DNA from: Pseudomonadota bacterium
GTDB lineage: Bacteria > Pseudomonadota > Gammaproteobacteria > Pseudomonadales > Oceanobacteraceae
Length of the DNA stretch: 64,000 bases
Assembly (NCBI GenBank): GCA_030145845.1
Contig: JAIXHJ010000008.1
Span: 62,001 to 126,000 of the forward strand
Direction of reading: 5' to 3'
Shown here: piece after piece, positions 1 to 64,000 of the stretch
Layout of the letters: each line of letters starts with the position of its first letter
Numbering within the stretch: position 1 is the stretch's first letter
Program-made: the position numbers and the translations under genes
The notes under the pieces: model-generated
What the model was told of the DNA's origin: nothing
The model's input: only the letters and a program-made list of their open reading frames with translations
The model's database searches: none

Positions 1-2
1 GG

Positions 3-344
3 CTGGCCCAGCGTGATACCCGGGTCGGGGTGATTACCATCGGCTATGGTGACGGTTATCCGCGCCATGCGCCGGCCGGCACACCAGTGCTGGTGGATGG
101 TGTGGAATGTCCGCTGATCGGCCGTGTGTCGATGGACATGATTACCGTCGATCTGACCGATCATCCGGCGGCTCATATCGGCAGTTATGCCGAATTATGG
201 GGAGAAAACCTCAGTGTCGACCGCATTGCTGCCCTGTGTGGCACCATCAGTTATGAACTCTTCTGTCAGCTGACGCCACGGGTGAAGCGGGTGGCGAAAA
301 CCCTGCCCAGTGATACACCAGGCCCGTGCAAGGCCTGCAACTGA
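3..344 (+). CDS. alr: Alanine racemase, C-terminal part (5' end outside window)
   Basis: The PLP enzyme alanine racemase interconverts L- and D-alanine for peptidoglycan in the cytoplasm. Only the last ~113 residues are present; the frame is open from base 3. Visible family signatures are GYGDGYPR near the fragment start and the [12 protein letters not shown] block, which are typical of the C-terminal beta domain. This domain supplies the active-site tyrosine region and the Met-Asp segment next to the cofactor. The fragment ends with an Arg/Lys-rich LTPRVKRV segment before the stop, as in normal Alr proteins. The next gene starts two bases after the stop, so the two may be cotranscribed. DadX versus Alr cannot be told apart from this fragment. 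Confidence 0.93.
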
Positions 345-346
345 GC

Positions 347-733
347 ATGGATTATCAGAGCCTGCGCCAGTATCTGCTGAGTAAGCCGGAAGCGCTGGAG
401 GATTTCCCCTTCGGCCCGGATTCTGCGGTGTTCCGGGTGCAGGGCAGAATGTTTGCCCTGCTGTATGAAAAAGACGGCACCACGCGGGTGAATCTGAAAT
501 GTGACCCGCAGCAGGCTCTGGAACTGCGCGATGTGTTCGACGCCGTCCGTGGCGGTTATCACATGAACAAAAAGCACTGGAACACCGTCATCCTGGGGGG
601 CGATGTCCCGGATGGCGAACTGCAGCGCCAGGTGGATCACTCCTACGGGCTGGTGGTGAAAAAACTGCCGCTGGCGCAGCGGCGTTTTCTGCGTACCCGT
701 TATGACGATCAGGCGCTGTGTGTGCACGAATAG
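347..733 (+). CDS. MmcQ/YjbR family protein
   Basis: Small protein of 128 residues resembling the MmcQ/YjbR family, a cyaY-like DNA-binding fold of uncertain physiological role. Family-like features are the early FPFGPDSAVFRV segment, the FALLYEKDGTTRVNLKCDP strand pair, the GYHMNKKHWNTVIL core and a C-terminal SYGLVVKKL helix. I chose the ATG at 347 rather than the in-frame ATG at 326 because the latter lies inside alr and adds only seven residues. No strong ribosome site is seen, consistent with translational coupling to alr, whose stop lies two bases upstream. It faces the alcohol dehydrogenase gene convergently, with only 10 bases between them. Confidence 0.85.
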   Translation: MDYQSLRQYLLSKPEALEDFPFGPDSAVFRVQGRMFALLYEKDGTTRVNLKCDPQQALELRDVFDAVRGGYHMNKKHWNTVILGGDVPDGELQRQVDHSYGLVVKKLPLAQRRFLRTRYDDQALCVHE

Positions 734-743
734 CCGCGCGGCA

Positions 744-1745
744 TCAGCATTTTAACACCACCCGGTAGCGTGGGCTGCCGTGCTCAAGGTGTCTGATGGC
801 GTCATTCACATCTTCCATCGCATAGAGTTCGGTCTGTGGCTGAATGCCGTGGCGGACGGCAAAGCTCAGCATCTGTTCAATCACCGCCGGGCTGCCCACC
901 GGGGAGGCCGACAGCGACCGCTGCCCCATCATCATCGCCATAATATTCACCTTCACCGGTTCCATTACCGCGCCGACAAAATGCAGCCGGCCTTTGGGGG
1001 CGAGGGTTTTCATATAGGCACCCCAGTTCAGGGCGACATTGACCGTCGACAGAATCATATCGAAGTAGCCGGCGGAGGCTTTCAGGGCCTCTTTATCATG
1101 GCTGTCCAGAATACGGTGCGCCCCCAGTTCCAGCGCTTCGGCATGCTTGGCGGCGGATGAGGTAAAGGCCGTTACTTCACAGCCCCAGGCATTGAGAAAC
1201 TGCAGCGCCATATGGCCGAGGCCGCCGATGCCGATCACACCGACCCGGGCGGTGGGCTTCAGATCGTACTGCAGCAGTGGATTGAAGACCGTGACGCCGC
1301 CGCAGAACAGCGGGCCGGCGGTTTCCGAGGGCAGGTCGTCCGGCAGTGCCACCACCGCAGAAGCCTGGGCGCGGACCTTATCGGCGAAGCCGCCATGACG
1401 GCCGACGATGGTGCCCTGTACTGCGTCGCACAGGTTCTGATCGCCCGCCATACAGCTGCTGCACTCGTTGCAGTAGGCTGAGTGCCAGCCCAGCCCGACG
1501 CGGTCACCGATAGCGAATTTGCTGACATGCTCACCCATAGCGGCAATACGGCCGGCGACTTCATGCCCCGGCACAAAGGGATACTGGGTCATACCCCATT
1601 CATTATTCAGCATGCTCAGGTCACTGTGGCAGATGCCGCAGTATTCCACGTCTATCTCAACATCGTGGGCGCCCAGCGGGCCGGGATCGTATTCGTAAGG
1701 GCGCAGTTCGCCGCCGGGTTCAGATGCTGCGTAAGCTCGGATCAT
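744..1745 (-). CDS. Zinc-dependent alcohol dehydrogenase (cinnamyl-alcohol/YahK-like)
   Basis: Medium-chain zinc dehydrogenase of 333 residues, probably oxidising or reducing an alcohol/aldehyde pair in the cytoplasm. The catalytic zinc segment CGICHSDLSM is followed by PGHEVAG. The structural-zinc cysteine cluster reads YCNECSSCMAGDQNLC. The Rossmann motif is GVIGIGGLGHMALQ. The pattern fits the NADP-dependent cinnamyl alcohol dehydrogenase/YahK branch. I start at MIRAYAASEP (1745): the reading frame stays open upstream, but that part has no dehydrogenase similarity and covers the palindromic regulatory site. It is divergent from a TetR gene, so alcohol/aldehyde or fatty-acid signals may control it. 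The exact substrate is unknown. Confidence 0.93.
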   Translation of the reverse strand: MIRAYAASEPGGELRPYEYDPGPLGAHDVEIDVEYCGICHSDLSMLNNEWGMTQYPFVPGHEVAGRIAAMGEHVSKFAIGDRVGLGWHSAYCNECSSCMAGDQNLCDAVQGTIVGRHGGFADKVRAQASAVVALPDDLPSETAGPLFCGGVTVFNPLLQYDLKPTARVGVIGIGGLGHMALQFLNAWGCEVTAFTSSAAKHAEALELGAHRILDSHDKEALKASAGYFDMILSTVNVALNWGAYMKTLAPKGRLHFVGAVMEPVKVNIMAMMMGQRSLSASPVGSPAVIEQMLSFAVRHGIQPQTELYAMEDVNDAIRHLEHGSPRYRVVLKC

Positions 1746-1853
1746 GTCAGGCTGCCTTCTGTCTGTTTTTATCGTCAGGCTATTGTGGCGGAGCGGCGCC
1801 GGACAGGGAAGGGCACTGGCCGCTGGCGGCCATTGAACCGCAGAATTTTTCAG

Positions 1854-1879
1854 CTTTATTGAATATATATTCAATAAAG
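1854..1879. promoter_or_regulatory. 26-bp perfect palindrome, candidate TetR operator
   Basis: A perfect inverted repeat with 13-bp arms (left arm CTTTATTGAATAT) and no spacer lies between the divergent alcohol dehydrogenase and the TetR gene, 68 bp upstream of the TetR start and 109 bp upstream of the dehydrogenase. AT-rich dyads of this size are typical operators of TetR regulators of lipid metabolism. Binding by the neighbouring regulator is inferred. Confidence 0.7.
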
Positions 1880-1946
1880 TCTTGCCCTGACGCGGATGAA
1901 ACCCTAATTTATGGCCTGAATTGTGGTTTTTACTGATCAGGTATTC

Positions 1947-2633
1947 ATGAACTCTGTTATCGCAGGCAGAACACGCAGCCGTCTGAAGGCGGATGACCGG
2001 CGCGATCAGCTGTTGGATGTGCTGGTGCAGGTGATCCGTGCGGAGGGCTATGAGCAGGTGACCATGGCGCGTCTGGCGCAGGTGGCCGGTGTCAATCCGT
2101 CGTTGCTGATGCATCACTTCGGCAGCAGGGAAAAACTGATGCTGGCGCTGGTGGACCGTACCCTGCAGCGTTATACGCAGTTGTTCCGGCAGATGCCGCA
2201 GCAGGGTTCTGCCCGTGAGCGGCTGGTGCGGGTACTGGGCTTACTGTTCAGCCGCGGCTGGATGGATACGCTGGCGGCACCGGAGCTGTTCGCCATTCTG
2301 GCGCTGGCGCAGCGCTATGAGGATGTGGCCGTTGCCATGAGCCACATGTACCGCCGTTATCACAAGGTGCTGACGCAGGAGCTGAATTTTCAGCGTCAGC
2401 AGCAGTGCATCCGCTGTGATAATCCACCCGTTGCCGCCCAGATGCTGATGGCACTGGTGGAAGGGGCGCATTATTTTTCCGGGCAGCTGCAGTCTCTGGC
2501 TGACAACGCTGAGCATTACGGTGAGCAGCTGATCCGCCATGCCTTACTGATGCTGGGAGCCGGGCCACTGACGCAGGATGAACAGCGTCTGCTGAATGAT
2601 GAACCTGATCTGCCGTTTATACAGGAGAACTGA
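1947..2633 (+). CDS. TetR family transcriptional regulator
   Basis: A 228-residue TetR-type repressor. The N-terminal helix-turn-helix spans roughly residues 15-65, with RRDQLLDVLVQVIRAEGYEQ, then VTMARLAQVAGVNPSLLMHHFGSREKL, the standard TetR recognition helix block. The C-terminal ligand domain is helical and unassigned. The start at MNSVIAGR is preferred over an in-frame ATG at 1923, which would encode eight atypical residues. It is the first gene of a probable operon with a hotdog thioesterase two bases downstream and a patatin, and is divergent from an alcohol dehydrogenase across a 26-bp palindrome. That context suggests an acyl-CoA or fatty alcohol ligand (inference). Confidence 0.9.
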   Translation: MNSVIAGRTRSRLKADDRRDQLLDVLVQVIRAEGYEQVTMARLAQVAGVNPSLLMHHFGSREKLMLALVDRTLQRYTQLFRQMPQQGSARERLVRVLGLLFSRGWMDTLAAPELFAILALAQRYEDVAVAMSHMYRRYHKVLTQELNFQRQQQCIRCDNPPVAAQMLMALVEGAHYFSGQLQSLADNAEHYGEQLIRHALLMLGAGPLTQDEQRLLNDEPDLPFIQEN

Positions 2634-2635
2634 AT

Positions 2636-3163
2636 ATGTCAGACCAATGGCGGGCACTGAAAAACATTGATGAGCATTGTTTTGGCTGTGGGCAGAATAA
2701 TCCCAATGGCCTGCAGATGAAATTTTTCACCAACGAAGAAAAACTGCGCTCCGAGATTGTTATTCCGGAGCATTTTCGTGGCTGGAGTAATCTGGCGCAT
2801 GGCGGTGTGATTACCACCATGCTGGATGAAATTATGGGCTGGACCGGCATTTATTTTCTTAACCGTTTTCTGCTCACCAAAGATATTAAAGTGCGCTTTA
2901 AACTGCCGGTTTTTATTAATGAGGGTGTGACCATTCACGGCTGGGTCGCAGAACAGAAAAGCGACCGGCAGGTCACGCTGGCAGCGGAGCTGATTAACAG
3001 CAAAGGCCAGGTGGCTGCGAAAGCAGAAGGTGATTTTGTGCTTTTCAGAGCGGAAAAATTCGCCAGTATGAATCTGGTTCCGGCAGACCATCTGCAGCGG
3101 ATGGAAGGCATGTTTTCTTCGGCTCAGCAGGATCAGCAGAACTGCTGCCGTGAAGGCGCCTGA
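2636..3163 (+). CDS. PaaI/hotdog-fold thioesterase family protein
   Basis: A 175-residue hotdog-fold protein, likely an acyl-CoA thioesterase. The N-terminal CFGCGQNNPNGLQM segment is common in this subfamily; the hotdog core carries NLAHGGVITTMLDEIMGW, where the HGG and following Asp/Glu are the usual catalytic region. The remainder, KVRFKLPVFINEGV through AEGDFVLF, forms the beta strands. A good ribosome site (AGGAGA) sits just before the ATG. Its stop overlaps the patatin start by one base (TGATG), so the two are coupled. A C-terminal tail rich in Gln and Cys (QQDQQNCC) is unusual. The substrate is unknown. Confidence 0.87.
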   Translation: MSDQWRALKNIDEHCFGCGQNNPNGLQMKFFTNEEKLRSEIVIPEHFRGWSNLAHGGVITTMLDEIMGWTGIYFLNRFLLTKDIKVRFKLPVFINEGVTIHGWVAEQKSDRQVTLAAELINSKGQVAAKAEGDFVLFRAEKFASMNLVPADHLQRMEGMFSSAQQDQQNCCREGA

Positions 3164-4011
3164 TGAAGGCCCTGATCGTTGAAGGTGGCGCCATGCGGGG
3201 GATCTTCAGCGCCGGCATTCTCGATACCTTTATTGCTGCTGATTACTATCCGTTTGACTGGTACATCGGCGTGTCGGCCGGTGCCTCCAATGTGGTCGCC
3301 TATCTGGGCAGACAGCAACAGCGTAATTACCGGATTTATACGGATTACTGCCTGCGTCCGCAATTTATCAACTGGCGGCGCTTTCTGCGTGGCGGTCATC
3401 TGATTGATAACGACTGGCTGTGGGATATTTCTGAGCGCGAACTGCCCATCGGTTATGAATATATTGAACAGCGCCGTCAGCAGATACTGCTTACCACCAC
3501 CTGTGCTGACAGTGGTGAGGCGCATTATCTGACGCCGGAAGCAGATGAAATTTTTCAGATGCTGAAAGCCTCCGGCACCATGCCGGTTGCCTATAAAGGT
3601 GAGGTCTGGCTGCGTGGCCGGCAGTGGGTGGATGGTGGCGTGGCCGATTCTTTGCCGGTGGCAGAAGCCTACCGCCGCGGTGCGCGGGAAATTCTGGTGC
3701 TGCGTTCAAATCCGGCGTCATACCGCAAAAAAGCCTACCGCATCAGTAAACTCTTTCCTTACCTGCTGCGTGGCTATCCGGGCGTTGCAAAACGTCTGCA
3801 GCAGCGTCACGCCGATTACAACCGTGCGCTGGATTTTATCCGCAACCCACCGGCGGATTGCGTGGTGCATGAAATCTGCCCGCCGGACAGTTTTGCTGCC
3901 AGTCAGTTTACCCGCGATCCCGTGGTGCTTAACCGCGCTTACCAGTTTGGCGTGGAAGCGGGGCAGCGCTGGCTTCAGCAGAGTGGTCACCTGACTGGCG
4001 GCGGAAATTAA
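3163..4011 (+). CDS. Patatin-like phospholipase family protein
   Basis: A 282-residue patatin-fold serine lipase, related to the YjjU type. Visible are the oxyanion-hole segment EGGAMRGIFSAG (residues 7-18), the nucleophile elbow GVSAG with Ser38, and the catalytic Asp157 in the DGG triplet of QWVDGGVADSLPV. This Ser-Asp dyad hydrolyses acyl chains from glycerolipids. No signal peptide is visible, so it probably acts in the cytoplasm or at the inner membrane. It is coupled to the thioesterase gene and ends 83 bases inside the convergent AraC gene. Together with the thioesterase it suggests a lipid-remodelling operon under the TetR gene. Confidence 0.9.
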   Translation: MKALIVEGGAMRGIFSAGILDTFIAADYYPFDWYIGVSAGASNVVAYLGRQQQRNYRIYTDYCLRPQFINWRRFLRGGHLIDNDWLWDISERELPIGYEYIEQRRQQILLTTTCADSGEAHYLTPEADEIFQMLKASGTMPVAYKGEVWLRGRQWVDGGVADSLPVAEAYRRGAREILVLRSNPASYRKKAYRISKLFPYLLRGYPGVAKRLQQRHADYNRALDFIRNPPADCVVHEICPPDSFAASQFTRDPVVLNRAYQFGVEAGQRWLQQSGHLTGGGN

Positions 4012-5011
4012 GCGGCGAAATGCCGGCGTTATTTTTGCGGAACGCCCGGCCGAAATTGGCCGGGTCGTTGTAGCCCAGTAAATAACTGATCTGCTGTACC
4101 GATAAACGCGTGGTGAGCAGATACTGATGCGCCATTTCCTGGCGCCAGTTTTCCAGTAATGCCTGATACGTTGTACCTTCTTCTGCCAGACGGCGGCGTA
4201 AGGTGCGCGGCGACATAGCCATTTCACCGGCCACCTGTTCAAAGGTAGGAAAGCGGCCCTTGGCGCGCGCCAGCATCAGCTGAATCTGTCCGGAATAATT
4301 CTGTGTTTTTGCCCATTGCTGCAGTTGCTGTTCGCATTGCTGCGCCGCCTGTTTCTGTACCTGCTGATCGGCCAGCTGCGACGGAATGGCTAAATCTTCC
4401 CAGGGTAATAACAGCTGATTGGCGGTCTGATCAAAGCGTACTTTGCACGGAAAAAACGCCTCGTACAGATCACTGTATGGCGGTGCATGAAAGGCAAAAT
4501 TGGCCTGCATTAAACGGGCGCGGCCACCGGATACAAATTGCAGCACGGCAATTAAAGTGACAGCGACCGCCTCCAGAAAGGTGGCGCGCACATCGCCCAG
4601 AGCGTACAGCTCATCCAGGGTCAGACAGGCCAGTGAACCTTTTTTCTCCAGCGTCAGTGATACCAGAGGCGTTCGTGTCGCCACGTACTGACAGGCCAGC
4701 CGTCCGGCGTCGCCCAGGGTGGCGCTGCTCATGGCCGCCAGTCCTAACAAACCGTGGGTGGTGATGGTCAGCTGACTGCCCAGATACAGGCCCAGCGCCG
4801 GCTCGTTGATTTCGTTGCGGCTCTCACGGATCAGGGCGCTGAACTGCGGCCAGCTGATGCGCTCATCCGTACCTTCGCCAACCTCTGTGCAGGTGCCGGC
4901 GCGCAGACAAACCGCCGTGGTATTGCCGCCACGGCTGCTGACCAGATTCAGAATATTGCGCACATAGTGAGTCGGCAGCTGTGCGCAGTCCGCCATTAGC
5001 TCGTGTTTCAT
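3929..5011 (-). CDS. AraC family regulator (arabinose-binding-domain type)
   Basis: A regulator of about 360 residues with an N-terminal ligand domain of the arabinose-binding/OruR type and a C-terminal AraC helix-turn-helix. The HTH region reads FPTFEQVAGEMAMSPRTLRRRLAEE, followed by QISYLLGYNDPANFGRAFRK, the classic second AraC helix. The start at MKHELMADC (5011) is a choice; the frame is open to 5080. A short Ala/Ser/Pro-rich tail after the HTH overlaps the end of the patatin gene by 83 bp. It is divergent from the ferredoxin reductase/hydroxylase pair, so it is the probable activator of that hydrocarbon-oxidation operon (inference from position). Confidence 0.9.
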   Translation of the reverse strand: MKHELMADCAQLPTHYVRNILNLVSSRGGNTTAVCLRAGTCTEVGEGTDERISWPQFSALIRESRNEINEPALGLYLGSQLTITTHGLLGLAAMSSATLGDAGRLACQYVATRTPLVSLTLEKKGSLACLTLDELYALGDVRATFLEAVAVTLIAVLQFVSGGRARLMQANFAFHAPPYSDLYEAFFPCKVRFDQTANQLLLPWEDLAIPSQLADQQVQKQAAQQCEQQLQQWAKTQNYSGQIQLMLARAKGRFPTFEQVAGEMAMSPRTLRRRLAEEGTTYQALLENWRQEMAHQYLLTTRLSVQQISYLLGYNDPANFGRAFRKNNAGISPLNFRRQSGDHSAEASAAPLPRQTGKRG

Positions 5012-5204
5012 CCTGCCTATCTTATGCAGCCCTTCGCGCCAACGCAGCGTCTGGCCCTCGTTATGGCCCCATATGACCATTTTTTGTCAACGGCTGCTGT
5101 AATCCCCTTTGCCGCTTACGCCCACAATAAACAGCATCAGGTTCGCCCTGACACTCAGATGCCAAAGCAACCGACGACAAAAACAATAAGAACCGGGAGG
5201 ACGT

Positions 5205-6266
5205 ATGTTGTCACTGTTCCGCAAAAGCCCACGCAGCATCACGCTCGCCAATACCGGCCAGACGCTGACCGCCCAGCCTGGCGAAACCATTCTGCAGGCC
5301 GCGCTGCGCGAAGGTTTGCGTTTTCCGCACAGTTGCCGTGTGGGCGGTTGTGCCGCCTGTAAATGTCAGCTGACTCAGGGCAAGGTGAAAGAGCTGACCG
5401 AAAGCGCCTATGTGTTAAGCGCAGAGGATCTGGATAACCACTTTATTCTGGCCTGCCAGAGCGTACCGAAAACCGATATTCAGATTTCGCTGCCGCATTT
5501 CGATAACCGCAGCCCCGATCATCCTGTGCAGCAGTGCGAAGGCACGGTCGCCGCCGTGCGTGAACTGACCCACGATATCAGCGCCGTAACGGTACATCTG
5601 ACAACGCCGCTGACCTTTACCGCCGGTCAGTTTGCCAATCTGCGGCTGCCGCAATTCAACACACCGCTGCGGGCGTATTCCTTTGCCGGCACCTGCCCGC
5701 CGGGCGGGACTACAGAGCTGGAGTTTTTCATCCGCCATGTGCCGGGTGGGGCGGTGTCGCCGTTATTCCAGAGCGCGGATGTGCTGGGTGCGGCGGTCGA
5801 AGTCGACGGCCCGCACGGTGATTTCTGGCTGCGACCGGACGACAACGCCATTCTTGCCATCGCCGGCGGCAGTGGTCTGGCGCCGCTGTTGTCGCTCTTG
5901 CGTCAGGGCGTGCAGGAGCGCGTGTCGCGCCCGGTGACCCTGTTGTTCGGCGCCCGCGCTCAGCGCGACCTGTACTGCCTCGATGAGATTAACGAGCTGG
6001 CCGGGCAATGGGCCGGTCCGTTCGAATTTATTCCTGTGTTGTCGGACGAGCCCGCCGACTCCGGTTGGAGCGGCATGCGAGGTCTGGTGACGCAGGCCAT
6101 TGAAGGGCGCATCAGTGGCGATGCGCAGGTGTACCTGTGCGGACCGGCGCCCATGATCGATGCCGCCGTGGCCGAATGCCAGAAATTCAGCGTGCGTCCG
6201 GCGCAGATTTTCTTCGACAAATTCTTGGACAGCCGCGATTTGGCGGCGCAGAAATTACGCGCATAA
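5205..6266 (+). CDS. XylA-like ferredoxin-NAD(P)H reductase, electron transfer component
   Basis: A 353-residue iron-sulfur flavoprotein that passes electrons from NAD(P)H to a monooxygenase. The N-terminal plant-type [2Fe-2S] domain has ligands Cys44, Cys49, Cys52 and Cys84 (C-x4-C-x2-C...C). The FAD-binding segment is LRAYSFAG. The NAD region carries GGSGLAPLLSLL and ends with YLCGPAPMIDAAV. Domain order matches the xylene monooxygenase electron transfer subunit XylA, MmoC and relatives. The ribosome site GGGAGG precedes the ATG. It lies 17 bases upstream of the membrane hydroxylase gene, which is its obvious partner. This is the usual arrangement for XylMA rather than for AlkB systems that rely on rubredoxin. 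Confidence 0.93.
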   Translation: MLSLFRKSPRSITLANTGQTLTAQPGETILQAALREGLRFPHSCRVGGCAACKCQLTQGKVKELTESAYVLSAEDLDNHFILACQSVPKTDIQISLPHFDNRSPDHPVQQCEGTVAAVRELTHDISAVTVHLTTPLTFTAGQFANLRLPQFNTPLRAYSFAGTCPPGGTTELEFFIRHVPGGAVSPLFQSADVLGAAVEVDGPHGDFWLRPDDNAILAIAGGSGLAPLLSLLRQGVQERVSRPVTLLFGARAQRDLYCLDEINELAGQWAGPFEFIPVLSDEPADSGWSGMRGLVTQAIEGRISGDAQVYLCGPAPMIDAAVAECQKFSVRPAQIFFDKFLDSRDLAAQKLRA

Positions 6267-6283
6267 CAATAAGGAGAACAGCC

Positions 6284-7495
6284 ATGTTCAAATACGCGAA
6301 ATACACGCTCTTTCATCTGCTCACTGTGCCTTTTGCTATCGGTATTACCTTAGGCGGCAACTGGCTGTATCTGGGCCTTATTTTTGCCGTCGGTTTTGTC
6401 GTGGCCGGGGATTTATTATTCGGCGATGACACGACAGAGCCGGACTATAAAGCGCCCGGATTACTGAATGCGCAGTTGTATTCGTCGCTGTTGCTTATTG
6501 TGGTGATGAATTTCCTGATGGTGTGGAGTGTGGCCGACGCCGACGTACTGGGTTACGGCGCACTGGTGCAGCAAGTCACAGGTTTTGATGCGCTGGCGGC
6601 GCGTGAAGGCAATACCATTCCGCAATATCTGGTGGCCATTCTCGGCTGTGGTCTGCTGACGTCTGTGGTGGGTACCATTGTTGGCCACGAATTAACACAT
6701 CGCACCTGGGACCCGGTGGCCATGTTTATCGGCCGCTGGTTGCTGGCCTTCAGCTGGGATACCGGTTTCTCCATCGAGCACGTGTACGGCCATCATATTT
6801 ATGTCGGCTCTACCGATGACCCGGCCACCGCACCGCGCGGCCGTAATGTGTACTGGCATATTCTGGCCTCGACCTGGAAAGGCAATATCAGCGCCTGGAA
6901 TTTAGAGAAAAAACGTCTGCAAAAAAAACGTCTGGCGGTGTTCAGCCATCACAATCTGTATATCCGTGGCTTGCTGATGTCGCTGCTGCTGGAAATCGCG
7001 GCCTTTGCCATGGCCGGCTGGATTGGCGTGCTGGTGTTTACCGCCTCGGCGCTGATTGCAAAATCTTTCCTTGAGATTGTGAATTTTATGGAGCATTACG
7101 GCATGGTACGTAATGTAAAAACCCCGGTGCAGCCTTACCACAGCTGGAACACCAATAAGCGCGTCAGCTCCTGGGCCACGTTTAACTTAACCCGTCACTC
7201 GCATCACCATGCCGAAGGCGACGTACCGTTCCAGAAACTGCGCCCGTATCAGGATGCACCCATGATGGTGAACGGTTATCTGACCACCATTTTCCTGACC
7301 CTGATTCCGCCGCTGTGGAATAAAATCATGGTGCCGAAAGTACTCGACTGGGATCGTCGTTACGCCTCTGCCGAAGAACTGGAGCTGGCCATGCAGGCCA
7401 ACCGCAAAAGCGGTATTAAAGAATTTATGCAGCAGGATTACCGCGATCTGATCCGCCAGAAACAGCAGCAGGAGCACAAGCTTAAAGCCGCCTGA
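6284..7495 (+). CDS. AlkB/XylM-type membrane diiron hydroxylase
   Basis: A 403-residue integral membrane non-haem diiron monooxygenase that should hydroxylate a terminal methyl group of an alkane or alkylbenzene. All histidine boxes are visible: GHELTHR, EHVYGHH, NFMEHYGM and LTRHSHHHAEG, close to the AlkB consensus boxes HELxHK, EHxxGHH, NYxEHYG and LQRHSxHH. Several hydrophobic segments (for example residues 9-45, 65-85 and 110-130) fit the six-helix topology. The start is the ATG after AAGGAGAACA; the upstream open frame lies inside the reductase gene. It ends just before a strong terminator. Alkane versus xylene substrate cannot be settled from motifs. Confidence 0.94.
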   Translation: MFKYAKYTLFHLLTVPFAIGITLGGNWLYLGLIFAVGFVVAGDLLFGDDTTEPDYKAPGLLNAQLYSSLLLIVVMNFLMVWSVADADVLGYGALVQQVTGFDALAAREGNTIPQYLVAILGCGLLTSVVGTIVGHELTHRTWDPVAMFIGRWLLAFSWDTGFSIEHVYGHHIYVGSTDDPATAPRGRNVYWHILASTWKGNISAWNLEKKRLQKKRLAVFSHHNLYIRGLLMSLLLEIAAFAMAGWIGVLVFTASALIAKSFLEIVNFMEHYGMVRNVKTPVQPYHSWNTNKRVSSWATFNLTRHSHHHAEGDVPFQKLRPYQDAPMMVNGYLTTIFLTLIPPLWNKIMVPKVLDWDRRYASAEELELAMQANRKSGIKEFMQQDYRDLIRQKQQQEHKLKAA

Positions 7496-7514
7496 GCGGA
7501 CAGTTAGTCAGGCA

Positions 7515-7557
7515 ATAAAAAAGCCGGATATCCACAGGAGTATCCGGCTTTCTTTTT
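7515..7557 (+). terminator. Bidirectional rho-independent terminator
   Basis: A 10-bp stem AAGCCGGATA with loop TCCACAGGAG, flanked by an A-run on the left and TCTTTTTTT on the right. It ends the hydroxylase operon and, on the other strand, the convergent repeat-protein gene. Confidence 0.9.
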
Positions 7558-7565
7558 TTCGGTGA

Positions 7566-8204
7566 TCAGGCTTCGGCTGACAACAAGGTACCCGGTGGCA
7601 GTTGCTGCATTAAGGTTTCCATATATTGCTGGGCCAGTTCGGTATCGCCGGATTCCAGTGCTTCGCCGACCTGAGTTAATGCCGTCTGCAGCGGGTTCTC
7701 ATAGCTGTCAGAGGTGTTCAGGCTGTCATTGGCACTGAGTGCGCTTAACAGGGCATCGTATGAACTCTGGGCTGCATCGGTATCACTGTCTTCCAGAGCG
7801 CTGATCAGGCTGCTCAGGCTTTCGCTGGTTTCAGAATCCACCGGTGGCGGCGGAGGTGGAGGCATACTGCCGCCCATACCCGCTGCGCCACCCATGCCGG
7901 ACGGCGGGGTAAAGGTAGCAAAGGTTTCGGACGCAGCCTGCAGACTGCTGATATCGCCACTGCTCAGGCCGTCACTGACGGCAGAGAGAAACTGCCCGAT
8001 AGGGTCATCACCACCGACGCTGGCACCCTCCGGCAGCGACTCCACAATGCTGTCGTAGGCACTTTGCACGGCGTCGGTGTCGCCGGACTCAATGGCTTCG
8101 ACCAGACTGCTTAACTTATCTTCCAGACTTTCCGTTTTACTCTGACTCTGGTTTTGCTGGAGGGGGACAAACTGGGTACTGCCGGATATCGCCGATACGC
8201 TCAT
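7566..8204 (-). CDS. Unknown repeat-rich acidic protein
   Basis: A roughly 212-residue, highly acidic Ser/Asp/Ala-rich protein that I do not recognise. It contains four degenerate helical repeats of about 28-30 residues, of the form SSLxxAIESGDTDAVQSAYDSL. Clear copies are AIESGDTDAVQSAYDSIV, ALEDSDTDAAQSSYDALL and ALESGDTELAQQYMETLM; the second copy (GLSSGDISSLQAASETF) is diverged. Between copies 2 and 3 is a Gly/Met stretch followed by seven prolines. There is no signal peptide. The ATG at 8204 is preferred over the one at 8213 because AAGGAG abuts the latter but is seven bases from the former. It is monocistronic and convergent with the hydroxylase operon. The repeats suggest a helical scaffold (inference). 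Confidence 0.75.
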   Translation of the reverse strand: MSVSAISGSTQFVPLQQNQSQSKTESLEDKLSSLVEAIESGDTDAVQSAYDSIVESLPEGASVGGDDPIGQFLSAVSDGLSSGDISSLQAASETFATFTPPSGMGGAAGMGGSMPPPPPPPVDSETSESLSSLISALEDSDTDAAQSSYDALLSALSANDSLNTSDSYENPLQTALTQVGEALESGDTELAQQYMETLMQQLPPGTLLSAEA

Positions 8205-8557
8205 GACAGACATCTCCTTCTGTGGGGTTCTGGTGTGGTTGGCTGTTTATGAGTGTAGGAGGCGTAGCCGGGTTGTTTTGACGCTTCGCCACGGGTGAGC
8301 CTGCTTAGGGTTTTAACTCATTGATAACAATGAAAATAATGGCAATGTAAAAGCCGGGTAAAGGCATCGTCTGCATTTCCCTCTTGTTTATCCCCGGCGC
8401 AGTAACGCTATTTTTGGAATTATGGTTGTAAGGTTATAAGCAACTGGAATAAGTCCGGTGCAAGACTCAGATGGTCGCCTTAGGCTAGAATCCGCGTCCT
8501 TCTTTCGTTAGACCTGCAGCCGGGCTGTTCTGAGCTGCAGCAGAGACAGGCATTACA
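8205..8557. other. Intergenic region between divergent genes
   Basis: About 350 bases with no convincing gene. It must hold promoters for the repeat protein (leftward) and the YeeE/YedE pair (rightward). A TAGAAT hexamer at 8486-8491 could be a -10 box for the rightward transcript, but no good -35 partner lies at the normal distance. No dyad of note was found. Confidence 0.4.
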
Positions 8558-8968
8558 ATGACCTATGAATTAATCGGCGGCAGCCTGATTGGCGCTGCAG
8601 CTGCTCTGTTATGGCTGGGAATCGGCCGCATCAGTGGTATGACAGGCGTGGTTTCCAGCCTGTTTCAGTGGCGTGACAAGAGCCGCCACTGGGCATTCTG
8701 GTTTCTGGCCGGCCTGGTGCTGGCGTTACCGGTTTTCCGTATCAGTGGCGGTGAGCTGACAATCGATATGACCAGCAATCAGTTACTGCTGGTGCTGGCG
8801 GGCCTGCTGGTGGGTTTTGGTACCTACATCGGCAACGGTTGCACCAGTGGTCACGGTGTATGCGGCATGGGCCGTTTATCCCTGCGTTCTATGGTCGCCA
8901 CTATTACCTTTATGGCATCAGGCATTGCTACTGTGGCGCTGATGAATCTGGCGGGAGGTGCACAATGA
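8558..8968 (+). CDS. YeeE/YedE family membrane protein, first half-transporter
   Basis: A 136-residue membrane protein with four hydrophobic segments, of the YeeE/YedE (TsuA-like, PmpA-like) family implicated in uptake of thiosulfate or other sulfur compounds. The signature GNGCTSGHGVCGMGRLS, with its two conserved cysteines, is present near residues 91-107. Full-length YeeE proteins fuse two such halves; here they are separate genes, the PmpA/PmpB arrangement. The stop overlaps the start of the second half by four bases (ATGA). Proximity to cysC supports a sulfur role (inference). Confidence 0.9.
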   Translation: MTYELIGGSLIGAAAALLWLGIGRISGMTGVVSSLFQWRDKSRHWAFWFLAGLVLALPVFRISGGELTIDMTSNQLLLVLAGLLVGFGTYIGNGCTSGHGVCGMGRLSLRSMVATITFMASGIATVALMNLAGGAQ

Positions 8969-9402
8969 GTGCGGCTCTGTTGCGTTTTGCCAATCCTCTG
9001 GCGTTGCTCAGCGGTATGATTTTCGGCCTGGGTCTGCTGGTTTCCGGAATGAACAACCCGGCCAAAGTGCGTGCATTTCTGGATATTTTCGGCGACTGGG
9101 GACCGGAACTGATTGCTGTGATGGGCTCTGCTGTGACCATCTTCGGCGTGGTGTTCTGGCTCAGCAAAAGGCGGGTGAAACCGGTCTGTGCGGCAGAGTT
9201 TCACCAGCCGACCCTGAAAACCATAGATGCCCGTCTGCTGACCGGGGCAGCGATGTTCGGTATTGGCTGGGGGCTGGTCGGCCTGTGTCCGGGGCCGGCA
9301 CTGGTGAATATTCTCAGCCTTGATCCGGATGTGCTGCTGTTTATTGCAGCCCTGCTGATGGGCAACCGTCTGGCGCATTATCTGGTTGGCCCGGCAAAGT
9401 AA
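8965..9402 (+). CDS. YeeE/YedE family membrane protein, second half-transporter
   Basis: A 145-residue membrane protein, the partner half of the preceding gene (DUF6691/PmpB-like). Hydrophobic segments include PLALLSGMIFGLGLLVSGM, ELIAVMGSAVTIFGVVFWL and LTGAAMFGIGWGLVGLCPG. The GLVGLCPGPALVNI block carries the conserved Cys of the family, and NPAKVRAFLDIFGDW is another family hallmark. The ATG at 8965 has a GGGAGGTG ribosome site and overlaps the upstream stop by four bases, so the upstream extension of the open frame was rejected. The two halves probably dimerise in the inner membrane to pass sulfur-containing anions. Confidence 0.9.
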   Translation: MSAALLRFANPLALLSGMIFGLGLLVSGMNNPAKVRAFLDIFGDWGPELIAVMGSAVTIFGVVFWLSKRRVKPVCAAEFHQPTLKTIDARLLTGAAMFGIGWGLVGLCPGPALVNILSLDPDVLLFIAALLMGNRLAHYLVGPAK

Positions 9403-9520
9403 AGATCGCTGGACGATTGTTCACTTTTTACCGCGCTGCGGAATGGTGCCGGAGGGGAGCGTTCCCACGGGGCATGGCTTTTAGTAAAGTCGGGCGTTCT
9501 TTTGCAACAGGAGCCACTGT

Positions 9521-10144
9521 ATGGCGTCATCCGATGTTGTCTGGCATGCCGCTGAAGTCAGTAAACAAAGCCGCGCGGCACTGAAACAGCAACGCCCCTG
9601 TATTATCTGGTTTACCGGTCTGAGTGGTTCTGGTAAATCCACCATTGCCAATGCTCTGGAAGAGCATCTTGCTGCTGCAGGTCAGCATACTTATCTTCTG
9701 GATGGCGATAATGTCCGTCATGGCCTGAATCAGGATCTTGGCTTCACTGATGAGGACCGGGTGGAAAATATCCGCCGGGTGGGGGAGGTTGCCGCTCTGT
9801 TTGTGGATGCCGGCCTGATCGTGATCGCAGCCTTTATTTCTCCCTTCCGCAGTGAGCGCGAGCTGGTACGGAATCTGGTTGATAGCGATGAGTTTATTGA
9901 GGTGTATATGTCCACACCGCTGGCAACCTGTGAAGAGCGTGATCCGAAAGGTCTGTATGGCAGGGCCAGGGCCGGTCTGATCCGCAACTTCACCGGCATC
10001 GACTCTGCCTATCAGCCGCCAGAGACTGCGGATCTGGTGCTTGATACTTCCTCTGACGATGTGCAGAGTTGTGTCAGCCGGCTGCTGACTGTCCTGACAG
10101 AGCGGGGCATTCTTCCACCGGCTGCCGGTATTTCTCAGTCCTGA
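9521..10144 (+). CDS. cysC: Adenylyl-sulfate kinase
   Basis: APS kinase of 207 residues, phosphorylating adenylylsulfate to PAPS in sulfate activation. Walker A is GLSGSGKST (residues 33-41), followed by LLDGDNVRHGLNQDLGFTDEDR, which is the APS-binding signature, then RRVGEVAALFVDAGLIVI and AFISPFRSERE. The length is normal. It stands alone, without cysDN, so the sulfurylase must be encoded elsewhere. It follows the YeeE/YedE pair and precedes a DHH phosphoesterase by 17 bases. PAPS can feed sulfite production or sulfation; no sulfotransferase gene is visible in the adjacent polysaccharide locus. Confidence 0.95.
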   Translation: MASSDVVWHAAEVSKQSRAALKQQRPCIIWFTGLSGSGKSTIANALEEHLAAAGQHTYLLDGDNVRHGLNQDLGFTDEDRVENIRRVGEVAALFVDAGLIVIAAFISPFRSERELVRNLVDSDEFIEVYMSTPLATCEERDPKGLYGRARAGLIRNFTGIDSAYQPPETADLVLDTSSDDVQSCVSRLLTVLTERGILPPAAGISQS

Positions 10145-10161
10145 AATGATGACAGACGTTT

Positions 10162-11148
10162 ATGTCCGATATTGATGTATTTAACGGCGATGCCGACGGT
10201 ATCTGTGCTCTGATTCAACTCAGGCAGCAGGAGCCGAGAGATGCACAACTGATTACCGGTATCAAACGCGATATCCGTTTGCTGGAGCAGGTAAAAGCCG
10301 GCTCTGGTGACAGGGTAACGGTGCTCGATATCTCGATGAAACAGAATACGCAGTCACTGCAGCGTCTGTTGCAGGATGGCGCTTCAGTATTTTATGCCGA
10401 TCATCATCAGGCCGGTGATATTCCGCACAGCCCGTTACTGGAAGCTCATATTTATACCCAATCCAATACCTGTACCGGACTGATTGCTGATTACCTGCTG
10501 CAGGGGCGCTACCGTGAATGGGCAATCGTCGCTGCCTATGGCGATAATATTGTGCAGGTTGCGGATGACTATGCTGCCCGGCTGTCACTCAGTGAGCGGC
10601 AGCGTGGCCAGCTGCGCAATCTCGGCATTGCCATGAATTACAACGGCTATGGTTTTTCGGCGGCTGACCTTTTTTATCATCCTGCACGCCTGTATCGCCT
10701 GGCACGGCCTTATACCAGCCCATTTGATTTTATTGCTGATCAGGCGCTGGTGTATCAGACCCTGACTCAGGGATACCAGGATGACCTGGATTGTGGTCTG
10801 AAAATGAGCCCGGAACTGGCGGATGAGCAGGTTGCTCTGTTTGTCTTGCCCGACTGTCAGTGGGCGCGGCGTATCAGCGGCGTACTGGGTAATGAACTGG
10901 CGAACCGTTATCCGCAGCGTGCTCATGCAGTGCTGACGCCGATGCCGGCCGTGGCAGAGGGCGGCAGTTATTTTCAGGTCAGCCTGCGGGCACCGAAAGA
11001 GAATCTGACAGGGGCAGATATGATTGCCTCTGAATTTGGTGGTGGGGGACGGCAGGGAGCGGCCGGTATCAATAATCTGCCGGCGGCTGATATTCAGACT
11101 CTGTTCCGCCGCCTGCAGGCTGAGTATTCCGCTAAATCTGGCGGATAA
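10162..11148 (+). CDS. DHH/DHHA1 family phosphoesterase
   Basis: A 328-residue DHH-superfamily phosphoesterase. The N-terminal metal site begins with FNGDADGICAL (residues 7-17), the namesake DHH triad is at Asp80-His81-His82 (YADHHQAG), and the C-terminal DHHA1 substrate-binding loop is GGGGRQGAAGI near residues 293-303. NrnA-type members hydrolyse nano-RNAs and 3'-phosphoadenosine-5'-phosphate (pAp). Being 17 bases behind cysC, which feeds PAPS and ultimately pAp formation, it is an attractive pAp phosphatase candidate, but that is inference. Its end overlaps the convergent metallophosphatase by 17 bases. Confidence 0.85.
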   Translation: MSDIDVFNGDADGICALIQLRQQEPRDAQLITGIKRDIRLLEQVKAGSGDRVTVLDISMKQNTQSLQRLLQDGASVFYADHHQAGDIPHSPLLEAHIYTQSNTCTGLIADYLLQGRYREWAIVAAYGDNIVQVADDYAARLSLSERQRGQLRNLGIAMNYNGYGFSAADLFYHPARLYRLARPYTSPFDFIADQALVYQTLTQGYQDDLDCGLKMSPELADEQVALFVLPDCQWARRISGVLGNELANRYPQRAHAVLTPMPAVAEGGSYFQVSLRAPKENLTGADMIASEFGGGGRQGAAGINNLPAADIQTLFRRLQAEYSAKSGG

Positions 11149-11791
11149 TAAAATCGCGGCCCAGATAGGCGCCGGGTTCAATATAAATCCGGTTGCCCAG
11201 CTGCAGTTCCTCTGTGCATACACTGTGACCGTGAATCAGGTAATCAATCCCGGCGACGGTATGCGTGGAGCGGTTGTCAAAACTGCGCCGTGACCAGATG
11301 CATTTCTGCAGCATGTCCGGCTGCAGATATTCAAATTCCTGCCAGCTGGCCTGAGGATAATCTGCGTGCACGATGCCATAGCGCCGGCCATCCCGTGCAG
11401 TGACTTCTATGGCCAATGGCAATGCTTCGAGGCGGCTGAACCAGTGTTGCCATTGGTCTGGTGACGTGGACGTAATCCAGTCTCCACCCTGTGACAGCCA
11501 CAGCATGCGGTCACGGCTGTTACTGTATTTCAGACCGCTGAGCATCAGATATTCGTGGTTCCCCAGCACAGAATAAAACCAGGGCTCATCCAGCAATGCG
11601 ATGGCCGCCGGGGATTCCGGTCCGCGGTCAATCAGGTCGCCGGTACAGATAAGACGGTCCTGCTGCGGATCGAAACCTAGGCTCTGCAGTTGTTGCTGCA
11701 GTCTGCTGACATAGCCGTGAATATCGCCGACGACAAAGTCCCGCCCCTTATTATTGGTGGGCAGGCGCATGATGACAGGGTGCAGGTTCAT
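11132..11791 (-). CDS. Calcineurin-like metallophosphoesterase (PrpA/ApaH-like)
   Basis: A 219-residue phosphoesterase with the canonical metal motifs GDIHG (Asp23, His25), GDLIDRG (Asp52, Arg56) and GNHE (Asn78, His79), plus a C-terminal IHGHS motif. Size and motif spacing match the PrpA/PrpB serine/threonine phosphatases and the ApaH diadenosine tetraphosphatase branch; I cannot choose between them. It is translated from the same strand as the O-antigen-ligase-like gene, whose stop overlaps its start by four bases, so the two form an operon transcribed leftward. The role relative to polysaccharide synthesis is unknown. Confidence 0.87.
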   Translation of the reverse strand: MNLHPVIMRLPTNNKGRDFVVGDIHGYVSRLQQQLQSLGFDPQQDRLICTGDLIDRGPESPAAIALLDEPWFYSVLGNHEYLMLSGLKYSNSRDRMLWLSQGGDWITSTSPDQWQHWFSRLEALPLAIEVTARDGRRYGIVHADYPQASWQEFEYLQPDMLQKCIWSRRSFDNRSTHTVAGIDYLIHGHSVCTEELQLGNRIYIEPGAYLGRDFIIRQI

Positions 11792-13155
11792 GCGCTGGTT
11801 TCCGTTTCAATCAACGGCTGTTCCGGCTGCTGAAGTAAAGGTAAAGGCCGTGCATCATGGGGTGCCCAGCGGGCAATCACTGCCATGGCCAGCAACAGCA
11901 TAAACATATAGGCGTTGGCCGGAATCTGCAGGTTGAAATCCACCGCTGAATGGATGCCGATGGCGGACATTCCCATCAGGGACGCAAAGCCCATTCCTCT
12001 GAACAGTTCACTGCGACGTTTACGCATGGCAGCGATTGCCCACCACAGGCACCAGATCAGTATTATCGCGAACAGAGCATATGCCGCGGCGCCGAACTCA
12101 GCGAGAAACTGAGCGTAGTCGTTATGAGCATTGTTATAGAGCTTGTCGGTTGTGACATCGGCGCTTCTGAACGCCGGGTAAGTGGTAACAAAGGTGCCGG
12201 CCCCCGTACCTGCCCAGGGGTGGGCCTGCCACAGGGCGATGGTATCGCGGGTGACTTCATCACGGCTTTCGCTTTGTGCGCTGGTCTGCTGCAGGCGATC
12301 GGCCACTTTCTCAACCCCAAAAAAAGTACCGACGATGGCAATATCAATCACCAGCAGGCTGGTCAGAAGAATGGTGGTTGAACGCGATTTATGCCGCATC
12401 AGCAGCAGTGCCAGAGCGCCGGCAATCAGCAGGCTGGCAAAGAAAGCACTGTTGCCCATACGTGAGCGGGACAGGACCAGAGCAATGACCATAACGGCCA
12501 GTAACAGACGCAGAATTACTTTGTCACTCAGCAGCATGGTGATCAGCTGACGCAGACGCTGGCGCAGCGAGCCCTGATAGCGGGTGCTTTGTGACAGCAG
12601 CAGACCAATTCCCAGTGCCAGTGCCATTTCCAGATACCCGGCGAGATGATTACGGTTAATAAAGGTACCGGTGGCTTTACCACGATAGGCGGACTTCTCA
12701 ATAAAGAAGCCGAACTCCCAACCGGTTAACACCATGAGCGCGCCAAACAGCGCCTGGAAGGCCGCGGCGAGGACAACGATCCAGACTGCGCGCTTTACCC
12801 GTTCGCGGGTGTTCAGCAGCTGCAGGCTCAGGGCGAAAAAAGCACACAGACCAATGCCTTTCAGCAGGCTGAGGTGGGTGTCATAAGGCGACAGACTGGT
12901 AGTGAAGCTCTGTACCAGTACCCACAGCTGCAACAACAGCAATAGCATAAGCAGGGGTAAACCCCGGTGGAATGCTTCACTGACAGGGAGAGATGGCAGG
13001 GCAGCCTGTTGCTGCACTTTGAGGAGATAGCCGAGTTCAATAAACAGAAGAATCAGTGCGGCAGCGGAAAAAAATGGCCAGGCCCAGTCCGCATTGCCGC
13101 CAAAGGGAAGAGGCAGAGTAAACAGAAATACCTGATAAGCCGTCCATTGGCGCAT
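11788..13155 (-). CDS. O-antigen ligase/Wzy-like polymerase family membrane protein
   Basis: A 455-residue polytopic inner membrane protein of the O-antigen ligase (Wzy_C) superfamily. About ten to twelve hydrophobic helices are visible, with a large periplasmic loop after residue 280. Family marks are GTFINRNHLAGYLEMAL in the middle and NNAHNDYAQFLAEFG in the periplasmic loop. It would polymerise or ligate lipid-linked glycans. The start MRQWTAYQ is chosen because AAGGAG lies seven bases upstream; an earlier in-frame ATG is too close to that site. It is leftward, pointing away from the main polysaccharide locus, and overlaps the metallophosphatase gene. The AlgX/pilin-ligase branch of this superfamily remains possible. 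Confidence 0.85.
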   Translation of the reverse strand: MRQWTAYQVFLFTLPLPFGGNADWAWPFFSAAALILLFIELGYLLKVQQQAALPSLPVSEAFHRGLPLLMLLLLLQLWVLVQSFTTSLSPYDTHLSLLKGIGLCAFFALSLQLLNTRERVKRAVWIVVLAAAFQALFGALMVLTGWEFGFFIEKSAYRGKATGTFINRNHLAGYLEMALALGIGLLLSQSTRYQGSLRQRLRQLITMLLSDKVILRLLLAVMVIALVLSRSRMGNSAFFASLLIAGALALLLMRHKSRSTTILLTSLLVIDIAIVGTFFGVEKVADRLQQTSAQSESRDEVTRDTIALWQAHPWAGTGAGTFVTTYPAFRSADVTTDKLYNNAHNDYAQFLAEFGAAAYALFAIILIWCLWWAIAAMRKRRSELFRGMGFASLMGMSAIGIHSAVDFNLQIPANAYMFMLLLAMAVIARWAPHDARPLPLLQQPEQPLIETETSA

Positions 13156-13310
13156 AGCCATTCTCCTTAATAATGTGAGTTTTATTATCCGGATTGACTG
13201 CCCGCCTGCCAATGGCTGGGAACGTGGGGTCATATGGATGATGAACGAATGCGACAATGAAGGTGGCAGAGGTGTTTCTTTGCCGGATCGAATAAAGTCA
13301 GACAGTGGAC

Positions 13311-13338
13311 AAAAAAAAGCCCGGCAGTACCGGGCTTT
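13311..13338 (-). terminator. Rho-independent terminator
   Basis: Stem AAAGCCCGG/CCGGGCTTT with a five-base loop CAGTA; on the minus strand it ends in eight T residues. It lies 15 bases beyond the stop of the secreted protein gene at 13353. Confidence 0.88.
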
Positions 13339-13352
13339 AAGAAGTGAGCTGA

Positions 13353-13847
13353 TCAGCCTGCAGCAGGGCTGACTTCATCAGGATCGCTGACACCACCACC
13401 GGTAGGGGTCGGGGCTGTTGGGGTAGGTAATGCGACAGCAGGAAGCGGGCCTGCCGCGGGTGCCTGATTGGTATCAGGGTCTGTCGTGTAGGCGAGAATT
13501 GCATCCTGTACGGTTTCAGGATTCAGCCCCAGGGCTTGAGCAGCACCCTGAATAGCGGCACCAGCATCGGCAACGGATACTCCGGCAGCCTCAAGGGATG
13601 ACATGATGGTAGCAACATCAACACCACGATTGAGTGCAATCAGAGCGATGGTTTCTTTAGTAATACCGGCTTCATACAAGGCTTCAATGATATCTGCATC
13701 GCAGTTGCCACCACAGGCTTCCGATGCTTCTGCGTAGACAGCTTCCACAGTTTTTCCGGCTTTCAGCTCGGCTTCAAAATCTGCTGCCATGTCAGCCACT
13801 GCCGGCAACGCGAATACTGTTAATATCCATATCAGTAAGTTACGCAT
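13353..13847 (-). CDS. Secreted hypothetical protein
   Basis: An unrecognised protein of 164 residues with a clear Sec signal peptide (MRNLLIWILTVFALPAVA, cleavage likely after AVA). The mature part is helical and Ala/Glu-rich with a CGGNC pair (likely a disulfide) near residue 47, then segments such as ALYEAGITKETIALIALNRG that look like two or three short helical repeats. The tail is Pro/Thr/Gly-rich and low complexity (PTPTAPTPTGGG). ATG 13847 is preferred because AGGA is at correct distance. It is single, with its own terminator, at the edge of the polysaccharide locus. Function unknown; a periplasmic or surface role is likely. Confidence 0.75.
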   Translation of the reverse strand: MRNLLIWILTVFALPAVADMAADFEAELKAGKTVEAVYAEASEACGGNCDADIIEALYEAGITKETIALIALNRGVDVATIMSSLEAAGVSVADAGAAIQGAAQALGLNPETVQDAILAYTTDPDTNQAPAAGPLPAVALPTPTAPTPTGGGVSDPDEVSPAAG

Positions 13848-13853
13848 GATCAT

Positions 13854-14294
13854 ATCCTGTTTAAAAATTGAACTGAAGGCATTCTAGGGCCTGGGTGGGA
13901 TGATGCCAACTGCCTGTTACAAAAATATTGTCGGCGGGGAGAAATGGCGGTTTTGGCTGGTGTCATTCTAGGTAAATAGTATTGGTAAAAAGAAGCTGAT
14001 AGATAGAAAGTTTCGGGAGGAACTCATAAGGTACTGACAGGCACAAAAAACAGGCCGGATTTACTTTCGCAGGTGATGCAGATGTTAACAGTATAAAACT
14101 GAAGACTTTATCAGTAATGGATATGCCTGCCAAAGAAGTCCATTTCGGGGACATGTGCGTTCACTTGGATGTTGAACTTTAGTAGAGTACGCCCATTAGC
14201 GGAAGGAACCGGAGCTGAACCAGTCATATTTCAGAAAAAAAACTCTGACAGACTATGTAACGCTGTGATGTATCAATGCTAAAAGGAGTTAGAA
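13854..14294. other. Leader region of the polysaccharide locus with possible gene remnant
   Basis: About 440 bases without a convincing intact gene. On the plus strand 14030-14173 is open and reads like protein (for example AGFTFAGDADVNSIKLKTL) but has no start codon, so it may be a gene remnant. A 63-residue minus-strand frame over the same DNA has no ribosome site. The promoter of the polysaccharide operon should lie in the last 150 bases, yet no clear -35/-10 pair or ops/JUMPstart element was seen. An AAAGGAG ribosome site at 14283-14289 precedes the TTG start at 14295. Confidence 0.4.
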
Positions 14295-14732
14295 TTGAAA
14301 GACTGTTCAAGAGCATCTGGATTCCCACCGGTTATTCATGTTGTACGTCAGTATGCTCCCGCAGTCGGCGGTCTTGAGAACTTCGACAAGGCCCTGGCAG
14401 AGCAGCAGGTGCGGATGGGGCTGGATGTAACCGTCATCACCTTAAATCGTGGTTTCAGCGATAACACCATTTATCCGGATACGGAGACCATCAATGGTGT
14501 GCGTGTTGTTCGAATCCCCTTTTTCGGTTCAAAACGCTATCCGGTGTTATCTTCGTCGTTGATTAATTCCGTGGCTGTTATGGCTCACTACTGTCGAGCT
14601 AGTCAATTGCTGCTATTACTTATTTCCATTATTAAAAGATATTTGAATGGGATGGTTTGTGTTGTAAATGTTATTTTAAATATCACTATTCGTGGTTGTG
14701 GCTCTAAATGCAAGGGTGGAGTTCATGGGTAG
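14295..14732 (+). pseudogene. Truncated GT4 glycosyltransferase, 5' fragment
   Basis: The first ~100 codons encode the N-terminal half-domain of a family 4 glycosyltransferase: PPVIHVVRQYAPAVGGLENF is the typical GGxE nucleotide-sugar side loop, followed by LAEQQVRMGLDVTVITLNR and INGVRVVRIPFFGSKRYP. After about base 14595 the sequence abruptly becomes AT-rich and the reading frame (for example LLLLLISIIKRYLNG) no longer resembles any glycosyltransferase. It ends after 145 residues, whereas the family needs 350-400. A TTG start follows AGGAG. I read it as a remnant cut by recombination when a new AT-rich cassette was inserted. Its 3' end overlaps the next gene by eight bases. Confidence 0.8.
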
Positions 14733-15774
14733 GCTGATTACGGTAAATGTTAATAAATCGACGACCTTAGGTGGTGTCGAAACGCTGATTCGTCATCTTC
14801 AATCATTACATGATGGCGAATGTATAGAGTTGTACGAGAAACAGGAAACGAAAGAATATTTCCCTTCAGATATAAGATCTAAAGCTATTCCTTATGGTGA
14901 AAAAGGTCGTTTTTCAAAAGTAAAAACGAAACTCCGGCAAGCGTTGCTCTTGGGTAAGCTTGGATTGAAAAGTGATGATGTTGTTGTCTTCTTCCATCCT
15001 AACGACATTTTATATGCTCCCTTTGCAGCGCTTGGAAAGTGCAAAGTGGTTGTGGTTCAGACAAATGATCTGGATGTGTATTTCAGGCCGCTTTCAAAAG
15101 TAATATGGAAGTTTCTTTCCGCAAGGGTGGACTACTTCACTGTATATACGGATTTGGACCGAAATTATGCTAAAAAATACAGATTTTTAGATGAAGTTGA
15201 AATAAAGGTAATCCCGCGTGCGTGTAGGTTGAGAACGGCTTCTGAAATGCCTTTTCAGTCTAAAAAGATAGTAACGATCGCACGAATAGATGAAGCTCAG
15301 AAAAACTTCAGTGGCATGTTGGATGTAATGGACCAGCTTCCGGGTGAGTATACTCTTGATATTTACGGTGGGGGGGAAGATGCGGAAGTTGCATCTTTAG
15401 TTGAAAAGATAAGGAAATATAAAAATGTAAATTATATGGGAGTTACGACGAATCTTGAGGCGTTATTTTCAGGTTATTCTGCATTCATTATGACGTCAAG
15501 ATATGAAGGATTTGGACAAACGCTTATAGAAGCGAGAAGTCAGGGGTTGCCATGTGTAGTGTATGATACATTTTTATCAGCACCTTGGGTTGTAAAAGAT
15601 AATATTACGGGATATTTAATCCCGTTTGGGGATATTGAAAGTTTCGCCAGCAGACTGAGGGAGCTATTGGAAACTTCGGAGTTGTTTAGGACTATATCAG
15701 AAAATTGCTTGAGATTTGCTATGGAAACTGAGTCTGAGTTGGTGGATTTGGAATGGAAAAAAATTATTCAATAA
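14725..15774 (+). CDS. GT4 family glycosyltransferase
   Basis: A 349-residue GT-B glycosyltransferase, likely transferring a sugar to the lipid-linked repeat unit at the cytoplasmic face. The N-terminal STTLGGVETLIRHL is the GGVE loop. The C-terminal nucleotide-sugar domain begins at IVTIARIDEAQKNFSGML, then LDIYGGGEDAEV and the E-x7-E style signature SRYEGFGQTLIEARSQGLP. The ATG at 14725 with GGTGGAG upstream was chosen over an earlier in-frame ATG. Codon use is AT-rich compared with flanking genes, consistent with imported DNA. Its 3' end overlaps the next glycosyltransferase by 22 bases. Donor sugar unknown. Confidence 0.9.
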   Translation: MGRLITVNVNKSTTLGGVETLIRHLQSLHDGECIELYEKQETKEYFPSDIRSKAIPYGEKGRFSKVKTKLRQALLLGKLGLKSDDVVVFFHPNDILYAPFAALGKCKVVVVQTNDLDVYFRPLSKVIWKFLSARVDYFTVYTDLDRNYAKKYRFLDEVEIKVIPRACRLRTASEMPFQSKKIVTIARIDEAQKNFSGMLDVMDQLPGEYTLDIYGGGEDAEVASLVEKIRKYKNVNYMGVTTNLEALFSGYSAFIMTSRYEGFGQTLIEARSQGLPCVVYDTFLSAPWVVKDNITGYLIPFGDIESFASRLRELLETSELFRTISENCLRFAMETESELVDLEWKKIIQ

Positions 15775-16739
15775 AGTTTTCTGTAGTAGTACCGGTTTAT
15801 AATAGTTTTGACTTTCTGTTGCCTATTATTGATTGGTTTTCTAAGCAATATGCTTTAAGGAAAGATATTGAGCTGATAGTGGTGGATGATGGGTCTACGG
15901 AGTGTTGTAGTTATAATCACGAATTTCCGGGAATCAGGTGGTTTAAAAAAAATAATGGTGGTGTGTCGGCTGCAAGAAATTATGGGCTTAGGCTTGCTCG
16001 GGGTGAGTATGTGTCATTTCTTGACTCTGATGACTTGTATTCGGAAGATTTCTTTTCAGTAAATGATTCGATTTTAACTTTGTATGGCATGCCTGATCTG
16101 ATTTTAAATTCCTACTCAATAGATTATGGGGATGATGTTACAGATATCCGATATAAGCAGGGTATTGTAGATTCGGAAAGCGTCTTAAAACAGTATTTTT
16201 TGAAGATCATAAGGTCTCATATTTGTTCTTTGGTTTTGAGACGTGAATCTATGATTGATAGGGGACTGCTGTTTGATGAGTCGATCGGCTATGCAGAGGA
16301 TGTTCTGTTTACTGTAAAAGCCATAAATTCATTTGAGAAGATAGCTCTGAGTGAATCTATTGTCTATAAGTATATTATAAGGCCAGGGTCGGCAGTTAAT
16401 AGAAAAGTTAATGCAGCCTGGCTGAGAAGTTTTATTGCTTATGATGAGATATTGTCTCTGAAGATACCCGATAATCTCTCTTTGCCGCGGAAATTTTTCA
16501 TCTCGACCTGTTACGTAGATTTTTATCACAGATGTATTCGCATGGGTGTGGATAAAGGTGTGGATACAGAAGTGGTCAAGGCAGGGAAAAGATATATTTT
16601 TCCATATCCACGTATTGGATATTATTATTTTTTAAATATTATTGGCTGCATGTTTGTAAGCGTGGATCGGGTGTTTGGTGGTCTGCTGATGCGCTTTTTT
16701 ATGAGGTTGCGAGAAGGGGGAGTCAGTGGACGGAGTTGA
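15753..16739 (+). CDS. GT2 family glycosyltransferase
   Basis: A 328-residue GT-A glycosyltransferase. The N-terminus shows FSVVVPVYNSFDFLLPII, then LIVVDDGST, the acceptor-side NNGGVSAARNYGLRLARGEY and the metal-binding DxD region SFLDSDDLY (around residues 90-98). The domain resembles the WcaA/EpsJ class. A hydrophobic C-terminal patch (YYYFLNIIGCMFVSVDRVF) may associate with the membrane. The gene overlaps both neighbours (22 bases upstream, 14 downstream), as expected of a tightly packed operon. AT-rich composition matches the imported block. It probably adds one sugar of the exopolysaccharide repeat unit. Confidence 0.92.
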   Translation: MEKNYSIKFSVVVPVYNSFDFLLPIIDWFSKQYALRKDIELIVVDDGSTECCSYNHEFPGIRWFKKNNGGVSAARNYGLRLARGEYVSFLDSDDLYSEDFFSVNDSILTLYGMPDLILNSYSIDYGDDVTDIRYKQGIVDSESVLKQYFLKIIRSHICSLVLRRESMIDRGLLFDESIGYAEDVLFTVKAINSFEKIALSESIVYKYIIRPGSAVNRKVNAAWLRSFIAYDEILSLKIPDNLSLPRKFFISTCYVDFYHRCIRMGVDKGVDTEVVKAGKRYIFPYPRIGYYYFLNIIGCMFVSVDRVFGGLLMRFFMRLREGGVSGRS

Positions 16740-17985
16740 GGTGCGTAAGCCCGGTGTAATTTTTTTGTTGATTTTTTGCCTGCTTAGTGTTTTTGAGGAT
16801 AGTGTATTTACAAGGTTTGGTGGTGTTTTTAGTGCAAATGCTGCATTTGTAATGGTTCCTGTTCTGGTCGGAGCCTGGCTGATATTCGACCGGCGTATAT
16901 TTAAATATGAAGCGGTGGTTATTTTCTGCGTTTTTTTATATGTGCTTTTGTCTCTGTTGATGTTAGCTTTTATTTCGGGTTATGACTTGCGTTTCCTTTT
17001 TGATCGCGGTTTGCGATTGATGCTTGTTAGCTTTATGCCAATTTTTTTAGTACTGTATTTTGCAAGATACTCGCTGAGTGAGTTGGTTGCAGTTCTTCCT
17101 GCGGTTGCTTTGTTAATCGCTTTTTCGTATGTCCTTAATGTACTTAGTCCTGAGTTTATGGCTGGGACCGGAATGGTGCATTACACTCCGGCTTTGTCAC
17201 CTGATCGTATGAGAGGGTTTACACTGGAGGCCAGTCATTTTGGATTTCAGCTTTCTTGTGTCTTTCTTCTTATGGCCCGGGTGTATAAAAAGTATGCCTT
17301 GATGATATTGTCGCTACTTTTTTTAATGGTGCTTTATTCATCTTCGAAGGGTGCATTGGTAGGCCTGTTGGTAGCGGGCTTTTCGGCTTGTCTGATTTTT
17401 TTTAAAGTGCCTATTGCAACCTATGTTTTATCGGTTCTTGGGTTTTCATTTTTCGGATACTTTTTTTGGGGTGATTTTCTGTACAGCGTTTTTTCCAGTG
17501 ATATCGAGCAGTATACTAGTGTAGCTACAAGGCTTGCTGTGATGTTCACTTCACTTATTTCTGTTATCTATCATCCATTAGGTTCAGGATATTTTGGCTT
17601 TATGCCTGCTATTTATGAATATGGGCCTTATGCTGCTTCATTTATGGATTCTATTGGCTTAGGTTATTTGAACCTTGCTGAATTCTATTTGTATCTTCAG
17701 GCTGGAGTTGCCGAAGGCGTGTCTACGAAGTCCTTCTTTTTTGATATGTTGGTTTTTTATGGCGTTCCATTTTTTGTATTGTTTTTTTATGGAGCTTACC
17801 GAATATTTATTCCTATGTTTTTAGCTAGAGATGTTTTGCTTGTTATGTTTTTTGTGTATTTTTTTGTTGCAATTTTTTCTTATGTGACGGTAGAGTCAAA
17901 ATATCTGGCTGCATACTGTTTTGTTCTTTTGGTAAAGTTGTCTCGTGAGAGTGGTTTGAGTGATTTACAAGGGAGTGTGAAATGA
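16726..17985 (+). CDS. Wzy-like polysaccharide polymerase
   Basis: A 419-residue polytopic membrane protein with about 11 hydrophobic helices and no soluble domain, placed among glycosyltransferases and a flippase; this is the usual position and character of the repeat-unit polymerase Wzy. A likely periplasmic loop lies around residues 250-350. Segments such as RMRGFTLEASHFGFQLSC and YSSSKGALVGLLVAGFSA fit O-antigen polymerase-type topologies. The start is GTG at 16726, preceded by AAGGGGGA at good spacing; another GTG lies 15 bases later. The gene is exceptionally T-rich. Sequence conservation in Wzy is poor, so the assignment rests on topology and context. Confidence 0.75.
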   Translation: MDGVEVRKPGVIFLLIFCLLSVFEDSVFTRFGGVFSANAAFVMVPVLVGAWLIFDRRIFKYEAVVIFCVFLYVLLSLLMLAFISGYDLRFLFDRGLRLMLVSFMPIFLVLYFARYSLSELVAVLPAVALLIAFSYVLNVLSPEFMAGTGMVHYTPALSPDRMRGFTLEASHFGFQLSCVFLLMARVYKKYALMILSLLFLMVLYSSSKGALVGLLVAGFSACLIFFKVPIATYVLSVLGFSFFGYFFWGDFLYSVFSSDIEQYTSVATRLAVMFTSLISVIYHPLGSGYFGFMPAIYEYGPYAASFMDSIGLGYLNLAEFYLYLQAGVAEGVSTKSFFFDMLVFYGVPFFVLFFYGAYRIFIPMFLARDVLLVMFFVYFFVAIFSYVTVESKYLAAYCFVLLVKLSRESGLSDLQGSVK

Positions 17986-19085
17986 ATATTGCCATAGTTC
18001 ATGACTGGTTTTCGGACTCAGGAGGCGCGGAAAAGGTTGTTTCCAGAATGCTGAGATTATACCCGCATTCTGATCTGTTTTCGGTCGTGGATTTTCTTTC
18101 AGATAAGCAAAGAAAAGATATTGTTGGCGGCAGATCTGTAACTACCACCTTTATACAGAAATTACCTAAGGCAAAATCTTACAGAAAGTATTTGCCATTA
18201 ATGCCAATTGCAATGGAGTCATTAGATTTATCTGCTTACGATTTGATTATCTCAAGCAGCTCTTCGGTTGCAAAAGGGGTTATTACCGGACCGGATCAGG
18301 TTCATATCTGCTATTGCCACTCACCTATGCGTTATGCGTGGGATCTGCAAGAGCAGTACTTAAAGGAGTCTGGTATTTCGAAGGGGGTTAAAGGCTTCTT
18401 AGCTCGGTCAATGCTCTCTTATATGCGCACGTGGGATGTGCGATCGTCTTTTGGTGTTGATCACTTTGTTGCAAATTCGCAATATATCGCCCGTCGTATC
18501 AATAAGGTCTATCGTCGTTCGGCGACGGTTATTTACCCTAATGTCGAAGTTCAGGACTTTGAAGTTTTAAGTGAAAAACACGATTACTTTTTTACCTGTT
18601 CTCGTATGGTGCCTTATAAAAAGATTGATTTGATTGTTGACGCTTTCAGCTCTATGCCGGATAAAAAGCTAATTGTAATCGGTGATGGCCCTGATATGGC
18701 GAAAATCAAAGCCAGGGCAGGGGCGAATGTTGAGTTGATGGGGTATCAATCCTTTTCGGTATTAAAGGAGATGATGGGTAAAGCGAGGGCTTTTGTTTTT
18801 GCTGCGGAGGAGGACTTCGGTATTGTCCCGGTAGAGGCCCAGGCATGTGGGACGCCGGTTATCGCCTTTGGTAAAGGCGGTTGCCTTGAGACTGTGCTTG
18901 ATGGTGTTACTGGTATTCATTTTAAGCAGCAAACTGTTTCTTCGCTTTGTGAAGCCGTTGCACGATTTGAAACGATGACGTTTGATCCCTCGGTCATTCG
19001 TGCTCATGCAGAAAAGTTTTCGTCCGAAAGGTTCGATCAAGAACTAATTGAATTCGTCAGGGAAAAGACAAGGGTTTTAAAATGA
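17982..19085 (+). CDS. GT4 family glycosyltransferase (WbaZ-like)
   Basis: A 367-residue GT-B enzyme resembling mannosyltransferases of the WbaZ type. Marks are [20 protein letters not shown] at the N-terminus, [15 protein letters not shown] (a typical HSPMRY block of this subgroup), the C-terminal [31 protein letters not shown] and [19 protein letters not shown] containing the EX7E-like motif. It overlaps the polymerase gene by four bases and the following manC by four bases. Coupling to manC suggests GDP-mannose as donor (inference). Composition is intermediate between the AT-rich block and manC. Confidence 0.9.
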
Positions 19086-20548
19086 TTCCAGTAATTATGG
19101 CCGGCGGCTCCGGCACCCGTTTATGGCCTCTGTCACGTACTGCATATCCTAAGCAGTTTCTGGCACTGAACAGCCATCTGACCATGCTGCAGCAAACCAC
19201 TGCCCGCCTGGATGGTATGGTGTCGGCAGAGCCGCTGGTGATCTGTAACGAAGAGCACAGATTTCTGGTGGCGGAACAGATGCGTCAACAGGGCCATACA
19301 GCCAGTATTTTACTGGAGCCGGCGGGACGTAATACTGCACCGGCCATCGCTCTGGCTGCGATGAAGATTATGGCTGGTCGTGCGGATAACGATGATATGC
19401 CGGTGATGCTGATTCTGGCGGCGGATCATGTAATTAAAGACACTCAGGCCTTTCAGCAGGCGGCAATGGCGTTATTGCCAGCGGTAAGTGCGGGAAAATT
19501 CGGTACGCTGGGCATTGTGCCCACCGAGCCGGCTACTGGCTACGGTTACATTCAGGCGGGTTCTGCGCAGGCAGAAGGGCTGCTGACTGTTGAACAGTTT
19601 GTTGAAAAGCCGGATCAGACCACGGCACAGCAGTATTTCACTGAAAAAACCGCTGATGGCAGCAACAAATGGTTATGGAATAGTGGCATGTTTATGGTGC
19701 GTGCGGATGTGTATCTGGATGCGCTCAAACAGTATCGTCCGGATATTTTTACCGCCAGCGAGCTGGCTATGGCAGCTCCTGCGTTTGATCACGACTTTAT
19801 CCGTGTCGATGAGGTCGCCTTTAAAGCCTGCCCCGATGAATCCATTGACTACGCCATTATGGAGCCCTTATCGCAAGAGCCTGGAAATCAGATTCTGGTT
19901 GCACCACTGGATGCCGGCTGGAGTGATGTAGGCAGCTGGTCGGCCTTATGGGATATCACCGATAAAGATGAGCAGGGCAATGCAGTAATGACTGGTGGAG
20001 ATCTGGTCAGTGGTGATGTGATGCTGGAAGATACTTCGGGTTGCTTTGTCTCTGCTAACAGCCGTTTAGTGACCACGCTTGGCGTGGATAATCTGGTGAT
20101 CGTTGATACGCCCGACGCCTTGTTGGTGGCCAGTAAAGATAAGGTTCAGGATGTTAAGAATATCGTTGCCGAAATTAAAGCTGCAGGCCGTAACGAACAT
20201 CATCAGCATCGCGAGGTGTACCGCCCGTGGGGAAAATACGATTCCGTCGATAACGGCGAGCGCTATCAGGTTAAGCGTATTACCGTGAAGCCTGGGGCTA
20301 AGTTGTCGGTGCAGATGCATCATCATCGAGCCGAGCACTGGATTGTGGTATCGGGTACGGCCAAAGTTACAAACGGTGACAACACGTTTTTAGTCACCGA
20401 AAACCAGTCGACCTATATTCCGATTGGTCAGGTGCATTGTCTGGAAAATCCGGGTGTTATTGAGCTGGAAATGATTGAAGTACAGTCGGGTTCATATCTT
20501 GGCGAAGACGATATCGTACGCCTTAAGGATCAGTATGGCAGAGCCTAA
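19082..20548 (+). CDS. manC: Mannose-1-phosphate guanylyltransferase/mannose-6-phosphate isomerase
   Basis: A bifunctional 488-residue enzyme making GDP-mannose. The N-terminal nucleotidyltransferase domain begins [21 protein letters not shown], with [17 protein letters not shown] and the FVEKPD motif around residue 180. The C-terminal cupin isomerase domain carries [30 protein letters not shown] and the [17 protein letters not shown] metal/active-site strand. Length is standard for ManC/CpsB/AlgA. GC content is clearly higher than in the upstream glycosyltransferases, suggesting a different history. No manB (phosphomannomutase) is in the window, so mannose-1-phosphate is supplied from elsewhere. 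Confidence 0.96.
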
Positions 20549-21503
20549 TCGGGCGGGATGCAGGATTTATCTTTACCCCCAGGAAAGTGGCGAAAACCTC
20601 TATCTGTCAATGTGTAAAAAGGCATGGCAGACGCTTGGCTATCAAGTTAACGTCATGCCAACCAGTCCCTGGAATTTTCTTAATAGTTTAAGAAAAGACG
20701 TTGCAGTGCTTAATTGGTTTGAGGACAGGTTGGGACATGCAGATAATCAGACTATCGCCTTTATAAAGGCCTGTGTTCTTGTCGCATTGATAAGGCTTCG
20801 CTTCCGTAGGGTTGTTTGGGTAAGGCACAACCTAAAGCCACATAATGAGCATTCAGTCAGGTTTTATAATTTATTAAAGAGGGTTCTGGATCGAATCAGT
20901 GACCAGGTGGTAACTCATCGCCGAGTGAATGGTATTGATTCTCTGGCTATGCCTCATCCGTTGTACCCTTTTGATCCTGATTGGATTATGTCTGAGCAAA
21001 ATCGGGATATTGAATATCTGTATTTTGGGGCAGTAAAGAGATACAAGGGGTTAGCCAGTCTTTTACAGGAGTGGCCAGTAGACAAGCCTTTGTATATGGC
21101 AGGCAGGTGTGATGACCAACAACTTCGGGATGAGTTGAATGGGATAATAGAAGAGCGTCAGCTTAAGGTGTTGTGGGAGAATAAATTTCTGGAATATGAA
21201 GAGCTTTGTCGGCTGATTGGTCGCAGCCAGTATGTTCTTATCCCTCATGTCGACGAATCTATGATTGTCAGTGGCGCTTTTTACCATGCTGTTTCTGGTG
21301 GAGCGAATGTATTGGTTGCAGATAACGACTTTTATCACGAGTATCTGGCTCCACTACCTTATGTGAATAGTATTGGCTCAACTATGGATGGTGCAGAAAT
21401 GCCTGTCTATGTAAATCCGGAAGTGATACGGGAAGATGCGGCTAAAAAGTGGGGCATTGAAGCGGTAGCCGAAGCCTGGAGGCATGTTCTTAATGATCAT
21501 TAG
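20535..21503 (+). CDS. GT-B glycosyltransferase (possibly GumI-like)
   Basis: A 322-residue protein with the GT-B pattern: N-terminal [20 protein letters not shown], a middle [19 protein letters not shown] block that resembles mannosyltransferases of xanthan-type systems, and a C-terminal [19 protein letters not shown] and [20 protein letters not shown]. Such HN-type motifs occur in GumI/GumK-like families; the exact family is uncertain. The start at 20535 with AAGGAT upstream overlaps manC by 14 bases; an earlier open frame lies wholly within manC. It is probably the last or penultimate sugar-adding enzyme for the repeat unit. Confidence 0.78.
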
Positions 21504-22884
21504 GTCCGGGCTATGGAGTATTGCCGGTTCAGCCATTGAAAAGTTAATGCTGCTGGCTACCTATGTTCTGGTATCACGACAGGTCAATAAAGAGCAGTTC
21601 GGTTATCTGGTTATCGTATTTCTGATAGTGGAATTCCTTAGCTATCTTTCTTCTTTTGGTGTTGCTGAGAATATCTTACGCCGTAAAGAGATAAGTGCTT
21701 CATTTCTGGCCAGTAGCTATTATTTTATTGTACGTATAGCGTTAGCCATGGTCTTGCTGATGGCCCTGGTTGCGGCACCAATTGCCTATGTTTTCTATGG
21801 AAATGAGTTGTTTTTTCTGGTTCTTCTGATGAGTGTTCATCCGCTGTTTACCTGTATCAATAGCTTCTATCTCGCGTTGATTCAGCGTGACCTGCGCTAT
21901 AAAGAGCTTGCCCTCAGAACTGCTGTAGTGTCTTTTAGTTCCGGGCTGACAGGTGTGTTGTTGGCTTTGTCTGGTGCTGGTGTTTTATCCATGATAGCCG
22001 GTCGTTATGTACAGGCTGTTGCTGATTATATCTGGTTGCGCAAGATCAGCCGTTATCGTAATAGCCGCCAGCACTCGATGGCGGAAGTCAAAGAAATATG
22101 GCACTTTGGTTTACCCTTATCAACGGCACAGGTATTCAACTTCGCCAGTTCGCGTTTTTACGAGATTTTTGTCACCCTGCTCTTTGGTCCGGCTGTGTTG
22201 GCAATTCTGGATGTGGGTCGTAAGTTCCTGATGACCTTATATCGTTTTGTGTTCACGCCATTGAATAGTGTGATCCTGACTTATTTGTCTCGTGCGGACA
22301 GGCCGGAAAAGGCATTTTTTAAGGCAGTTAGTCTGGTTCAGCTGCTTGTGTTGCCGATAGTTGCTGCTATGGGGGTTTTGGCAGAAGATCTTGTTTTTTT
22401 GTCTTTTGGCAGTGAATGGGAGGAGTCTGCCTTTGTGTTCCAGGTATTCTCAGTTGCAGGTATTGCTCAATCTTCTACATGGTTTTTAACACAATTAATA
22501 ATTCAGTTTGATAAGTCATCATTAGTTCTAAAAAATAATATAATTGGTTTTTTAAGTGTTTTCCTGGTTTTATTGCTTGGCTGGGTTTTTATTGGTGATG
22601 ATGTTAGATTTGTCATTTATATTATGTGCTTATCAGTCTTTGTTTCTGCTTTTATTAGGGTCATTTACGTTTCGTTCATGACTCGCTCTCACTTGTATCT
22701 ATTGCTTTCGCCGATGATTACAGGTTCTGCTGTCTACTTCTTGTTAAATGTTTTGTTTGACTATTCGATTGACTGGATGGATCTTTCCACTGGGTTGTAT
22801 CGTATATTACTGGTCTTGACAGAGGCTTTTGTATTTATATCTGTTATGTTATTGATTTTTGTTATATTGAGGTGGCGTAAATGA
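21493..22884 (+). CDS. Polysaccharide flippase, MOP/Wzx family
   Basis: An integral membrane protein of 463 residues with about 12-14 hydrophobic helices and the polysaccharide synthase/Wzx pattern (SGLWSIAGSAIEKLMLLATY then VSRQVNKEQFGYLVIVFLI at the N-terminus, FGPAVLAILDVGRKFLMTLY mid-protein). It should flip undecaprenyl-linked repeat units to the periplasm. The ATG at 21493 is preferred because GGAGG lies ten bases upstream; the ATG at 21484 is only one base from it. The gene overlaps its upstream neighbour by 11 bases and the pyruvyl transferase gene by four, in one operon. Confidence 0.9.
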   Translation: MIIRSGLWSIAGSAIEKLMLLATYVLVSRQVNKEQFGYLVIVFLIVEFLSYLSSFGVAENILRRKEISASFLASSYYFIVRIALAMVLLMALVAAPIAYVFYGNELFFLVLLMSVHPLFTCINSFYLALIQRDLRYKELALRTAVVSFSSGLTGVLLALSGAGVLSMIAGRYVQAVADYIWLRKISRYRNSRQHSMAEVKEIWHFGLPLSTAQVFNFASSRFYEIFVTLLFGPAVLAILDVGRKFLMTLYRFVFTPLNSVILTYLSRADRPEKAFFKAVSLVQLLVLPIVAAMGVLAEDLVFLSFGSEWEESAFVFQVFSVAGIAQSSTWFLTQLIIQFDKSSLVLKNNIIGFLSVFLVLLLGWVFIGDDVRFVIYIMCLSVFVSAFIRVIYVSFMTRSHLYLLLSPMITGSAVYFLLNVLFDYSIDWMDLSTGLYRILLVLTEAFVFISVMLLIFVILRWRK

Positions 22885-24089
22885 AGTTGGTGAAACGTTT
22901 CGTTGAATTGTTGTATTTGAAGTCGTATGTTCTTTTTGGGTTTTTATTTAAATTCTTGCTAAAGAAGTATGATCAGAATAGGCAGGTTTTCTTTATTATT
23001 CCACCTGCTGAGCCCGGGAGTTTTGGCGATGCAGCTATGATGTCAGTGGTTGTTAGTCATTATCAGCATAGTGGCCGGAAGGTCTATGTCTTAGCGGAGT
23101 CAAAAGACTGGAAGGCTGAGATGGCCAGGTTAGATGTTGATGTAGATGTTGTTGTAGTGCCGCGTTTATACATGGCTCCAATAGGGTTTATCGCACTTCT
23201 GTCTGCATTAAAAAAATACAAGCCATCAGGTCTGGCAATTATCGGTGCGGATGTATTGGATGGATACTATTCTGAATGGCGAAGCTTATCGCGGATAGCA
23301 TGTGCTGATTTGGCTTCCAGATATTGCAATGATGTGCGGATCTTGGGATTTAGCTTTAATGCAAGTGCCAAAAAAAGTTGCGCTGATTATTTGAAGAGAG
23401 TGTCTCATCACGGAGTTGTTTGTTTATCCCGGGATGTTGCGTCTCATGACCGGATGCTGAACGCAGGTATAGTTTCAACTCCTGCTATGGATCTTGCCTT
23501 TTTGTTGTTGCCAGAAACGCTGGATACTGTTGATTTGGAGGGGGAATATGTGTGTATAAATACCTGTTTCCTTCACTATTCTGAATATGGTGATTTTTTT
23601 ATTGATAAAATGGTCAAATTTATTAATGAAATTGGCCATCTTGAGAAGAGTAGATTCCTCTTCATTCCACATGATATAAGATCCGATGCTTCTGGGATGT
23701 CGGACTCCTTACTCATGGAGAAGGTAGTCGCCAAGCTTGCTCCGGAGTTGCGGGAACGTTCTGAAATTCTGCCTGATACTCTAAATGTCGCCCAAGTTAA
23801 GTATATCGTATCTAAATCAAAATACTGTATCGTTGGACGTAAGCATATGGGAGTTGGAGCTCTTTCTATGTCTGTGCCGACTATGTTTATAGAATATCAG
23901 GATAAGCAAAGGGGGCTGATTAAACTGGTTGGCTTGAATCCTGATGTTAATGTTGTAAATCCTAACGATGATGATGCTGTATGGCGGGATAAGTATTCTC
24001 GATTTTTACAGACACTAGACGATCAGCGAACGATTTTGGGTAAGCGAATTCCATCTGTCGTTGATTGTGCACTTTTAAATTTTAGATGA
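22881..24089 (+). CDS. Polysaccharide pyruvyl transferase family protein
   Basis: A 402-residue protein matching the polysaccharide pyruvyl transferase family (CsaB/WcaK-like), which adds ketal pyruvate to exopolysaccharide sugars from phosphoenolpyruvate. Family-like positions are IPPAEPGSFGDAAMMSVVV near the N-terminus, the central FIPHDIR strand and VGRKHMGVGALSMSVPTM near the C-terminus, where the conserved R-x-H motif of this superfamily sits. It is the last gene of the AT-rich synthesis block; a 242-base gap follows. Pyruvylation would add negative charge to the polymer. Confidence 0.85.
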   Translation: MKLVKRFVELLYLKSYVLFGFLFKFLLKKYDQNRQVFFIIPPAEPGSFGDAAMMSVVVSHYQHSGRKVYVLAESKDWKAEMARLDVDVDVVVVPRLYMAPIGFIALLSALKKYKPSGLAIIGADVLDGYYSEWRSLSRIACADLASRYCNDVRILGFSFNASAKKSCADYLKRVSHHGVVCLSRDVASHDRMLNAGIVSTPAMDLAFLLLPETLDTVDLEGEYVCINTCFLHYSEYGDFFIDKMVKFINEIGHLEKSRFLFIPHDIRSDASGMSDSLLMEKVVAKLAPELRERSEILPDTLNVAQVKYIVSKSKYCIVGRKHMGVGALSMSVPTMFIEYQDKQRGLIKLVGLNPDVNVVNPNDDDAVWRDKYSRFLQTLDDQRTILGKRIPSVVDCALLNFR

Positions 24090-24174
24090 GTGTGTTCTGG
24101 GTAAAGGTAAAGTAGTGAGCGTCACAGCCAAAGGCAACTACACAGAATGGTGCATCCCAATATCTGATCAGCAA

Positions 24175-24189
24175 AGTTCGGGCCGAACT
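24175..24189. promoter_or_regulatory. 15-bp perfect dyad upstream of the export module
   Basis: AGTTCGG-G-CCGAACT, with 7-bp arms, lies about 143 bases before the WcaJ-type gene, in the only sizeable gap between the synthesis and export parts of the locus. It could be a regulator-binding site for the second operon; no neighbouring regulator is present, so it is unassigned. Confidence 0.35.
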
Positions 24190-24331
24190 GGTCAGCTCAT
24201 CCTCTATGACGATTTTGTAACAATATGTTCTTATTGACCCGTGGACATTTTGTGATCCGGTCGACATAATCAGCGCCTCACATAAGGTTGGCCAGTGAGG
24301 CCGTTCAGGCCCCGCAGGGAGGGATGCCCGG

Positions 24332-25735
24332 ATGAATCATCAAGGACTGATACGCTCCAATCAACATAGCTTCAGTACAGCATATCGGCTTGCTGATATT
24401 CTTATTATTCTTTTGGTTCTGGTCAGTGCCGCGTCCCTTTACGGTACCGCGCTGACGATGGACTACTTAGCTGTTGGCATGATCGGTGTCTGTGTTTATA
24501 TGCTGACAGCGGAATCACTGGATCTGTACAGGTCGTGGAGAGCTGAACCAGCCACACGCATGCTGACTCTCACTCTGCTTGCCTGGTTTTCTGCCTGTGC
24601 TGTACTTCTGCTTCTTGCGTTTCTTCTCAAGGTTACTGACGCTTATTCCAGAGTTGTGGTCGGTATCTGGATGCTCGGCACTGCACTGACTCTTTCGCTC
24701 TGGCGTCTTTTTATACGTAATCTTTTATCTGTCGTGAGAGGGCATGGTTATAACAGCCGCCGGGTCGTGATAGTCGGGATCAATGATAGTGGCTGGCGAA
24801 TGCGTCAACAGATCAAAGATATGCCAGAGCTGGGCTATCGTTTTATGGGTTTTTTTGACGATCGTTCACCAGAAAGAGTCAGCAGTGAGTTTCCGGAAGC
24901 CATTCTTCAGGGGAATATCGAGCAGCTTATCCGGCGAGCTCAGGATGGCGAGTTTGACGTAATCTTTATTGCTTTGCCACTTAAGGCACAGAAGCGTATT
25001 GCAGAGATACTGGAGCGATGTGGTGATACTACGGCATCGGTTCATCTGATTCCTGATTTCTTTGTCTACAACCTGTTGCACGCACGGCTGTGTGAAGTTG
25101 GTCAGATGCAGACACTCAGCGTTTACGAAACTCCGGTTTCCGGAATCAATGATGTGCTGAAGCGCATGTTTGATATCGTATTTTCTATTTCGGTTCTGAC
25201 GTTGATTGCAGTACCCATGTTGGTGATCGCTGCCATTGTGAAACTCACATCGCCGGGCCCTGTCATATTTAAGCAATTCCGCTATGGACTGGACGGCAGA
25301 CGTATCCATGTATGGAAATTCCGCAGTATGAGCGCGATGGATAATGGACAGGTTGTAAAACAGGCAACTAAAGGGGATGCCCGCATTACGCCATTCGGTG
25401 CATTTATTCGCAGAACGTCGTTGGATGAATTACCTCAGTTCATCAACGTTCTGCAGGGCAGTATGTCCGTCGTCGGACCAAGACCTCATGCGGTGGCGCA
25501 CAATGAAGAATACCGAAAGCTTATCCCATATTACATGTTACGTCACAAAGTTAAGCCGGGAATTACCGGTTGGGCTCAGATTAACGGATTTCGTGGTGAA
25601 ACTGATACTATCGACAAAATGAGCGGAAGGGTGGACTACGACCTTGATTACATCCGTAACTGGTCGCTTTGGATGGACATTAAGATTATTTTTATGACGC
25701 TTTTTAAGGGGTTTGTCGGGAAGAATGTTCATTGA
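24332..25735 (+). CDS. Undecaprenyl-phosphate glucose phosphotransferase (WcaJ/VpsL type)
   Basis: A 467-residue initiating glycosyl-1-phosphate transferase that loads the first sugar (usually glucose) on undecaprenyl phosphate. It has four or five N-terminal transmembrane segments, a CoA-binding-like middle domain (RRVVIVGINDSGWRMRQQI), then the bacterial sugar transferase domain with SPGPVIFKQFRYGLDGRRI, VWKFRSM, RRTSLDELPQFINVLQG and SVVGPRPHAVAHNEEY, ending VKPGITGWAQINGFRGET and DLDYIRNWSLWMDIKII. The GGGAGGGAT ribosome site is good. It starts the export module and corresponds by order to VpsL of Vibrio vps-II. Confidence 0.94.
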   Translation: MNHQGLIRSNQHSFSTAYRLADILIILLVLVSAASLYGTALTMDYLAVGMIGVCVYMLTAESLDLYRSWRAEPATRMLTLTLLAWFSACAVLLLLAFLLKVTDAYSRVVVGIWMLGTALTLSLWRLFIRNLLSVVRGHGYNSRRVVIVGINDSGWRMRQQIKDMPELGYRFMGFFDDRSPERVSSEFPEAILQGNIEQLIRRAQDGEFDVIFIALPLKAQKRIAEILERCGDTTASVHLIPDFFVYNLLHARLCEVGQMQTLSVYETPVSGINDVLKRMFDIVFSISVLTLIAVPMLVIAAIVKLTSPGPVIFKQFRYGLDGRRIHVWKFRSMSAMDNGQVVKQATKGDARITPFGAFIRRTSLDELPQFINVLQGSMSVVGPRPHAVAHNEEYRKLIPYYMLRHKVKPGITGWAQINGFRGETDTIDKMSGRVDYDLDYIRNWSLWMDIKIIFMTLFKGFVGKNVH

Positions 25736-25772
25736 TTCAGAAAAATTTATTGTAATTCTGGTGTGATAATTA

Positions 25773-26228
25773 ATGCCTTTATTACTACTGATTTACGTCA
25801 TATTTCTGATAACCCTGAGCGGATTGAAATCGAGTGGCATCGCTGTGCACTGGATACATGCGCTTGAACTTTATCTGGGAGGAGACAAGTGGGCGCATTT
25901 TTTTCTGGCTGTGCCGCTTTCTTTGCTCGGTAACCTGGTGGCAGAGGCTGTGATAAAAGTGTCACCTGCCAAGCGTATCATAATAGTGCTTACCGTCTTG
26001 ACCATGGCCTTGGTTATGGATGAGTTACATCAGTTTTTTGTCGTTATAAGACACTTTGACTGGAAGGATACCCTTTACGGGTTTGGTGGGGTCCTGACGG
26101 GTGTACTGTTATATGTTTTTGTCAGGCGTATAAAAAATACGCAGAAAGTATCAGTGGTAACCGGACGGCAGGCTGACGTTAGAGTCGCTAACACGTTGGC
26201 TGAAAACCAGATCAGAAACGGAAATTAA
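25773..26228 (+). CDS. VanZ-like membrane protein
   Basis: A 151-residue membrane protein with about four hydrophobic helices resembling the VanZ family. The pattern LGGDKWAHFFLAVPLSLL and the later VMDELHQFFVVIRHFDWKDTLYGFGG hold the conserved His and Asp residues of VanZ-like proteins (KxxHF and DELHQxF...RxxDxxD-type). These proteins have no settled biochemical role; VpsQ of the Vibrio cholerae vps-II operon is of this kind, and the present neighbours match that operon. The tail after residue 118 is polar and variable. It sits 37 bases after the WcaJ-type gene. Confidence 0.8.
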   Translation: MPLLLLIYVIFLITLSGLKSSGIAVHWIHALELYLGGDKWAHFFLAVPLSLLGNLVAEAVIKVSPAKRIIIVLTVLTMALVMDELHQFFVVIRHFDWKDTLYGFGGVLTGVLLYVFVRRIKNTQKVSVVTGRQADVRVANTLAENQIRNGN

Positions 26229-26245
26229 GAATCAGGAGATATGTT

Positions 26246-27439
26246 ATGAAAGCCTGGAAACTGCCTGTCATCGCTGGTTTTATGGCGAGTGCTGGCGTCA
26301 ATGCCATGGAAACAGAAGGGGTTAATCTTGGCAGTGGAGTGACCCTGTTACCATCGGCAGAGTTGACCATATCGGATAACGATAATATTTACAGCCAATC
26401 GTCATCTGGTGAGGAGGTGAGCTCGACGATTACCCGGCTTACCCCAGCGGTTGGCGTTAAGGCAGATCTGGGCGCAACCGATCTTATGGCTCTTGCCCGT
26501 TTTGAGATGGGACAATACAGCCGGGATGATAATGATGATTATCTTGATCAGTTGTTTCAGGCGGGTATCACCTCTGAGCTGAATGCAAGAAATGAAATAG
26601 CGTTCTCTGTCCGTATAAACCAGGCACATGACGATCGAGGATCTGGTACCGCAGAAGGTGCCGCAGCTTTGTTGATTGAGGACCCGGATGAATATGATGA
26701 AACTGTATTCAATTTAAAATATGCGTATGGCTCAGAAATATCCTTATTCAATCTGGTAGGGTATGCCGAGCAATATGATAAGAAATATCAGAACAACCGT
26801 TTTCTGACATCCGACCGTGATCACGATAGAACGACAGCTGGAGCAAAACTTAAAGTACGTGTAAGCCCTGCGACTCATGCTGTTTTGCAGGCTTATGCGG
26901 CTGAAATTAATTACGACAGTGATTCATCCATCTATGCGGATGGTACGGAATACAGGTTGTTAGCCGGTGCCAGTTGGGATGTAACCGGAAAGACGACCGG
27001 TGAAGTAAAACTGGGTCTTGCTGATCGTGATTTTGAGGATGATGCCAAGGATTCAGATAGTCGTTTCAGTTGGGAAGCATCGATTCTCTACTCCGTACGT
27101 AGTTATTCTTTACTGACTTTGACCACTGCTCAGACAAACAACGAGACAAATGGTGCCGGTAGTTATATAGCATCTGATTACAGTGCTCTTGGCTGGAAGC
27201 ATGATTTTTCACCCTTTATTTCTCTCGTTCTGGATGTGTCATTGGCTAATGATGAATACGTTGATGATCCTGATGGCCGAAAAGATGAAACAGTGGCTTA
27301 TGGTCTTACTGGTATCTATAGCCCGGTTAAAAATATCGATGTCAAACTTGGCTATACATCAACGGAGCGTGATTCAAACATCTCTGGTCTCGACTACGAT
27401 AAGCACATAATCTCCCTTGGTGTTGAATTAGGTATATAG
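26246..27439 (+). CDS. Outer membrane beta-barrel protein (VpsM-like)
   Basis: A 397-residue protein with a short N-terminal signal (MKAWKLPVIAGFMASAGVNA) and a mature part rich in alternating beta strands with acidic loops (for example GVTLLPSAELTISDNDNIYS, FLTSDRDHDRTTAGAKLKV), ending with the aromatic-poor strand KHIISLGVELGI. It fits the outer membrane beta-barrel family found in VpsM-type loci, where the barrel accompanies export. It lies between the VanZ-like gene and the export protein. Its role as a secretion or anchoring porin is inferred from the gene order. No lipobox is seen. Confidence 0.82.
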   Translation: MKAWKLPVIAGFMASAGVNAMETEGVNLGSGVTLLPSAELTISDNDNIYSQSSSGEEVSSTITRLTPAVGVKADLGATDLMALARFEMGQYSRDDNDDYLDQLFQAGITSELNARNEIAFSVRINQAHDDRGSGTAEGAAALLIEDPDEYDETVFNLKYAYGSEISLFNLVGYAEQYDKKYQNNRFLTSDRDHDRTTAGAKLKVRVSPATHAVLQAYAAEINYDSDSSIYADGTEYRLLAGASWDVTGKTTGEVKLGLADRDFEDDAKDSDSRFSWEASILYSVRSYSLLTLTTAQTNNETNGAGSYIASDYSALGWKHDFSPFISLVLDVSLANDEYVDDPDGRKDETVAYGLTGIYSPVKNIDVKLGYTSTERDSNISGLDYDKHIISLGVELGI

Positions 27440-27450
27440 TATGACACAGG

Positions 27451-27484
27451 CAGGGCTGCTCTCATAAAGACCAGAGAGCTCCTG
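27451..27484 (+). other. Possible stem-loop between barrel and export genes
   Basis: CAGG...GCTCTC pairs with GAGAGC...CCTG around a ten-base loop, with a small internal bulge. It lacks a T-run, so it is not a classic terminator; it may modulate expression of the downstream genes or stabilise the upstream message. Confidence 0.35.
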
Positions 27485-27517
27485 TCCGAAATTGATTAAA
27501 AACCCGGAGATTAGCCG

Positions 27518-28066
27518 TTGTTCAAGATGTTTCACAGTATTCTGGTTCTGCCTTTATTACTGCTATCTTTTTTGTTGCTGGCTGAAGGGCAGCGCTATGA
27601 GATGGGTGCTGGCGACCTTATCAGTATTAATGTTTATGACGAAGATGACCTGAGTATTGAAGAGGTCCGTATTGGGCCATCCGGCACAATTTCCTACCCT
27701 TTGCTGGGTGATATCCAGGTTTCAGGATTAAGCCCTAAAGAGCTCGAAGATAAGCTGGTTTCAGGCCTTAGAGGGCCTTATCTGATCAAGCCGAGTGTTA
27801 CCGTTTCTGTTATTGAATATCGTCCTTTCTACGTGACCGGTGAAGTCAAAAAGCCGGGGAGTTATGCCTTCCACCCTGGCCTTACTGTGGATAAAGCAGT
27901 CTCCGTTGCCGGTGGTTTTACCGACAGAGCTTCAAAAGGTCGTATCTATGTTCTTCATGATGATAACGCTCAGCCATTGGAAGGTGAGGAAATAAGAGTT
28001 TCTGTTCAGTTATCGGACGTGGTTCAGCCCGGTGATGTCATTACGGTTGAGCAAAGTTTCTTTTGA
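27518..28066 (+). CDS. Polysaccharide export protein, Wza/VpsN type (short)
   Basis: A 182-residue periplasmic/outer membrane export protein. After a hydrophobic leader (FHSILVLPLLLLSFLLLA) come the poly_export segment QRYEMGAGDLISINVYDEDD, SGTISYPLLGDIQVSGLSP and an SLBB-type region RPFYVTGEVKKPGSYAFHPG. It is about half the length of Wza (379 residues) and has no lipobox cysteine, as in the shorter VpsN-like proteins. The start is TTG at 27518, with GGAGA seven bases upstream; the first ATG is nine bases further and less well placed. The Wzc-type kinase gene follows after three bases. Confidence 0.88.
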   Translation: MFKMFHSILVLPLLLLSFLLLAEGQRYEMGAGDLISINVYDEDDLSIEEVRIGPSGTISYPLLGDIQVSGLSPKELEDKLVSGLRGPYLIKPSVTVSVIEYRPFYVTGEVKKPGSYAFHPGLTVDKAVSVAGGFTDRASKGRIYVLHDDNAQPLEGEEIRVSVQLSDVVQPGDVITVEQSFF

Positions 28067-28069
28067 TGG

Positions 28070-30286
28070 ATGTTAATAATGGATGCCAGGACCCGGATGC
28101 AGTCAATGAGTAATACAGCGGTTGAAGTTATTGATCTGACCTATTACTGGCAGATCATCCGGCGCCACGGGAAGAAAATTATTGCACTAAGTGCCGTTGT
28201 AGGTTTGGTGGCTGCGTTGGTCTCTTTGGCGATGACACCCGTATTCAGGGGAAAATCAACACTGTTAATTGAATCACAGGAAGCAAAAGTTCTCTCTATC
28301 GAAGAGGTTTATGGCTTACCTTCTGCTTCTTCAGAGTATCTTCTGACCCAATTCGAGATTCTGAAGTCCCGTGAGCTGGCCAGGCGGGTTGTGATTGATC
28401 TTGGTTTAGTCGATAACCCGGAATTTAATCCTTATCACGAACTGAATAAGAAAAGTTTTTCTCTGAAAGGCATATTATTCGGAGAGGGCGAGGAACCTGC
28501 AAAGGAAGAGGTCCTGTCTGCGACTACCGATCGGTTCTGGAAATCGGTCACCATTGAGCCGATACGGAAGACTCAGCTGGTAAAATTGTCTGTTGACTCA
28601 GAAAGTCCAGAGATTGCTATGAAAGGCGCAAATGCCCTCGCCGATGCCTACATTGAAAGTCAGCTTGAAGCAAAGATTGGTCTGACGCAGAAAGCATCAG
28701 GTTGGTTATCCGGCCGACTGGGTGGCCTGAAAGAGCGATTGGATGAATCAGAAAAAAAACTTCAGGACTATCGCGAACAAAACAATATTGTCGATGTGGC
28801 GGGTGTCAGCACGCTGGTTGCCAAAGAAATCGACCAGATTACTCAGCGCCTGGTGGAGGCTAGGGCGAAAAGAATAGAGCTCGAGAGTGCTTATAATCAG
28901 TTGCATAACCTTGAAGATAAAAGTTACGAAAGCCTGAGTTCTTTACCTAATATTATTAATAATCCCCTTGTGGTTCGTTTGCGTGAGAGTGAAACATCCT
29001 CTGAACTGAAGGTTTCAGAGCTGAGTAAACGCTATGGTCCCCTTCACCCCAGGATGATTGCGGCCCAGTCTGATCTTGAAGCGGTCCGGGATTCTGTACA
29101 CAACCAGATGGGGCGGATAGCCAACAGTATTGAAAATGACTTCAATGTTGCCAGATCGAAAGAATCTTCACTGCAGAGCGCTTTGGAGGATGCAAAAAGC
29201 CGTGCCCGTCTGATCAACCGTACTGAATTTCAACTGAATGAATATCAGCGTGAAGTGGATGCTAACCGTGACCTGTATGAGGCTTTCTTTACCCGTATCC
29301 GTGAGACATCGGCAACAGGAGACCTTCAGACTGCAAACGCGCGTGTCATTGATCCGGCCGTGTTACCTAAATCTCCGGTAAAACCAAACAATAAGCTGAT
29401 TGTTTTATTAGCGCTTATTGGCAGTGCTATGTTTGGTATTGTGCTTGCCTTTCTGCTTGATGTACTTAATGCAACCATTAAAAACGCAGATGATGTTGAT
29501 CGTAAGCTTGGCGTATCATTGTTAGGCCTTCTGCCTCTTATTTCTTTTTCCACGAAAGAAAAGAAAGCTGCAGCAACAGAAGAAACGGACCGCCTGGTCC
29601 GCGCCTTTGCGGAAAATAAGGATTCAGGTTTCAGCGAAGCTTTCCGCACGTTACGTACCAGTCTGACTCTGGCTGGCCTTGAGCATCCGGCGAACGTTGT
29701 GCTGATTACTTCATCCGTGCCCGGTGAAGGAAAAACCACAACCTCTGCAAATCTTGCTGAGGCGTTTGGGCAGATGGAAAAAACTTTATTGATCGATGCC
29801 GATATGCGCCGCCCGACGGTTGCCCGTAAACTGGGGCTGACGGTTGGCAGTATGGGGCTCTCTTCTGCCGTTGCCTATCCGGATACGCTGGACGAGTGTA
29901 TTCATTCTGTTCCTGAGCTCGGTATTGATGTAATCCCTTCGGGTCCAGTGCCACCGAATCCGCTGGAGTTGCTGGCATCCAAAAACTTCCGTCACTTGCT
30001 GGAATCCCTGAAAACGCGCTATCAGCGCATAATTATTGATTCTGCTCCTATGCATGCGGTGAGCGATGCGCTGTATCTGTCGACCCTGACCGATGGCGTT
30101 GTCTATGTGGTTAAGGCGGATGCGACCAAAGATAAGTCCGTTAATGCCGGTATTCAGCGTCTGACTGAGTCAAATGCCAGGGTTCTTGGGGTGGTTCTGA
30201 ATCAGGTGAACGTCGAAAAAGAAGCCCGTTATGGCGGCCACTATACTCATTACAGTGGGGCCTATGCCTATTCCTCTGACAAGTAA
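28070..30286 (+). CDS. Wzc/VpsO-type chain-length regulator with tyrosine kinase domain
   Basis: A 738-residue inner membrane protein that couples polymer length control and export. The N-terminal Wzz domain starts at residue 20 (IDLTYYWQIIRRHGKKII) with transmembrane segment around 40-60. A long periplasmic coiled-coil segment (about 200-420) precedes the second transmembrane helix (about 440-465). The cytoplasmic BY-kinase domain has Walker A VPGEGKTT (Lys555), Walker A' LLIDADMRRP and Walker B RIIIDSAP. The C-terminus is a tyrosine cluster, RYGGHYTHYSGAYAY, the autophosphorylation tail. The gene is fused, as in proteobacterial Wzc. It abuts the export protein gene. Confidence 0.95.
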   Translation: MLIMDARTRMQSMSNTAVEVIDLTYYWQIIRRHGKKIIALSAVVGLVAALVSLAMTPVFRGKSTLLIESQEAKVLSIEEVYGLPSASSEYLLTQFEILKSRELARRVVIDLGLVDNPEFNPYHELNKKSFSLKGILFGEGEEPAKEEVLSATTDRFWKSVTIEPIRKTQLVKLSVDSESPEIAMKGANALADAYIESQLEAKIGLTQKASGWLSGRLGGLKERLDESEKKLQDYREQNNIVDVAGVSTLVAKEIDQITQRLVEARAKRIELESAYNQLHNLEDKSYESLSSLPNIINNPLVVRLRESETSSELKVSELSKRYGPLHPRMIAAQSDLEAVRDSVHNQMGRIANSIENDFNVARSKESSLQSALEDAKSRARLINRTEFQLNEYQREVDANRDLYEAFFTRIRETSATGDLQTANARVIDPAVLPKSPVKPNNKLIVLLALIGSAMFGIVLAFLLDVLNATIKNADDVDRKLGVSLLGLLPLISFSTKEKKAAATEETDRLVRAFAENKDSGFSEAFRTLRTSLTLAGLEHPANVVLITSSVPGEGKTTTSANLAEAFGQMEKTLLIDADMRRPTVARKLGLTVGSMGLSSAVAYPDTLDECIHSVPELGIDVIPSGPVPPNPLELLASKNFRHLLESLKTRYQRIIIDSAPMHAVSDALYLSTLTDGVVYVVKADATKDKSVNAGIQRLTESNARVLGVVLNQVNVEKEARYGGHYTHYSGAYAYSSDK

Positions 30287-30890
30287 ATTACTCAGAGTGG
30301 CCCGCTGGCTGTTGTGGATTCCGGCTCTGCTGGCAATGCATTATGGTCTGGTAGCCTCGCTGCTGGCCCTGGGCGCCTCGGGGCCGGTTAACACGCAGGA
30401 TAATGCCTGGCTGGTGCTGGCAGACCGGATTGCCTTCCGTAATCCGGACGTTGACGTAGCCATTGCCCGTTATGAAAGGGAAAGAGCGCTGATAACCGCG
30501 CCGGCTTTCCGCAACGATCACCTTCGGCAGGCACTTGTACGCTGGGACCGGGCAGCAGAAGCGCGACCTTTCTGGCCGTATTACCAGCTGGGAGCCCTGG
30601 ATGCTGTGGTTCTGCTGAATGCACCGGCAGAGGATATCCGTCAGCGTTTCAGTGCGATTGTCAGTCTGGCGCCGAATGAGCGTGGGCTGGACCGTGGTTT
30701 GCTGGAGCTCGCTTTGTTCAGCTGGCATAAGCTGACAACTATGCAGCAGGAATGGGTGCTTGAACGTATCCCCCGCACGACCTATGCAACCCGCCGCTTC
30801 CTGTTCGGTGTTGCTGATCAGCTCCACCTTAAGCCACTGCTCTGTGCCCGCCTGCCGTGGACACAGGTGAAGAACTTCTGCCGCGGTTGA
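30264..30890 (+). CDS. VpsP-like polysaccharide locus protein
   Basis: A 208-residue protein with an N-terminal membrane segment (LLWIPALLAMHYGLVASLL) and a helical periplasmic or cytoplasmic remainder that I cannot assign to a catalytic family. Position and character match VpsP-type proteins located just after the VpsO/Wzc gene. The start MPIPLTSK overlaps the Wzc gene by 23 bases; a longer frame begins earlier inside it. The gene is distinctly more GC-rich than its upstream neighbours. Tetratricopeptide-like helical pairs (ALVRWDRAAEARPFWPYYQL) may be present. Weakly supported assignment. Confidence 0.6.
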   Translation: MPIPLTSKLLRVARWLLWIPALLAMHYGLVASLLALGASGPVNTQDNAWLVLADRIAFRNPDVDVAIARYERERALITAPAFRNDHLRQALVRWDRAAEARPFWPYYQLGALDAVVLLNAPAEDIRQRFSAIVSLAPNERGLDRGLLELALFSWHKLTTMQQEWVLERIPRTTYATRRFLFGVADQLHLKPLLCARLPWTQVKNFCRG

Positions 30891-31097
30891 GCCGCTTCCT
30901 GCATTTTCTGTCGTTTCCGCCAGGCCATCATTATCGCTTCTTTCAATAGATAAATAGAATCAGACTGAGAGATATAAGAAATTTTAACAATGGGTTCTGT
31001 TCGCGTTTAATTCTCCTGCACACACAAGAAAGCCAGGGGTTACCCACCCCGGCGCTAATTTATAAAGGGCCACAAGCCCGTACAGCAGGATAATGTT

Positions 31098-31337
31098 ATG
31101 AGCAACAGCATACCGAAGGCGGCCATTGCCGTGTCGTTGGTTATTTTTTCTATCGGAGTCATTGCCTCACCGGATGTGTGGAGCAAACGGGTGGCGGAAG
31201 CCCGCGGCGCAAACAGTCCCAGTGAAACCACGCCGGCTTATGCCTCCGGCATGAACAAATACCATTTCTTCCGCAAGGCTTCACCGGAAAAGCCGATTCC
31301 GGGAGTGGTCAATAAAGATGCTTATACCCGCCGCTGA
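31098..31337 (+). CDS. Small exported or membrane-anchored protein
   Basis: A 79-residue protein with a hydrophobic N-terminal segment (AAIAVSLVIFSIGVIASPDV) and a polar remainder rich in Pro/Lys (KASPEKPIPGVVNK). CAGCAGGATAATGTT upstream provides a possible ribosome site. I do not recognise it. It follows the polysaccharide export module by 207 bases and could be a late accessory of that locus, or independent. The small size makes the call less certain than the neighbouring genes. Confidence 0.55.
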   Translation: MSNSIPKAAIAVSLVIFSIGVIASPDVWSKRVAEARGANSPSETTPAYASGMNKYHFFRKASPEKPIPGVVNKDAYTRR

Positions 31338-31376
31338 AGCTGGCAGGTAGTCCGGCCCGGCAGCGGGCCGGCAACA

Positions 31377-32726
31377 TCAGGCGCTGAACAGAACCCGGGC
31401 AGCGGCTGTATGGCGGGCCATCAGTGCCTGCAGGTCACCACCAAGCCATTCCTTGTTTCTGACTTTCCACTCGCCGTGAATCATCACTGCATCCGCACGG
31501 CTGGCTCCGCACAGCACCAGCGCACCTAGCGGGTCATGGGCGCCGCTGAAACGCGGTTCATCCAGTTTAAAGAAGGCGATGTCTGCTTTTTTACCCACTG
31601 CCAGCTCACCGATATCATCACGACGCAGTACCTGAGCTGAGCCTTTGGTGGCCAGTGTCAGTGCATCCAGATGGGTAAACTCGTCAGCCTGATAGCGCAG
31701 ACGCTGAATCAGCAGTGCCTGACGGATTTCCTGCATCAGATTGCTGTGGTCATTGGAGGCGCTGCCGTCAACACCGAGCCCCACGGGGCAGCCAGCTTCG
31801 CGCAGCTCTTTCACCCGGCAGATGCCGGAAGCCAGCACCATATTGGAAGACGGGCAGTGGCAGATGGCGGTTCCGGCCTCACCCAGCCGCTGCACTTCTT
31901 CATCATTGAAGTGAATGCCGTGTGCCAGCCAGGTGCGGTCATGCAGCCAGCCGACGGTATCCAGGTAATCCAGCGGCCGCTGGCCAAACATTTTCAGGCA
32001 GAAATTATTCTCGTCTTCTGTTTCTGCCAGATGCGTATGCAGGCTCACCTGATAGCGTTCAGCCAGCTCGGCGCTGGCCTGCATAATGTCCTGAGTGACG
32101 GAAAAGGGTGAGCAGGGGGCCAGTGCCACTTCGAGCAGGCCTTTCTCATCCTGCCGGTGCCAGGTGTTAATCAGGCGCTCACTGTCGGCCAGAATTTCTG
32201 TCTCGGTCTGTACCACAGAGCGCGGTGGCAGGCCGCCATCGTCCACACTCAGACTCATGGAGCCGCGCGTCAGAGTGGCACGCATGCCCAGCCTCAGTGC
32301 GGTTTCTGCCTGTACATCAATGGCGTTTTCCAGCCCTGCCGGGAACAGATAATGGTGGTCTGCTACCGTGGTGCAGCCGGACAGCAGCAGCTCGACCATG
32401 GCCAGCTCAGTAGCCAGTGCATGTTGCTGTGAGGTCAGTCCGGCCCAGATCGGATACAGGGTCTGCAGCCAGGGAAACAGGCGCTTGTTCATTGCGGGCG
32501 GACAGGCCCGGGTAAGCGTCTGATAGAAATGATGGTGAGTATTTACTAAGCCGGGAAGTACCACATGCTCAGAGGCATCAAAGGTTTCGTCAACCTGCGT
32601 GGCCGGACTCTGACCGCTTGCGAGCAGCTCAGTGATGATGCCGTCGGTAATCACGAGGCCGCCACTGGCGTCGGCCTGGTTGGCACTGAAAATGGCTTTG
32701 GGGTGTTTGATCCAGATGGTTGTCAT
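31377..32726 (-). CDS. 8-oxoguanine deaminase/amidohydrolase
   Basis: A 449-residue amidohydrolase-superfamily deaminase that removes the amino group from 8-oxoguanine (giving uric acid) or a related purine. The N-terminal metal pair is in LPGLVNTHHHFYQTLTRACP (His64, His66), followed by TTVADHHYLFP, the HTHLAETEDEN metal histidine segment (around residue 230), and GLGVDGSASNDHSNLMQEIR with the catalytic Asp. The extended MNKRLFPWLQTLYPIWAGL segment is typical of the 8-oxoguanine deaminase subgroup. The product urate fits the downstream purine-degradation operon. It is leftward and on its own. Confidence 0.87.
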   Translation of the reverse strand: MTTIWIKHPKAIFSANQADASGGLVITDGIITELLASGQSPATQVDETFDASEHVVLPGLVNTHHHFYQTLTRACPPAMNKRLFPWLQTLYPIWAGLTSQQHALATELAMVELLLSGCTTVADHHYLFPAGLENAIDVQAETALRLGMRATLTRGSMSLSVDDGGLPPRSVVQTETEILADSERLINTWHRQDEKGLLEVALAPCSPFSVTQDIMQASAELAERYQVSLHTHLAETEDENNFCLKMFGQRPLDYLDTVGWLHDRTWLAHGIHFNDEEVQRLGEAGTAICHCPSSNMVLASGICRVKELREAGCPVGLGVDGSASNDHSNLMQEIRQALLIQRLRYQADEFTHLDALTLATKGSAQVLRRDDIGELAVGKKADIAFFKLDEPRFSGAHDPLGALVLCGASRADAVMIHGEWKVRNKEWLGGDLQALMARHTAAARVLFSA

Positions 32727-32983
32727 GGGGAATCTCCGGTCGTTGCCTGTGCCGGTGGAGGTGACAACCTGTCAGACCAACACCCGCTGTTCAGCTGGCG
32801 CACGTGCGCCGGCCAGCAGTGACTGAGTGTTAATCTGCCGGGGCTGATCATAGCAGTCTTTAGCGTGTTCTGGCATAGCGGCATAGACTGAAAGATCATT
32901 TTTTCCCTTCGCCAGAAAATAACCCAGTCACCTGCTATGGTTTTTTCATCTGGCCATGGTGCAGGTGCACCACAGGAGAGGGT

Positions 32984-34603
32984 ATGGCGAAACAGTCGTG
33001 GCGGGGAGCGCTGGGAAGACGGTTGCTGTTACAGCTGCTGCTGTTCAGTGGTGGCCTGACCCTGTTGATGACCGCTGTGGTGCTGTGGAGTGATTACCGC
33101 AAGGAGCTGGGCCTGCGCGACAGCGCAGTCTATCAGATTGAACACGGGTACCTGCCGTCGCTGGCCCAGAGTCTGTGGAAATACGATGATCAGCAGATTC
33201 TGTCGCAACTGGATGGCATTCTGAATTTTCCCTTTGTGGTCTGTGCCGCTGTGGACAGCGGGGAAAGTCTGCGCCTGCAGCGCGGCGAGGCTGGCCAGGG
33301 GCCTGACTTTGCCGATTACCGGTTTCCGCTGCTGTACCGGCAGGGGGAGCGTGAATACAGTCTCGGCGAGCTGCGGGTCACGCTCGATAACCGGCTGATC
33401 TACGAAAATGTCTATGAGCGCACGATGGTAATACTGGCTTCCCAGTTTATCCGTGCGCTGCTGATTTCTGCCTTTATTCTGCTGCTGGTTAACCGTCTGA
33501 TCACCCGCCATCTGCGCCGGATGGCGACCTGGGCGGACGGGAGTGATATGCACGAATCGCTCGCCCTGGCGCGTCCGCAGGCCAACGATGAGCTGGAGCG
33601 GGTGACGCAGGCGATTAACTACATGCGGCGCCAGATTCTGCGTGCCATGGAGCAGCGCGACGATGCTCTGCAGGAGCTCGGTGAAGTGAATGCCGGGCTG
33701 GAACGGCGCATTGATCAACGCACGGTCGAGTTGAGTCAGGCGGTGACTGAACTGAATACTATGCTGGCAGAATTGAAAGACACCCAGCAGCAGCTGGTGG
33801 AGTCGGAAAAAATGGCGCAGTTGGGAGGGCTGGTGGCGGGAGTGGCTCATGAACTCAATACCCCACTGGGTATCTGTGTGACGGCGCGCAGTTATATTGA
33901 GGATTCTCTCGCGCTGATCCGTGAGCGGATGAAAGATGGCACACTGGACCGCCGTTCTTTTTCAGAGCTGCTCAACAGCATCACCGAAGGGCTGATGATG
34001 ATTGATGAAAACCTTAACCGTTCCCACCGTCTGGTGCGCACGTTCAAATCGCTGGCGGTCGACAGAACCAGTGATTACCGCTCGGAATTCAGTCTCAGGG
34101 AGCTATTACAGGATGTCAGTGGAGGCGGTGACAGTTTTGATATCGATGGTTCGGAGTGTGTCATCAGCACCAGCGCACCGGCTGAGCTGAAGGCGCTCAG
34201 TTGCCGCAATACCCTGCACACCATACTGGGCGCCCTGATCGGTAACAGCATCGATCATGGTTATCCACAGGGCGGGGATATCCATATACAGATCACCGTG
34301 ACGGCGGATCAGGCATTGAACCAGATGACCATCGATTACCGCGACGATGGTGCCGGTATTGCGCCGGAAGTGCGCGAGCATATTTTCGAACCCTTCTTCA
34401 CCACCGGCCGTCAGCGCGGCAAAACCGGGCTGGGCATGCACCTGGTGTATAACCTGGTGACGCATATCCTGGCCGGGGATATCCGGGTGATGGCAAGTGA
34501 TGAGGGAGCCTGGATGCAGATGGTAATACCGCTGGATCTGAACCTGCATGACGTACAGCGGCAGAGCCGCAATCTGAAGCTGGTGGCAGGAGGCCACCAG
34601 TAG
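32984..34603 (+). CDS. Sensor histidine kinase, orphan
   Basis: A 539-residue membrane sensor kinase. Two transmembrane segments (about residues 12-34 and 150-168) bracket a roughly 115-residue periplasmic sensor; then a HAMP-like linker, a coiled coil (about 215-275), the H-box AGVAHELNTPLG with phospho-acceptor His289, and an HATPase region with GNSIDHGYP, YRDDGAGIA, IFEPFFTTGR and GKTGLGMHLVYNL. The periplasmic part is not assigned. No response regulator gene lies nearby, so its partner is encoded elsewhere. A GGAGAGGGT ribosome site precedes the ATG. It neighbours the purine genes, but a link to purine sensing is untested. Confidence 0.92.
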   Translation: MAKQSWRGALGRRLLLQLLLFSGGLTLLMTAVVLWSDYRKELGLRDSAVYQIEHGYLPSLAQSLWKYDDQQILSQLDGILNFPFVVCAAVDSGESLRLQRGEAGQGPDFADYRFPLLYRQGEREYSLGELRVTLDNRLIYENVYERTMVILASQFIRALLISAFILLLVNRLITRHLRRMATWADGSDMHESLALARPQANDELERVTQAINYMRRQILRAMEQRDDALQELGEVNAGLERRIDQRTVELSQAVTELNTMLAELKDTQQQLVESEKMAQLGGLVAGVAHELNTPLGICVTARSYIEDSLALIRERMKDGTLDRRSFSELLNSITEGLMMIDENLNRSHRLVRTFKSLAVDRTSDYRSEFSLRELLQDVSGGGDSFDIDGSECVISTSAPAELKALSCRNTLHTILGALIGNSIDHGYPQGGDIHIQITVTADQALNQMTIDYRDDGAGIAPEVREHIFEPFFTTGRQRGKTGLGMHLVYNLVTHILAGDIRVMASDEGAWMQMVIPLDLNLHDVQRQSRNLKLVAGGHQ

Positions 34604-34612
34604 CACCCGGCT

Positions 34613-35245
34613 TCAGTCTTTTTTCAGGCCACAGCCGGTCAGAATCAGATCGGCGAGGAAGTCGCCGATACGGACGATATCTTCTTCTTCGTACTTACGC
34701 TTGTTGGTTACTTCCAGTACCTGGGTTTCAAAGTCAGCGTAGTGCTGAGTGGAAGACCAGATCAGGAAAATCAGATGGGTCGGATCCACCGGACGCATTT
34801 TACCCTGATCGATCCAGGTCTGGAAAATAGCGGTTTTCTCTTTGACCCACTGGCGCATATCCACACTGATATGGTCTTTCAGATAGGGAGCGCCCTGAAT
34901 AATCTCCATCGCGAAAATTTTGGAAGCATTCGGATGGGTGTAAGACAGGCGCACCTTGGTGCGGATAAAGCGTTCCAGAACCGTTGCCGGATCACTGTCC
35001 GGGGAAATTTCGGCCAGTTCTTCATTCCATACCGTCAGTACGTTCTGCAGCAGAGTACGGTACAGGTTGGCTTTGTTCTTGAAATAATAGTGAATATTGG
35101 CTTTGGGCACGCCGGCGCGATCGGCAATTGCCTGCATGCTGGTGCCTTTGAAACCATGTAATACAAATTCCTGCTCAGCGGCCGAGAGGATATTCTCGTT
35201 GTTGCGTTCGCGGATTTTGCCTGTTTTATACTTCTGTGTGCTCAT
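34613..35245 (-). CDS. RutR-type TetR regulator
   Basis: A 210-residue TetR regulator. The HTH is ILSAAEQEFVLHGFKGTSMQ and AIADRAGVPKANIHYYFKNK (residues ~18-60). The C-terminal domain closely tracks E. coli RutR, the pyrimidine-utilisation regulator, with SYTHPNASKIFAMEIIQGAP and the strongly family-specific DPTHLIFLIWSSTQHYADFE. RutR senses uracil or thymine and binds TTGACCA-NN-TGGTCAA-like sites. Two similar sites lie between 39882 and 39975, upstream of the transporter and xdhA operons, so I infer it controls this purine island. Its own promoter region shows no such site. Confidence 0.9.
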   Translation of the reverse strand: MSTQKYKTGKIRERNNENILSAAEQEFVLHGFKGTSMQAIADRAGVPKANIHYYFKNKANLYRTLLQNVLTVWNEELAEISPDSDPATVLERFIRTKVRLSYTHPNASKIFAMEIIQGAPYLKDHISVDMRQWVKEKTAIFQTWIDQGKMRPVDPTHLIFLIWSSTQHYADFETQVLEVTNKRKYEEEDIVRIGDFLADLILTGCGLKKD

Positions 35246-35330
35246 CGTATTTCCAGCCAGTTATCAAGCCGGTAATCCGGCGCCAGCGGATGGGGGCGCC
35301 AATCATAACATAGTGGGGAGTTGCGGGGAC

Positions 35331-35357
35331 AAAAAAGGGAGCCGAGGCTCCCTTTTT
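35331..35357 (-). terminator. Rho-independent terminator
   Basis: GGGAGC-CGAG-GCTCCC flanked by A6 and T5, so it can act on both strands. It ends the Tsx-like gene 14 bases downstream of its stop and faces the RutR-like gene's promoter. Confidence 0.85.
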
Positions 35358-35370
35358 CAGGTTTATGCAA

Positions 35371-36120
35371 TCAGAAGTGCATTTTAACCATAGCAGCAAC
35401 GGTATCTTCGTCGTATTGAGAACCGTATTTGTTGTGCCAGGAGCTGTACTCGATACCCACTTTCAGCTTGTTGTCGTAACCAACAACAGGACCCAGGTCG
35501 TAGGTCAGCTGTGGGTTAAAGTTAAAGCTGGCTGCGTGGCTTACAAAGTTGTCGCCGTTATCACTGCCGCCGGTTGAGTAGTCGATGTAACCTTCCAGAG
35601 CGACCTGGCCCCAGCTTGCACCGTATACCAGAGTGATCTGATGGTCGTTATCAGTTTCATCATTCACGGCATAGTAATATGTCGCGCTGGCGTAGTTCAT
35701 ACCTGGAATGTTCAGGTCAACACCCACACCGTACAGGAAGTTATCCTGACTGAAGCCACCTGAGTTGGTTCCGGATTCTAAGGTGAAGTCAGCGTGGATG
35801 TTCTTAACCAGACCACCGTCAAATTTTGTCAGGAATACTTTGGGTGAGAATTCACTGTAGCTGGCTTCCCAGTCATCTTCGCCTTCGTCACGGTCGAGGA
35901 AGAAGAACAGGCCGCCCCAGCTGTAGCCGGAAACGTGTTCAATAGTATAAGTAGTTTGTTGGTAGTCATCATTGCCGTAAACGTTGCCGTCCAGTTTGAA
36001 CTCGCCGCCGCCCAGAACGGTAACGCTGTTGTCGGCAAAATAACGTTCAGCATTTGCGCTGGTCGCTGTTACGGCTGTAGCAGCTGAAATAACAGCCAGT
36101 GCCAGAAGTTGCTTTTTCAT
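35371..36120 (-). CDS. Tsx-family nucleoside-specific outer membrane channel
   Basis: A 249-residue outer membrane protein with a signal peptide (cleavage likely after SANA, residues 1-24) and a small beta-barrel. The Tsx/OmpK family pattern is visible: Trp-rich strands such as GYSWGGLFFFLDRDEGEDDW, SPKVFLTKFDGG, and the terminal strand DEDTVAAMVKMHF. Tsx channels admit nucleosides and related purine compounds. Placement between the nucleoside ABC transporter and the RutR-like regulator supports outer-membrane purine uptake. Its start has GGAGAG upstream. A rho-independent terminator lies 14 bases after the stop. Confidence 0.9.
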   Translation of the reverse strand: MKKQLLALAVISAATAVTATSANAERYFADNSVTVLGGGEFKLDGNVYGNDDYQQTTYTIEHVSGYSWGGLFFFLDRDEGEDDWEASYSEFSPKVFLTKFDGGLVKNIHADFTLESGTNSGGFSQDNFLYGVGVDLNIPGMNYASATYYYAVNDETDNDHQITLVYGASWGQVALEGYIDYSTGGSDNGDNFVSHAASFNFNPQLTYDLGPVVGYDNKLKVGIEYSSWHNKYGSQYDEDTVAAMVKMHF

Positions 36121-36322
36121 GGTTCTCTCCAGGTTTTCAGTTTTAGCTTTTGGTTTTTTAATGCACTCAATGTAGCAGTAAATTCCGTTTTGATCATCAG
36201 GTTATGATGAATTTCCCTGTTATTTTTTACATTGGCAAAATTGCCTTCCGGCTCATAATTTTATTGCAGGAATATTTAAATAAAAATAATTCCACTTATG
36301 TTCCGTCAGGCAATTGGCCCAA

Positions 36323-37249
36323 TTACGACATCGGCCGGTATGGCTGGCCAATGGATTTCGGTGCGCTCATTTTCGTTTTGATTGCATCCGAGGATAGCCA
36401 CACCAGAACAATAATGGTTGCTACATAAGGCAGCATGGCCATGATGTTTGGCGCGACTTCAAATTTCGTTCCCTGCAATACCAGATGCATAATGCTGGCG
36501 AAGCCAAACAGATAAGCACCCAGCAGAATACGTTCGGCTTTCCAGCTGGCGAATACTACCAGTGCCAGGGCAATCCAGCCACGTCCGGCAGACATGCCGT
36601 CACTCCACATCGGTGTATATACCAGCGACAGGTAGGCGCCGGCAAGTCCGGTCATGGCACCACCGAAAAGTACGGCCATATAACGGATCTGATGCACATG
36701 AATGCCGATTGCATTGGCCGCTTCCGGGTTTTCACCAACAGCACGGATTTTTAAGCCCAGGCGGGTGGAGCGGAATACCCAATAAACCACAGCAAATAAA
36801 ATAATGGTCAGATAAACCAGCGGATCATGCTGAAACAATACTTTGCCGATTACCGGAATATCACTCAGCAGCGGGATTTCCCAGATACCAATACCTTCCA
36901 GGCCAATACCAATATAGTTATTGCCGAGGAAGGCACTCAGGCCAGCACCGAAAATAGTCAGAGCGAGACCGGTGGCTACCTGATTGGCTGCCAGAGTAAT
37001 AGACAGAAAACCAAACACCAGCGACATCATCATGCCGGCAAAGATGGCACAGAAGGCAGCGAGAAAATAATTGCCGGTCAGAGAGGCAACAATAAAACCA
37101 ACGGCAGCGCCAACCAGCAGCATGCCTTCCTGACCCAGATTCAGAACACCGGATTTTTCTGCCACCATTTCACCAAGGGCAATCAGAATCAGTGGCGTAC
37201 CTGTTTTAAGGGTTGCGTATAAAACGTTTGTAATTAAATCGATATCCAT
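36323..37249 (-). CDS. ABC transporter permease, nucleoside/BMP-type (second permease)
   Basis: A 308-residue permease with about ten hydrophobic helices of the branched-chain/BMP-type ABC family used for nucleosides (YufQ/NupQ-like). Visible pattern: TGTPLILIALGEMVAEKSGVL, LNLGQEGMLLVGAAVG (the coupling EGM signature) and GLKIRAVGENPEAANAIGIHV, the second conserved coupling loop. It lies three bases behind the first permease gene and is the last gene of the ATPase-permease-permease operon, which starts at the RutR-like operator region. Uptake of purine nucleosides or bases is inferred from family and context. Confidence 0.93.
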   Translation of the reverse strand: MDIDLITNVLYATLKTGTPLILIALGEMVAEKSGVLNLGQEGMLLVGAAVGFIVASLTGNYFLAAFCAIFAGMMMSLVFGFLSITLAANQVATGLALTIFGAGLSAFLGNNYIGIGLEGIGIWEIPLLSDIPVIGKVLFQHDPLVYLTIILFAVVYWVFRSTRLGLKIRAVGENPEAANAIGIHVHQIRYMAVLFGGAMTGLAGAYLSLVYTPMWSDGMSAGRGWIALALVVFASWKAERILLGAYLFGFASIMHLVLQGTKFEVAPNIMAMLPYVATIIVLVWLSSDAIKTKMSAPKSIGQPYRPMS

Positions 37250-37252
37250 AAC

Positions 37253-38323
37253 TCAGGCCCGGGCAGTACGTGGTTGGAAAACAATGCGGTAACTGATCAG
37301 CAGATCGGCCGCGAGCAGGAAGAACAGCAGCATGCCCTGGAACAGGCCGGTCAGTGATTTCGGCAGGCTCAGCTGAATCTGCACCATTTCACCCCCCATA
37401 AAGGTCAGGGCCAGCAGCATACTGGCGAGCAGAATGCCCAGCGGATGCATACGGCCGAGAAACACCACGATAATGGCCGCGTAGCCATAGCCCGGCGACA
37501 GCTGGGGAACCAGCTGGCCGATCGGGCCGCTTACTTCACTGACGCCGGCCAGTCCGGCGAGGGCACCACAGGCGAGCAGTACCACCCAGGTCAGGGTTTT
37601 GGAACTGAAACCGGCATACTTCGCGGCCTTGGCATCTTCACCCATCACATGAATCTGATAACCCACCCAGCTGCGCGCCATCAATGTCCAGATGGCCACC
37701 ATAAAGAAGAGTGCAAACAGAATGGAAATATTCAGCCGGTAGCTGTCGCTGAACAGCGGCAGGATAGCGGCATCAGCAAACATCGCCGATTCCGGGAAGT
37801 TAAAACCACCGGGATCTTTCAGTGGCCCGTGCACCGCCCACAGCAACAGGTTGAGAGCGATGTAGTTGAGCATGATGGTGGTCAGGATTTCGTTGGCGTT
37901 AAAGCGGGTTTTCAGCAGGGCGGCAATACCTCCCCAGGCCAGACCACTGGCAGCACCGGCAAGCAGGACTGGCACCAGTACCCAGCTGCTTTCTGCATCG
38001 AGGAACTGCAGGGCGGCATAACCACCACCCAGTGCGCCCATAATAAACTGACCTTCAGCACCGATATTCCAGATCTGCGCGCGGTAGCACAGGGTCAGAC
38101 CCATGGCGCACAGCAGCAGAGGTGCGACTTTCACGCCCAGTTCGGTCCAGCCGTAGGTATCTTCCAGCGGCGTGATAAAGAAGGTGTACAGTGCTTCACC
38201 CGGGTTGTGGCCGAGGAAGGCAAACAGCAGGGCACCACAGATCAGGGTCATCACGATGGCAATGACCGGTGACATATAGCCCATCAGCCGGGAATCAGAC
38301 TGGCGCTTTTCGAGTTTAAGCAT
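37253..38323 (-). CDS. ABC transporter permease, nucleoside/BMP-type (first permease)
   Basis: A 356-residue permease of the same BMP-type family (YufP/NupP-like). It carries LCYRAQIWNIGAEGQFIMGA (the EGQ coupling signature) and VGYQIHVMGEDAKAAKYAGF, and about nine hydrophobic helices. I start at MLKLEKRQSDS (38323), which overlaps the ATPase end by eight bases; the upstream frame is inside the ATPase gene and unlikely. No gene for a substrate-binding lipoprotein follows in this window, unusual for this transporter type. Confidence 0.92.
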   Translation of the reverse strand: MLKLEKRQSDSRLMGYMSPVIAIVMTLICGALLFAFLGHNPGEALYTFFITPLEDTYGWTELGVKVAPLLLCAMGLTLCYRAQIWNIGAEGQFIMGALGGGYAALQFLDAESSWVLVPVLLAGAASGLAWGGIAALLKTRFNANEILTTIMLNYIALNLLLWAVHGPLKDPGGFNFPESAMFADAAILPLFSDSYRLNISILFALFFMVAIWTLMARSWVGYQIHVMGEDAKAAKYAGFSSKTLTWVVLLACGALAGLAGVSEVSGPIGQLVPQLSPGYGYAAIIVVFLGRMHPLGILLASMLLALTFMGGEMVQIQLSLPKSLTGLFQGMLLFFLLAADLLISYRIVFQPRTARA

Positions 38324-39857
38324 GAGCCGCCTCCCCGCCGTTGCTGAACTGGCCGGCCATCCACTGACCCAGCGTTTCGATGCCGACTTCATTGGTCGGC
38401 CGTACCGGACTCAGCTTGCCGTCACAGATGGCGCCGATACGGTCACTGATCTGATACAGCTCATCAATATCTTCCGAGACCACAACGATGGCGGAGCCTT
38501 CGTCGCGCAGGTTGATCAGGGCATGACGGATCAGAATTGCTGCACCGATATCCACCCCCCAGGTCGGGTGTGAACAGACCAGCAGCTTAGGCTTCTGCTC
38601 AATTTCACGGCCGATAATAAATTTCTGCAGGTTACCGCCGGACAGGCTTTTCGCCTGGGCGTCTTCGTTAGCACACTTCACGTTGTATTTATCAATCACT
38701 TGCAGGGCATAGTCGCGGACTTTGCCGTAGTTAATCCAGCCGTTCTTTTTCAGGCCGCGGTGACTGGCGCTGAGCAGCGCGTTATCAACCAGCGACATAT
38801 TCGGCACTGCTCCTCGTCCCAGACGTTCTTCCGGTACAAAAGCGAAGCCGAGCTTACGGCGTGCTTCCGGCAGCAGCCTGCTGATGTTGTTGCCGAGCAG
38901 GTTGATTTCACCGGCAGCGGACATTTCTTCGCCACTGAGCAGGGCGCAGAGCTCATCCTGACCATTACCGGCTACGCCGGCAATACCGAGGATTTCACCG
39001 GCTTTCACTTCCAGGTTCAGTCCTTCAATGGTTACACCGAACGGATCTTCCGGGCGGAAGTTGAGGGCTTTGATCTGCAGGGCGGTGTTGCCGCCCTGGG
39101 CTTTCTGATAGTTCTGGTTCAGCGGGGTATCGTCACCCACCATCATGCGCGCCAGATCTTCGCTGGTGACATCCTGCGGGTTGCAGTTACCGGTGACCTT
39201 GCCGTTACGCAGCACGGTAGCGGCGTTGCACAGCTCGGTGACTTCATCGAGCTTGTGGGAAATAAACAGAATGGAAACACCTTCGGCAGCCAGTGTCTTC
39301 AGGGTGCGGAACAGCTCACGCACTTCCTGTGGTGTCAGTACTGAGGTCGGTTCATCCAGAATCAGCAGGCGGATGTCCTGCAGCAGGCAACGTACAATCT
39401 CGACCCGCTGCTGTGCGCCGACGGACAGGGTGTGCACATGTCGGTCCGGGTCCAGCGCCATGCCGTAATGTTCCGAGATTTCGCGGATGCGGCGGCTCAG
39501 GGCCTCCATATCACGGCTTTCTTCTGCGGGCAGGCTGAGGGCGATGTTCTCTGCCACCGTCAGGGTTTCAAACAGGGAAAAATGCTGGAATACCATGCCG
39601 ACGCCCAGCTGCCGGGCATGTGCCGGACCACTGATCTGTACCTTCTCTCCCTGCCAGGTGATGGTGCCGGCGTCCGGGCGCACCACGCCGTAGATGATTT
39701 TCATCAGGGTGCTCTTACCGGCACCGTTCTCCCCCAGTAAGGCGTGGGTCTCACCGGGCAGAACCACCAGGTCAATGGCATCGTTGGCGAGACAGCCAGG
39801 ATACTCTTTGGTGATACCGCTGAGACGCAGACGTTCTGTAGGTTGTTGTAATGACAC
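38316..39857 (-). CDS. ABC transporter ATP-binding protein with two ATPase domains (nucleoside-type)
   Basis: A 513-residue duplicated ATPase, as in YufO/NupO nucleoside importers. Domain 1 has Walker A GENGAGKSTLM, signature LSVGAQQRVEIVRCL and Walker B LLILDEPTSVL. Domain 2 has GVAGNGQDELCALLSG in place of a full Walker A, a family trait, and signature LSGGNLQKFIIGRE. It is the first gene of the leftward transporter operon, whose promoter region (39858-40087) contains the RutR-like sites. The ATPase powers uptake through the two permeases downstream. Confidence 0.94.
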   Translation of the reverse strand: MSLQQPTERLRLSGITKEYPGCLANDAIDLVVLPGETHALLGENGAGKSTLMKIIYGVVRPDAGTITWQGEKVQISGPAHARQLGVGMVFQHFSLFETLTVAENIALSLPAEESRDMEALSRRIREISEHYGMALDPDRHVHTLSVGAQQRVEIVRCLLQDIRLLILDEPTSVLTPQEVRELFRTLKTLAAEGVSILFISHKLDEVTELCNAATVLRNGKVTGNCNPQDVTSEDLARMMVGDDTPLNQNYQKAQGGNTALQIKALNFRPEDPFGVTIEGLNLEVKAGEILGIAGVAGNGQDELCALLSGEEMSAAGEINLLGNNISRLLPEARRKLGFAFVPEERLGRGAVPNMSLVDNALLSASHRGLKKNGWINYGKVRDYALQVIDKYNVKCANEDAQAKSLSGGNLQKFIIGREIEQKPKLLVCSHPTWGVDIGAAILIRHALINLRDEGSAIVVVSEDIDELYQISDRIGAICDGKLSPVRPTNEVGIETLGQWMAGQFSNGGEAAHA

Positions 39858-39881
39858 TAAAAATCCTCAAGATCATAAAAG

Positions 39882-39897
39882 CTGACCACTTGGTCGA
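39882..39897. promoter_or_regulatory. RutR-like operator, site 1
   Basis: TGACCA-CT-TGGTCG, an almost complete match to the published RutR consensus TTGACCA-NN-TGGTCAA, with one mismatch in each outer flank. It lies 25 bases upstream of the ABC ATPase start, where binding would block the leftward promoter (a possible -10 ACATTA on the plus strand, 39899-39904, is adjacent). Binding by the RutR-like gene at 34613-35245 is inferred. Confidence 0.6.
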
Positions 39898-39959
39898 AAC
39901 ATTAGCAATTAGCTTGCCAGCTGCAAAATCTGCGCAAATTGACAAGAAATATTGTATGC

Positions 39960-39975
39960 TTGACCGGTTGGTCAG
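39960..39975. promoter_or_regulatory. RutR-like operator, site 2
   Basis: TTGACC-GGT-TGGTCA keeps the two 5-bp half-sites TGACC and GGTCA with the correct four-base spacing, lacking only the central A/T pair. It is 78 bp from site 1 and 113 bases before the xdhA start, so both divergent operons may be controlled by one regulator. Confidence 0.6.
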
Positions 39976-40087
39976 GAATTTGCAAAGCAATCTCTAACAA
40001 AGTTCCCTACATTAAAAGAGCTGCGACAGCGACAGGCCTGCCGGTCCCGGAAGCTGCAGCGCCAACAGGCAGAAAACAGGTGTAACC

Positions 40088-41539
40088 GTGATTCGATTTA
40101 ACTTAAACGGGCGTTGGATTGAAAGCTCAGAAATTGATCCAAATTGTACCATTCTCAAATACCTGCGCACCAATTTGAAGCAGGTCGATGTGAAAGAGGG
40201 CTGCGCAGCCGGAGATTGTGGTGCATGTACCCTGATGCTGGGGGAAATGACAGAGCACGGTATTGAGTACCGTACGATTAACTCCTGTATCGCGCTGATG
40301 GCTCAGGTGCACAACCGTTATCTGCTGACACCGTCCGGCATCGGCCGCCCGGGTAACCTGCATCCGGCACAGCAGGCAATGATCGATACCCATGGCTCCC
40401 AGTGTGGTTTCTGTACGCCCGGCTTTATTATGTCGATGGCCAACCTGTACCAGAATGCCTGCATCAATGAAACACAGGCGCTGACCGATGCGGAGATCCA
40501 CGCCGCGCTGTCCGGCAACCTGTGCCGCTGCACCGGCTACCGGCCGATTATTGATGCGGCGAAGCAGATGGCGGAACTGCCCCGGGTGGACGTGCGCGAC
40601 ATCTCGGCCCGCTCCGGTGTGCAGGCATTCGATCCGGCCGCCGCCGATACGGCGGAAGCGCTGCAGGAAAAAGACGGTCACCGTCTGTTTATGCCATATA
40701 CCGAAGCTCAGCTGCAGGCGCTGCTGAAGGCTTACCCGGATGCCCGTCTGTGGGCGGGTGGTACGGATATCGGTCTGGAAGTTACCCAACGTTTTTCGCA
40801 GTTCGACACCATTATCTGTGTCAACCGCATCCCCGAACTGGCCCAATGCCTCGCAGCGGGACAGGACATGGGCGACCAGCTCTGGCTGGGCGCCGGTGTC
40901 ACCTTCAGTCAGGCAGAAACTGCCCTGGCTGACTCTTTTCCTTCGTTTGCTCAGCTCTTGCACAGGATCGGCTCGCGCCAGATCCGCAATATGGGCACTT
41001 TGGGTGGGAATATCGCCAACGCATCGCCGATTGGCGATACTCCCCCCGTTTTTTTAGCACTGGCTGCAACGCTGGAAATTGACGGCATTCAGGGTCGCCG
41101 CGAAGTACCGCTGAAAGATTTTTATCTGGGCTACAAACAAACGGTGATGCAGCCCGGTGAATACCTGCGGGCGATCCGCATCAGCCCGCTCGGTGCGGGT
41201 GAAAGCCTGACCACTTACAAAATCAGCAAGCGTTACGACGATGATATTTCCGCCGTGATGTTTGCCCTCTATCTGAATGTACAGGACGGACTGATCACTG
41301 AGGCCCGTCTGGCCTGTGGTGGGATGGCGGCCACGCCACTGCTGGCGGCAAAAACCAATGCCGCGCTGACCGGCAAGCCATTTACGCTGGAGACCTTTAC
41401 GGCGGCGGCGGCCTGTATTGAGCAGGATTATCAGCCGCTGTCGGATGTCCGCGCCTCCGATCGTTACCGCCTGCAGGTCACCAGAAATCTGCTGACCAAA
41501 GCCTTTATTGAACTGAGCCAGAAGGGAGAAGCCGCATGA
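40088..41539 (+). CDS. xdhA: Xanthine dehydrogenase small subunit
   Basis: A 483-residue iron-sulfur/FAD subunit that channels electrons from the molybdenum centre during oxidation of hypoxanthine and xanthine to urate. The first [2Fe-2S] cluster uses Cys39, Cys44, Cys47 and Cys67; the second uses Cys106, Cys109, Cys146 and Cys148 (CGFCTPG and CRCTG). The FAD domain begins at about residue 190 with LWAGGTDIGLEV and includes GSRQIRNMGTLGGNIANASP. The start is GTG at 40088. It heads the ten-gene purine operon and overlaps xdhB by four bases. Length is standard for XdhA. Confidence 0.95.
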   Translation: MIRFNLNGRWIESSEIDPNCTILKYLRTNLKQVDVKEGCAAGDCGACTLMLGEMTEHGIEYRTINSCIALMAQVHNRYLLTPSGIGRPGNLHPAQQAMIDTHGSQCGFCTPGFIMSMANLYQNACINETQALTDAEIHAALSGNLCRCTGYRPIIDAAKQMAELPRVDVRDISARSGVQAFDPAAADTAEALQEKDGHRLFMPYTEAQLQALLKAYPDARLWAGGTDIGLEVTQRFSQFDTIICVNRIPELAQCLAAGQDMGDQLWLGAGVTFSQAETALADSFPSFAQLLHRIGSRQIRNMGTLGGNIANASPIGDTPPVFLALAATLEIDGIQGRREVPLKDFYLGYKQTVMQPGEYLRAIRISPLGAGESLTTYKISKRYDDDISAVMFALYLNVQDGLITEARLACGGMAATPLLAAKTNAALTGKPFTLETFTAAAACIEQDYQPLSDVRASDRYRLQVTRNLLTKAFIELSQKGEAA

Positions 41540-43893
41540 GTTTTACCTCGTCCAAAGTCACTCCCTGGGAGCAGCGTCGTCAGCGCCCGGCAAAAGGCAA
41601 GTCCGGTAAAGAACTGGCGCATGAGAGCGCCGAGAAGCACGTGCTGGGCACAGCGGTATATATCGATGATATGCCGGAAGTGGATGGCACCCTGCATGCC
41701 GTGGTCGGTAAAAGCACGATTCCCTGTGGTGAAATCACCAGACTGGATCTGAGTGGTGTATGGGCCTCGCCGGGGGTGGTGGATGTGATTACCGTGAAGG
41801 ATATTCCCGGTGACATCGACATCAGCCCGGCGTTTACCGGAGATCTGATTCTGGCCGATGGCCGGGTGGAATTTATCGGCCAGGCCTTGTTCGCGGTGGT
41901 TGCGGAAACCTTTGATCAGGCCAAGCGTGCCGTTAATGCGGCGGTAGTGGAGTACAAAGAAGAGGAAGCGATCCTCGACGTTAAGGAAGCGCTGAAACGC
42001 GATTCCTTTGTTAATCCGACGCACACCATGACTGAAGGCGATGTTGAAGCGGCGCTGCAGTCAGCACCGCTCAGTGTTTCCGGTGAAATGTATGTGCGCG
42101 GTCAGGAACAGTTTTATCTGGAAACCCAGATCAGTTATGCACTGCCGGGCGAAGATGGCAGCGTTAAGGTTTTCAGTTCCACCCAGCATCCGTCAGAAGT
42201 ACAGAAGCTGGTGGCGGAAGTACTGGATGTGCCGGTGAATTATGTGCAGGTGGAAGTGCGCCGCATGGGTGGCGGCTTCGGTGGCAAGGAAACTCAGGCG
42301 GCACAGTGGTCTGCTCTGGCCGCTGTGTTTGCCACCCGTCTGAACCGCCCGGTAAAAATGCGTCTCGACCGGCAGGACGATATGGTGCTGACCGGTAAAC
42401 GTCATGATTTTCTTAACCGCTTTAAAATCGGCTTTAACGAAGAGGGTGTTATCCTCGGCGCCGATATTGAGCTGGCCAGCTTCTGTGGTTATTCCGCCGA
42501 CCTGTCGGACGCCATTACCGACCGTGCGATGTTCCACGTTGATAATGCCTACAACCTGCACGACTGCCGGGTGATCGGTCACCGCTGCCGTACCAATACG
42601 GTCTCCAATACCGCATTCCGGGGTTTTGGTGGGCCGCAGGGGATGATTCTGGCGGAATGCATGCTGGATGATATTGCGCGCGCCGTCGGTAAAGATCCGC
42701 TGGATGTGCGTAAGCTGAATTATTACCAGGAAGGTGAGCACACACATTATGGTCAGCCGATTGAAGATTATTATCTGCCGGAACTGATCGCAACGCTGGA
42801 GAAAAACTGCGATTACCGCCAGCGCCGTGCCGACATTGCTGAGTTCAATAAAACCAGCCAGTGGAAGAAACGTGGCCTGGCGTTAACGCCGGTGCGTTTC
42901 GGTATTTCCTTTACCACGACCTTCCTGAACCAGGCCGGTGCGTTAATCCATATTTATACTGACGGTTCCATTCATCTGAACCATGGCGGTACCGAAATGG
43001 GGCAGGGCCTGTACACCAAGGTGGCGCAGGTGGTGGCCAATGAATTTGCGGTGGATATCGATATGGTACGTGTCAGTGCCACCACCACCGATAAAGTGCC
43101 GAATACCTCAGCCACCGCGGCTTCATCCGGTAGCGACCTGAATGGTAAGGCCGCACAGAATGCCTGTATTACGCTGAAAAAGCGTCTGGTCGATTTTGCT
43201 GTGGATTATTTTAAAGTGAGTGCCGACGACGTGCGCTTCGAAAATAACCATATTGTTGTCACCGGCAGCGATGGCAAAGAAGACTGGGTTTCTTTTGCGG
43301 AGTTTGTGAATCTGGCTTACGTAAACCGGGTGTCACTGTCGACCACGGGTTTCTATAAAACGCCGGACATTCATTACGACCCGAAAGCCGAGCGTGGCAA
43401 ACCTTTCCTGTATTACGCCTTCGGGGCCACCTGTGCTGAGGTGGAAATTGATACCCTGACCGGTGAATACAAAATTCTGCGGGCGGATATCCTGCACGAT
43501 GTGGGGCAGTCACTGAATCCGGCTATTGATATCGGCCAGGTGGAAGGTGCTTTTGTACAGGGCACCGGCTGGCTGACCAGTGAAGAGCTGCTGTGGGATG
43601 ACCGGGGCCGTCTGGCATCGGCATCTGCTGCGACTTATAAAATTCCGACGTCGGTGGATATTCCACAGGTATTTAACGTGGAATTATTCAACCGTCCGGC
43701 GGCGGCTGACACTATTTACCATTCCAAAGCTGTGGGTGAACCACCGCTGATGCATGGTATTGCCGTGTTCTGTGCGCTGCGGGATGCGGTCGCCAGCGTG
43801 GCGGATTATAAAGTCAGTCCGCAGCTGGATACGCCGGCCACGCCGGAGCGTATTCTCAATGCGGTGATGGCCTGTCAGGGCACCGCTGAGTAA
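41536..43893 (+). CDS. xdhB: Xanthine dehydrogenase large (molybdopterin) subunit
   Basis: A 785-residue molybdopterin subunit carrying the oxidation site for xanthine. The motifs are AVYIDDMPEVDGTLHA near the N-terminus, RRMGGGFGGKETQAAQWS, FRGFGGPQGMILAECMLDDI, TEMGQGLYTKVAQV, TAASSGSDLNGKAAQ and the C-terminal AVGEPPLMHGIAV, in which the Glu is the catalytic base of XDH enzymes. All these molybdopterin contacts are in the expected order. It overlaps xdhA and is followed 13 bases later by xdhC. Length matches bacterial XdhB. Confidence 0.96.
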   Translation: MSFTSSKVTPWEQRRQRPAKGKSGKELAHESAEKHVLGTAVYIDDMPEVDGTLHAVVGKSTIPCGEITRLDLSGVWASPGVVDVITVKDIPGDIDISPAFTGDLILADGRVEFIGQALFAVVAETFDQAKRAVNAAVVEYKEEEAILDVKEALKRDSFVNPTHTMTEGDVEAALQSAPLSVSGEMYVRGQEQFYLETQISYALPGEDGSVKVFSSTQHPSEVQKLVAEVLDVPVNYVQVEVRRMGGGFGGKETQAAQWSALAAVFATRLNRPVKMRLDRQDDMVLTGKRHDFLNRFKIGFNEEGVILGADIELASFCGYSADLSDAITDRAMFHVDNAYNLHDCRVIGHRCRTNTVSNTAFRGFGGPQGMILAECMLDDIARAVGKDPLDVRKLNYYQEGEHTHYGQPIEDYYLPELIATLEKNCDYRQRRADIAEFNKTSQWKKRGLALTPVRFGISFTTTFLNQAGALIHIYTDGSIHLNHGGTEMGQGLYTKVAQVVANEFAVDIDMVRVSATTTDKVPNTSATAASSGSDLNGKAAQNACITLKKRLVDFAVDYFKVSADDVRFENNHIVVTGSDGKEDWVSFAEFVNLAYVNRVSLSTTGFYKTPDIHYDPKAERGKPFLYYAFGATCAEVEIDTLTGEYKILRADILHDVGQSLNPAIDIGQVEGAFVQGTGWLTSEELLWDDRGRLASASAATYKIPTSVDIPQVFNVELFNRPAAADTIYHSKAVGEPPLMHGIAVFCALRDAVASVADYKVSPQLDTPATPERILNAVMACQGTAE

Positions 43894-43906
43894 CGGGAGA
43901 AGGGTT

Positions 43907-44818
43907 ATGAAATTCGTCCGCTGGTTTGAAGCCATTAACCGCTGTCAGCAGAAGGGTGAGTCCTGTGTGATCGCCACTGTGATGGGCAGTGCCGGTTCCG
44001 TGCCGCGCGACCCGGGGGCGAAAATGGTGATCACCGCGGACGACCAGTTCGATACCCTGGGCGGCGGGCAGCTGGAGTTCAATCTGGTGAATAAAGCCCG
44101 TGCCCTGCTGGCAGAACATGCCGGCAGCAGTAAAACCCTGCAGCTGATTGAAAAAATCCCGCTGGCGGCAAAAGCCGGCCAGTGCTGTGGCGGCAGTGTG
44201 TCGGTATTGCTGGAAGTCTTTATTCTGGCACAGCAACCGGTGGTGGTGTTCGGTGCCGGTCATGTGGCCAGGGCGCTGATGCAGATACTCGGTGGTCTGC
44301 CGCGGCAGGTGATCTGGGTGGATAACCGGGCGGAACAGTTTCCGCATGCGGAGGAACTGGCGGCCAATATCGACTGCCGGCTGCTGGATAATCCGGTGGA
44401 TATTGTCGCGCAATTACCAGCAGGCAGTGAGCTGATTATTCTGACTCACAACCATCAGCTGGATTATGATCTGCTGCGCGCCGCGCTGCAGCGTGATGAC
44501 TTCCGCTTTACCGGTTGCATCGGCTCAGCCACCAAAACCGAACGCTTCCGGATGCGTCTGGGCCACGAAGGCTTCGGCGCTGAAGAATTCAGCCGTCTGA
44601 CCATGCCAATCGGTTTACCCGAAGTCAGCGGCAAATTGCCTATGGAGGTTGCCGTCTCCATTGCAGCGCAGCTGCTCTCTTATCAAGTGGCAACGTCGGC
44701 TGCGGACGCCAGTGCAGCAAGAAGAAAGGGCCTTAACTGGCGCGAAATAAAAGAAACAATTCAACAGCCGGCTTCTGTCTCTGCCGACGCCGGACTGCTT
44801 GCACAACACGACGGATAA
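43907..44818 (+). CDS. xdhC: Xanthine dehydrogenase accessory protein XdhC
   Basis: A 303-residue molybdenum-cofactor-binding chaperone that delivers sulfurated cofactor to XdhB. Family marks are SCVIATVMGSAGSVPRDPGAKM, the GGGQLEF segment, CCGGSVSVLLEVF, a central GAGHVARALMQILGGLP nucleotide-binding-like loop and GCIGSATKTERFRMRL near the C-terminus. It ends four bases before the allantoicase gene and follows xdhB closely, as in most bacterial xdhABC operons. No other molybdenum-cofactor gene is in the window. Confidence 0.92.
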   Translation: MKFVRWFEAINRCQQKGESCVIATVMGSAGSVPRDPGAKMVITADDQFDTLGGGQLEFNLVNKARALLAEHAGSSKTLQLIEKIPLAAKAGQCCGGSVSVLLEVFILAQQPVVVFGAGHVARALMQILGGLPRQVIWVDNRAEQFPHAEELAANIDCRLLDNPVDIVAQLPAGSELIILTHNHQLDYDLLRAALQRDDFRFTGCIGSATKTERFRMRLGHEGFGAEEFSRLTMPIGLPEVSGKLPMEVAVSIAAQLLSYQVATSAADASAARRKGLNWREIKETIQQPASVSADAGLLAQHDG

Positions 44819-44822
44819 TCAC

Positions 44823-45833
44823 ATGCAACATAAAGAACAGCATCCTTATACTGAATGGGTCGATCTGGCCAGCCGTAAGCTGGGCGGTCAGGTACTGAGC
44901 TGCAGCGACGATTTTTTCGCAGAAATGGAAAACCTGATCAAACCGGAAGCACCGGTATTTATTGCTGATAAATACACCGACCGGGGTAAATGGATGGATG
45001 GCTGGGAAAGCCGCCGTAAGCGCGTGGTGGGTTATGACTGGGCTATCCTGAAACTGGGTAACCAGGGCCGGATCAAAGGTTTTAACATCAATACCACGCA
45101 CTTCGCGGGTAATGCCCCGAAGCAGGTTTCCATCGAAGCCTGTAACAGCCGTACGGCACCGGATGAAAACACCCAATGGACCACGATTATTCCACAGCAG
45201 GATGTTCAGCCGGACAGCAATAACTTTGTTGACTGTGCTTCCACTGGCGTGTGGACACATCTGCGCCTGAACAGTTTCCCGGATGGTGGTATTGCCCGCC
45301 TGCGGGTGTACGGTGAAGCCGTGATGGATCCCGACTGGTTCCTGCCGGGTGAGCCGGTGGATCTGGCGTTTGTGAAAAACGGCGCCCGTCCGGTCAGCTG
45401 CAGCGATATGTTCTTCAGCTCCATGACCAATCTGATTATGCCCGACCGTGGCGTGAATATGGGTGATGGCTGGGAAACCAAACGTCGTCGTGGTGGCCGT
45501 GAGTGTGACTGGATTATTGTCAAACTGGCCGGCAGCGGCAGCATTAAAAAGGCCGTGGTTGATACTGCCCATTTCAAAGGCAACTTCCCGGAAAGCTTTT
45601 CACTGCTGGGCATTAATATGCCGGAAGGTCAGCATCCGGATGAAAATGCTGACTGGCAGCCGGTGATCGGGCGTCAGAAACTGACCGCAGACGCTGAGCA
45701 CTTCTATAAAGACGAAGTCATCAGTGGTGAGCAGACCTTTACCCATATCAAGCTGAATATGTACCCGGATGGCGGTATCAGCCGTCTGCGCGTGTACGGT
45801 TTTCTGCACACTGATAAAACGTCGGCTTCTTAA
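44823..45833 (+). CDS. alc: Allantoicase
   Basis: A 336-residue enzyme that cleaves allantoate to ureidoglycolate and urea. It shows the family's internal duplication: MDGWESRRKRVVGYDWAILK with GFNINTTHFAGNAPKQVS in the first half, and MGDGWETKRRRGGRECDWII with DTAHFKGNFPESF in the second. The GRI/RLRVYG ends of each half (FPDGGIARLRVYGEA, YPDGGISRLRVYGF) are also duplicated. The start at 44823 is chosen because it lies just after the xdhC stop; an earlier in-frame ATG overlaps xdhC. It acts after allantoinase, which is absent here. Confidence 0.94.
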   Translation: MQHKEQHPYTEWVDLASRKLGGQVLSCSDDFFAEMENLIKPEAPVFIADKYTDRGKWMDGWESRRKRVVGYDWAILKLGNQGRIKGFNINTTHFAGNAPKQVSIEACNSRTAPDENTQWTTIIPQQDVQPDSNNFVDCASTGVWTHLRLNSFPDGGIARLRVYGEAVMDPDWFLPGEPVDLAFVKNGARPVSCSDMFFSSMTNLIMPDRGVNMGDGWETKRRRGGRECDWIIVKLAGSGSIKKAVVDTAHFKGNFPESFSLLGINMPEGQHPDENADWQPVIGRQKLTADAEHFYKDEVISGEQTFTHIKLNMYPDGGISRLRVYGFLHTDKTSAS

Positions 45834-45843
45834 AGGACAGGTT

Positions 45844-46356
45844 ATGACACTGGATGAACTGAATAATCTGCCGGCCGGCGATGCCAGAGACACCTTTATC
45901 AGCTGTTGCGCCGCCGAACGCTGGGCAGAGAAAATGGTTAACGGACGCCCTTATGCGTCCGTTGATGAGTTGCTGCAGAAAGCCGATGAATTCTGGTGGA
46001 CCATGGAAGAGCCTGATTTCCTGCAGGCCTTTACCGCGCATCCGAAAATCGGCGATGTCGATTCGCTGCGCGCTAAGTATGCCAATACCAAAGCCATTGC
46101 TGCGAACGAACAGAGTGGTGCCAACAGTGCGTCAGAGGACGTGTTGCAGGCTCTGTCTGCCGGTAATACGGCGTATGAAAATAAATTCGGTTTTATTTTT
46201 ATTGTCTTCGCCACCGGTAAAAGTGCGGCACAGATGCTGGAGCTGCTGAATCAGCGTCTGCCTAACAGCCGTGAGCAGGAAATCCGCAATGCGGCGGAAA
46301 ATCAGATGATGATTACCGGTCTGCGTATTAAAAAAATCCTTGGTCTGGCGCAGTAG
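45844..46356 (+). CDS. uraD: 2-oxo-4-hydroxy-4-carboxy-5-ureidoimidazoline decarboxylase
   Basis: A 170-residue OHCU decarboxylase that gives S-allantoin from OHCU. Visible are RPYASVDELLQKADEFWWTM, the catalytic-His motif FTAHPKIGDV, EQSGANSASEDVLQAL and FGFIFIVFATGKSAAQMLEL, ending PNSREQEIRNAAENQ. The ribosome site AAAGGACAGG precedes the ATG. It sits between allantoicase and hydroxyisourate hydrolase. The S-enantiomer specificity implied by this enzyme is a property of the family, not seen in the sequence. Confidence 0.93.
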   Translation: MTLDELNNLPAGDARDTFISCCAAERWAEKMVNGRPYASVDELLQKADEFWWTMEEPDFLQAFTAHPKIGDVDSLRAKYANTKAIAANEQSGANSASEDVLQALSAGNTAYENKFGFIFIVFATGKSAAQMLELLNQRLPNSREQEIRNAAENQMMITGLRIKKILGLAQ

Positions 46357-46368
46357 GGAGGAAACAGA

Positions 46369-46728
46369 ATGTCCAGAAGTGTGATTACCACCCATATTCT
46401 TGATACCCAGCGTGGCCGTCCGGCGGTGGATGTGGCCGTGCGCCTGTTTAAATCAGTATCGGCGGATGTTGCCGCGCCTGACTGGGAACTGATGGCCGAA
46501 GGCCGTACCAACGACGATGGCCGTATTATTGACTGGCTGGGCGACCGCGAGCGTGAAGCCGGCCTGTATAAACTGGAATTTGAAAGTGGCAGTTACTACG
46601 CCGCGCAGGGCATCAAAACCCTGTATCCGCAGGTGGATATCCTGTTTGAAATTGATGCGCCGGATGAGCACTACCATGTGCCGCTGCTGCTGTCTGCCAA
46701 CGGTTTTTCAACCTACCGGGGTTCCTGA
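46369..46728 (+). CDS. uraH: 5-Hydroxyisourate hydrolase
   Basis: A 119-residue transthyretin-like hydrolase converting 5-hydroxyisourate to OHCU. The diagnostic segments are THILDTQRGRPAVDVAVRL at the N-terminus, GRTNDDGRI mid-protein, and the C-terminal tetrapeptide YRGS that supplies the active-site end of the tetramer. Length is normal. GGAGGAAACAG provides a strong ribosome site. The gene order uraD-uraH-allA is continuous, with gaps of 12 and 1 bases, so it is one transcript. Confidence 0.96.
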   Translation: MSRSVITTHILDTQRGRPAVDVAVRLFKSVSADVAAPDWELMAEGRTNDDGRIIDWLGDREREAGLYKLEFESGSYYAAQGIKTLYPQVDILFEIDAPDEHYHVPLLLSANGFSTYRGS

Positions 46729-46729
46729 G

Positions 46730-47230
46730 ATGAAGGTAACCCTGACACCGGAGCCGTTAACCGCAGAAAGCTTTGCTCCTTTTGGTGAGCTGGTCTGTGT
46801 GCGCGGTGAGCCGGTTATGATCAATAACGGTACCACCGAGCGTTATCACAACCTCGGCCAGGTCACCGTTGGCAATGCTGAGCAGCAGGGGCAGGCAATT
46901 CTGAGTATTTTCCGTGCTCAGCCACGCAGCCTGCCGATGAAGATTGAGATGATGGAACGGCATCCGCTGGGCAGTCAGGCATTTCTGCCGGCTTCTGCTG
47001 AGCCTTATCTGATTCTGGTCTGCCTCGGTGACGATAAGCCGGACCCGGCGACATTCAGACTGTTTCTGGCCGCCGGAGAGGGCGTGAATTACAAAGCCAA
47101 CTGCTGGCATCACCCCTTGCTGGCTCTGAATAAAGTCAGCGATTTCTGGATTGTTGACCGCCTCGGGCCGGGCAATAACCTGGAAGAATCCTTCTTCCCG
47201 GATGACTGGCAGATTGAAATTCGGATATGA
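46730..47230 (+). CDS. allA: Ureidoglycolate lyase
   Basis: A 166-residue enzyme that splits ureidoglycolate to glyoxylate and urea, the last step in this route. Pattern: SFAPFGELVCVRGEPVMINN, RYHNLGQVTVGN, IFRAQPRSLPMKIEMMERHP, and FLAAGEGVNYKANCWHHPLL, the AllA family's cupin-like metal region. The start at 46730 is one base after the uraH stop. A longer open frame reaching upstream lies inside uraH and is an artefact. It overlaps guaD by four bases. It is the AllA type, rather than the amidohydrolase type that would release ammonia. Confidence 0.92.
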   Translation: MKVTLTPEPLTAESFAPFGELVCVRGEPVMINNGTTERYHNLGQVTVGNAEQQGQAILSIFRAQPRSLPMKIEMMERHPLGSQAFLPASAEPYLILVCLGDDKPDPATFRLFLAAGEGVNYKANCWHHPLLALNKVSDFWIVDRLGPGNNLEESFFPDDWQIEIRI

Positions 47231-48549
47231 GTAATAACATGACTTATCAGGGCTATCGGGGAGCGCTGCTGCACTACCTCGATGAACAGACACCGGAGTA
47301 TTTTGCCGATGGCCTGCTGGTGATCAATCAGCACACCGGTACGGTGGAACGCTGTGGTGATGCACAGACGGTACTGGCGGATTTCCCCGGTCTGGCCGTG
47401 CGTCAGTATGATAATGCGCTGCTGATGCCAGGGCTGATCGACACCCATATTCACTACCCACAGGTGGATGTGATCGCCTCTTACGGCGCTCAGCTGCTGG
47501 ACTGGCTGAATAATTATACTTTTCCGACTGAGCTGAATTTTTCCGATCCGGCGGTGGCTGAAGACGCGGCTGAGTTTTTCCTCGATGAGCTGCTGAAAAA
47601 CGGCACCACCACGGCACTGGTGTTCGGTACTGTACACAAAGGCTCGGTGGACGCTTTCTTCAGCGCCAGTGAAAAACGTAATACGCGTATGATCTGCGGC
47701 AAGGTGATGATGGACCGTAACGCACCGGAAGGACTGTGCGATACGGTGGCCAGTTCGGTGGCGGATACGCAGGCGCTGATTGACCGCTGGCACGGCAATG
47801 GCCGTCAGCTGTATGCCATTACGCCACGTTTTGCCATTACCTCAACCCCGGAACAACTGGCTGCTGCCGGCAGGCTGCTGGCGGATAATCCGGGGGTTTA
47901 TATGCAGACTCACCTGGCTGAAAACAAAGACGAAGTCGCCTTTGTCAGAGAGCTGTTCCCGGACAGTAAAAGTTATCTGGACGTTTATGACCAGTATGGC
48001 CTGCTGGGTGAACGCAGCGTGTTTGCGCACTGTATTTACCTGGAAGACGATGATTACCGCCGCATGAATGAAAGCGGCAGTAAGATTTCTTTCTGCCCGA
48101 CCTCCAACCTGTTTATCGGCAGTGGTCTGTTCAAGCTGGATGATCAGCCTTATCCGGTAGAGGTCAGTGTGGCCACGGATGTCGGCGGTGGCACCAGCTT
48201 CTCCATGCTGCAGACGCTGCATGAAGCGTATAAGGTCTGTCAGCTGCGTGGCAGCAACCTGCCGGCGCAGCGGGCGTTTTACATGATGACGCTGGGAAAT
48301 GCCAAAGCTCTGTCTCTGGACGATAAAATCGGTAACTTTGCCACCGGTAAGGAAGCGGACTTTGTCGTTTTCGACCTGCAGGGCACTGACCTGATGAAGC
48401 GCCGGCAGTCGATCTGCAAAACCCTGGATGAATCCCTGTTCAGCCTGATGATCCTCGGCGACGACCGCGCAGTGGCGGAAACTTATGTTGCCGGCCGTCA
48501 GGTCTGGAGCAAAGAAAAGAATACAACGAATCAAGCGGGAGACCTTTAA
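47227..48549 (+). CDS. guaD: Guanine deaminase
   Basis: A 440-residue amidohydrolase turning guanine to xanthine, the substrate of XdhAB. Features are the N-terminal metal motif MPGLIDTHIHYPQ, TTALVFGTVHKGS, the RFAITSTPEQLAAAG guanine-pocket segment, QTHLAENKDE (metal His) and FAHCIYLEDDDYRRM, plus SVATDVGGGTSFSMLQ with the catalytic Asp. It lacks the substrate-tail pattern of the upstream 8-oxoguanine deaminase, so the two are distinct. It overlaps allA by four bases and puuD by one (TAATG). Confidence 0.94.
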   Translation: MSNNMTYQGYRGALLHYLDEQTPEYFADGLLVINQHTGTVERCGDAQTVLADFPGLAVRQYDNALLMPGLIDTHIHYPQVDVIASYGAQLLDWLNNYTFPTELNFSDPAVAEDAAEFFLDELLKNGTTTALVFGTVHKGSVDAFFSASEKRNTRMICGKVMMDRNAPEGLCDTVASSVADTQALIDRWHGNGRQLYAITPRFAITSTPEQLAAAGRLLADNPGVYMQTHLAENKDEVAFVRELFPDSKSYLDVYDQYGLLGERSVFAHCIYLEDDDYRRMNESGSKISFCPTSNLFIGSGLFKLDDQPYPVEVSVATDVGGGTSFSMLQTLHEAYKVCQLRGSNLPAQRAFYMMTLGNAKALSLDDKIGNFATGKEADFVVFDLQGTDLMKRRQSICKTLDESLFSLMILGDDRAVAETYVAGRQVWSKEKNTTNQAGDL

Positions 48550-49724
48550 TGGAAGGTTATATTTTTGACTGGCTGAATATGTTTTTACGCTGGTTTCACG
48601 TGCTCGCCGGCATAGCCTGGATCGGTGCTTCCTTTTATTTCGTCTGGCTGGACCTGAGCCTGGAAAAACCATCCGCTGAAAATGAAGCCAAAGGTATTAA
48701 AGGCCAGCTGTCGGCCATTCATGGCGGCGGTTTTTATGAGGTGGTGAAATATAAACTCGGGCCGCAGGTGATGCCGGCCAATCTGCACTGGTTTAAATGG
48801 GAAGCTTACACCACCTGGCTGACCGGCTTTTCACTGCTGGCGGTTATGTATTACTGGGGCGCGAATCAGTATCTGATTGATCCGGCCAAGGTGGCATTCA
48901 GTCAGTGGGGAGCCATCGGTTCCAGCGTACTCTTTCTGGCCGTCGGTTTTGCCATTTATGAATTACTGATCAAGTCGCCACTGCGCAACAGCAACAAAGG
49001 TTTTGCGGCTGTGCTGTTTGTGGTGCTGGTATTTTCCGCCTGGCTGGCCGATCAGTTATTTTCTGACCGCGCCGCTTATATTCATGTCGGCGCCCTGATC
49101 GGCAGCATTATGGCCGGTAACGTATTCCTCGGTATTATGCCATCCCAGCGCGAGCTGGTGCGTGCGGTTAATGCCGGGGAAACACCGGAAGCCCGCTTTG
49201 CTGAACTGGCCAAGCTGCGCTCCACGCACAACAACTATCTGACCCTGCCGCTGGTCTTTATCATGATCAGTAACCACTACCCGATGACTTACGGTCATGA
49301 GCACGCGTGGCTGGTACTGGCAGCGATCGGGGTGATTACCGGCCTGATCCGTCACTTCCTGAATCTGAAAACCCAGGGTGCCGGGGTCAAACCGGCTTAT
49401 CTGATCGTGGCACTGCTGCTGACGCTGGCACTGGCGGCGTGGATGGCACCGAAACCGGTGGCAACCACCGGCAACGTAATCAATAGCGATCAGGCGCTGC
49501 ATATCACCCATTTACGCTGTGCTGAATGTCATGCGGCACAGCCGACCAGTGATATGTTCAAAACACCGCCGGCCGGTATTATTCTGGAAGACGAAGCGCA
49601 TCTGCTGCAGTACAAAGACCGTATGATCAGTGCACTGCAGACCAGTTATATGCCATTGGGCAACATCACCGCCATGACGGATGATGAGCGGGCGCAGCTG
49701 ATCGGCTGGTTGCAGGCGCAGTAA
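48549..49724 (+). CDS. puuD: Urate hydroxylase PuuD with C-terminal cytochrome c domain
   Basis: A 391-residue inner membrane urate oxidase that converts urate to 5-hydroxyisourate and passes electrons to the respiratory chain instead of O2. The N-terminal part has about eight hydrophobic helices (for example MFLRWFHVLAGIAWIGASFY and AYIHVGALIGSIMAGNVFLG). The C-terminal domain is a c-type cytochrome with CAECH at residues 324-328 and an axial Met near residue 370 (SYMPLGNITAM). This is the membrane-bound alternative to soluble uricase, suiting low-H2O2 purine use. It is the last gene of the operon, followed by a terminator. Confidence 0.94.
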   Translation: MEGYIFDWLNMFLRWFHVLAGIAWIGASFYFVWLDLSLEKPSAENEAKGIKGQLSAIHGGGFYEVVKYKLGPQVMPANLHWFKWEAYTTWLTGFSLLAVMYYWGANQYLIDPAKVAFSQWGAIGSSVLFLAVGFAIYELLIKSPLRNSNKGFAAVLFVVLVFSAWLADQLFSDRAAYIHVGALIGSIMAGNVFLGIMPSQRELVRAVNAGETPEARFAELAKLRSTHNNYLTLPLVFIMISNHYPMTYGHEHAWLVLAAIGVITGLIRHFLNLKTQGAGVKPAYLIVALLLTLALAAWMAPKPVATTGNVINSDQALHITHLRCAECHAAQPTSDMFKTPPAGIILEDEAHLLQYKDRMISALQTSYMPLGNITAMTDDERAQLIGWLQAQ

Positions 49725-49734
49725 TCCTTTCTCC

Positions 49735-49763
49735 GGGCAGAGCGGTTCCTGCTCTGCCCTTTT
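49735..49763 (+). terminator. Rho-independent terminator of the purine operon
   Basis: Stem GGGCAGAGC/GCTCTGCCC with loop GGTTCCT and a TTTT tail; it follows the puuD stop by ten bases. Confidence 0.88.
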
Positions 49764-49778
49764 CCTTATCTGTCTTTT

Positions 49779-50288
49779 TTACCGGCTAATCTGCTGGCTG
49801 CTGCTGGTGCAGTAGTGATTCAGGCTGGCTTCCTGTTTACCTGTGCTGTGGCGCAGCGATGACAGGCAGCTGGCGACACTCGGACGGGGCTCAACGGTCA
49901 TCCGGCCATCGGCAATATGAATTTCATAGGTATAACGGTAGGGCGCGAAACGGATCCAGCCGGTTAGCTGCAGCGGGGCGGAAACACAGCGGTAAATAGC
50001 AGACTCACCAGCGGCCAGACTGCGGTCTGATGGCGGGTTATAGAAACGCCACTGGTTCAGCCGGCCACGCTGTATATCCTCGCGGCACTGCTGCAGGGAA
50101 GTGACGTCGCGGTTACGGAAAAACAGGGTTTTACTGCTGCTGGTACCCTGAACTTTCAGGGTCGCAACCAGCCACACCGCGTCTCCGGGGGCTGCCTGTG
50201 TCTGTGCCGGTAACAGGAGCAGGGATGACAGCAGGGCTGTACTCAGCAGGGTTTTCCGGGCAGCAGCTAATGGCGCCATGCTCAGCAT
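49779..50288 (-). CDS. Secreted hypothetical protein
   Basis: An unrecognised protein of about 169 residues with a clear signal peptide (ALLSSLLLLPAQTQA), several cysteines (C at QQCREDIQR, YRCVS, SCLSSL, NHYCTSS) that may form disulfides, and a mixed alpha/beta mature part. The start at 50288 is preferred since GCGGAG lies seven bases upstream; a longer ATG start at 50303 is less well placed. It is leftward and immediately downstream of a periplasmic binding protein gene, from which it is separated by 132 bases. It may share that operon. No family assignment. Confidence 0.72.
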   Translation of the reverse strand: MLSMAPLAAARKTLLSTALLSSLLLLPAQTQAAPGDAVWLVATLKVQGTSSSKTLFFRNRDVTSLQQCREDIQRGRLNQWRFYNPPSDRSLAAGESAIYRCVSAPLQLTGWIRFAPYRYTYEIHIADGRMTVEPRPSVASCLSSLRHSTGKQEASLNHYCTSSSQQISR

Positions 50289-50420
50289 GATTTTTCTCCG
50301 CATTGAATTGGGTGTCTGCCATGATCCCTGGCCTGAATGCAGTCCTGCAGGCTCATGGTAAAAGACGACACGCTGCGGATGTGTAAGGAAGCGTCGGAAA
50401 GCGCGCTTTTTACAACGGCC

Positions 50421-51374
50421 TTACATAGGGCGGATGATATGCACCGGACTGCGCAGGTCACGCGCTGCGCTCTGGCCAGTGGCGGCCTGTTCCAGCAGCT
50501 GATACAGCTGCTGGCCCATGGCGTTGAAATCAATGCTGATCAGGGCGGTGGCCAGACCATCGTTCAGCAATTGCTGCTGTTCCGGCGTCATGATACCGGT
50601 CACGATCACCAGGCTGTGCCGGGCGAGTGTATGGCGGTAGGGTGTGAGCTGCCGGCGGAAGGCCTGCAGGTCTTTCAGTGGCCATGAGCCGACGGCAATC
50701 AGTACGGTATTGTGTGGGTCTTCCAGCGTGATCCGGATCTGCTGCAGTGCCCGTTCATGATCATCGCCGTTATACCAGGGGCAGCGCAGGTTTTCCCGCC
50801 AGCCGTTCACGCCCTGCAGGCTTTTATCTGCCGGCCAGCGCGGATCGCCGCTGAGCTGGCGGCGGACTCCCAGAATACGGTAGTTCAGATTGGTATCGTC
50901 GGCGGAGGTCATCAGGCAGAGAGTGCCCCCCTGCGGATGCTGCTGTTGAATAACCTGAGCCGCCAGACGGCCGATTTCTTCGTTATCCGGGCCGACATAG
51001 GCCTGGCTGAGATGGCGGTACTCCGGGGAAAAGGGCGAATCATAGGCAATCACAGGGACTGAGCTGCCGCGCAGCGCATCGGCAATGATATCGGAGCGTG
51101 TGACTGAGATACCCAGGGCGTCATAGCCGGCACTTTTCAGGGCATTGCGGATAGCCGTCTGCTGGTATCTCGGGTTTGATTCATAGTCGTCACCGAGCAG
51201 TTCACAGTGGTTGCCGGCACTGCGGGCGGCCTGCTCACAGCCCTGCTGGACAGCAATGAAATTGCGGTCGGAGGTACTTTTGGCGACCACGCCGAATGTC
51301 AGCCCCTGGGCAGAGCACAGACTGCTGGCCATCAGGGTCAGCGCTGTTGTGGCTGTCAGTAACAGGTGTTTCAT
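50421..51374 (-). CDS. Periplasmic sugar-binding-type protein, orphan
   Basis: A 317-residue periplasmic binding protein with a signal peptide (LLLTATTALTLMASSLCSAQ) and the type-1 periplasmic binding fold: TFGVVAKSTSDRNFIAVQQG, VPVIAYDSPFSPEYRH, YVGPDNEEIGRLAAQVI, and ATALISIDFNAMGQQLYQLL near the end. It resembles the ribose/TorT-like Peripla_BP_4 proteins. The ATG at 51374 has AAGGA at correct distance. No ABC ATPase or permease is next to it, so it may be a chemosensory or two-component ligand sensor (compare TorT) rather than a transporter part. The ligand is unknown. Confidence 0.82.
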   Translation of the reverse strand: MKHLLLTATTALTLMASSLCSAQGLTFGVVAKSTSDRNFIAVQQGCEQAARSAGNHCELLGDDYESNPRYQQTAIRNALKSAGYDALGISVTRSDIIADALRGSSVPVIAYDSPFSPEYRHLSQAYVGPDNEEIGRLAAQVIQQQHPQGGTLCLMTSADDTNLNYRILGVRRQLSGDPRWPADKSLQGVNGWRENLRCPWYNGDDHERALQQIRITLEDPHNTVLIAVGSWPLKDLQAFRRQLTPYRHTLARHSLVIVTGIMTPEQQQLLNDGLATALISIDFNAMGQQLYQLLEQAATGQSAARDLRSPVHIIRPM

Positions 51375-51465
51375 CGGCCGCATCCTTCGCCTGAGAGAAA
51401 CTCACTCAAGCATAGCAGAACCGCAGCGGTTGGTATGACCCGTGACTGACAGGGGAATGCGGCGC

Positions 51466-52107
51466 TTACTGGCGGGCCTGAATCAGGCGCGAAGAGTAAC
51501 TCTGCAGTCCGGGGCGGGTGTCGCCGGCTCTGCTGGCCTGATAGATAATTTCTGCCTGGCCGGTGTTATCCAGAAAAACGCTTATGCCGCCCTGCTGGGT
51601 GATAAAGCCGGTCATATCGATGTTCTGGTCGATAATCTGTTGCTCCAGCCAGTGGCTGCCATCGTAAATGCGGGCATAGAGAATACCGTTACCTACGCTG
51701 CCATTGCCGCTGTTCAGGTTATAGGCGATCCAGGCGATGACCGCCTGACCATCCCTGTTGATGGCTACCGCCGGCGAACGGATGGCGTTGTGGCGGTAAT
51801 TCTGCAGCAGATCGCTGGTTGCCAGAAGGGCGGCGGTAAAATGGCTGAAGCAGACGTTGCGGCCATTCAGCCACACCATAAGATCATCCACGGTGCCGTT
51901 ATTTTTTCTGTTGTTACAGTCTGTCGGCCGTGCCCCGGGCGCTTCCTTCAATGGCTCGGGCCGGCTCCAGTGGCGCTGATCATATTGCTCAGCGGTATCG
52001 CTCTTCCCCCTCGCGTTAAGCGCGGATGAGGAAGCGGTATCAGACTGGCTGGCCAGTATCAGTAACAGTAAAAGACCATACAGTGAAGAATACTTTCCGG
52101 CTGGCAT
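51466..52107 (-). CDS. Shortened paralogue of the neighbouring lipoproteins
   Basis: A 213-residue protein beginning with a signal-like segment (LYGLLLLLILASQS) but without a lipobox cysteine. Its C-terminal ~150 residues align with the ends of the two following lipoproteins: AVAINRDGQAVIAWIAYNLN, GNGILYARIYDGSHWLEQQI and GGISVFLDNTGQAEIIY match AVIVWVGYD..., LYSRFYDGSQW... and GGLGVYLDNSDDVTVAY. The central ~290 residues of those are absent. The start is supported by a leader (CCGGAGTGTTT then ATG) like those of the paralogues, and an upstream inverted repeat is conserved. It may be a working minimal form or a decayed copy. Confidence 0.78.
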   Translation of the reverse strand: MPAGKYSSLYGLLLLLILASQSDTASSSALNARGKSDTAEQYDQRHWSRPEPLKEAPGARPTDCNNRKNNGTVDDLMVWLNGRNVCFSHFTAALLATSDLLQNYRHNAIRSPAVAINRDGQAVIAWIAYNLNSGNGSVGNGILYARIYDGSHWLEQQIIDQNIDMTGFITQQGGISVFLDNTGQAEIIYQASRAGDTRPGLQSYSSRLIQARQ

Positions 52108-52167
52108 AAACACTCCGGGTTGTTCTGGTAGTGTGCGGATAATTGTCGCTGTTGCCGCACCGGTTTT

Positions 52168-52187
52168 CTTCACCCGTCCGGGTGAAG
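52168..52187. promoter_or_regulatory. Inverted repeat TTCACC-N6-GGTGAA (copy A)
   Basis: CTTCACCCG-TC-CGGGTGAAG, a nearly perfect 20-bp dyad located 61 bases before the shortened paralogue. The same half-sites, TTCACC and GGTGAA six bases apart, occur upstream of the other two paralogous genes. Candidate operator of an unknown regulator. Confidence 0.55.
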
Positions 52188-52205
52188 CCGCTGTTTTTTC
52201 GGAAA

Positions 52206-52233
52206 TAAAAAAAGCCGCTGACAATCAGCGGCT
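52206..52233 (-). terminator. Rho-independent terminator
   Basis: AGCCGCTGA-CAA-TCAGCGGCT with a T7 run on the minus strand, 47 bases after the stop of the long lipoprotein gene. A very similar stem recurs at 53912-53936. Confidence 0.85.
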
Positions 52234-52279
52234 GACAGGTAGAGCATGGAAATAAATTATAATTATGAGAGAGCGGGTA

Positions 52280-53791
52280 TCAGTCGATTACACGACGTGA
52301 AAAAAACAGCTGTGGTTCGTTGTTTGCCTGGCCGTCTTTATAAGCCGTGTAGGCAACGGTAACATCATCCGAGTTATCAAGATAAACGCCAAGACCGCCT
52401 TTTATGATCTGATAATTTTCTACGTTGATGCCACTGTCTATGGTCTGCACAGCCAGCCATTGGCTGCCATCATAAAAACGAGAGTATAAGGTGCCGGCGC
52501 TGACAGAGCTTCCTGCCGGAGCATCATCGTAACCTACCCAGACAATAACGGCTTTACCATTATCGTTGATGGTGCCTGTAGCTCCGGTAATGTAGCTGTG
52601 GCTGTTCGTATTTTGAGTGGCGCTGCCAAAAGAGCCGGCATCTGAAATACTGGTGAACAGCGAGTTATTTTTCTCCCAGATGCTCAGACCATAGTCAGCA
52701 CCGGAACTCAGGTAATTGCGGATGGGGGCAGAAGCTGAAAGGTTGGTATCCAGGTTGACCGAGGCAGCAAAACCGGCGCCGTTATTAAAACTGCTCTCCA
52801 GGGTATTGCCATCGATGTACAACACCAGAGCATGGTTGGCATCGTTGACCGCCATGGTTGCTGCGCCTGTACCTGTGGCACCCGACGAGCCAGGGAGAAC
52901 GCTCTGTGAACCCAGAACACCGTCTGTTAATGTCGACATATAGAGGCTTGAGCTGAAAGAGCTGGCGTCATCTGAGTCGAGTAACAGAATCTGACTGTCA
53001 CCATCATTCGCCGATCCCAGGGAGACAATCTCTTTAGCACCGACCGAGGTCGCCGGAGTTGTGTTAGTGGTAAGACAACTATCTGAACCGTCACATGACA
53101 GCAGTCGGCCAGTATTATTATCAGTGCGCCAGAAAGACAGGGAAACCCGGCCGTCGTCGGACAGATCCACAAGCAGATTATCTATGTTGTTGCAGCTATA
53201 GTCGGCGCCGGATTGTGTCAGGGAGCGGGGTCTGAAGTGGTAGTTGAGCCAGTTTGTTCCGTCGTAGCGGAAATAACGGATGTGGCATTCAGTATAGTGA
53301 GTCCAGGCGTTTCTGTTCATGTAGGTATCCGCCACCACAGCTTTACCATTGGCATTGGTGGCCAGCGTTGTATTGCTGACACCGCTGTAACTACCGAACT
53401 GGGTGCCGGAATCCCAGTTGCTGCCATCAAATTCGCGGGCCATCAATTGACCACCATTGCTGTATAAAAGTATTGGTTTATTTGCTGCCCCGCTGAGATG
53501 CAGATTGTTAACGGTTACAGAACCATCGGCCAGGGATTCCGGTGTTGACCAACTGGTCTGTGGCAGGTTGGCGCTACTGTCATCGCCTGTGCTGCTGTCA
53601 CCCGGGGAGTTGTCGCCTGAAGTGTTGTCGCCTGAGGTGTTGTCACCACTTTCATCGTTACCCGGGTTGTTATCACCAGCAGATGGCGTGCCCGGATTTT
53701 CACTGTCGCTACCTGATGATGAGCCACCACAGCCGGTTAATACCAGCGTCGAAGACGCCATCAGTGCCAGGAAAATCTTACTGAATTGCAT
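52280..53791 (-). CDS. Lipoprotein with beta-propeller-like repeats (paralogue 1)
   Basis: A 503-residue lipoprotein: MQFSKIFLALMASSTLVLTG then Cys21 (lipobox), a Ser/Gly/Asp-rich low-complexity linker (about residues 22-75, with repeated GDNTSGD units) and a long beta-rich domain. Repeated units such as REFDGSNW, FRYDGTNW and RFYDGSQW, each after hydrophobic strands like NGKAVVADTY or NGKAVIVWVG, suggest a BNR/Asp-box-like propeller. I know no established function. It is very similar to the next paralogue in gene start, linker and order of motifs. It should be anchored in the outer membrane and exposed to the periplasm or surface (inference). Confidence 0.82.
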   Translation of the reverse strand: MQFSKIFLALMASSTLVLTGCGGSSSGSDSENPGTPSAGDNNPGNDESGDNTSGDNTSGDNSPGDSSTGDDSSANLPQTSWSTPESLADGSVTVNNLHLSGAANKPILLYSNGGQLMAREFDGSNWDSGTQFGSYSGVSNTTLATNANGKAVVADTYMNRNAWTHYTECHIRYFRYDGTNWLNYHFRPRSLTQSGADYSCNNIDNLLVDLSDDGRVSLSFWRTDNNTGRLLSCDGSDSCLTTNTTPATSVGAKEIVSLGSANDGDSQILLLDSDDASSFSSSLYMSTLTDGVLGSQSVLPGSSGATGTGAATMAVNDANHALVLYIDGNTLESSFNNGAGFAASVNLDTNLSASAPIRNYLSSGADYGLSIWEKNNSLFTSISDAGSFGSATQNTNSHSYITGATGTINDNGKAVIVWVGYDDAPAGSSVSAGTLYSRFYDGSQWLAVQTIDSGINVENYQIIKGGLGVYLDNSDDVTVAYTAYKDGQANNEPQLFFSRRVID

Positions 53792-53840
53792 AAATGCTCC
53801 GTGCGTTTATCTGAGAATTATAAAACCGAAGCTATTTTCG

Positions 53841-53879
53841 TTTTACTGCAGGGTAAAATTCTTCACCCCGAAAGGTGAA
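53841..53879. promoter_or_regulatory. Tandem inverted repeats upstream of paralogue 1 (copy B)
   Basis: Two dyads: TTTTAC-N6-GTAAAA (53841-53858) and TTCACC-N6-GGTGAA (53862-53879), with centres exactly 21 bp apart, that is two helical turns. The same pair with the same spacing stands upstream of paralogue 2, and the second dyad upstream of the shortened gene. Candidate cooperative operator. Confidence 0.6.
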
Positions 53880-53911
53880 TGGTTCGGATTTTAAAAAATA
53901 ATTTATAAATT

Positions 53912-53936
53912 AAAAAAGCCGCTGAATATCAGCGGC
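53912..53936 (-). terminator. Rho-independent terminator
   Basis: GCCGCTGA-ATA-TCAGCGGC with T6 on the minus strand. It lies 130 bases after the stop of paralogue 2 and is nearly the same as the terminator at 52206-52233, so the pair may have been copied with the genes. Confidence 0.8.
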
Positions 53937-54019
53937 GATTTCATGGGAATTTCCAGAGGTGGCATCCCTGCAGAAATATCGTCCATGATATCTCTGAAAA
54001 ACCCGGTAAGGTTCCTGAC

Positions 54020-54038
54020 AGGCACTTTCTCAGTGCCT
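54020..54038. other. Small hairpin after paralogue 2
   Basis: AGGCACT-TTCTC-AGTGCCT, a 7-bp stem 28 bases downstream of the stop at 54066, without a T-run. It may be a pause or part of a bipartite terminator with the hairpin at 53912. Confidence 0.35.
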
Positions 54039-54065
54039 GATGTTTTCAGTTTTTACAAGAGGTAA

Positions 54066-55526
54066 TCAATCGATTGTCCGGCGCGTATAAAACGTTTTAG
54101 GTTCGGTGGTTGATTGTGATGCTTTATAGGCGTTATAAACCAGGGTTACGTCATCGGAATTATCCAGATAAACGCCCAGACCACCTTTAACTGACAGGAA
54201 CGATGCTACATCGATATCGCTGTCGATGGTCTCTATATCCTGCCAGCTGCTGCCATCATAAAAGCGGGAATAAATCGTACCATTGCTGAGGGTCTGGGTT
54301 ACCGCATCAGCATCGTAGCCCAACCAGACGATAACGGCTTTACCATTGTCGTTGATTGCACCGGTAACCGACCGGATCACATCATTATTTTGTGGGTGGA
54401 CTGTGGTGCCAGCGAATGAACCGGCATCCGAAATATTGGTTTTCAGATCAGTCCAGTCATTTACCCACAGGCTTAAACCATAGTCTGCACCGGCACTGAG
54501 ATAAGCTTCCAGCGTAGCCTCGTAGTTCGCACCGGCAAGATCGTCATCCAGCTCAACACTGGTGGCAAAGCCAGAGCCGTTGTCAAAGCGCGCCTGCAGT
54601 GTGTTGTTGGCATTGAACAGTGCCAGGGCATGATTGGCATCGTTCACCGCAATTCGTGCTAAACGGGAATTTCCCGGATAATCACCAATATTCGCTGACG
54701 AACCTATGTTGCCATCGGAGAAACTGGTGGCAAATACACCGGATTTGCTGGTGCCAAATTTACTGGTTTCCATTTTGAGGATATAGCCTTCACCAGCGTT
54801 GCCCATACCCAGAGCGACGGCGTTGTAGTCGCTGCCCAGTGTTGCCGGAGAGGTCGTTGCATCCGTTACACAGGTATCCGTGCTGTCACAGCCCTGAACG
54901 CGGCCTTTGTTTGAAGTAAGGTCACTGCGGTTCCAGATCAGAGCTACGCTGTCATCATCGGATAACGCGATTTTCAGATCATCGACATTATGGCAGGTGT
55001 AGTTATTACTTGAATTAATCAGATGGCGTGCTCGGCTGTAGTCACCCCATTGGGTGCCATTGTAGCGGTAGTAATCCAGGCGGCACTCTGTGAAGCCTGT
55101 GGCTGAATTCGTGGCGTTATTTTCCAGAGCCAGCACGGCTTTGCCGTTAGCATTGAATGCCCAGCTGATATCGTGGGTGCCATCGTAGGCGGCAAGCTGA
55201 TGTGCGCTGCTCCAGTTACTGCCGTCGAACTCGCGAATATAGAGCAAGCCGCTTTTGCTATAGGCCATCATCGGTTTGTTAGCGCTACCGCCGACCATTA
55301 GCCCGGATACTGTAACTGAGCCATCTTCCAGTTCTGTCGGTGTGGACCAGCTGGCCTGAGCTGTTGTACCGGTGCCACTGCCTGAATCGCCACTACCGCT
55401 GTCGCTGCTGCCTGAGTCGCCGCTGTTGACCGTGTCACTGCTTCCGGAAGAAGAGGAACCGCCACAGGCCGTTAACAGAAGGGAAGAAGACGCCAGTAGC
55501 GCCACAAACAGTTTGCTGAGTTGCAT
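54066..55526 (-). CDS. Lipoprotein with beta-propeller-like repeats (paralogue 2)
   Basis: A 486-residue lipoprotein closely related to the previous one: MQLSKLFVALLASSSLLLTA then Cys21, a shorter Ser/Gly/Asp linker (DSGSSDSGSGDSGSG), and the same sequence of repeat motifs REFDGSNWSS, YYRYNGTQWGDY, SRFYDGSSWQDI, ending FLSVKGGLGVYLDNSDDV. Conserved central cysteine-bearing segments (VQGCDSTDTCV here, LSCDGSDSCLT in the other) suggest a disulfide. Regulatory leader and terminators are also shared. Likely a recent duplication product. It is the upstream member of the array (transcription is leftward). Function unknown. Confidence 0.82.
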   Translation of the reverse strand: MQLSKLFVALLASSSLLLTACGGSSSSGSSDTVNSGDSGSSDSGSGDSGSGTGTTAQASWSTPTELEDGSVTVSGLMVGGSANKPMMAYSKSGLLYIREFDGSNWSSAHQLAAYDGTHDISWAFNANGKAVLALENNATNSATGFTECRLDYYRYNGTQWGDYSRARHLINSSNNYTCHNVDDLKIALSDDDSVALIWNRSDLTSNKGRVQGCDSTDTCVTDATTSPATLGSDYNAVALGMGNAGEGYILKMETSKFGTSKSGVFATSFSDGNIGSSANIGDYPGNSRLARIAVNDANHALALFNANNTLQARFDNGSGFATSVELDDDLAGANYEATLEAYLSAGADYGLSLWVNDWTDLKTNISDAGSFAGTTVHPQNNDVIRSVTGAINDNGKAVIVWLGYDADAVTQTLSNGTIYSRFYDGSSWQDIETIDSDIDVASFLSVKGGLGVYLDNSDDVTLVYNAYKASQSTTEPKTFYTRRTID

Positions 55527-55571
55527 AAGTGCTCCGTGCTTTCATGAATAAAAAACCGAAGCAATTTTCAC

Positions 55572-55609
55572 TTTACCGGATGGTAAGATTCTTCACCTGA
55601 TGGGGTGAA
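55572..55609. promoter_or_regulatory. Tandem inverted repeats upstream of paralogue 2 (copy C)
   Basis: TTTAC-N6-GTAAg (55572-55587) and TTCACC-N6-GGTGAA (55592-55609), centres 21 bp apart as in copy B. The TTCACC dyad is 66 bases before the start codon. Strong parallel with copy B, so shared regulation is likely. Confidence 0.6.
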
Positions 55610-55630
55610 TGTAAATTTTTATGGGCGGGA

Positions 55631-55667
55631 TGCACAAAAAAACCGGCCAGTGGCCGGTTTTTTTGCA
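55631..55667 (-). terminator. Strong bidirectional terminator
   Basis: A7-CCGGCC-AGT-GGCCGG-T7, nearly symmetric, 15 bases after the transketolase stop. It can also stop rightward transcripts. Confidence 0.92.
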
Positions 55668-55681
55668 CGTACAGCGGTTGC

Positions 55682-57670
55682 TTACAGCAGGCTGTTAACC
55701 GCCTCAATCACGGCATCGGAGGTGATACCGAATTCTTTGAACAGTTCAGCAGCCGGTGCCGATTCACCGAAGGTTTCCATACCGATGATCCTGCCGTTTA
55801 AGCCGACGAACTTGTACCAGTAGTCTTTGTGCAGCGCTTCCACCGCAACACGGGCAGTCACCGCTGCCGGCAGTACGGATTCAATATAAGCCGCATCCTG
55901 TTTGCAGAATACTTCTGCACAAGGCATGGAAACTACACGGATGTTTTTACCCGCCAGCTGTTCAGCCGCATCCATTGCCAGGCCCACTTCAGAACCAGTG
56001 GCGATAATGATGGCGTCCGGTGTGCCTGCACAATCTTTCAGGATGTAACCACCTTTCGCGACCGCAGCAACCTGTTCCGCATCACGTGCCTGATGAGGCA
56101 GACCCTGACGGGAGAAGATCAGCGCACTTGGGCCGTCTTTACGTTCAATGGCAGATTTCCACGCCGTGGCAGATTCCACGGTGTCACATGGGCGCCAGGT
56201 TTCCAGATTCGGTGTGTTGCGCAGGTTAGCCACCTGTTCAACCGGCTGGTGCGTCGGGCCATCTTCACCCAGACCAATAGAGTCGTGGGTATAAACAAAA
56301 ATGGAGCGTTGCTTCATCAGTGCGGCCATACGTACGGCGTTACGGGCGTATTCCATAAACATCAGGAAGGTGGCGCCGTAAGGAACGAAACCTTTGTGCA
56401 GCGCGATACCATTCATCATGGCGCTCATGGCGAATTCACGTACGCCGTAGAAAATGTAGTTACCGGAAGCGTCGGTTTCGCTTACGCCCTGGCAACCTTT
56501 CCACAGCGTCAGGTTGGAACCGGCGAGGTCAGCAGAACCGCCGAGGAATTCCGGCAGCAGCGGGCCGAAAGCGTTGAGTGTGTTCTGCGATGCTTTACGC
56601 GAAGCAACGGTCTCGCCTTTTTCCTGACATTCGTTGATGTAAGCCTGAGCCTGTTCCGCGAAGTCAGCTGGCAGTTCACCACTGATACGGCGTTTGTATT
56701 CAGCAGCTAATTCAGGATATGCCGCAGCGTAGGCTGCGAATTTCTCATCCCATGCAGATTCTGCTGCTGCGCCTTTTTCTTTCGCGCTCCAGCCAGCGTA
56801 AACGTCGTCAGGAATTTCGAAAGCACCGTGTTTCCAGCCCAGACGCTCGCGGGTCAGCGCGATTTCGTCATCGCCCAGAGGTGCGCCGTGGCAGTCTTCT
56901 TTACCTTCTTTATTCGGGGAACCAAAACCGATGATGGTTTTGCAGCAGATCAGGGTTGGCTGCTCGCTGTTGGCGCGGGCCGTTTCGATCGCCTGTTTGA
57001 TCTCTTCCGGATCGTGACCGTTAACGCGTGGAATCACCTGCCAGCCGTAGGATTCAAAACGCTTAACGGTATCGTCGGTGAACCAGCCTTCGACTTCACC
57101 GTCGATGGAAATGCCGTTGTCATCGTAGAAGGCAATCAGTTTGCCTAAGCCCAGTGTGCCGGCCAGCGAGCAGGCTTCGTGGGAGATACCTTCCATCATG
57201 CAGCCGTCGCCCATAAACACATAGGTGTTGTGGTCAACGATGTTGTGGCCGTCGCGGTTGAACTGACCAGCCAGAACTTTCTCAGCCAGTGCCATACCCA
57301 CACCGTTGGCAATGCCCTGACCGAGCGGGCCGGTGGTGGTTTCGATGCCGGGTGCGTAGCCGTATTCCGGGTGGCCCGGGGTTTTGGAGTGCAGCTGGCG
57401 GAAGTTTTTCAGGTCGTCGATGCTCAGGTCGTAACCGCTCAGGTGCAGCAGCGAGTAAATCAGCATGGAGCCGTGACCATTGGACAGAATAAAGCGGTCG
57501 CGGTCGGCCCATTCCGGGTTTTGCGGGTTGTGCTTCAGGTAGTCGTTCCACAGAACTTCGGCGATGTCTGCCATGCCCATCGGGGCGCCTGGGTGGCCGG
57601 ATTTGGCTTTCTGCACAGCATCCATGCTCAGCGCGCGGATGGCGTTGGCCAGTTCGGTACGGGTTGTCAT
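55682..57670 (-). CDS. tkt: Transketolase
   Basis: A 662-residue TPP-dependent transketolase of the pentose phosphate pathway. Visible features include [18 protein letters not shown] at the start, [20 protein letters not shown], the TPP/Mg2+ segment [18 protein letters not shown] (GDG...N motif), the [17 protein letters not shown] loop and [16 protein letters not shown]. Length is normal. The start follows CAGGAG; an earlier ATG adds atypical residues. The leader contains CCGGAGC/GCTCCGG (57721-57745), a stem with an 11-base loop, of unknown role. Confidence 0.97.
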
Positions 57671-57987
57671 GAGTGACTCCTGAATCTGATTCGCTGCTGC
57701 CCCGGGCATCTCTGAACAGGCCGGAGCGGGTTAAAACGGCTCCGGGCTGTGGCGGAGCAGAAAAATGGGGCGCTATTGTCGCGCAGATACCCACGCCGGG
57801 CAACGGTAGAAGGGAAATGACGGGGCATTAGTTTCCGCCTTTCATCATTGCCTGTCATTCTGCCGCAATGGTTTCCTTTGGCTCAGAAAGTGTTTCCTGC
57901 AGGTTAACTTTTATTCTTTTGGCTATAACCCGTTATCCGCCGCCTGTGCTATTGTCCGGCGATCATCAACGAGGACAGGAGCGCCTT
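57671..57987. other. Intergenic region between transketolase and SnoaL-like gene
   Basis: About 315 bases between divergent genes. It holds the 7-bp-stem hairpin CCGGAGC/GCTCCGG at 57721-57745 in the transketolase leader. Overlapping open frames in it look accidental. No operator or clear promoter pair was identified; a TATAAC hexamer lies about 60 bases before the SnoaL-like gene. Confidence 0.4.
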
Positions 57988-58395
57988 ATGAACCAATCGG
58001 CTGTGGCCATCATCCGTGCCTATTACGACGCTTTTAACCGTCAGGATATGGACACCTTTCTCAGCCTGTTGAGCGATGAGGTGGTACACGATATCAATCA
58101 GGGGCAGCGTGAGTCGGGTAAGGCCGCTTTTGCTGAGTTTATGGCAAAGATGAACCGGCATTACCGCGAACAGCTGCTGGACCTGGAAATTATGGCCAAT
58201 GAGGCCGGCACCCGGGCGGCGGCGGAGTTTGTGGTGCTGGGGGAATACCTGAAAACCGATGACGGTCTGCCGGCGGCGGCGGGTCAGACTTACCGCTTAC
58301 CCGCGGGTGCCTTCTTTGAGCTGGCCGGTGGCAAAGTCACGCGCGTGACCAACTACTACAACCTTGAAGACTGGATCGCTCAGGTTTCAGCATGA
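57988..58395 (+). CDS. SnoaL-like/ketosteroid isomerase-related protein
   Basis: A 135-residue protein with the NTF2-like fold pattern: AVAIIRAYYDAFNRQDMDTF, LLSDEVVHDINQGQ, GKAAFAEFMAKMNRHYRE, and AGGKVTRVTNYYNLEDWIAQ. The family includes ketosteroid isomerase-related proteins; the reaction is unknown. The start at 57988 with AGGAGCGCC upstream is better than an earlier in-frame ATG. Its stop overlaps the GNAT gene by four bases, forming a three-gene unit. Confidence 0.85.
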   Translation: MNQSAVAIIRAYYDAFNRQDMDTFLSLLSDEVVHDINQGQRESGKAAFAEFMAKMNRHYREQLLDLEIMANEAGTRAAAEFVVLGEYLKTDDGLPAAAGQTYRLPAGAFFELAGGKVTRVTNYYNLEDWIAQVSA

Positions 58396-58985
58396 CGCTG
58401 CAGTATGTTGCGCTCAGTGGCGCGGCGATGGCGCAGTACATGGAGGAACTGGCGCGGCTGCGTATCCGCGTGTTCCGTGAGTTTCCTTATCTGTACGATG
58501 GTGATGAAGCCTACGAAAAGCGGTATCTGCAGACGTATCTCAATGCGCCACGCAGTCTGATGGTACTGGCAACCGATGGTGGCACGGTGGTGGGGGCGTC
58601 GTCCGGCATACCACTGGCGGACGAAACCGAAGAGGTGCAGCGTCCGTTTGTCGCCGCGGCGATGAATCCGGCCGATATTTTCTATTGTGGTGAGTCGGTA
58701 CTGTTACCGGATTACCGCGGCCAGGGTGCCGGGGTGGAATTTTTTCGCCGCCGGGAAGAACACGCCCGGGCGCTGGGTGGTTTTCAGCAGATCTGTTTCT
58801 GCGCCGTTGAACGCCCGGCTGATCATCCGCGCCGGCCGCCGGATTATGTGCCACTGGATGCTTTCTGGGAAAAACGCGGTTACCGTAAACAGCCACAGTT
58901 ACACACCACGTTCCGCTGGCAGGATCTGGATGAAGATGCTGAGTCGGAGAAGCCCATGACTTTCTGGATGAAAACACTCACATGA
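58392..58985 (+). CDS. GNAT family N-acetyltransferase
   Basis: A 197-residue acetyltransferase. The GNAT core is FYCGESVLLPDYRGQGAGVEFFRRREEHA, containing the acetyl-CoA loop RGQGAG, after AGDGG-type beta strands (VLATDGGTVVGASSGIP). The latter half includes FCAVERPADHPRRPPDYVPL and FWEKRGYRK, as in uncharacterised GNAT proteins neighbouring nitrilases. It overlaps the SnoaL-like gene and the nitrilase-like gene by four bases each, so the three are translationally coupled. Substrate unknown. Confidence 0.85.
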   Translation: MTLQYVALSGAAMAQYMEELARLRIRVFREFPYLYDGDEAYEKRYLQTYLNAPRSLMVLATDGGTVVGASSGIPLADETEEVQRPFVAAAMNPADIFYCGESVLLPDYRGQGAGVEFFRRREEHARALGGFQQICFCAVERPADHPRRPPDYVPLDAFWEKRGYRKQPQLHTTFRWQDLDEDAESEKPMTFWMKTLT

Positions 58986-59848
58986 AACACATCAGGGTTG
59001 CCAGCGCCCAGTACGATATCGGTTTTTTCCACCACTGGAGCGACTATCAGAGCAAGCTGGAAGGCTGGGTCAGTCATGCCGTGGCCGGCGGTGCACAGCT
59101 GCTGGTATTTCCGGAATACGGCAGTATGGAACTGGCATCCGTGTTCGGGCCGGATGTTTATCGTGACATGACACAGCAGTTCATCCATCTGCAGACACTG
59201 TGGGCCGATGTGCAGGCGCTGCACCTCAGTCTTGCCCGTGAACACGGCATCATGCTGCTCGGTGCCAGCTTCCCGCGGCAACTGGATGATGGTTCTTACC
59301 GCAACCGCGCCGTGTTATACGGTCCGGACGGCGTGCTGGGTTATCAGGACAAACTCATCATGACGCGCTTTGAAAATGAACACTGGCAGATTCGTGCCAG
59401 TGACCGGATCGGCGTGATTGCCACCGACATCGGCCCGGTCGGCATCAATATCTGTTACGACTCCGAATTTCCGCTGCTGGCCCGCCATCAGGTGGAAGCC
59501 GGTGCCAACCTGATTCTGGTACCCAGCTGCACCGACACCGAGGCTGGTTTTTACCGCGTGCGTATCGGCTCGCAGGCGCGGGCACTGGAAAATCAGTGTT
59601 ACGTCATTCAGTCGCCGACCATCGGCCAGGCAGAGTGGTCGGAAGCGGTGGATATTAATACCGGCCGCGCCAGCATTTATGCCCCGGTGGATTATGGCTT
59701 TCCTGCTGATGGTATTCTTGCCGAAAGCAGCGGCGACAAGCCGGGCTGGGTCTTCGCCGATCTGGATCTGGCGGCGATTGCAGAGGTGCGTAAGAACGGC
59801 CAGGTGTTTAATTACCGTGACTGGCCGCAGCAGTACAATAAAAAATAA
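58982..59848 (+). CDS. Carbon-nitrogen hydrolase family protein (nitrilase/omega-amidase type)
   Basis: A 288-residue nitrilase-superfamily amidase with the complete catalytic triad: Glu45 in VFPEYGS, Lys124 in GYQDKLIM and Cys158 in NICYDSEF. It cleaves C-N bonds of an amide or an N-acylated compound. Strand patterns GAQLLVFPEYG and GVIATDIGPVGINICYDSEF are standard. It is last in the SnoaL-GNAT-nitrilase set. A reasonable guess is a small amide salvage or N-acyl modification pathway, but it is only inferred from neighbours. Just downstream it meets the leftward MFS-UspA gene, with 12 bases between the stops. Confidence 0.9.
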   Translation: MKHIRVASAQYDIGFFHHWSDYQSKLEGWVSHAVAGGAQLLVFPEYGSMELASVFGPDVYRDMTQQFIHLQTLWADVQALHLSLAREHGIMLLGASFPRQLDDGSYRNRAVLYGPDGVLGYQDKLIMTRFENEHWQIRASDRIGVIATDIGPVGINICYDSEFPLLARHQVEAGANLILVPSCTDTEAGFYRVRIGSQARALENQCYVIQSPTIGQAEWSEAVDINTGRASIYAPVDYGFPADGILAESSGDKPGWVFADLDLAAIAEVRKNGQVFNYRDWPQQYNKK

Positions 59849-59860
59849 AATTAAATGCCG

Positions 59861-61474
59861 TCACGCCGGCACAATCAGCAATTCACTGCATAATTCCTTA
59901 TCCTTCTGCAGCAGCTCTGCCAGATGACCATGCTGCAGGTGTGCCAGTTTGTGCTCCGCACTGTGGCCCAGCACCAGGGTAAGCGGATTCAGCTCACGGA
60001 TTTTCAGTTGCACAGCGTGCGCCAGTTGTGATGCCGGCGTTTCCAGCAGTGTGGCATTGGCCAGTACATTCCGGGTCGCCAGCCATTGCTGGGCACTGCG
60101 CAGTACCTGCTGTGCCTGCTGGTGGTTTTCCAGGTCGATGGCATCCTCTGCGGTTGTCTCCCAGGTGCGGGCGTGCAGTAATTCCACCGGACGCTGCTGC
60201 AGGCGGGCAAGATTGGCGGCGCGCTGCAGTAATACCTGATCAGACAGGTCGCCGCTGAGGGCGACCATCACCGGACGCTCAGCCGCCGGCGGATAATGGC
60301 TGTGGCGGTTATCGCTCTGTGGCTGCTGCAGTGACTGACGGCGGAGCAGCAGAATCAGGGCTGCAATCACGGCGCTGCCGGCAGCCACAGCAAAGGTGGT
60401 TTCTGCATTGCTGAGGCGGGCAATTTCCGGCGCCGCAAAGGGCGCGATCACACCGGCAAACCAGCGCACAAAATTATAACCGGCCGAGGCCACCGGGCGA
60501 GGGGAGTCGGATACTTCCAGCGCGATGCCGGTGTACAGGGTATTGGCAATACCGGATACCGCGCCGGATATCACAATACAGGCGGCAATCAGGTGTTTAT
60601 CGCCGCTGATCATCAGTGCCATCAGCAGGGCAAACGCCAGCATGCAGCCGGACAGAATCTGCACCTGACTGAAACGGGCGGCAAGACGTGGCGAAATAAA
60701 TACCGAAAAAACCGCCAGCATTATGCCCCAGCCAAAGAAAATCATGCCCACCGCATGGGCTGACATCTGCAGCACAAAGGGGGTAAAAGCAAGGATGACG
60801 AAAAACGCCAGATAATAGAAAAAGGCACTGGCCGATGCCGTCAGCAGGCCGCCGTGAGTCAGGGCTTTTAATGGTGCTGTCAGGGCTGTTTTCTGCGCCG
60901 GTTTTGGTTGTTCCGGCAGCCAGAAGTAAATGGCCAGAAAAGCAATGGCCATTAATGTGGCGGTGCCGAAAAACGGGTAACGCCAGGAATGTTCGCCCAG
61001 TGCCGCGCCCAGTAACGGGCCGGCCGATAAGCCTAAGCCCATGGCGGCTTCATACATCAGAATCGCGGCCATGGTACCGCCGCGCGAGCAGGCAACGATA
61101 ACCGACAGGGCAGTCACCACAAAAAAGGCATTACCCAGCCCCCAGCCGGCCCGGAAAGCAACCAGTTCCGCGACTGAATCTGAGGTGCCGGCCAGTGCGG
61201 CAAACAGCACAATCAGCCCGGCGCCCAGCAACAGGGTATGGCGTCCGCCGATACGGCTGGAAACAAAACCGGTCAGCAGCATCATAACGGCGGTAACAAA
61301 AAAGTAGCTGGTGAACAGCAGGGACACCTGGCTGGGACTGGCATTCAGGCCGCTGGCAATGGACGTCAGGATCGGATCAACCAACCCGATCGACATAAAA
61401 CCCACCACACAGGCAAAGGCAGTGGCCCAGACCGCTTTGGGCTGGTGGAAAAAATGGCTGCCGGAAGGCTGCAT
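59861..61474 (-). CDS. MFS exporter fused to a C-terminal UspA-like domain
   Basis: A 537-residue protein: a 12-helix major facilitator transporter (residues ~15-400; AFACVVGFMSIGLVDPILTSI, SSRIGGRHTLLLGAGLIVLF, GLGNAFFVVTALSVIVAC) followed by a soluble ~130-residue tail resembling a universal-stress domain (PVMVALSGDLSDQVLLQRAA, then LTLVLGHSAEHKLAHLQHGH). The fusion is unusual for this drug/multicompound exporter subtype. The start at 61474 follows GGAGATTGTT; an earlier ATG is inside the divergent regulator region. It is divergent from a MarR gene across two dyads, so it is probably repressed by that regulator. A role in efflux is inferred. Confidence 0.9.
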   Translation of the reverse strand: MQPSGSHFFHQPKAVWATAFACVVGFMSIGLVDPILTSIASGLNASPSQVSLLFTSYFFVTAVMMLLTGFVSSRIGGRHTLLLGAGLIVLFAALAGTSDSVAELVAFRAGWGLGNAFFVVTALSVIVACSRGGTMAAILMYEAAMGLGLSAGPLLGAALGEHSWRYPFFGTATLMAIAFLAIYFWLPEQPKPAQKTALTAPLKALTHGGLLTASASAFFYYLAFFVILAFTPFVLQMSAHAVGMIFFGWGIMLAVFSVFISPRLAARFSQVQILSGCMLAFALLMALMISGDKHLIAACIVISGAVSGIANTLYTGIALEVSDSPRPVASAGYNFVRWFAGVIAPFAAPEIARLSNAETTFAVAAGSAVIAALILLLRRQSLQQPQSDNRHSHYPPAAERPVMVALSGDLSDQVLLQRAANLARLQQRPVELLHARTWETTAEDAIDLENHQQAQQVLRSAQQWLATRNVLANATLLETPASQLAHAVQLKIRELNPLTLVLGHSAEHKLAHLQHGHLAELLQKDKELCSELLIVPA

Positions 61475-61512
61475 AACAATCTCCGCAAAAGAACGCAGGG
61501 CAAGAGGGATGG

Positions 61513-61539
61513 TAATTATCTGTATAGTACAGATAATTA
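61513..61539. promoter_or_regulatory. MarR operator, site 1
   Basis: A 27-bp dyad with 12-bp arms (left arm TAATTATCTGTA) and a three-base centre, between the divergent MFS and MarR genes. It shares the core ATCTGTA-N3-TACAGAT with site 2. Confidence 0.72.
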
Positions 61540-61560
61540 ACCAGTGGCAGCTGCGGAACA

Positions 61561-61577
61561 ATCTGTATCATACAGAT
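61561..61577. promoter_or_regulatory. MarR operator, site 2
   Basis: A 17-bp perfect dyad ATCTGTATcATACAGAT, centre 43 bp from site 1 (about four helical turns). The duplication fits autoregulation of MarR and repression of the exporter. Confidence 0.72.
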
Positions 61578-61641
61578 AAATTGCCCGGCCACTGTTATGA
61601 TGCGGCAGTGATGGCCGGTAGCGGAAAGAAAAGGTGAGGCA

Positions 61642-62100
61642 ATGACAGCGGATAAAAAAACGGCCCCGGCAGCGGGTGGGGATATCGTCGCGCTGGAATA
61701 TGAGCTGGCAACGCTGGCGCGGACACTGGAGGCGCTTAACCGCCACCGTAATTACCCGCTGGAGCGGGCGCATTACCTGCTGCTGATGCAGTTAAAAAGT
61801 GGCCCGCTGAGTATCGGTGAACTTGCCAGTGGCCTGATGCTGGATAATTCGACGGTGACACGTCAGGTGAATGCCATGCTGAAGAAGCAGCTGATTGAAA
61901 AGATCCCCAACCCGGACGATGGCCGCAGCGCTCTGGTGCGGCGTACTGCTGCAGGTGGCCGGCTGGTGGAAACCATGCACCGCCAGCGTGTCAGCCGGCT
62001 GACAGAGACGCTGCAGGACTGGAGTAAGGCTGACCGTAAAAAGCTGGCGGCGCTGACCTCGCGCCTGACGCTTGATCTGATTGCCAGTATGCAGGACTGA
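61642..62100 (+). CDS. MarR family transcriptional regulator
   Basis: A 152-residue winged-helix regulator of the MarR type. The HTH is SGPLSIGELASGLMLDNSTV (helix-turn-helix) followed by TRQVNAMLKKQLIEKIPNPDDGRSAL, the wing with its DGRS/RR motif. The N- and C-terminal helices give dimerisation. It is divergent from the MFS-UspA gene, with the two identical-core dyads in the gap, so it probably represses the exporter until a toxic ligand binds. The frameshifted MFS gene lies just downstream, on the opposite strand, so it is not cotranscribed with this gene. Confidence 0.92.
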   Translation: MTADKKTAPAAGGDIVALEYELATLARTLEALNRHRNYPLERAHYLLLMQLKSGPLSIGELASGLMLDNSTVTRQVNAMLKKQLIEKIPNPDDGRSALVRRTAAGGRLVETMHRQRVSRLTETLQDWSKADRKKLAALTSRLTLDLIASMQD

Positions 62101-62132
62101 TCAGGTATGCGCTTTTGCTGCTGATGGCATGA

Positions 62133-63343
62133 TCAGGCGGCTGCGTTTTTCAGTGTCTGCCCGGATGCAATTCTGCCGGTGGTCACATACAGCAGCAGTG
62201 CCAGTGCCGTCATCGCCGCTCCGACAAAGCCGGTGGAACTCCAGCCAAAACCGGCCGCCACCGCCATGCCGCTCAGCCAGGGCCCCATGGCGTTGGCGAT
62301 ATTAAAGACGGAAGCACTGGACGCGGCGGCCAGCGTCTGTGCATCGGCAGCAATATCCATCAGGTGGGTCTGCAGCGCCGGTGAAATCGACACCATGGTG
62401 CCGACCAGAAAACAGCCCAGCAGCATACTGGGCAGGGTATAGGTCAGCAGCGGATAAATCAGCAGTGCGATGGTGCCCCACAACAGTAACAGCCCCAGTG
62501 AACGGAACTGCAGACGGTCGAACAGCCAGCCGCCGAATATATTGCCGCTGATGCCTCCCAGCCCGAAGGCCGCCAGTGCTACCGGAATCCACGACGGATC
62601 GGCTTTGGCCTGATTAATTAACGTTGGCGCCTGATAACTGAAGGCGCAGAACATACCGGCAAAGCCGACTGAACCAATAATCATCGACATCCAGATGGCC
62701 GGATTACGCACCGCTTTCAGTTCATTGAGCGGGTTATTGCGCTGTTCATCCGGGTTGTGCGGCAGATAAATAAAAATCATCAGCATGGTAAAAACCGCCA
62801 GCCCGGACACCAGTGCAAACGTCGTGCGCCAGCCCGCTTCCTGTCCCAGCCAGGTGGCCAGCGGACTGCCGAACAGCATGGCGCTGGAAATGCCCAGCAT
62901 CACCCGGCTGACAGCTTTTGCCCGTCCGTCCGGTGGCACCAGCGAAGCGGCGACCAGAGACATCACGCCAAAATAGGCACCGTGCGGCATGCCGGATATA
63001 AAACGGCTTAACATCATGGCGCCATAATCCGCGGCCAGTGCGCTGACCGCATTACCGACGGCAAAAAAGCCATCAGTAACAACAGCAGATGGCGGCGCTG
63101 CAGACGGGCGCCGAGCACGGCCAGAATCGGTGCGCCGACCATCACGCCAAGGGAATAGGCGCTGATAAAATGGCCCACCTCAAATTCACTGACATTCAGC
63201 GTGGCTGACATTTCCGGCATCAGCCCCATCGGTGCGAATTCACAGATACCAATGGCAAAACTGCCCAGCGCCATGGAAAACTCAATCACCGAACGGGTGG
63301 CAAGGGATGGATAGCCGGTGGCAGGACCGGTGGTGACAGACAT
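62133..63343 (-). pseudogene. Frameshifted MFS exporter
   Basis: Two overlapping frames on the same strand together encode one normal-size (~400 residues) major facilitator protein of the arabinose/drug exporter type. The first part (63343 down to about 63060) starts MSVTTGPATGYPSLATRSV with the usual SFAIGICEFAPMGLMPEM helix 1; the second (from about 63070 down to 62133) resumes AFFAVGNAVSALAADYGAM and MMLSRFISGMPHGAYFG. The break is at an A6 run on the plus strand (T6 on the coding strand, 63063-63068); one extra base would restore the frame. The coding strand reads T TTT TTG, which also fits a slippery heptamer. Most likely a loss-of-function mutation or an assembly error. Confidence 0.85.
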
Positions 63344-63473
63344 GAAAAACTCCGTGACGGAACAGGCTCAAGCCTGTTTTATAACAAAGTCGTTGTCAGC
63401 GGGATTGTCAGCGGGCGCAGGAAAACTGGCGTTTTTGCGCACAGGGAAAGTGGCAGAAACGTTATCCGGGAAA

Positions 63474-63503
63474 TGACCAGGCCCGGACTGTCGGGCCTGG
63501 TCA
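63474..63503. other. Long hairpin between MFS and OmpA-family genes
   Basis: TGACCAGGCCCG-GACTGT-CGGGCCTGGTCA, a 12-bp stem with a six-base loop, 14 bases after the OmpA-family stop. It has no long T-run but is probably that gene's terminator. Confidence 0.6.
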
Positions 63504-63517
63504 TTCAGGCAGAGGAG

Positions 63518-64000
63518 TTAACTTTCAGCCGGCACCAGGGTGATTTCAACCCGGCGGTTCTGAGCTTTATTGGCCGCGCTGGTATTGGCAACCAGCGGCT
63601 GGGTTTCACCGAAGCCGACCGGCTCCAGACGCACCTGATTCACGCCCTGACTTTTCAGATAACCGGATACCGAGCTGGCACGCTCTTCAGACAGAGCCTG
63701 ATTATACGCCGCAGCACCGTCGCTGTCGGTATGGCCGGCAACAACGACCAGCGTCTTGTCATATTCCTTCAGCACAATGGCAACCGAATCCAGCACTTCG
63801 TAGAAATCGCTGGCAATGGCTGCACGACCGGAACCGAAAGTAATGTTACCCGGCATAATCAGGTTCACATTATTGCCCACGCGCTCAACACTCACGCCAC
63901 TGCCACGCAGTTTTTTGCGTAGTTCGGCTTCCTGGGAATCCATGTAGTAACCGATACCGCCACCAATGGCACCACCACCGGCCGCCGCCGCCAGAATGCG
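63518..64000 (-). CDS. OmpA family protein with glycine zipper, C-terminal part (5' end outside window)
   Basis: At least 160 residues of an outer-membrane-associated protein. The visible part begins with a glycine-zipper-like helix (AAAAGGGAIGGGIGYYM), then a linker and the peptidoglycan-binding OmpA domain: NITFGSGRAAIASDF, VVVAGHTDSDGAAAYNQAL (the TDSxG motif), SEERASSVSGYLKSQGV and a C-terminal NRRVEITLVP. This matches YiaD-type lipoproteins that tether the outer membrane to peptidoglycan. The true start lies beyond base 64000, so a lipobox cannot be checked. Confidence 0.9.
   Translation of the reverse strand, partial: RILAAAAGGGAIGGGIGYYMDSQEAELRKKLRGSGVSVERVGNNVNLIMPGNITFGSGRAAIASDFYEVLDSVAIVLKEYDKTLVVVAGHTDSDGAAAYNQALSEERASSVSGYLKSQGVNQVRLEPVGFGETQPLVANTSAANKAQNRRVEITLVPAES

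Follow-up and report, generated by a model that had tools for sequence, protein, structure and literature searches.

Three tandem genes, each preceded by a similar inverted repeat, raise the question of what they encode and of what keeps them together. They were found in a window of 64,000 nucleotides (positions 62,001 to 126,000 of contig JAIXHJ010000008.1, assembly GCA_030145845.1), where they occupy positions 51466-55526 on the minus strand and adjoin a transketolase gene. The array is real and, as described in the first-pass annotation, consists of three genes in the same orientation, with deduced products of 486, 503 and 213 amino acid residues. A rare operator, shared by these genes and almost confined to genes of their kind and to that of a matching sensor, makes the array look like one sensor-controlled set of surface proteins, which is probably one arm of a two-component regulon of cell-surface lipoproteins.

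Gene 1 (54066..55526, minus strand) and gene 2 (52280..53791, minus strand) encode proteins of 486 and 503 residues with 49% identity, in which the lipobox (LTAC at residues 18-21 and LTGC, respectively) is closed by Cys21, confirming the earlier annotation of two lipoproteins of about 490 residues. The lipobox runs into CGG, with Gly rather than Asp as the +2 residue, and a Ser/Gly/Asp-rich linker separates it from the domain in both proteins. Lipoprotein sorting by the +2 residue is a rule known from E. coli, and an outer-membrane site of the long array proteins is plausible from their sequence. Analysis against Pfam and NCBIfam assigned no array protein to a family above cut-off, a phmmer search of the PDB with the gene 1 protein matched no chain at E ≤ 10, and the nearest named record belongs to a MAG, Oceanospirillaceae bacterium; the available text of a proteomics study (PMC6304351) contains nothing on these proteins. 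The long products belong to a narrow lipoprotein family that has no name, hereafter family A. Its domains were detected in six of 44 genomes of the taxonomic family (G000, G003, G038, G039, G041 and G042), in nine others of the 44 the match is confined to residues 1-136, mostly to the leader, and a search of 95 genomes of the order found family A in no genome but its own at E ≤ 1e-8.

The long proteins had been taken for beta-propellers, for which structure prediction with a blade count was proposed as a check. The gene 1 protein was modelled with AlphaFold2 (four input sequences, five models), while the gene 2 protein was only aligned to the family. The best model reached pLDDT 70.7 and pTM 0.71 (pLDDT 49.7-64.1 for the other four) and contains 30 strands of at least three residues, shorter strands and one helix, which by strand count can be read as eight four-stranded blades; a two-residue strand in the N-terminal WSTPTEL is positioned to close the last predicted blade. 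Foldseek matched this model to 327 PDB chains at E ≤ 0.001, the highest-ranked of which are propellers; the top 14 rows are all PLL/PHL lectins of Photorhabdus, which are seven-bladed (E 8e-10 to 1e-7; TM-score 0.38-0.44 by query and 0.50-0.59 by target; 9-12% identity), followed by sialidases and other entries. The prediction thus shows a repeat fold and supports the propeller reading, with the blade number as counted in the model. At the sequence level the repeats of gene 1 resemble one another clearly in the pairs 1-7, 2-7 and 5-7 only (none of 300 shuffles each), with a mean z of about 1.05 across all 28 pairs. The domain cysteines C148, C178, C213 and C219 are invariant among the four aligned family-A proteins, which fits an exported domain. 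According to the available text of PMC6943638, PLL lectins are seven-bladed, with four-stranded blades and sites between the blades. The gene 1 model shares the four-stranded blades with these best Foldseek matches, but differs in its eight blades by strand count and its lipid anchor. In view of the blade number, the 9-12% identity and the empty phmmer search, the gene 1 protein was not assigned to the PLL/PHL family.

Gene 3 (51466..52107, minus strand) encodes the 213-residue protein P0001, which carries a plain signal peptide with the leader LLLLILASQSDTA, devoid of Cys, and hence no lipobox, so that its earlier listing as a lipoprotein was not borne out. The C-terminal 102-104 residues of the long proteins match it at 35-37% identity; in particular, residues 105-164 correspond to repeat 7 of gene 1 (z 19.5) and residues 164-213 to repeat 8 (z 11.9), with none of 400 shuffles reaching either score. 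The description of a form keeping only the C-terminal portion is nearly right: these two repeats are clear, and residues 38-66 also appear to retain the first-strand motif WSxPxxL of gene 1 (z 3.2, score reached by 4 of 400 shuffles), while residues 66-105 gave no clear match to any gene 1 repeat. From its sequence the protein looks like a closing strand, one unrecognised blade-sized stretch and two blades. Alternatively, its first half, which aligns in its own frame to residues 71-195 of gene 2 (23% identity, E 4e-5 in tblastn), may derive from repeats 1-2. A tblastn search of the other frames around gene 3 revealed nothing convincing as remnants of the missing repeats. The gene 3 model (pLDDT 55.8) is confident only at about residues 105-210, corresponding to two blades, and poor over residues 1-104; its Foldseek matches are weak (best E 1.2e-3). 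Disrupted propellers and fragments lying beside intact ones are described in the available text of PMC9218822.

All three genes have the inverted repeat on their 5' side, and the repeats of the array are above chance. The operators, all on the minus strand, are located at 55592..55609 for gene 1 (TTCACCCCATCAGGTGAA, 65 nt upstream of the start codon), 53862..53879 for gene 2 (TTCACCTTTCGGGGTGAA, 70 nt) and 52169..52186 for gene 3 (TTCACCCGGACGGGTGAA, 61 nt, a perfect 7+7 palindrome). The shared upstream elements previously described for the array hold in this respect, but gene 3 lacks the shared leader and promoter, with a cassette identity of 39-45%. A putative -10 TATAAT of gene 2 (53817..53822, minus strand), noted by eye outside the scan list, follows the operator at about 39 nt and has no good -35 as judged by eye, an arrangement that suggests activation. 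The terminator-like stems of intrinsic type, also reported as common to the array, are similar after both long genes, each with a T-run and a match to the consensus (GCCGCTGATATTCAGCGGC at 53918..53936 3' of gene 1 and AGCCGCTGATTGTCAGCGGCT at 52213..52233 3' of gene 2, both on the minus strand), but the scan listed no minus-strand terminator 3' of gene 3. The six stems in the region, two of which are the operators themselves, do not exceed the number in shuffles (mean 4.4, sd 2.1).

A search of the 4.08-Mb genome for TTCACCCNNNNGGGTGAA (TTCACCC-N4-GGGTGAA), allowing one mismatch or none, gave five places, compared with about 0.65 expected by our own arithmetic for equal bases, and the reversed control pattern gave none. 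They lie before the three array genes and a lipoprotein gene of a second family (family B) on C6, and at C2:125255-125272, upstream of a gene for a hybrid histidine kinase. The looser pattern TTCACC-N(4-8)-GGTGAA was found at 11 places, seven inside open reading frames and the other four before the three array genes and the family-B gene. Judged by sequence, the operator is specific to this small set across the genome. The family-B site on C6 overlaps the over-long start of a divergent open reading frame whose homologues are shorter. The C2 site lies about 190-240 nt from the kinase start, further than the sites before lipoprotein genes; between them only short open reading frames are found (45-67 residues listed), one of 45 residues intervening and another starting within the site.

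The same operator was traced in relatives by scanning 44 genomes of the taxonomic family for exact sites, with the reversed pattern as control. There were 24 exact sites in 14 of the 44 genomes, distributed over four genera, and none of the reversed pattern. Directly downstream of 21 of the 24, at 38-70 nt, is a family-A or family-B lipoprotein gene (20) or gene 3 (1), start codons having been re-chosen where the first start was too far upstream; the distance from the end of the site to the start codon is 54-70 nt, apart from two sites at 38. Two of the 20 probably represent one stretch of G042 on overlapping contig ends. The remaining three lie about 134 nt (G017) and 363 nt (G019) before large lipoproteins and 60 nt before another exported protein (G016). 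Counted from the genes, a 6+6 site, exact or with a single mismatch, precedes 27 of the 29 compiled family-A and family-B genes, two of the 27 (in G006 and G035) having themselves been found through the site; both genes without it belong to G003. Outside the taxonomic family, six sites were found in five of 188 genomes, one site lying 70 nt ahead of a gene for a predicted lipoprotein, and the reversed control gave two matches in all 194 genomes. No description of a regulon with this operator was found among the titles and abstract beginnings listed in literature searches.

Comparison with relatives separates the history of the domains from that of their upstream regions. The gene 1 domain is 79-84% identical to one gene each in G038, G039, G041 and G042, and the gene 2 domain is 90% identical to gene 2 of G042. 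The two domains share 48% identity with each other, compared with 83-90% between each and its G042 counterpart, in the same order, indicating that the gene 1/2 duplication is old and predates the split from G042. The 5' cassette, defined as 95 nt upstream plus 69 nt of leader, follows a different pattern: gene 2 resembles gene 1 of G042 in its cassette (87%) and not in its domain (50%), whereas with gene 2 of G042 it shares 63% of the cassette and 90% of the domain. Within G042, gene 2 and the family-B gene, which stands after gene 2 where the array has gene 3, have cassettes 92% alike and domains only 14% alike. On these comparisons, promoter-leader cassettes have evidently passed from gene to gene and have even reached a member of a family that appears unrelated; the hhalign probability of homology between families A and B is 0.5%, in a comparison for which the A profile was shallow (Neff 1.8) and two B rows were trimmed at a doubtful start. 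Among 21 compiled family-B lipoproteins, 11 end in one identical 16-residue bL12-like tail, and these tail-bearing proteins, from 11 genomes and three genera, are all encoded behind the operator.

The kinase gene on C2 is convergent with a gene for a NarL-type regulator. The corresponding pair of G041, with HisKA/HATPase domains in the kinase and a receiver plus a DNA-binding domain in the regulator, is a two-component system, and the pair of the own genome was found by homology. The own regulator is 35-40% identical to those of relatives; the stretch NTIKTHxRLMY is kept in all eight aligned regulators, and the membrane part of the kinase is conserved in all seven aligned (six relatives' loci and the own). 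In eight of eight relatives' loci (L084-L091) a kinase gene follows directly downstream of the family-B gene on the same strand, the kinases of L085 and L086 being recognised by the N-terminus only; no kinase gene adjoins the family-B gene of the own genome on C6. By gene order, the kinase gene thus follows either the operator or a gene that bears it. The closest NCBIfam model for the two kinase cores scanned is NahK/ErcS' (E 8e-76 and 8e-88), and the regulators match the MadR, MctR, NarL and ErdR models among others, in both cases below the curated cut-offs. The kinases thus resemble the NahK/ErcS' hybrid kinases in the core and differ in their N-terminal sensor part.

With a cut-off for presence of E ≤ 1e-30, chosen after the hits were seen, the regulator occurs in 16 of the 44 genomes, and an exact site was found in 13 of these 16 and in one of the 28 without it, so that the regulator is present in 13 of the 14 site-bearing genomes (Fisher 1.4e-7, ignoring relatedness). 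At the level of genome content, operator and regulator co-occur. In the order, the regulator was found in six of 115 genomes, three of which are outside the taxonomic family and have no exact site. G006, an 89% complete genome, has a site with no regulator detected; G004, G015 and G020 have the regulator and no exact site, G004 with looser sites. G003, with relatives of families A and B, has no site, a weak regulator match (33%, 1.2e-25) and two other LuxR-type proteins adjoining.

Several other explanations bear on the same observations. The array of propeller lipoproteins might be an ordinary product of whole-gene duplication, as the first-pass annotation had concluded from the common leaders, operators and terminator-like stems, and the shared upstream repeats would then be its leftovers. 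Genes 1 and 2 are indeed paralogues, with 5' ends 71% alike and similar terminator-like stems, and expansion by duplication stands for these two long genes as an old event. The argument from shared leaders fails, as cassettes travel apart from domains and a common leader and operator are no proof of whole-gene duplication; moreover, the operator also precedes the kinase gene and family-B genes with domains of no detectable relation, gene 2 combines the cassette of one G042 gene with the domain of another, and genes 1 and 2 diverged before the separation from G042, which together make duplication as the sole explanation quite improbable. It also seems improbable, to a slightly greater degree, that the palindrome acts as an RNA hairpin in the 5' untranslated region, as an attenuator or stability element. 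A perfect stem with a tetraloop could form, and several copies have a UUCG loop, but in an alignment of 31 lipoprotein-linked sites 10 of the 14 arm positions are invariant, the other four varying in 2, 3, 3 and 6 sites, and among 217 pair cells (31 sites by 7 pairs) there is one two-sided change, against seven one-sided changes keeping a wobble pair and five breaks. The single two-sided change suggests that the site is read as DNA and not as RNA, an outcome that is itself favoured by the finding of the sites by their letters; the TATAAT seen by eye downstream of the gene 2 palindrome points the same way.

It is unlikely, but deserves more weight, that the operator is recognised by some other regulator, such as an unlinked protein of the LuxR or TetR type, with the kinase/regulator pair as only another target or a neighbour. 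The operator stands upstream of the kinase gene as it would for a target, the regulator of the own genome is diverged, and the A and B genes of G003 are flanked by other LuxR-type proteins in the absence of a site; against this stand the co-occurrence of regulator and exact site in the 44 genomes and the fact that autoregulated kinase operons are common. There is, finally, a substantial chance, a little short of even, that gene 3 is decaying as a pseudogene and has simply kept its operator. Its branch is long (1.83 changes per column), and long branches loosen its placement in the tree; the lipobox and a clear counterpart of residues 66-105 are missing, the model is poor over the first half, and the gene is present in one genome of nine, as searches with P0001 in the eight other genomes of the genus (one of them 86% complete) returned no orthologue in which a frameshift could be looked for: the matches were long family-A proteins, one of which is truncated by a contig end, and some genomes gave no match. 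On the other hand, the frame is open and begins with a signal peptide, the operator is a perfect 7+7, repeats 7 and 8 are kept at 35-37%, and the third-position GC of 0.67 is like that of five neighbours (0.62-0.71), compared with 0.54-0.55 for genes 1 and 2.

In the two-component regulon that we favour, a polytopic hybrid histidine kinase with a membrane sensor part would pass phosphate to the NarL/GerE-type response regulator, which would bind TTCACCC-N4-GGGTGAA about 60 nt upstream of start codons and presumably switch on a few lipoprotein genes and the kinase gene. The putative targets in the own genome would be the three array genes, the family-B lipoprotein on C6 and the kinase on C2. 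The long products would be lipid-anchored predicted propellers, located most likely at the outer membrane and on the outer surface, each on a flexible Ser/Gly/Asp linker, where they may bind an outside ligand, perhaps a glycan, a guess prompted by the lectin-like matches. The short product would be a diverged, non-lipidated derivative of two to three blades kept in the regulon. A self-contained circuit, in which the lipoproteins are both input and output, the kinase senses the bL12-like tail in a presented or released form, and the propellers are effectors exchanged by cassette swaps, is conceivable only as a long shot.

Among known circuits, the nearest in spirit is the Rcs phosphorelay (RcsF, RcsC, RcsB), in which RcsC is a hybrid kinase and RcsB a NarL-type regulator. 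Like the system proposed here, it unites an outer-membrane lipoprotein, a histidine kinase and a response regulator in one circuit, as stated in the available text of three reports (PMC4942254, PMC13317618 and PMC11709261). It differs in that the lipoproteins here have propeller or unnamed domains and would themselves be targets, and in that the kinase core resembles NahK/ErcS' more closely than RcsC. ComP-ComA likewise pairs a polytopic kinase with a regulator of the NarL type, and a short palindrome precedes its targets, but it belongs to another phylum and uses another site.

An anonymous lipoprotein array thus becomes a testable candidate regulon, in which a single operator would join the three array genes, another lipoprotein gene and a sensor pair. 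The apparent movement of cassettes between neighbouring, seemingly unrelated lipoprotein genes would provide a route by which such a circuit may capture new surface proteins.

In all four genus relatives examined (loci L029, L031, L032 and L033), the interval between transketolase and gene 1, the first lipoprotein gene of the array, contains an ORF of 670-710 aa, whose product resembles a U32-type peptidase; the same interval of the window (55527-55681) is without this ORF. Downstream of gene 3, the window encodes a periplasmic sugar-binding-type protein (50421-51383; Pfam Peripla_BP_4). It also encodes a small exported protein of 174 aa (49779-50303), for which the Pfam search returned no match. 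A 44% relative of this small protein is encoded in genome G039 immediately upstream of the family-A gene 1 (L031:2083-2550).

The genome of another relative, G003, harbors a pair of family-A and family-B lipoprotein genes followed by genes for two LuxR-type proteins (L083:8393-10997), one of which contains two GerE stretches. The palindrome TTCACCC-N4-GGGTGAA, the proposed operator of the array, is absent from this locus. In the relative G042, the same family-B gene was found at the ends of contigs C79 and C69 (L029 and L030), which probably reflects an assembly overlap.

Of the 21 family-B lipoproteins compiled, 11, spanning three genera, share an identical 16-residue C-terminus, QIKAELEGAGAEVEVK, preceded in eight of them by SKEEAE. 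They are encoded at L075:6469-7695 (contig C6 of the genome carrying the window) and at loci L084-L091, L098 and L106, and 14 of the 16 tail codons show synonymous changes among these genes. The tail, together with SKEEAE where present, resembles the C-terminus of ribosomal protein bL12: comparison of Pfam PF00542 with the 11 tails yielded E-values from 3e-6 to 0.27, with one of the 11 above the cut-off, and a single tail searched against PDB gave a best E-value of 0.003.
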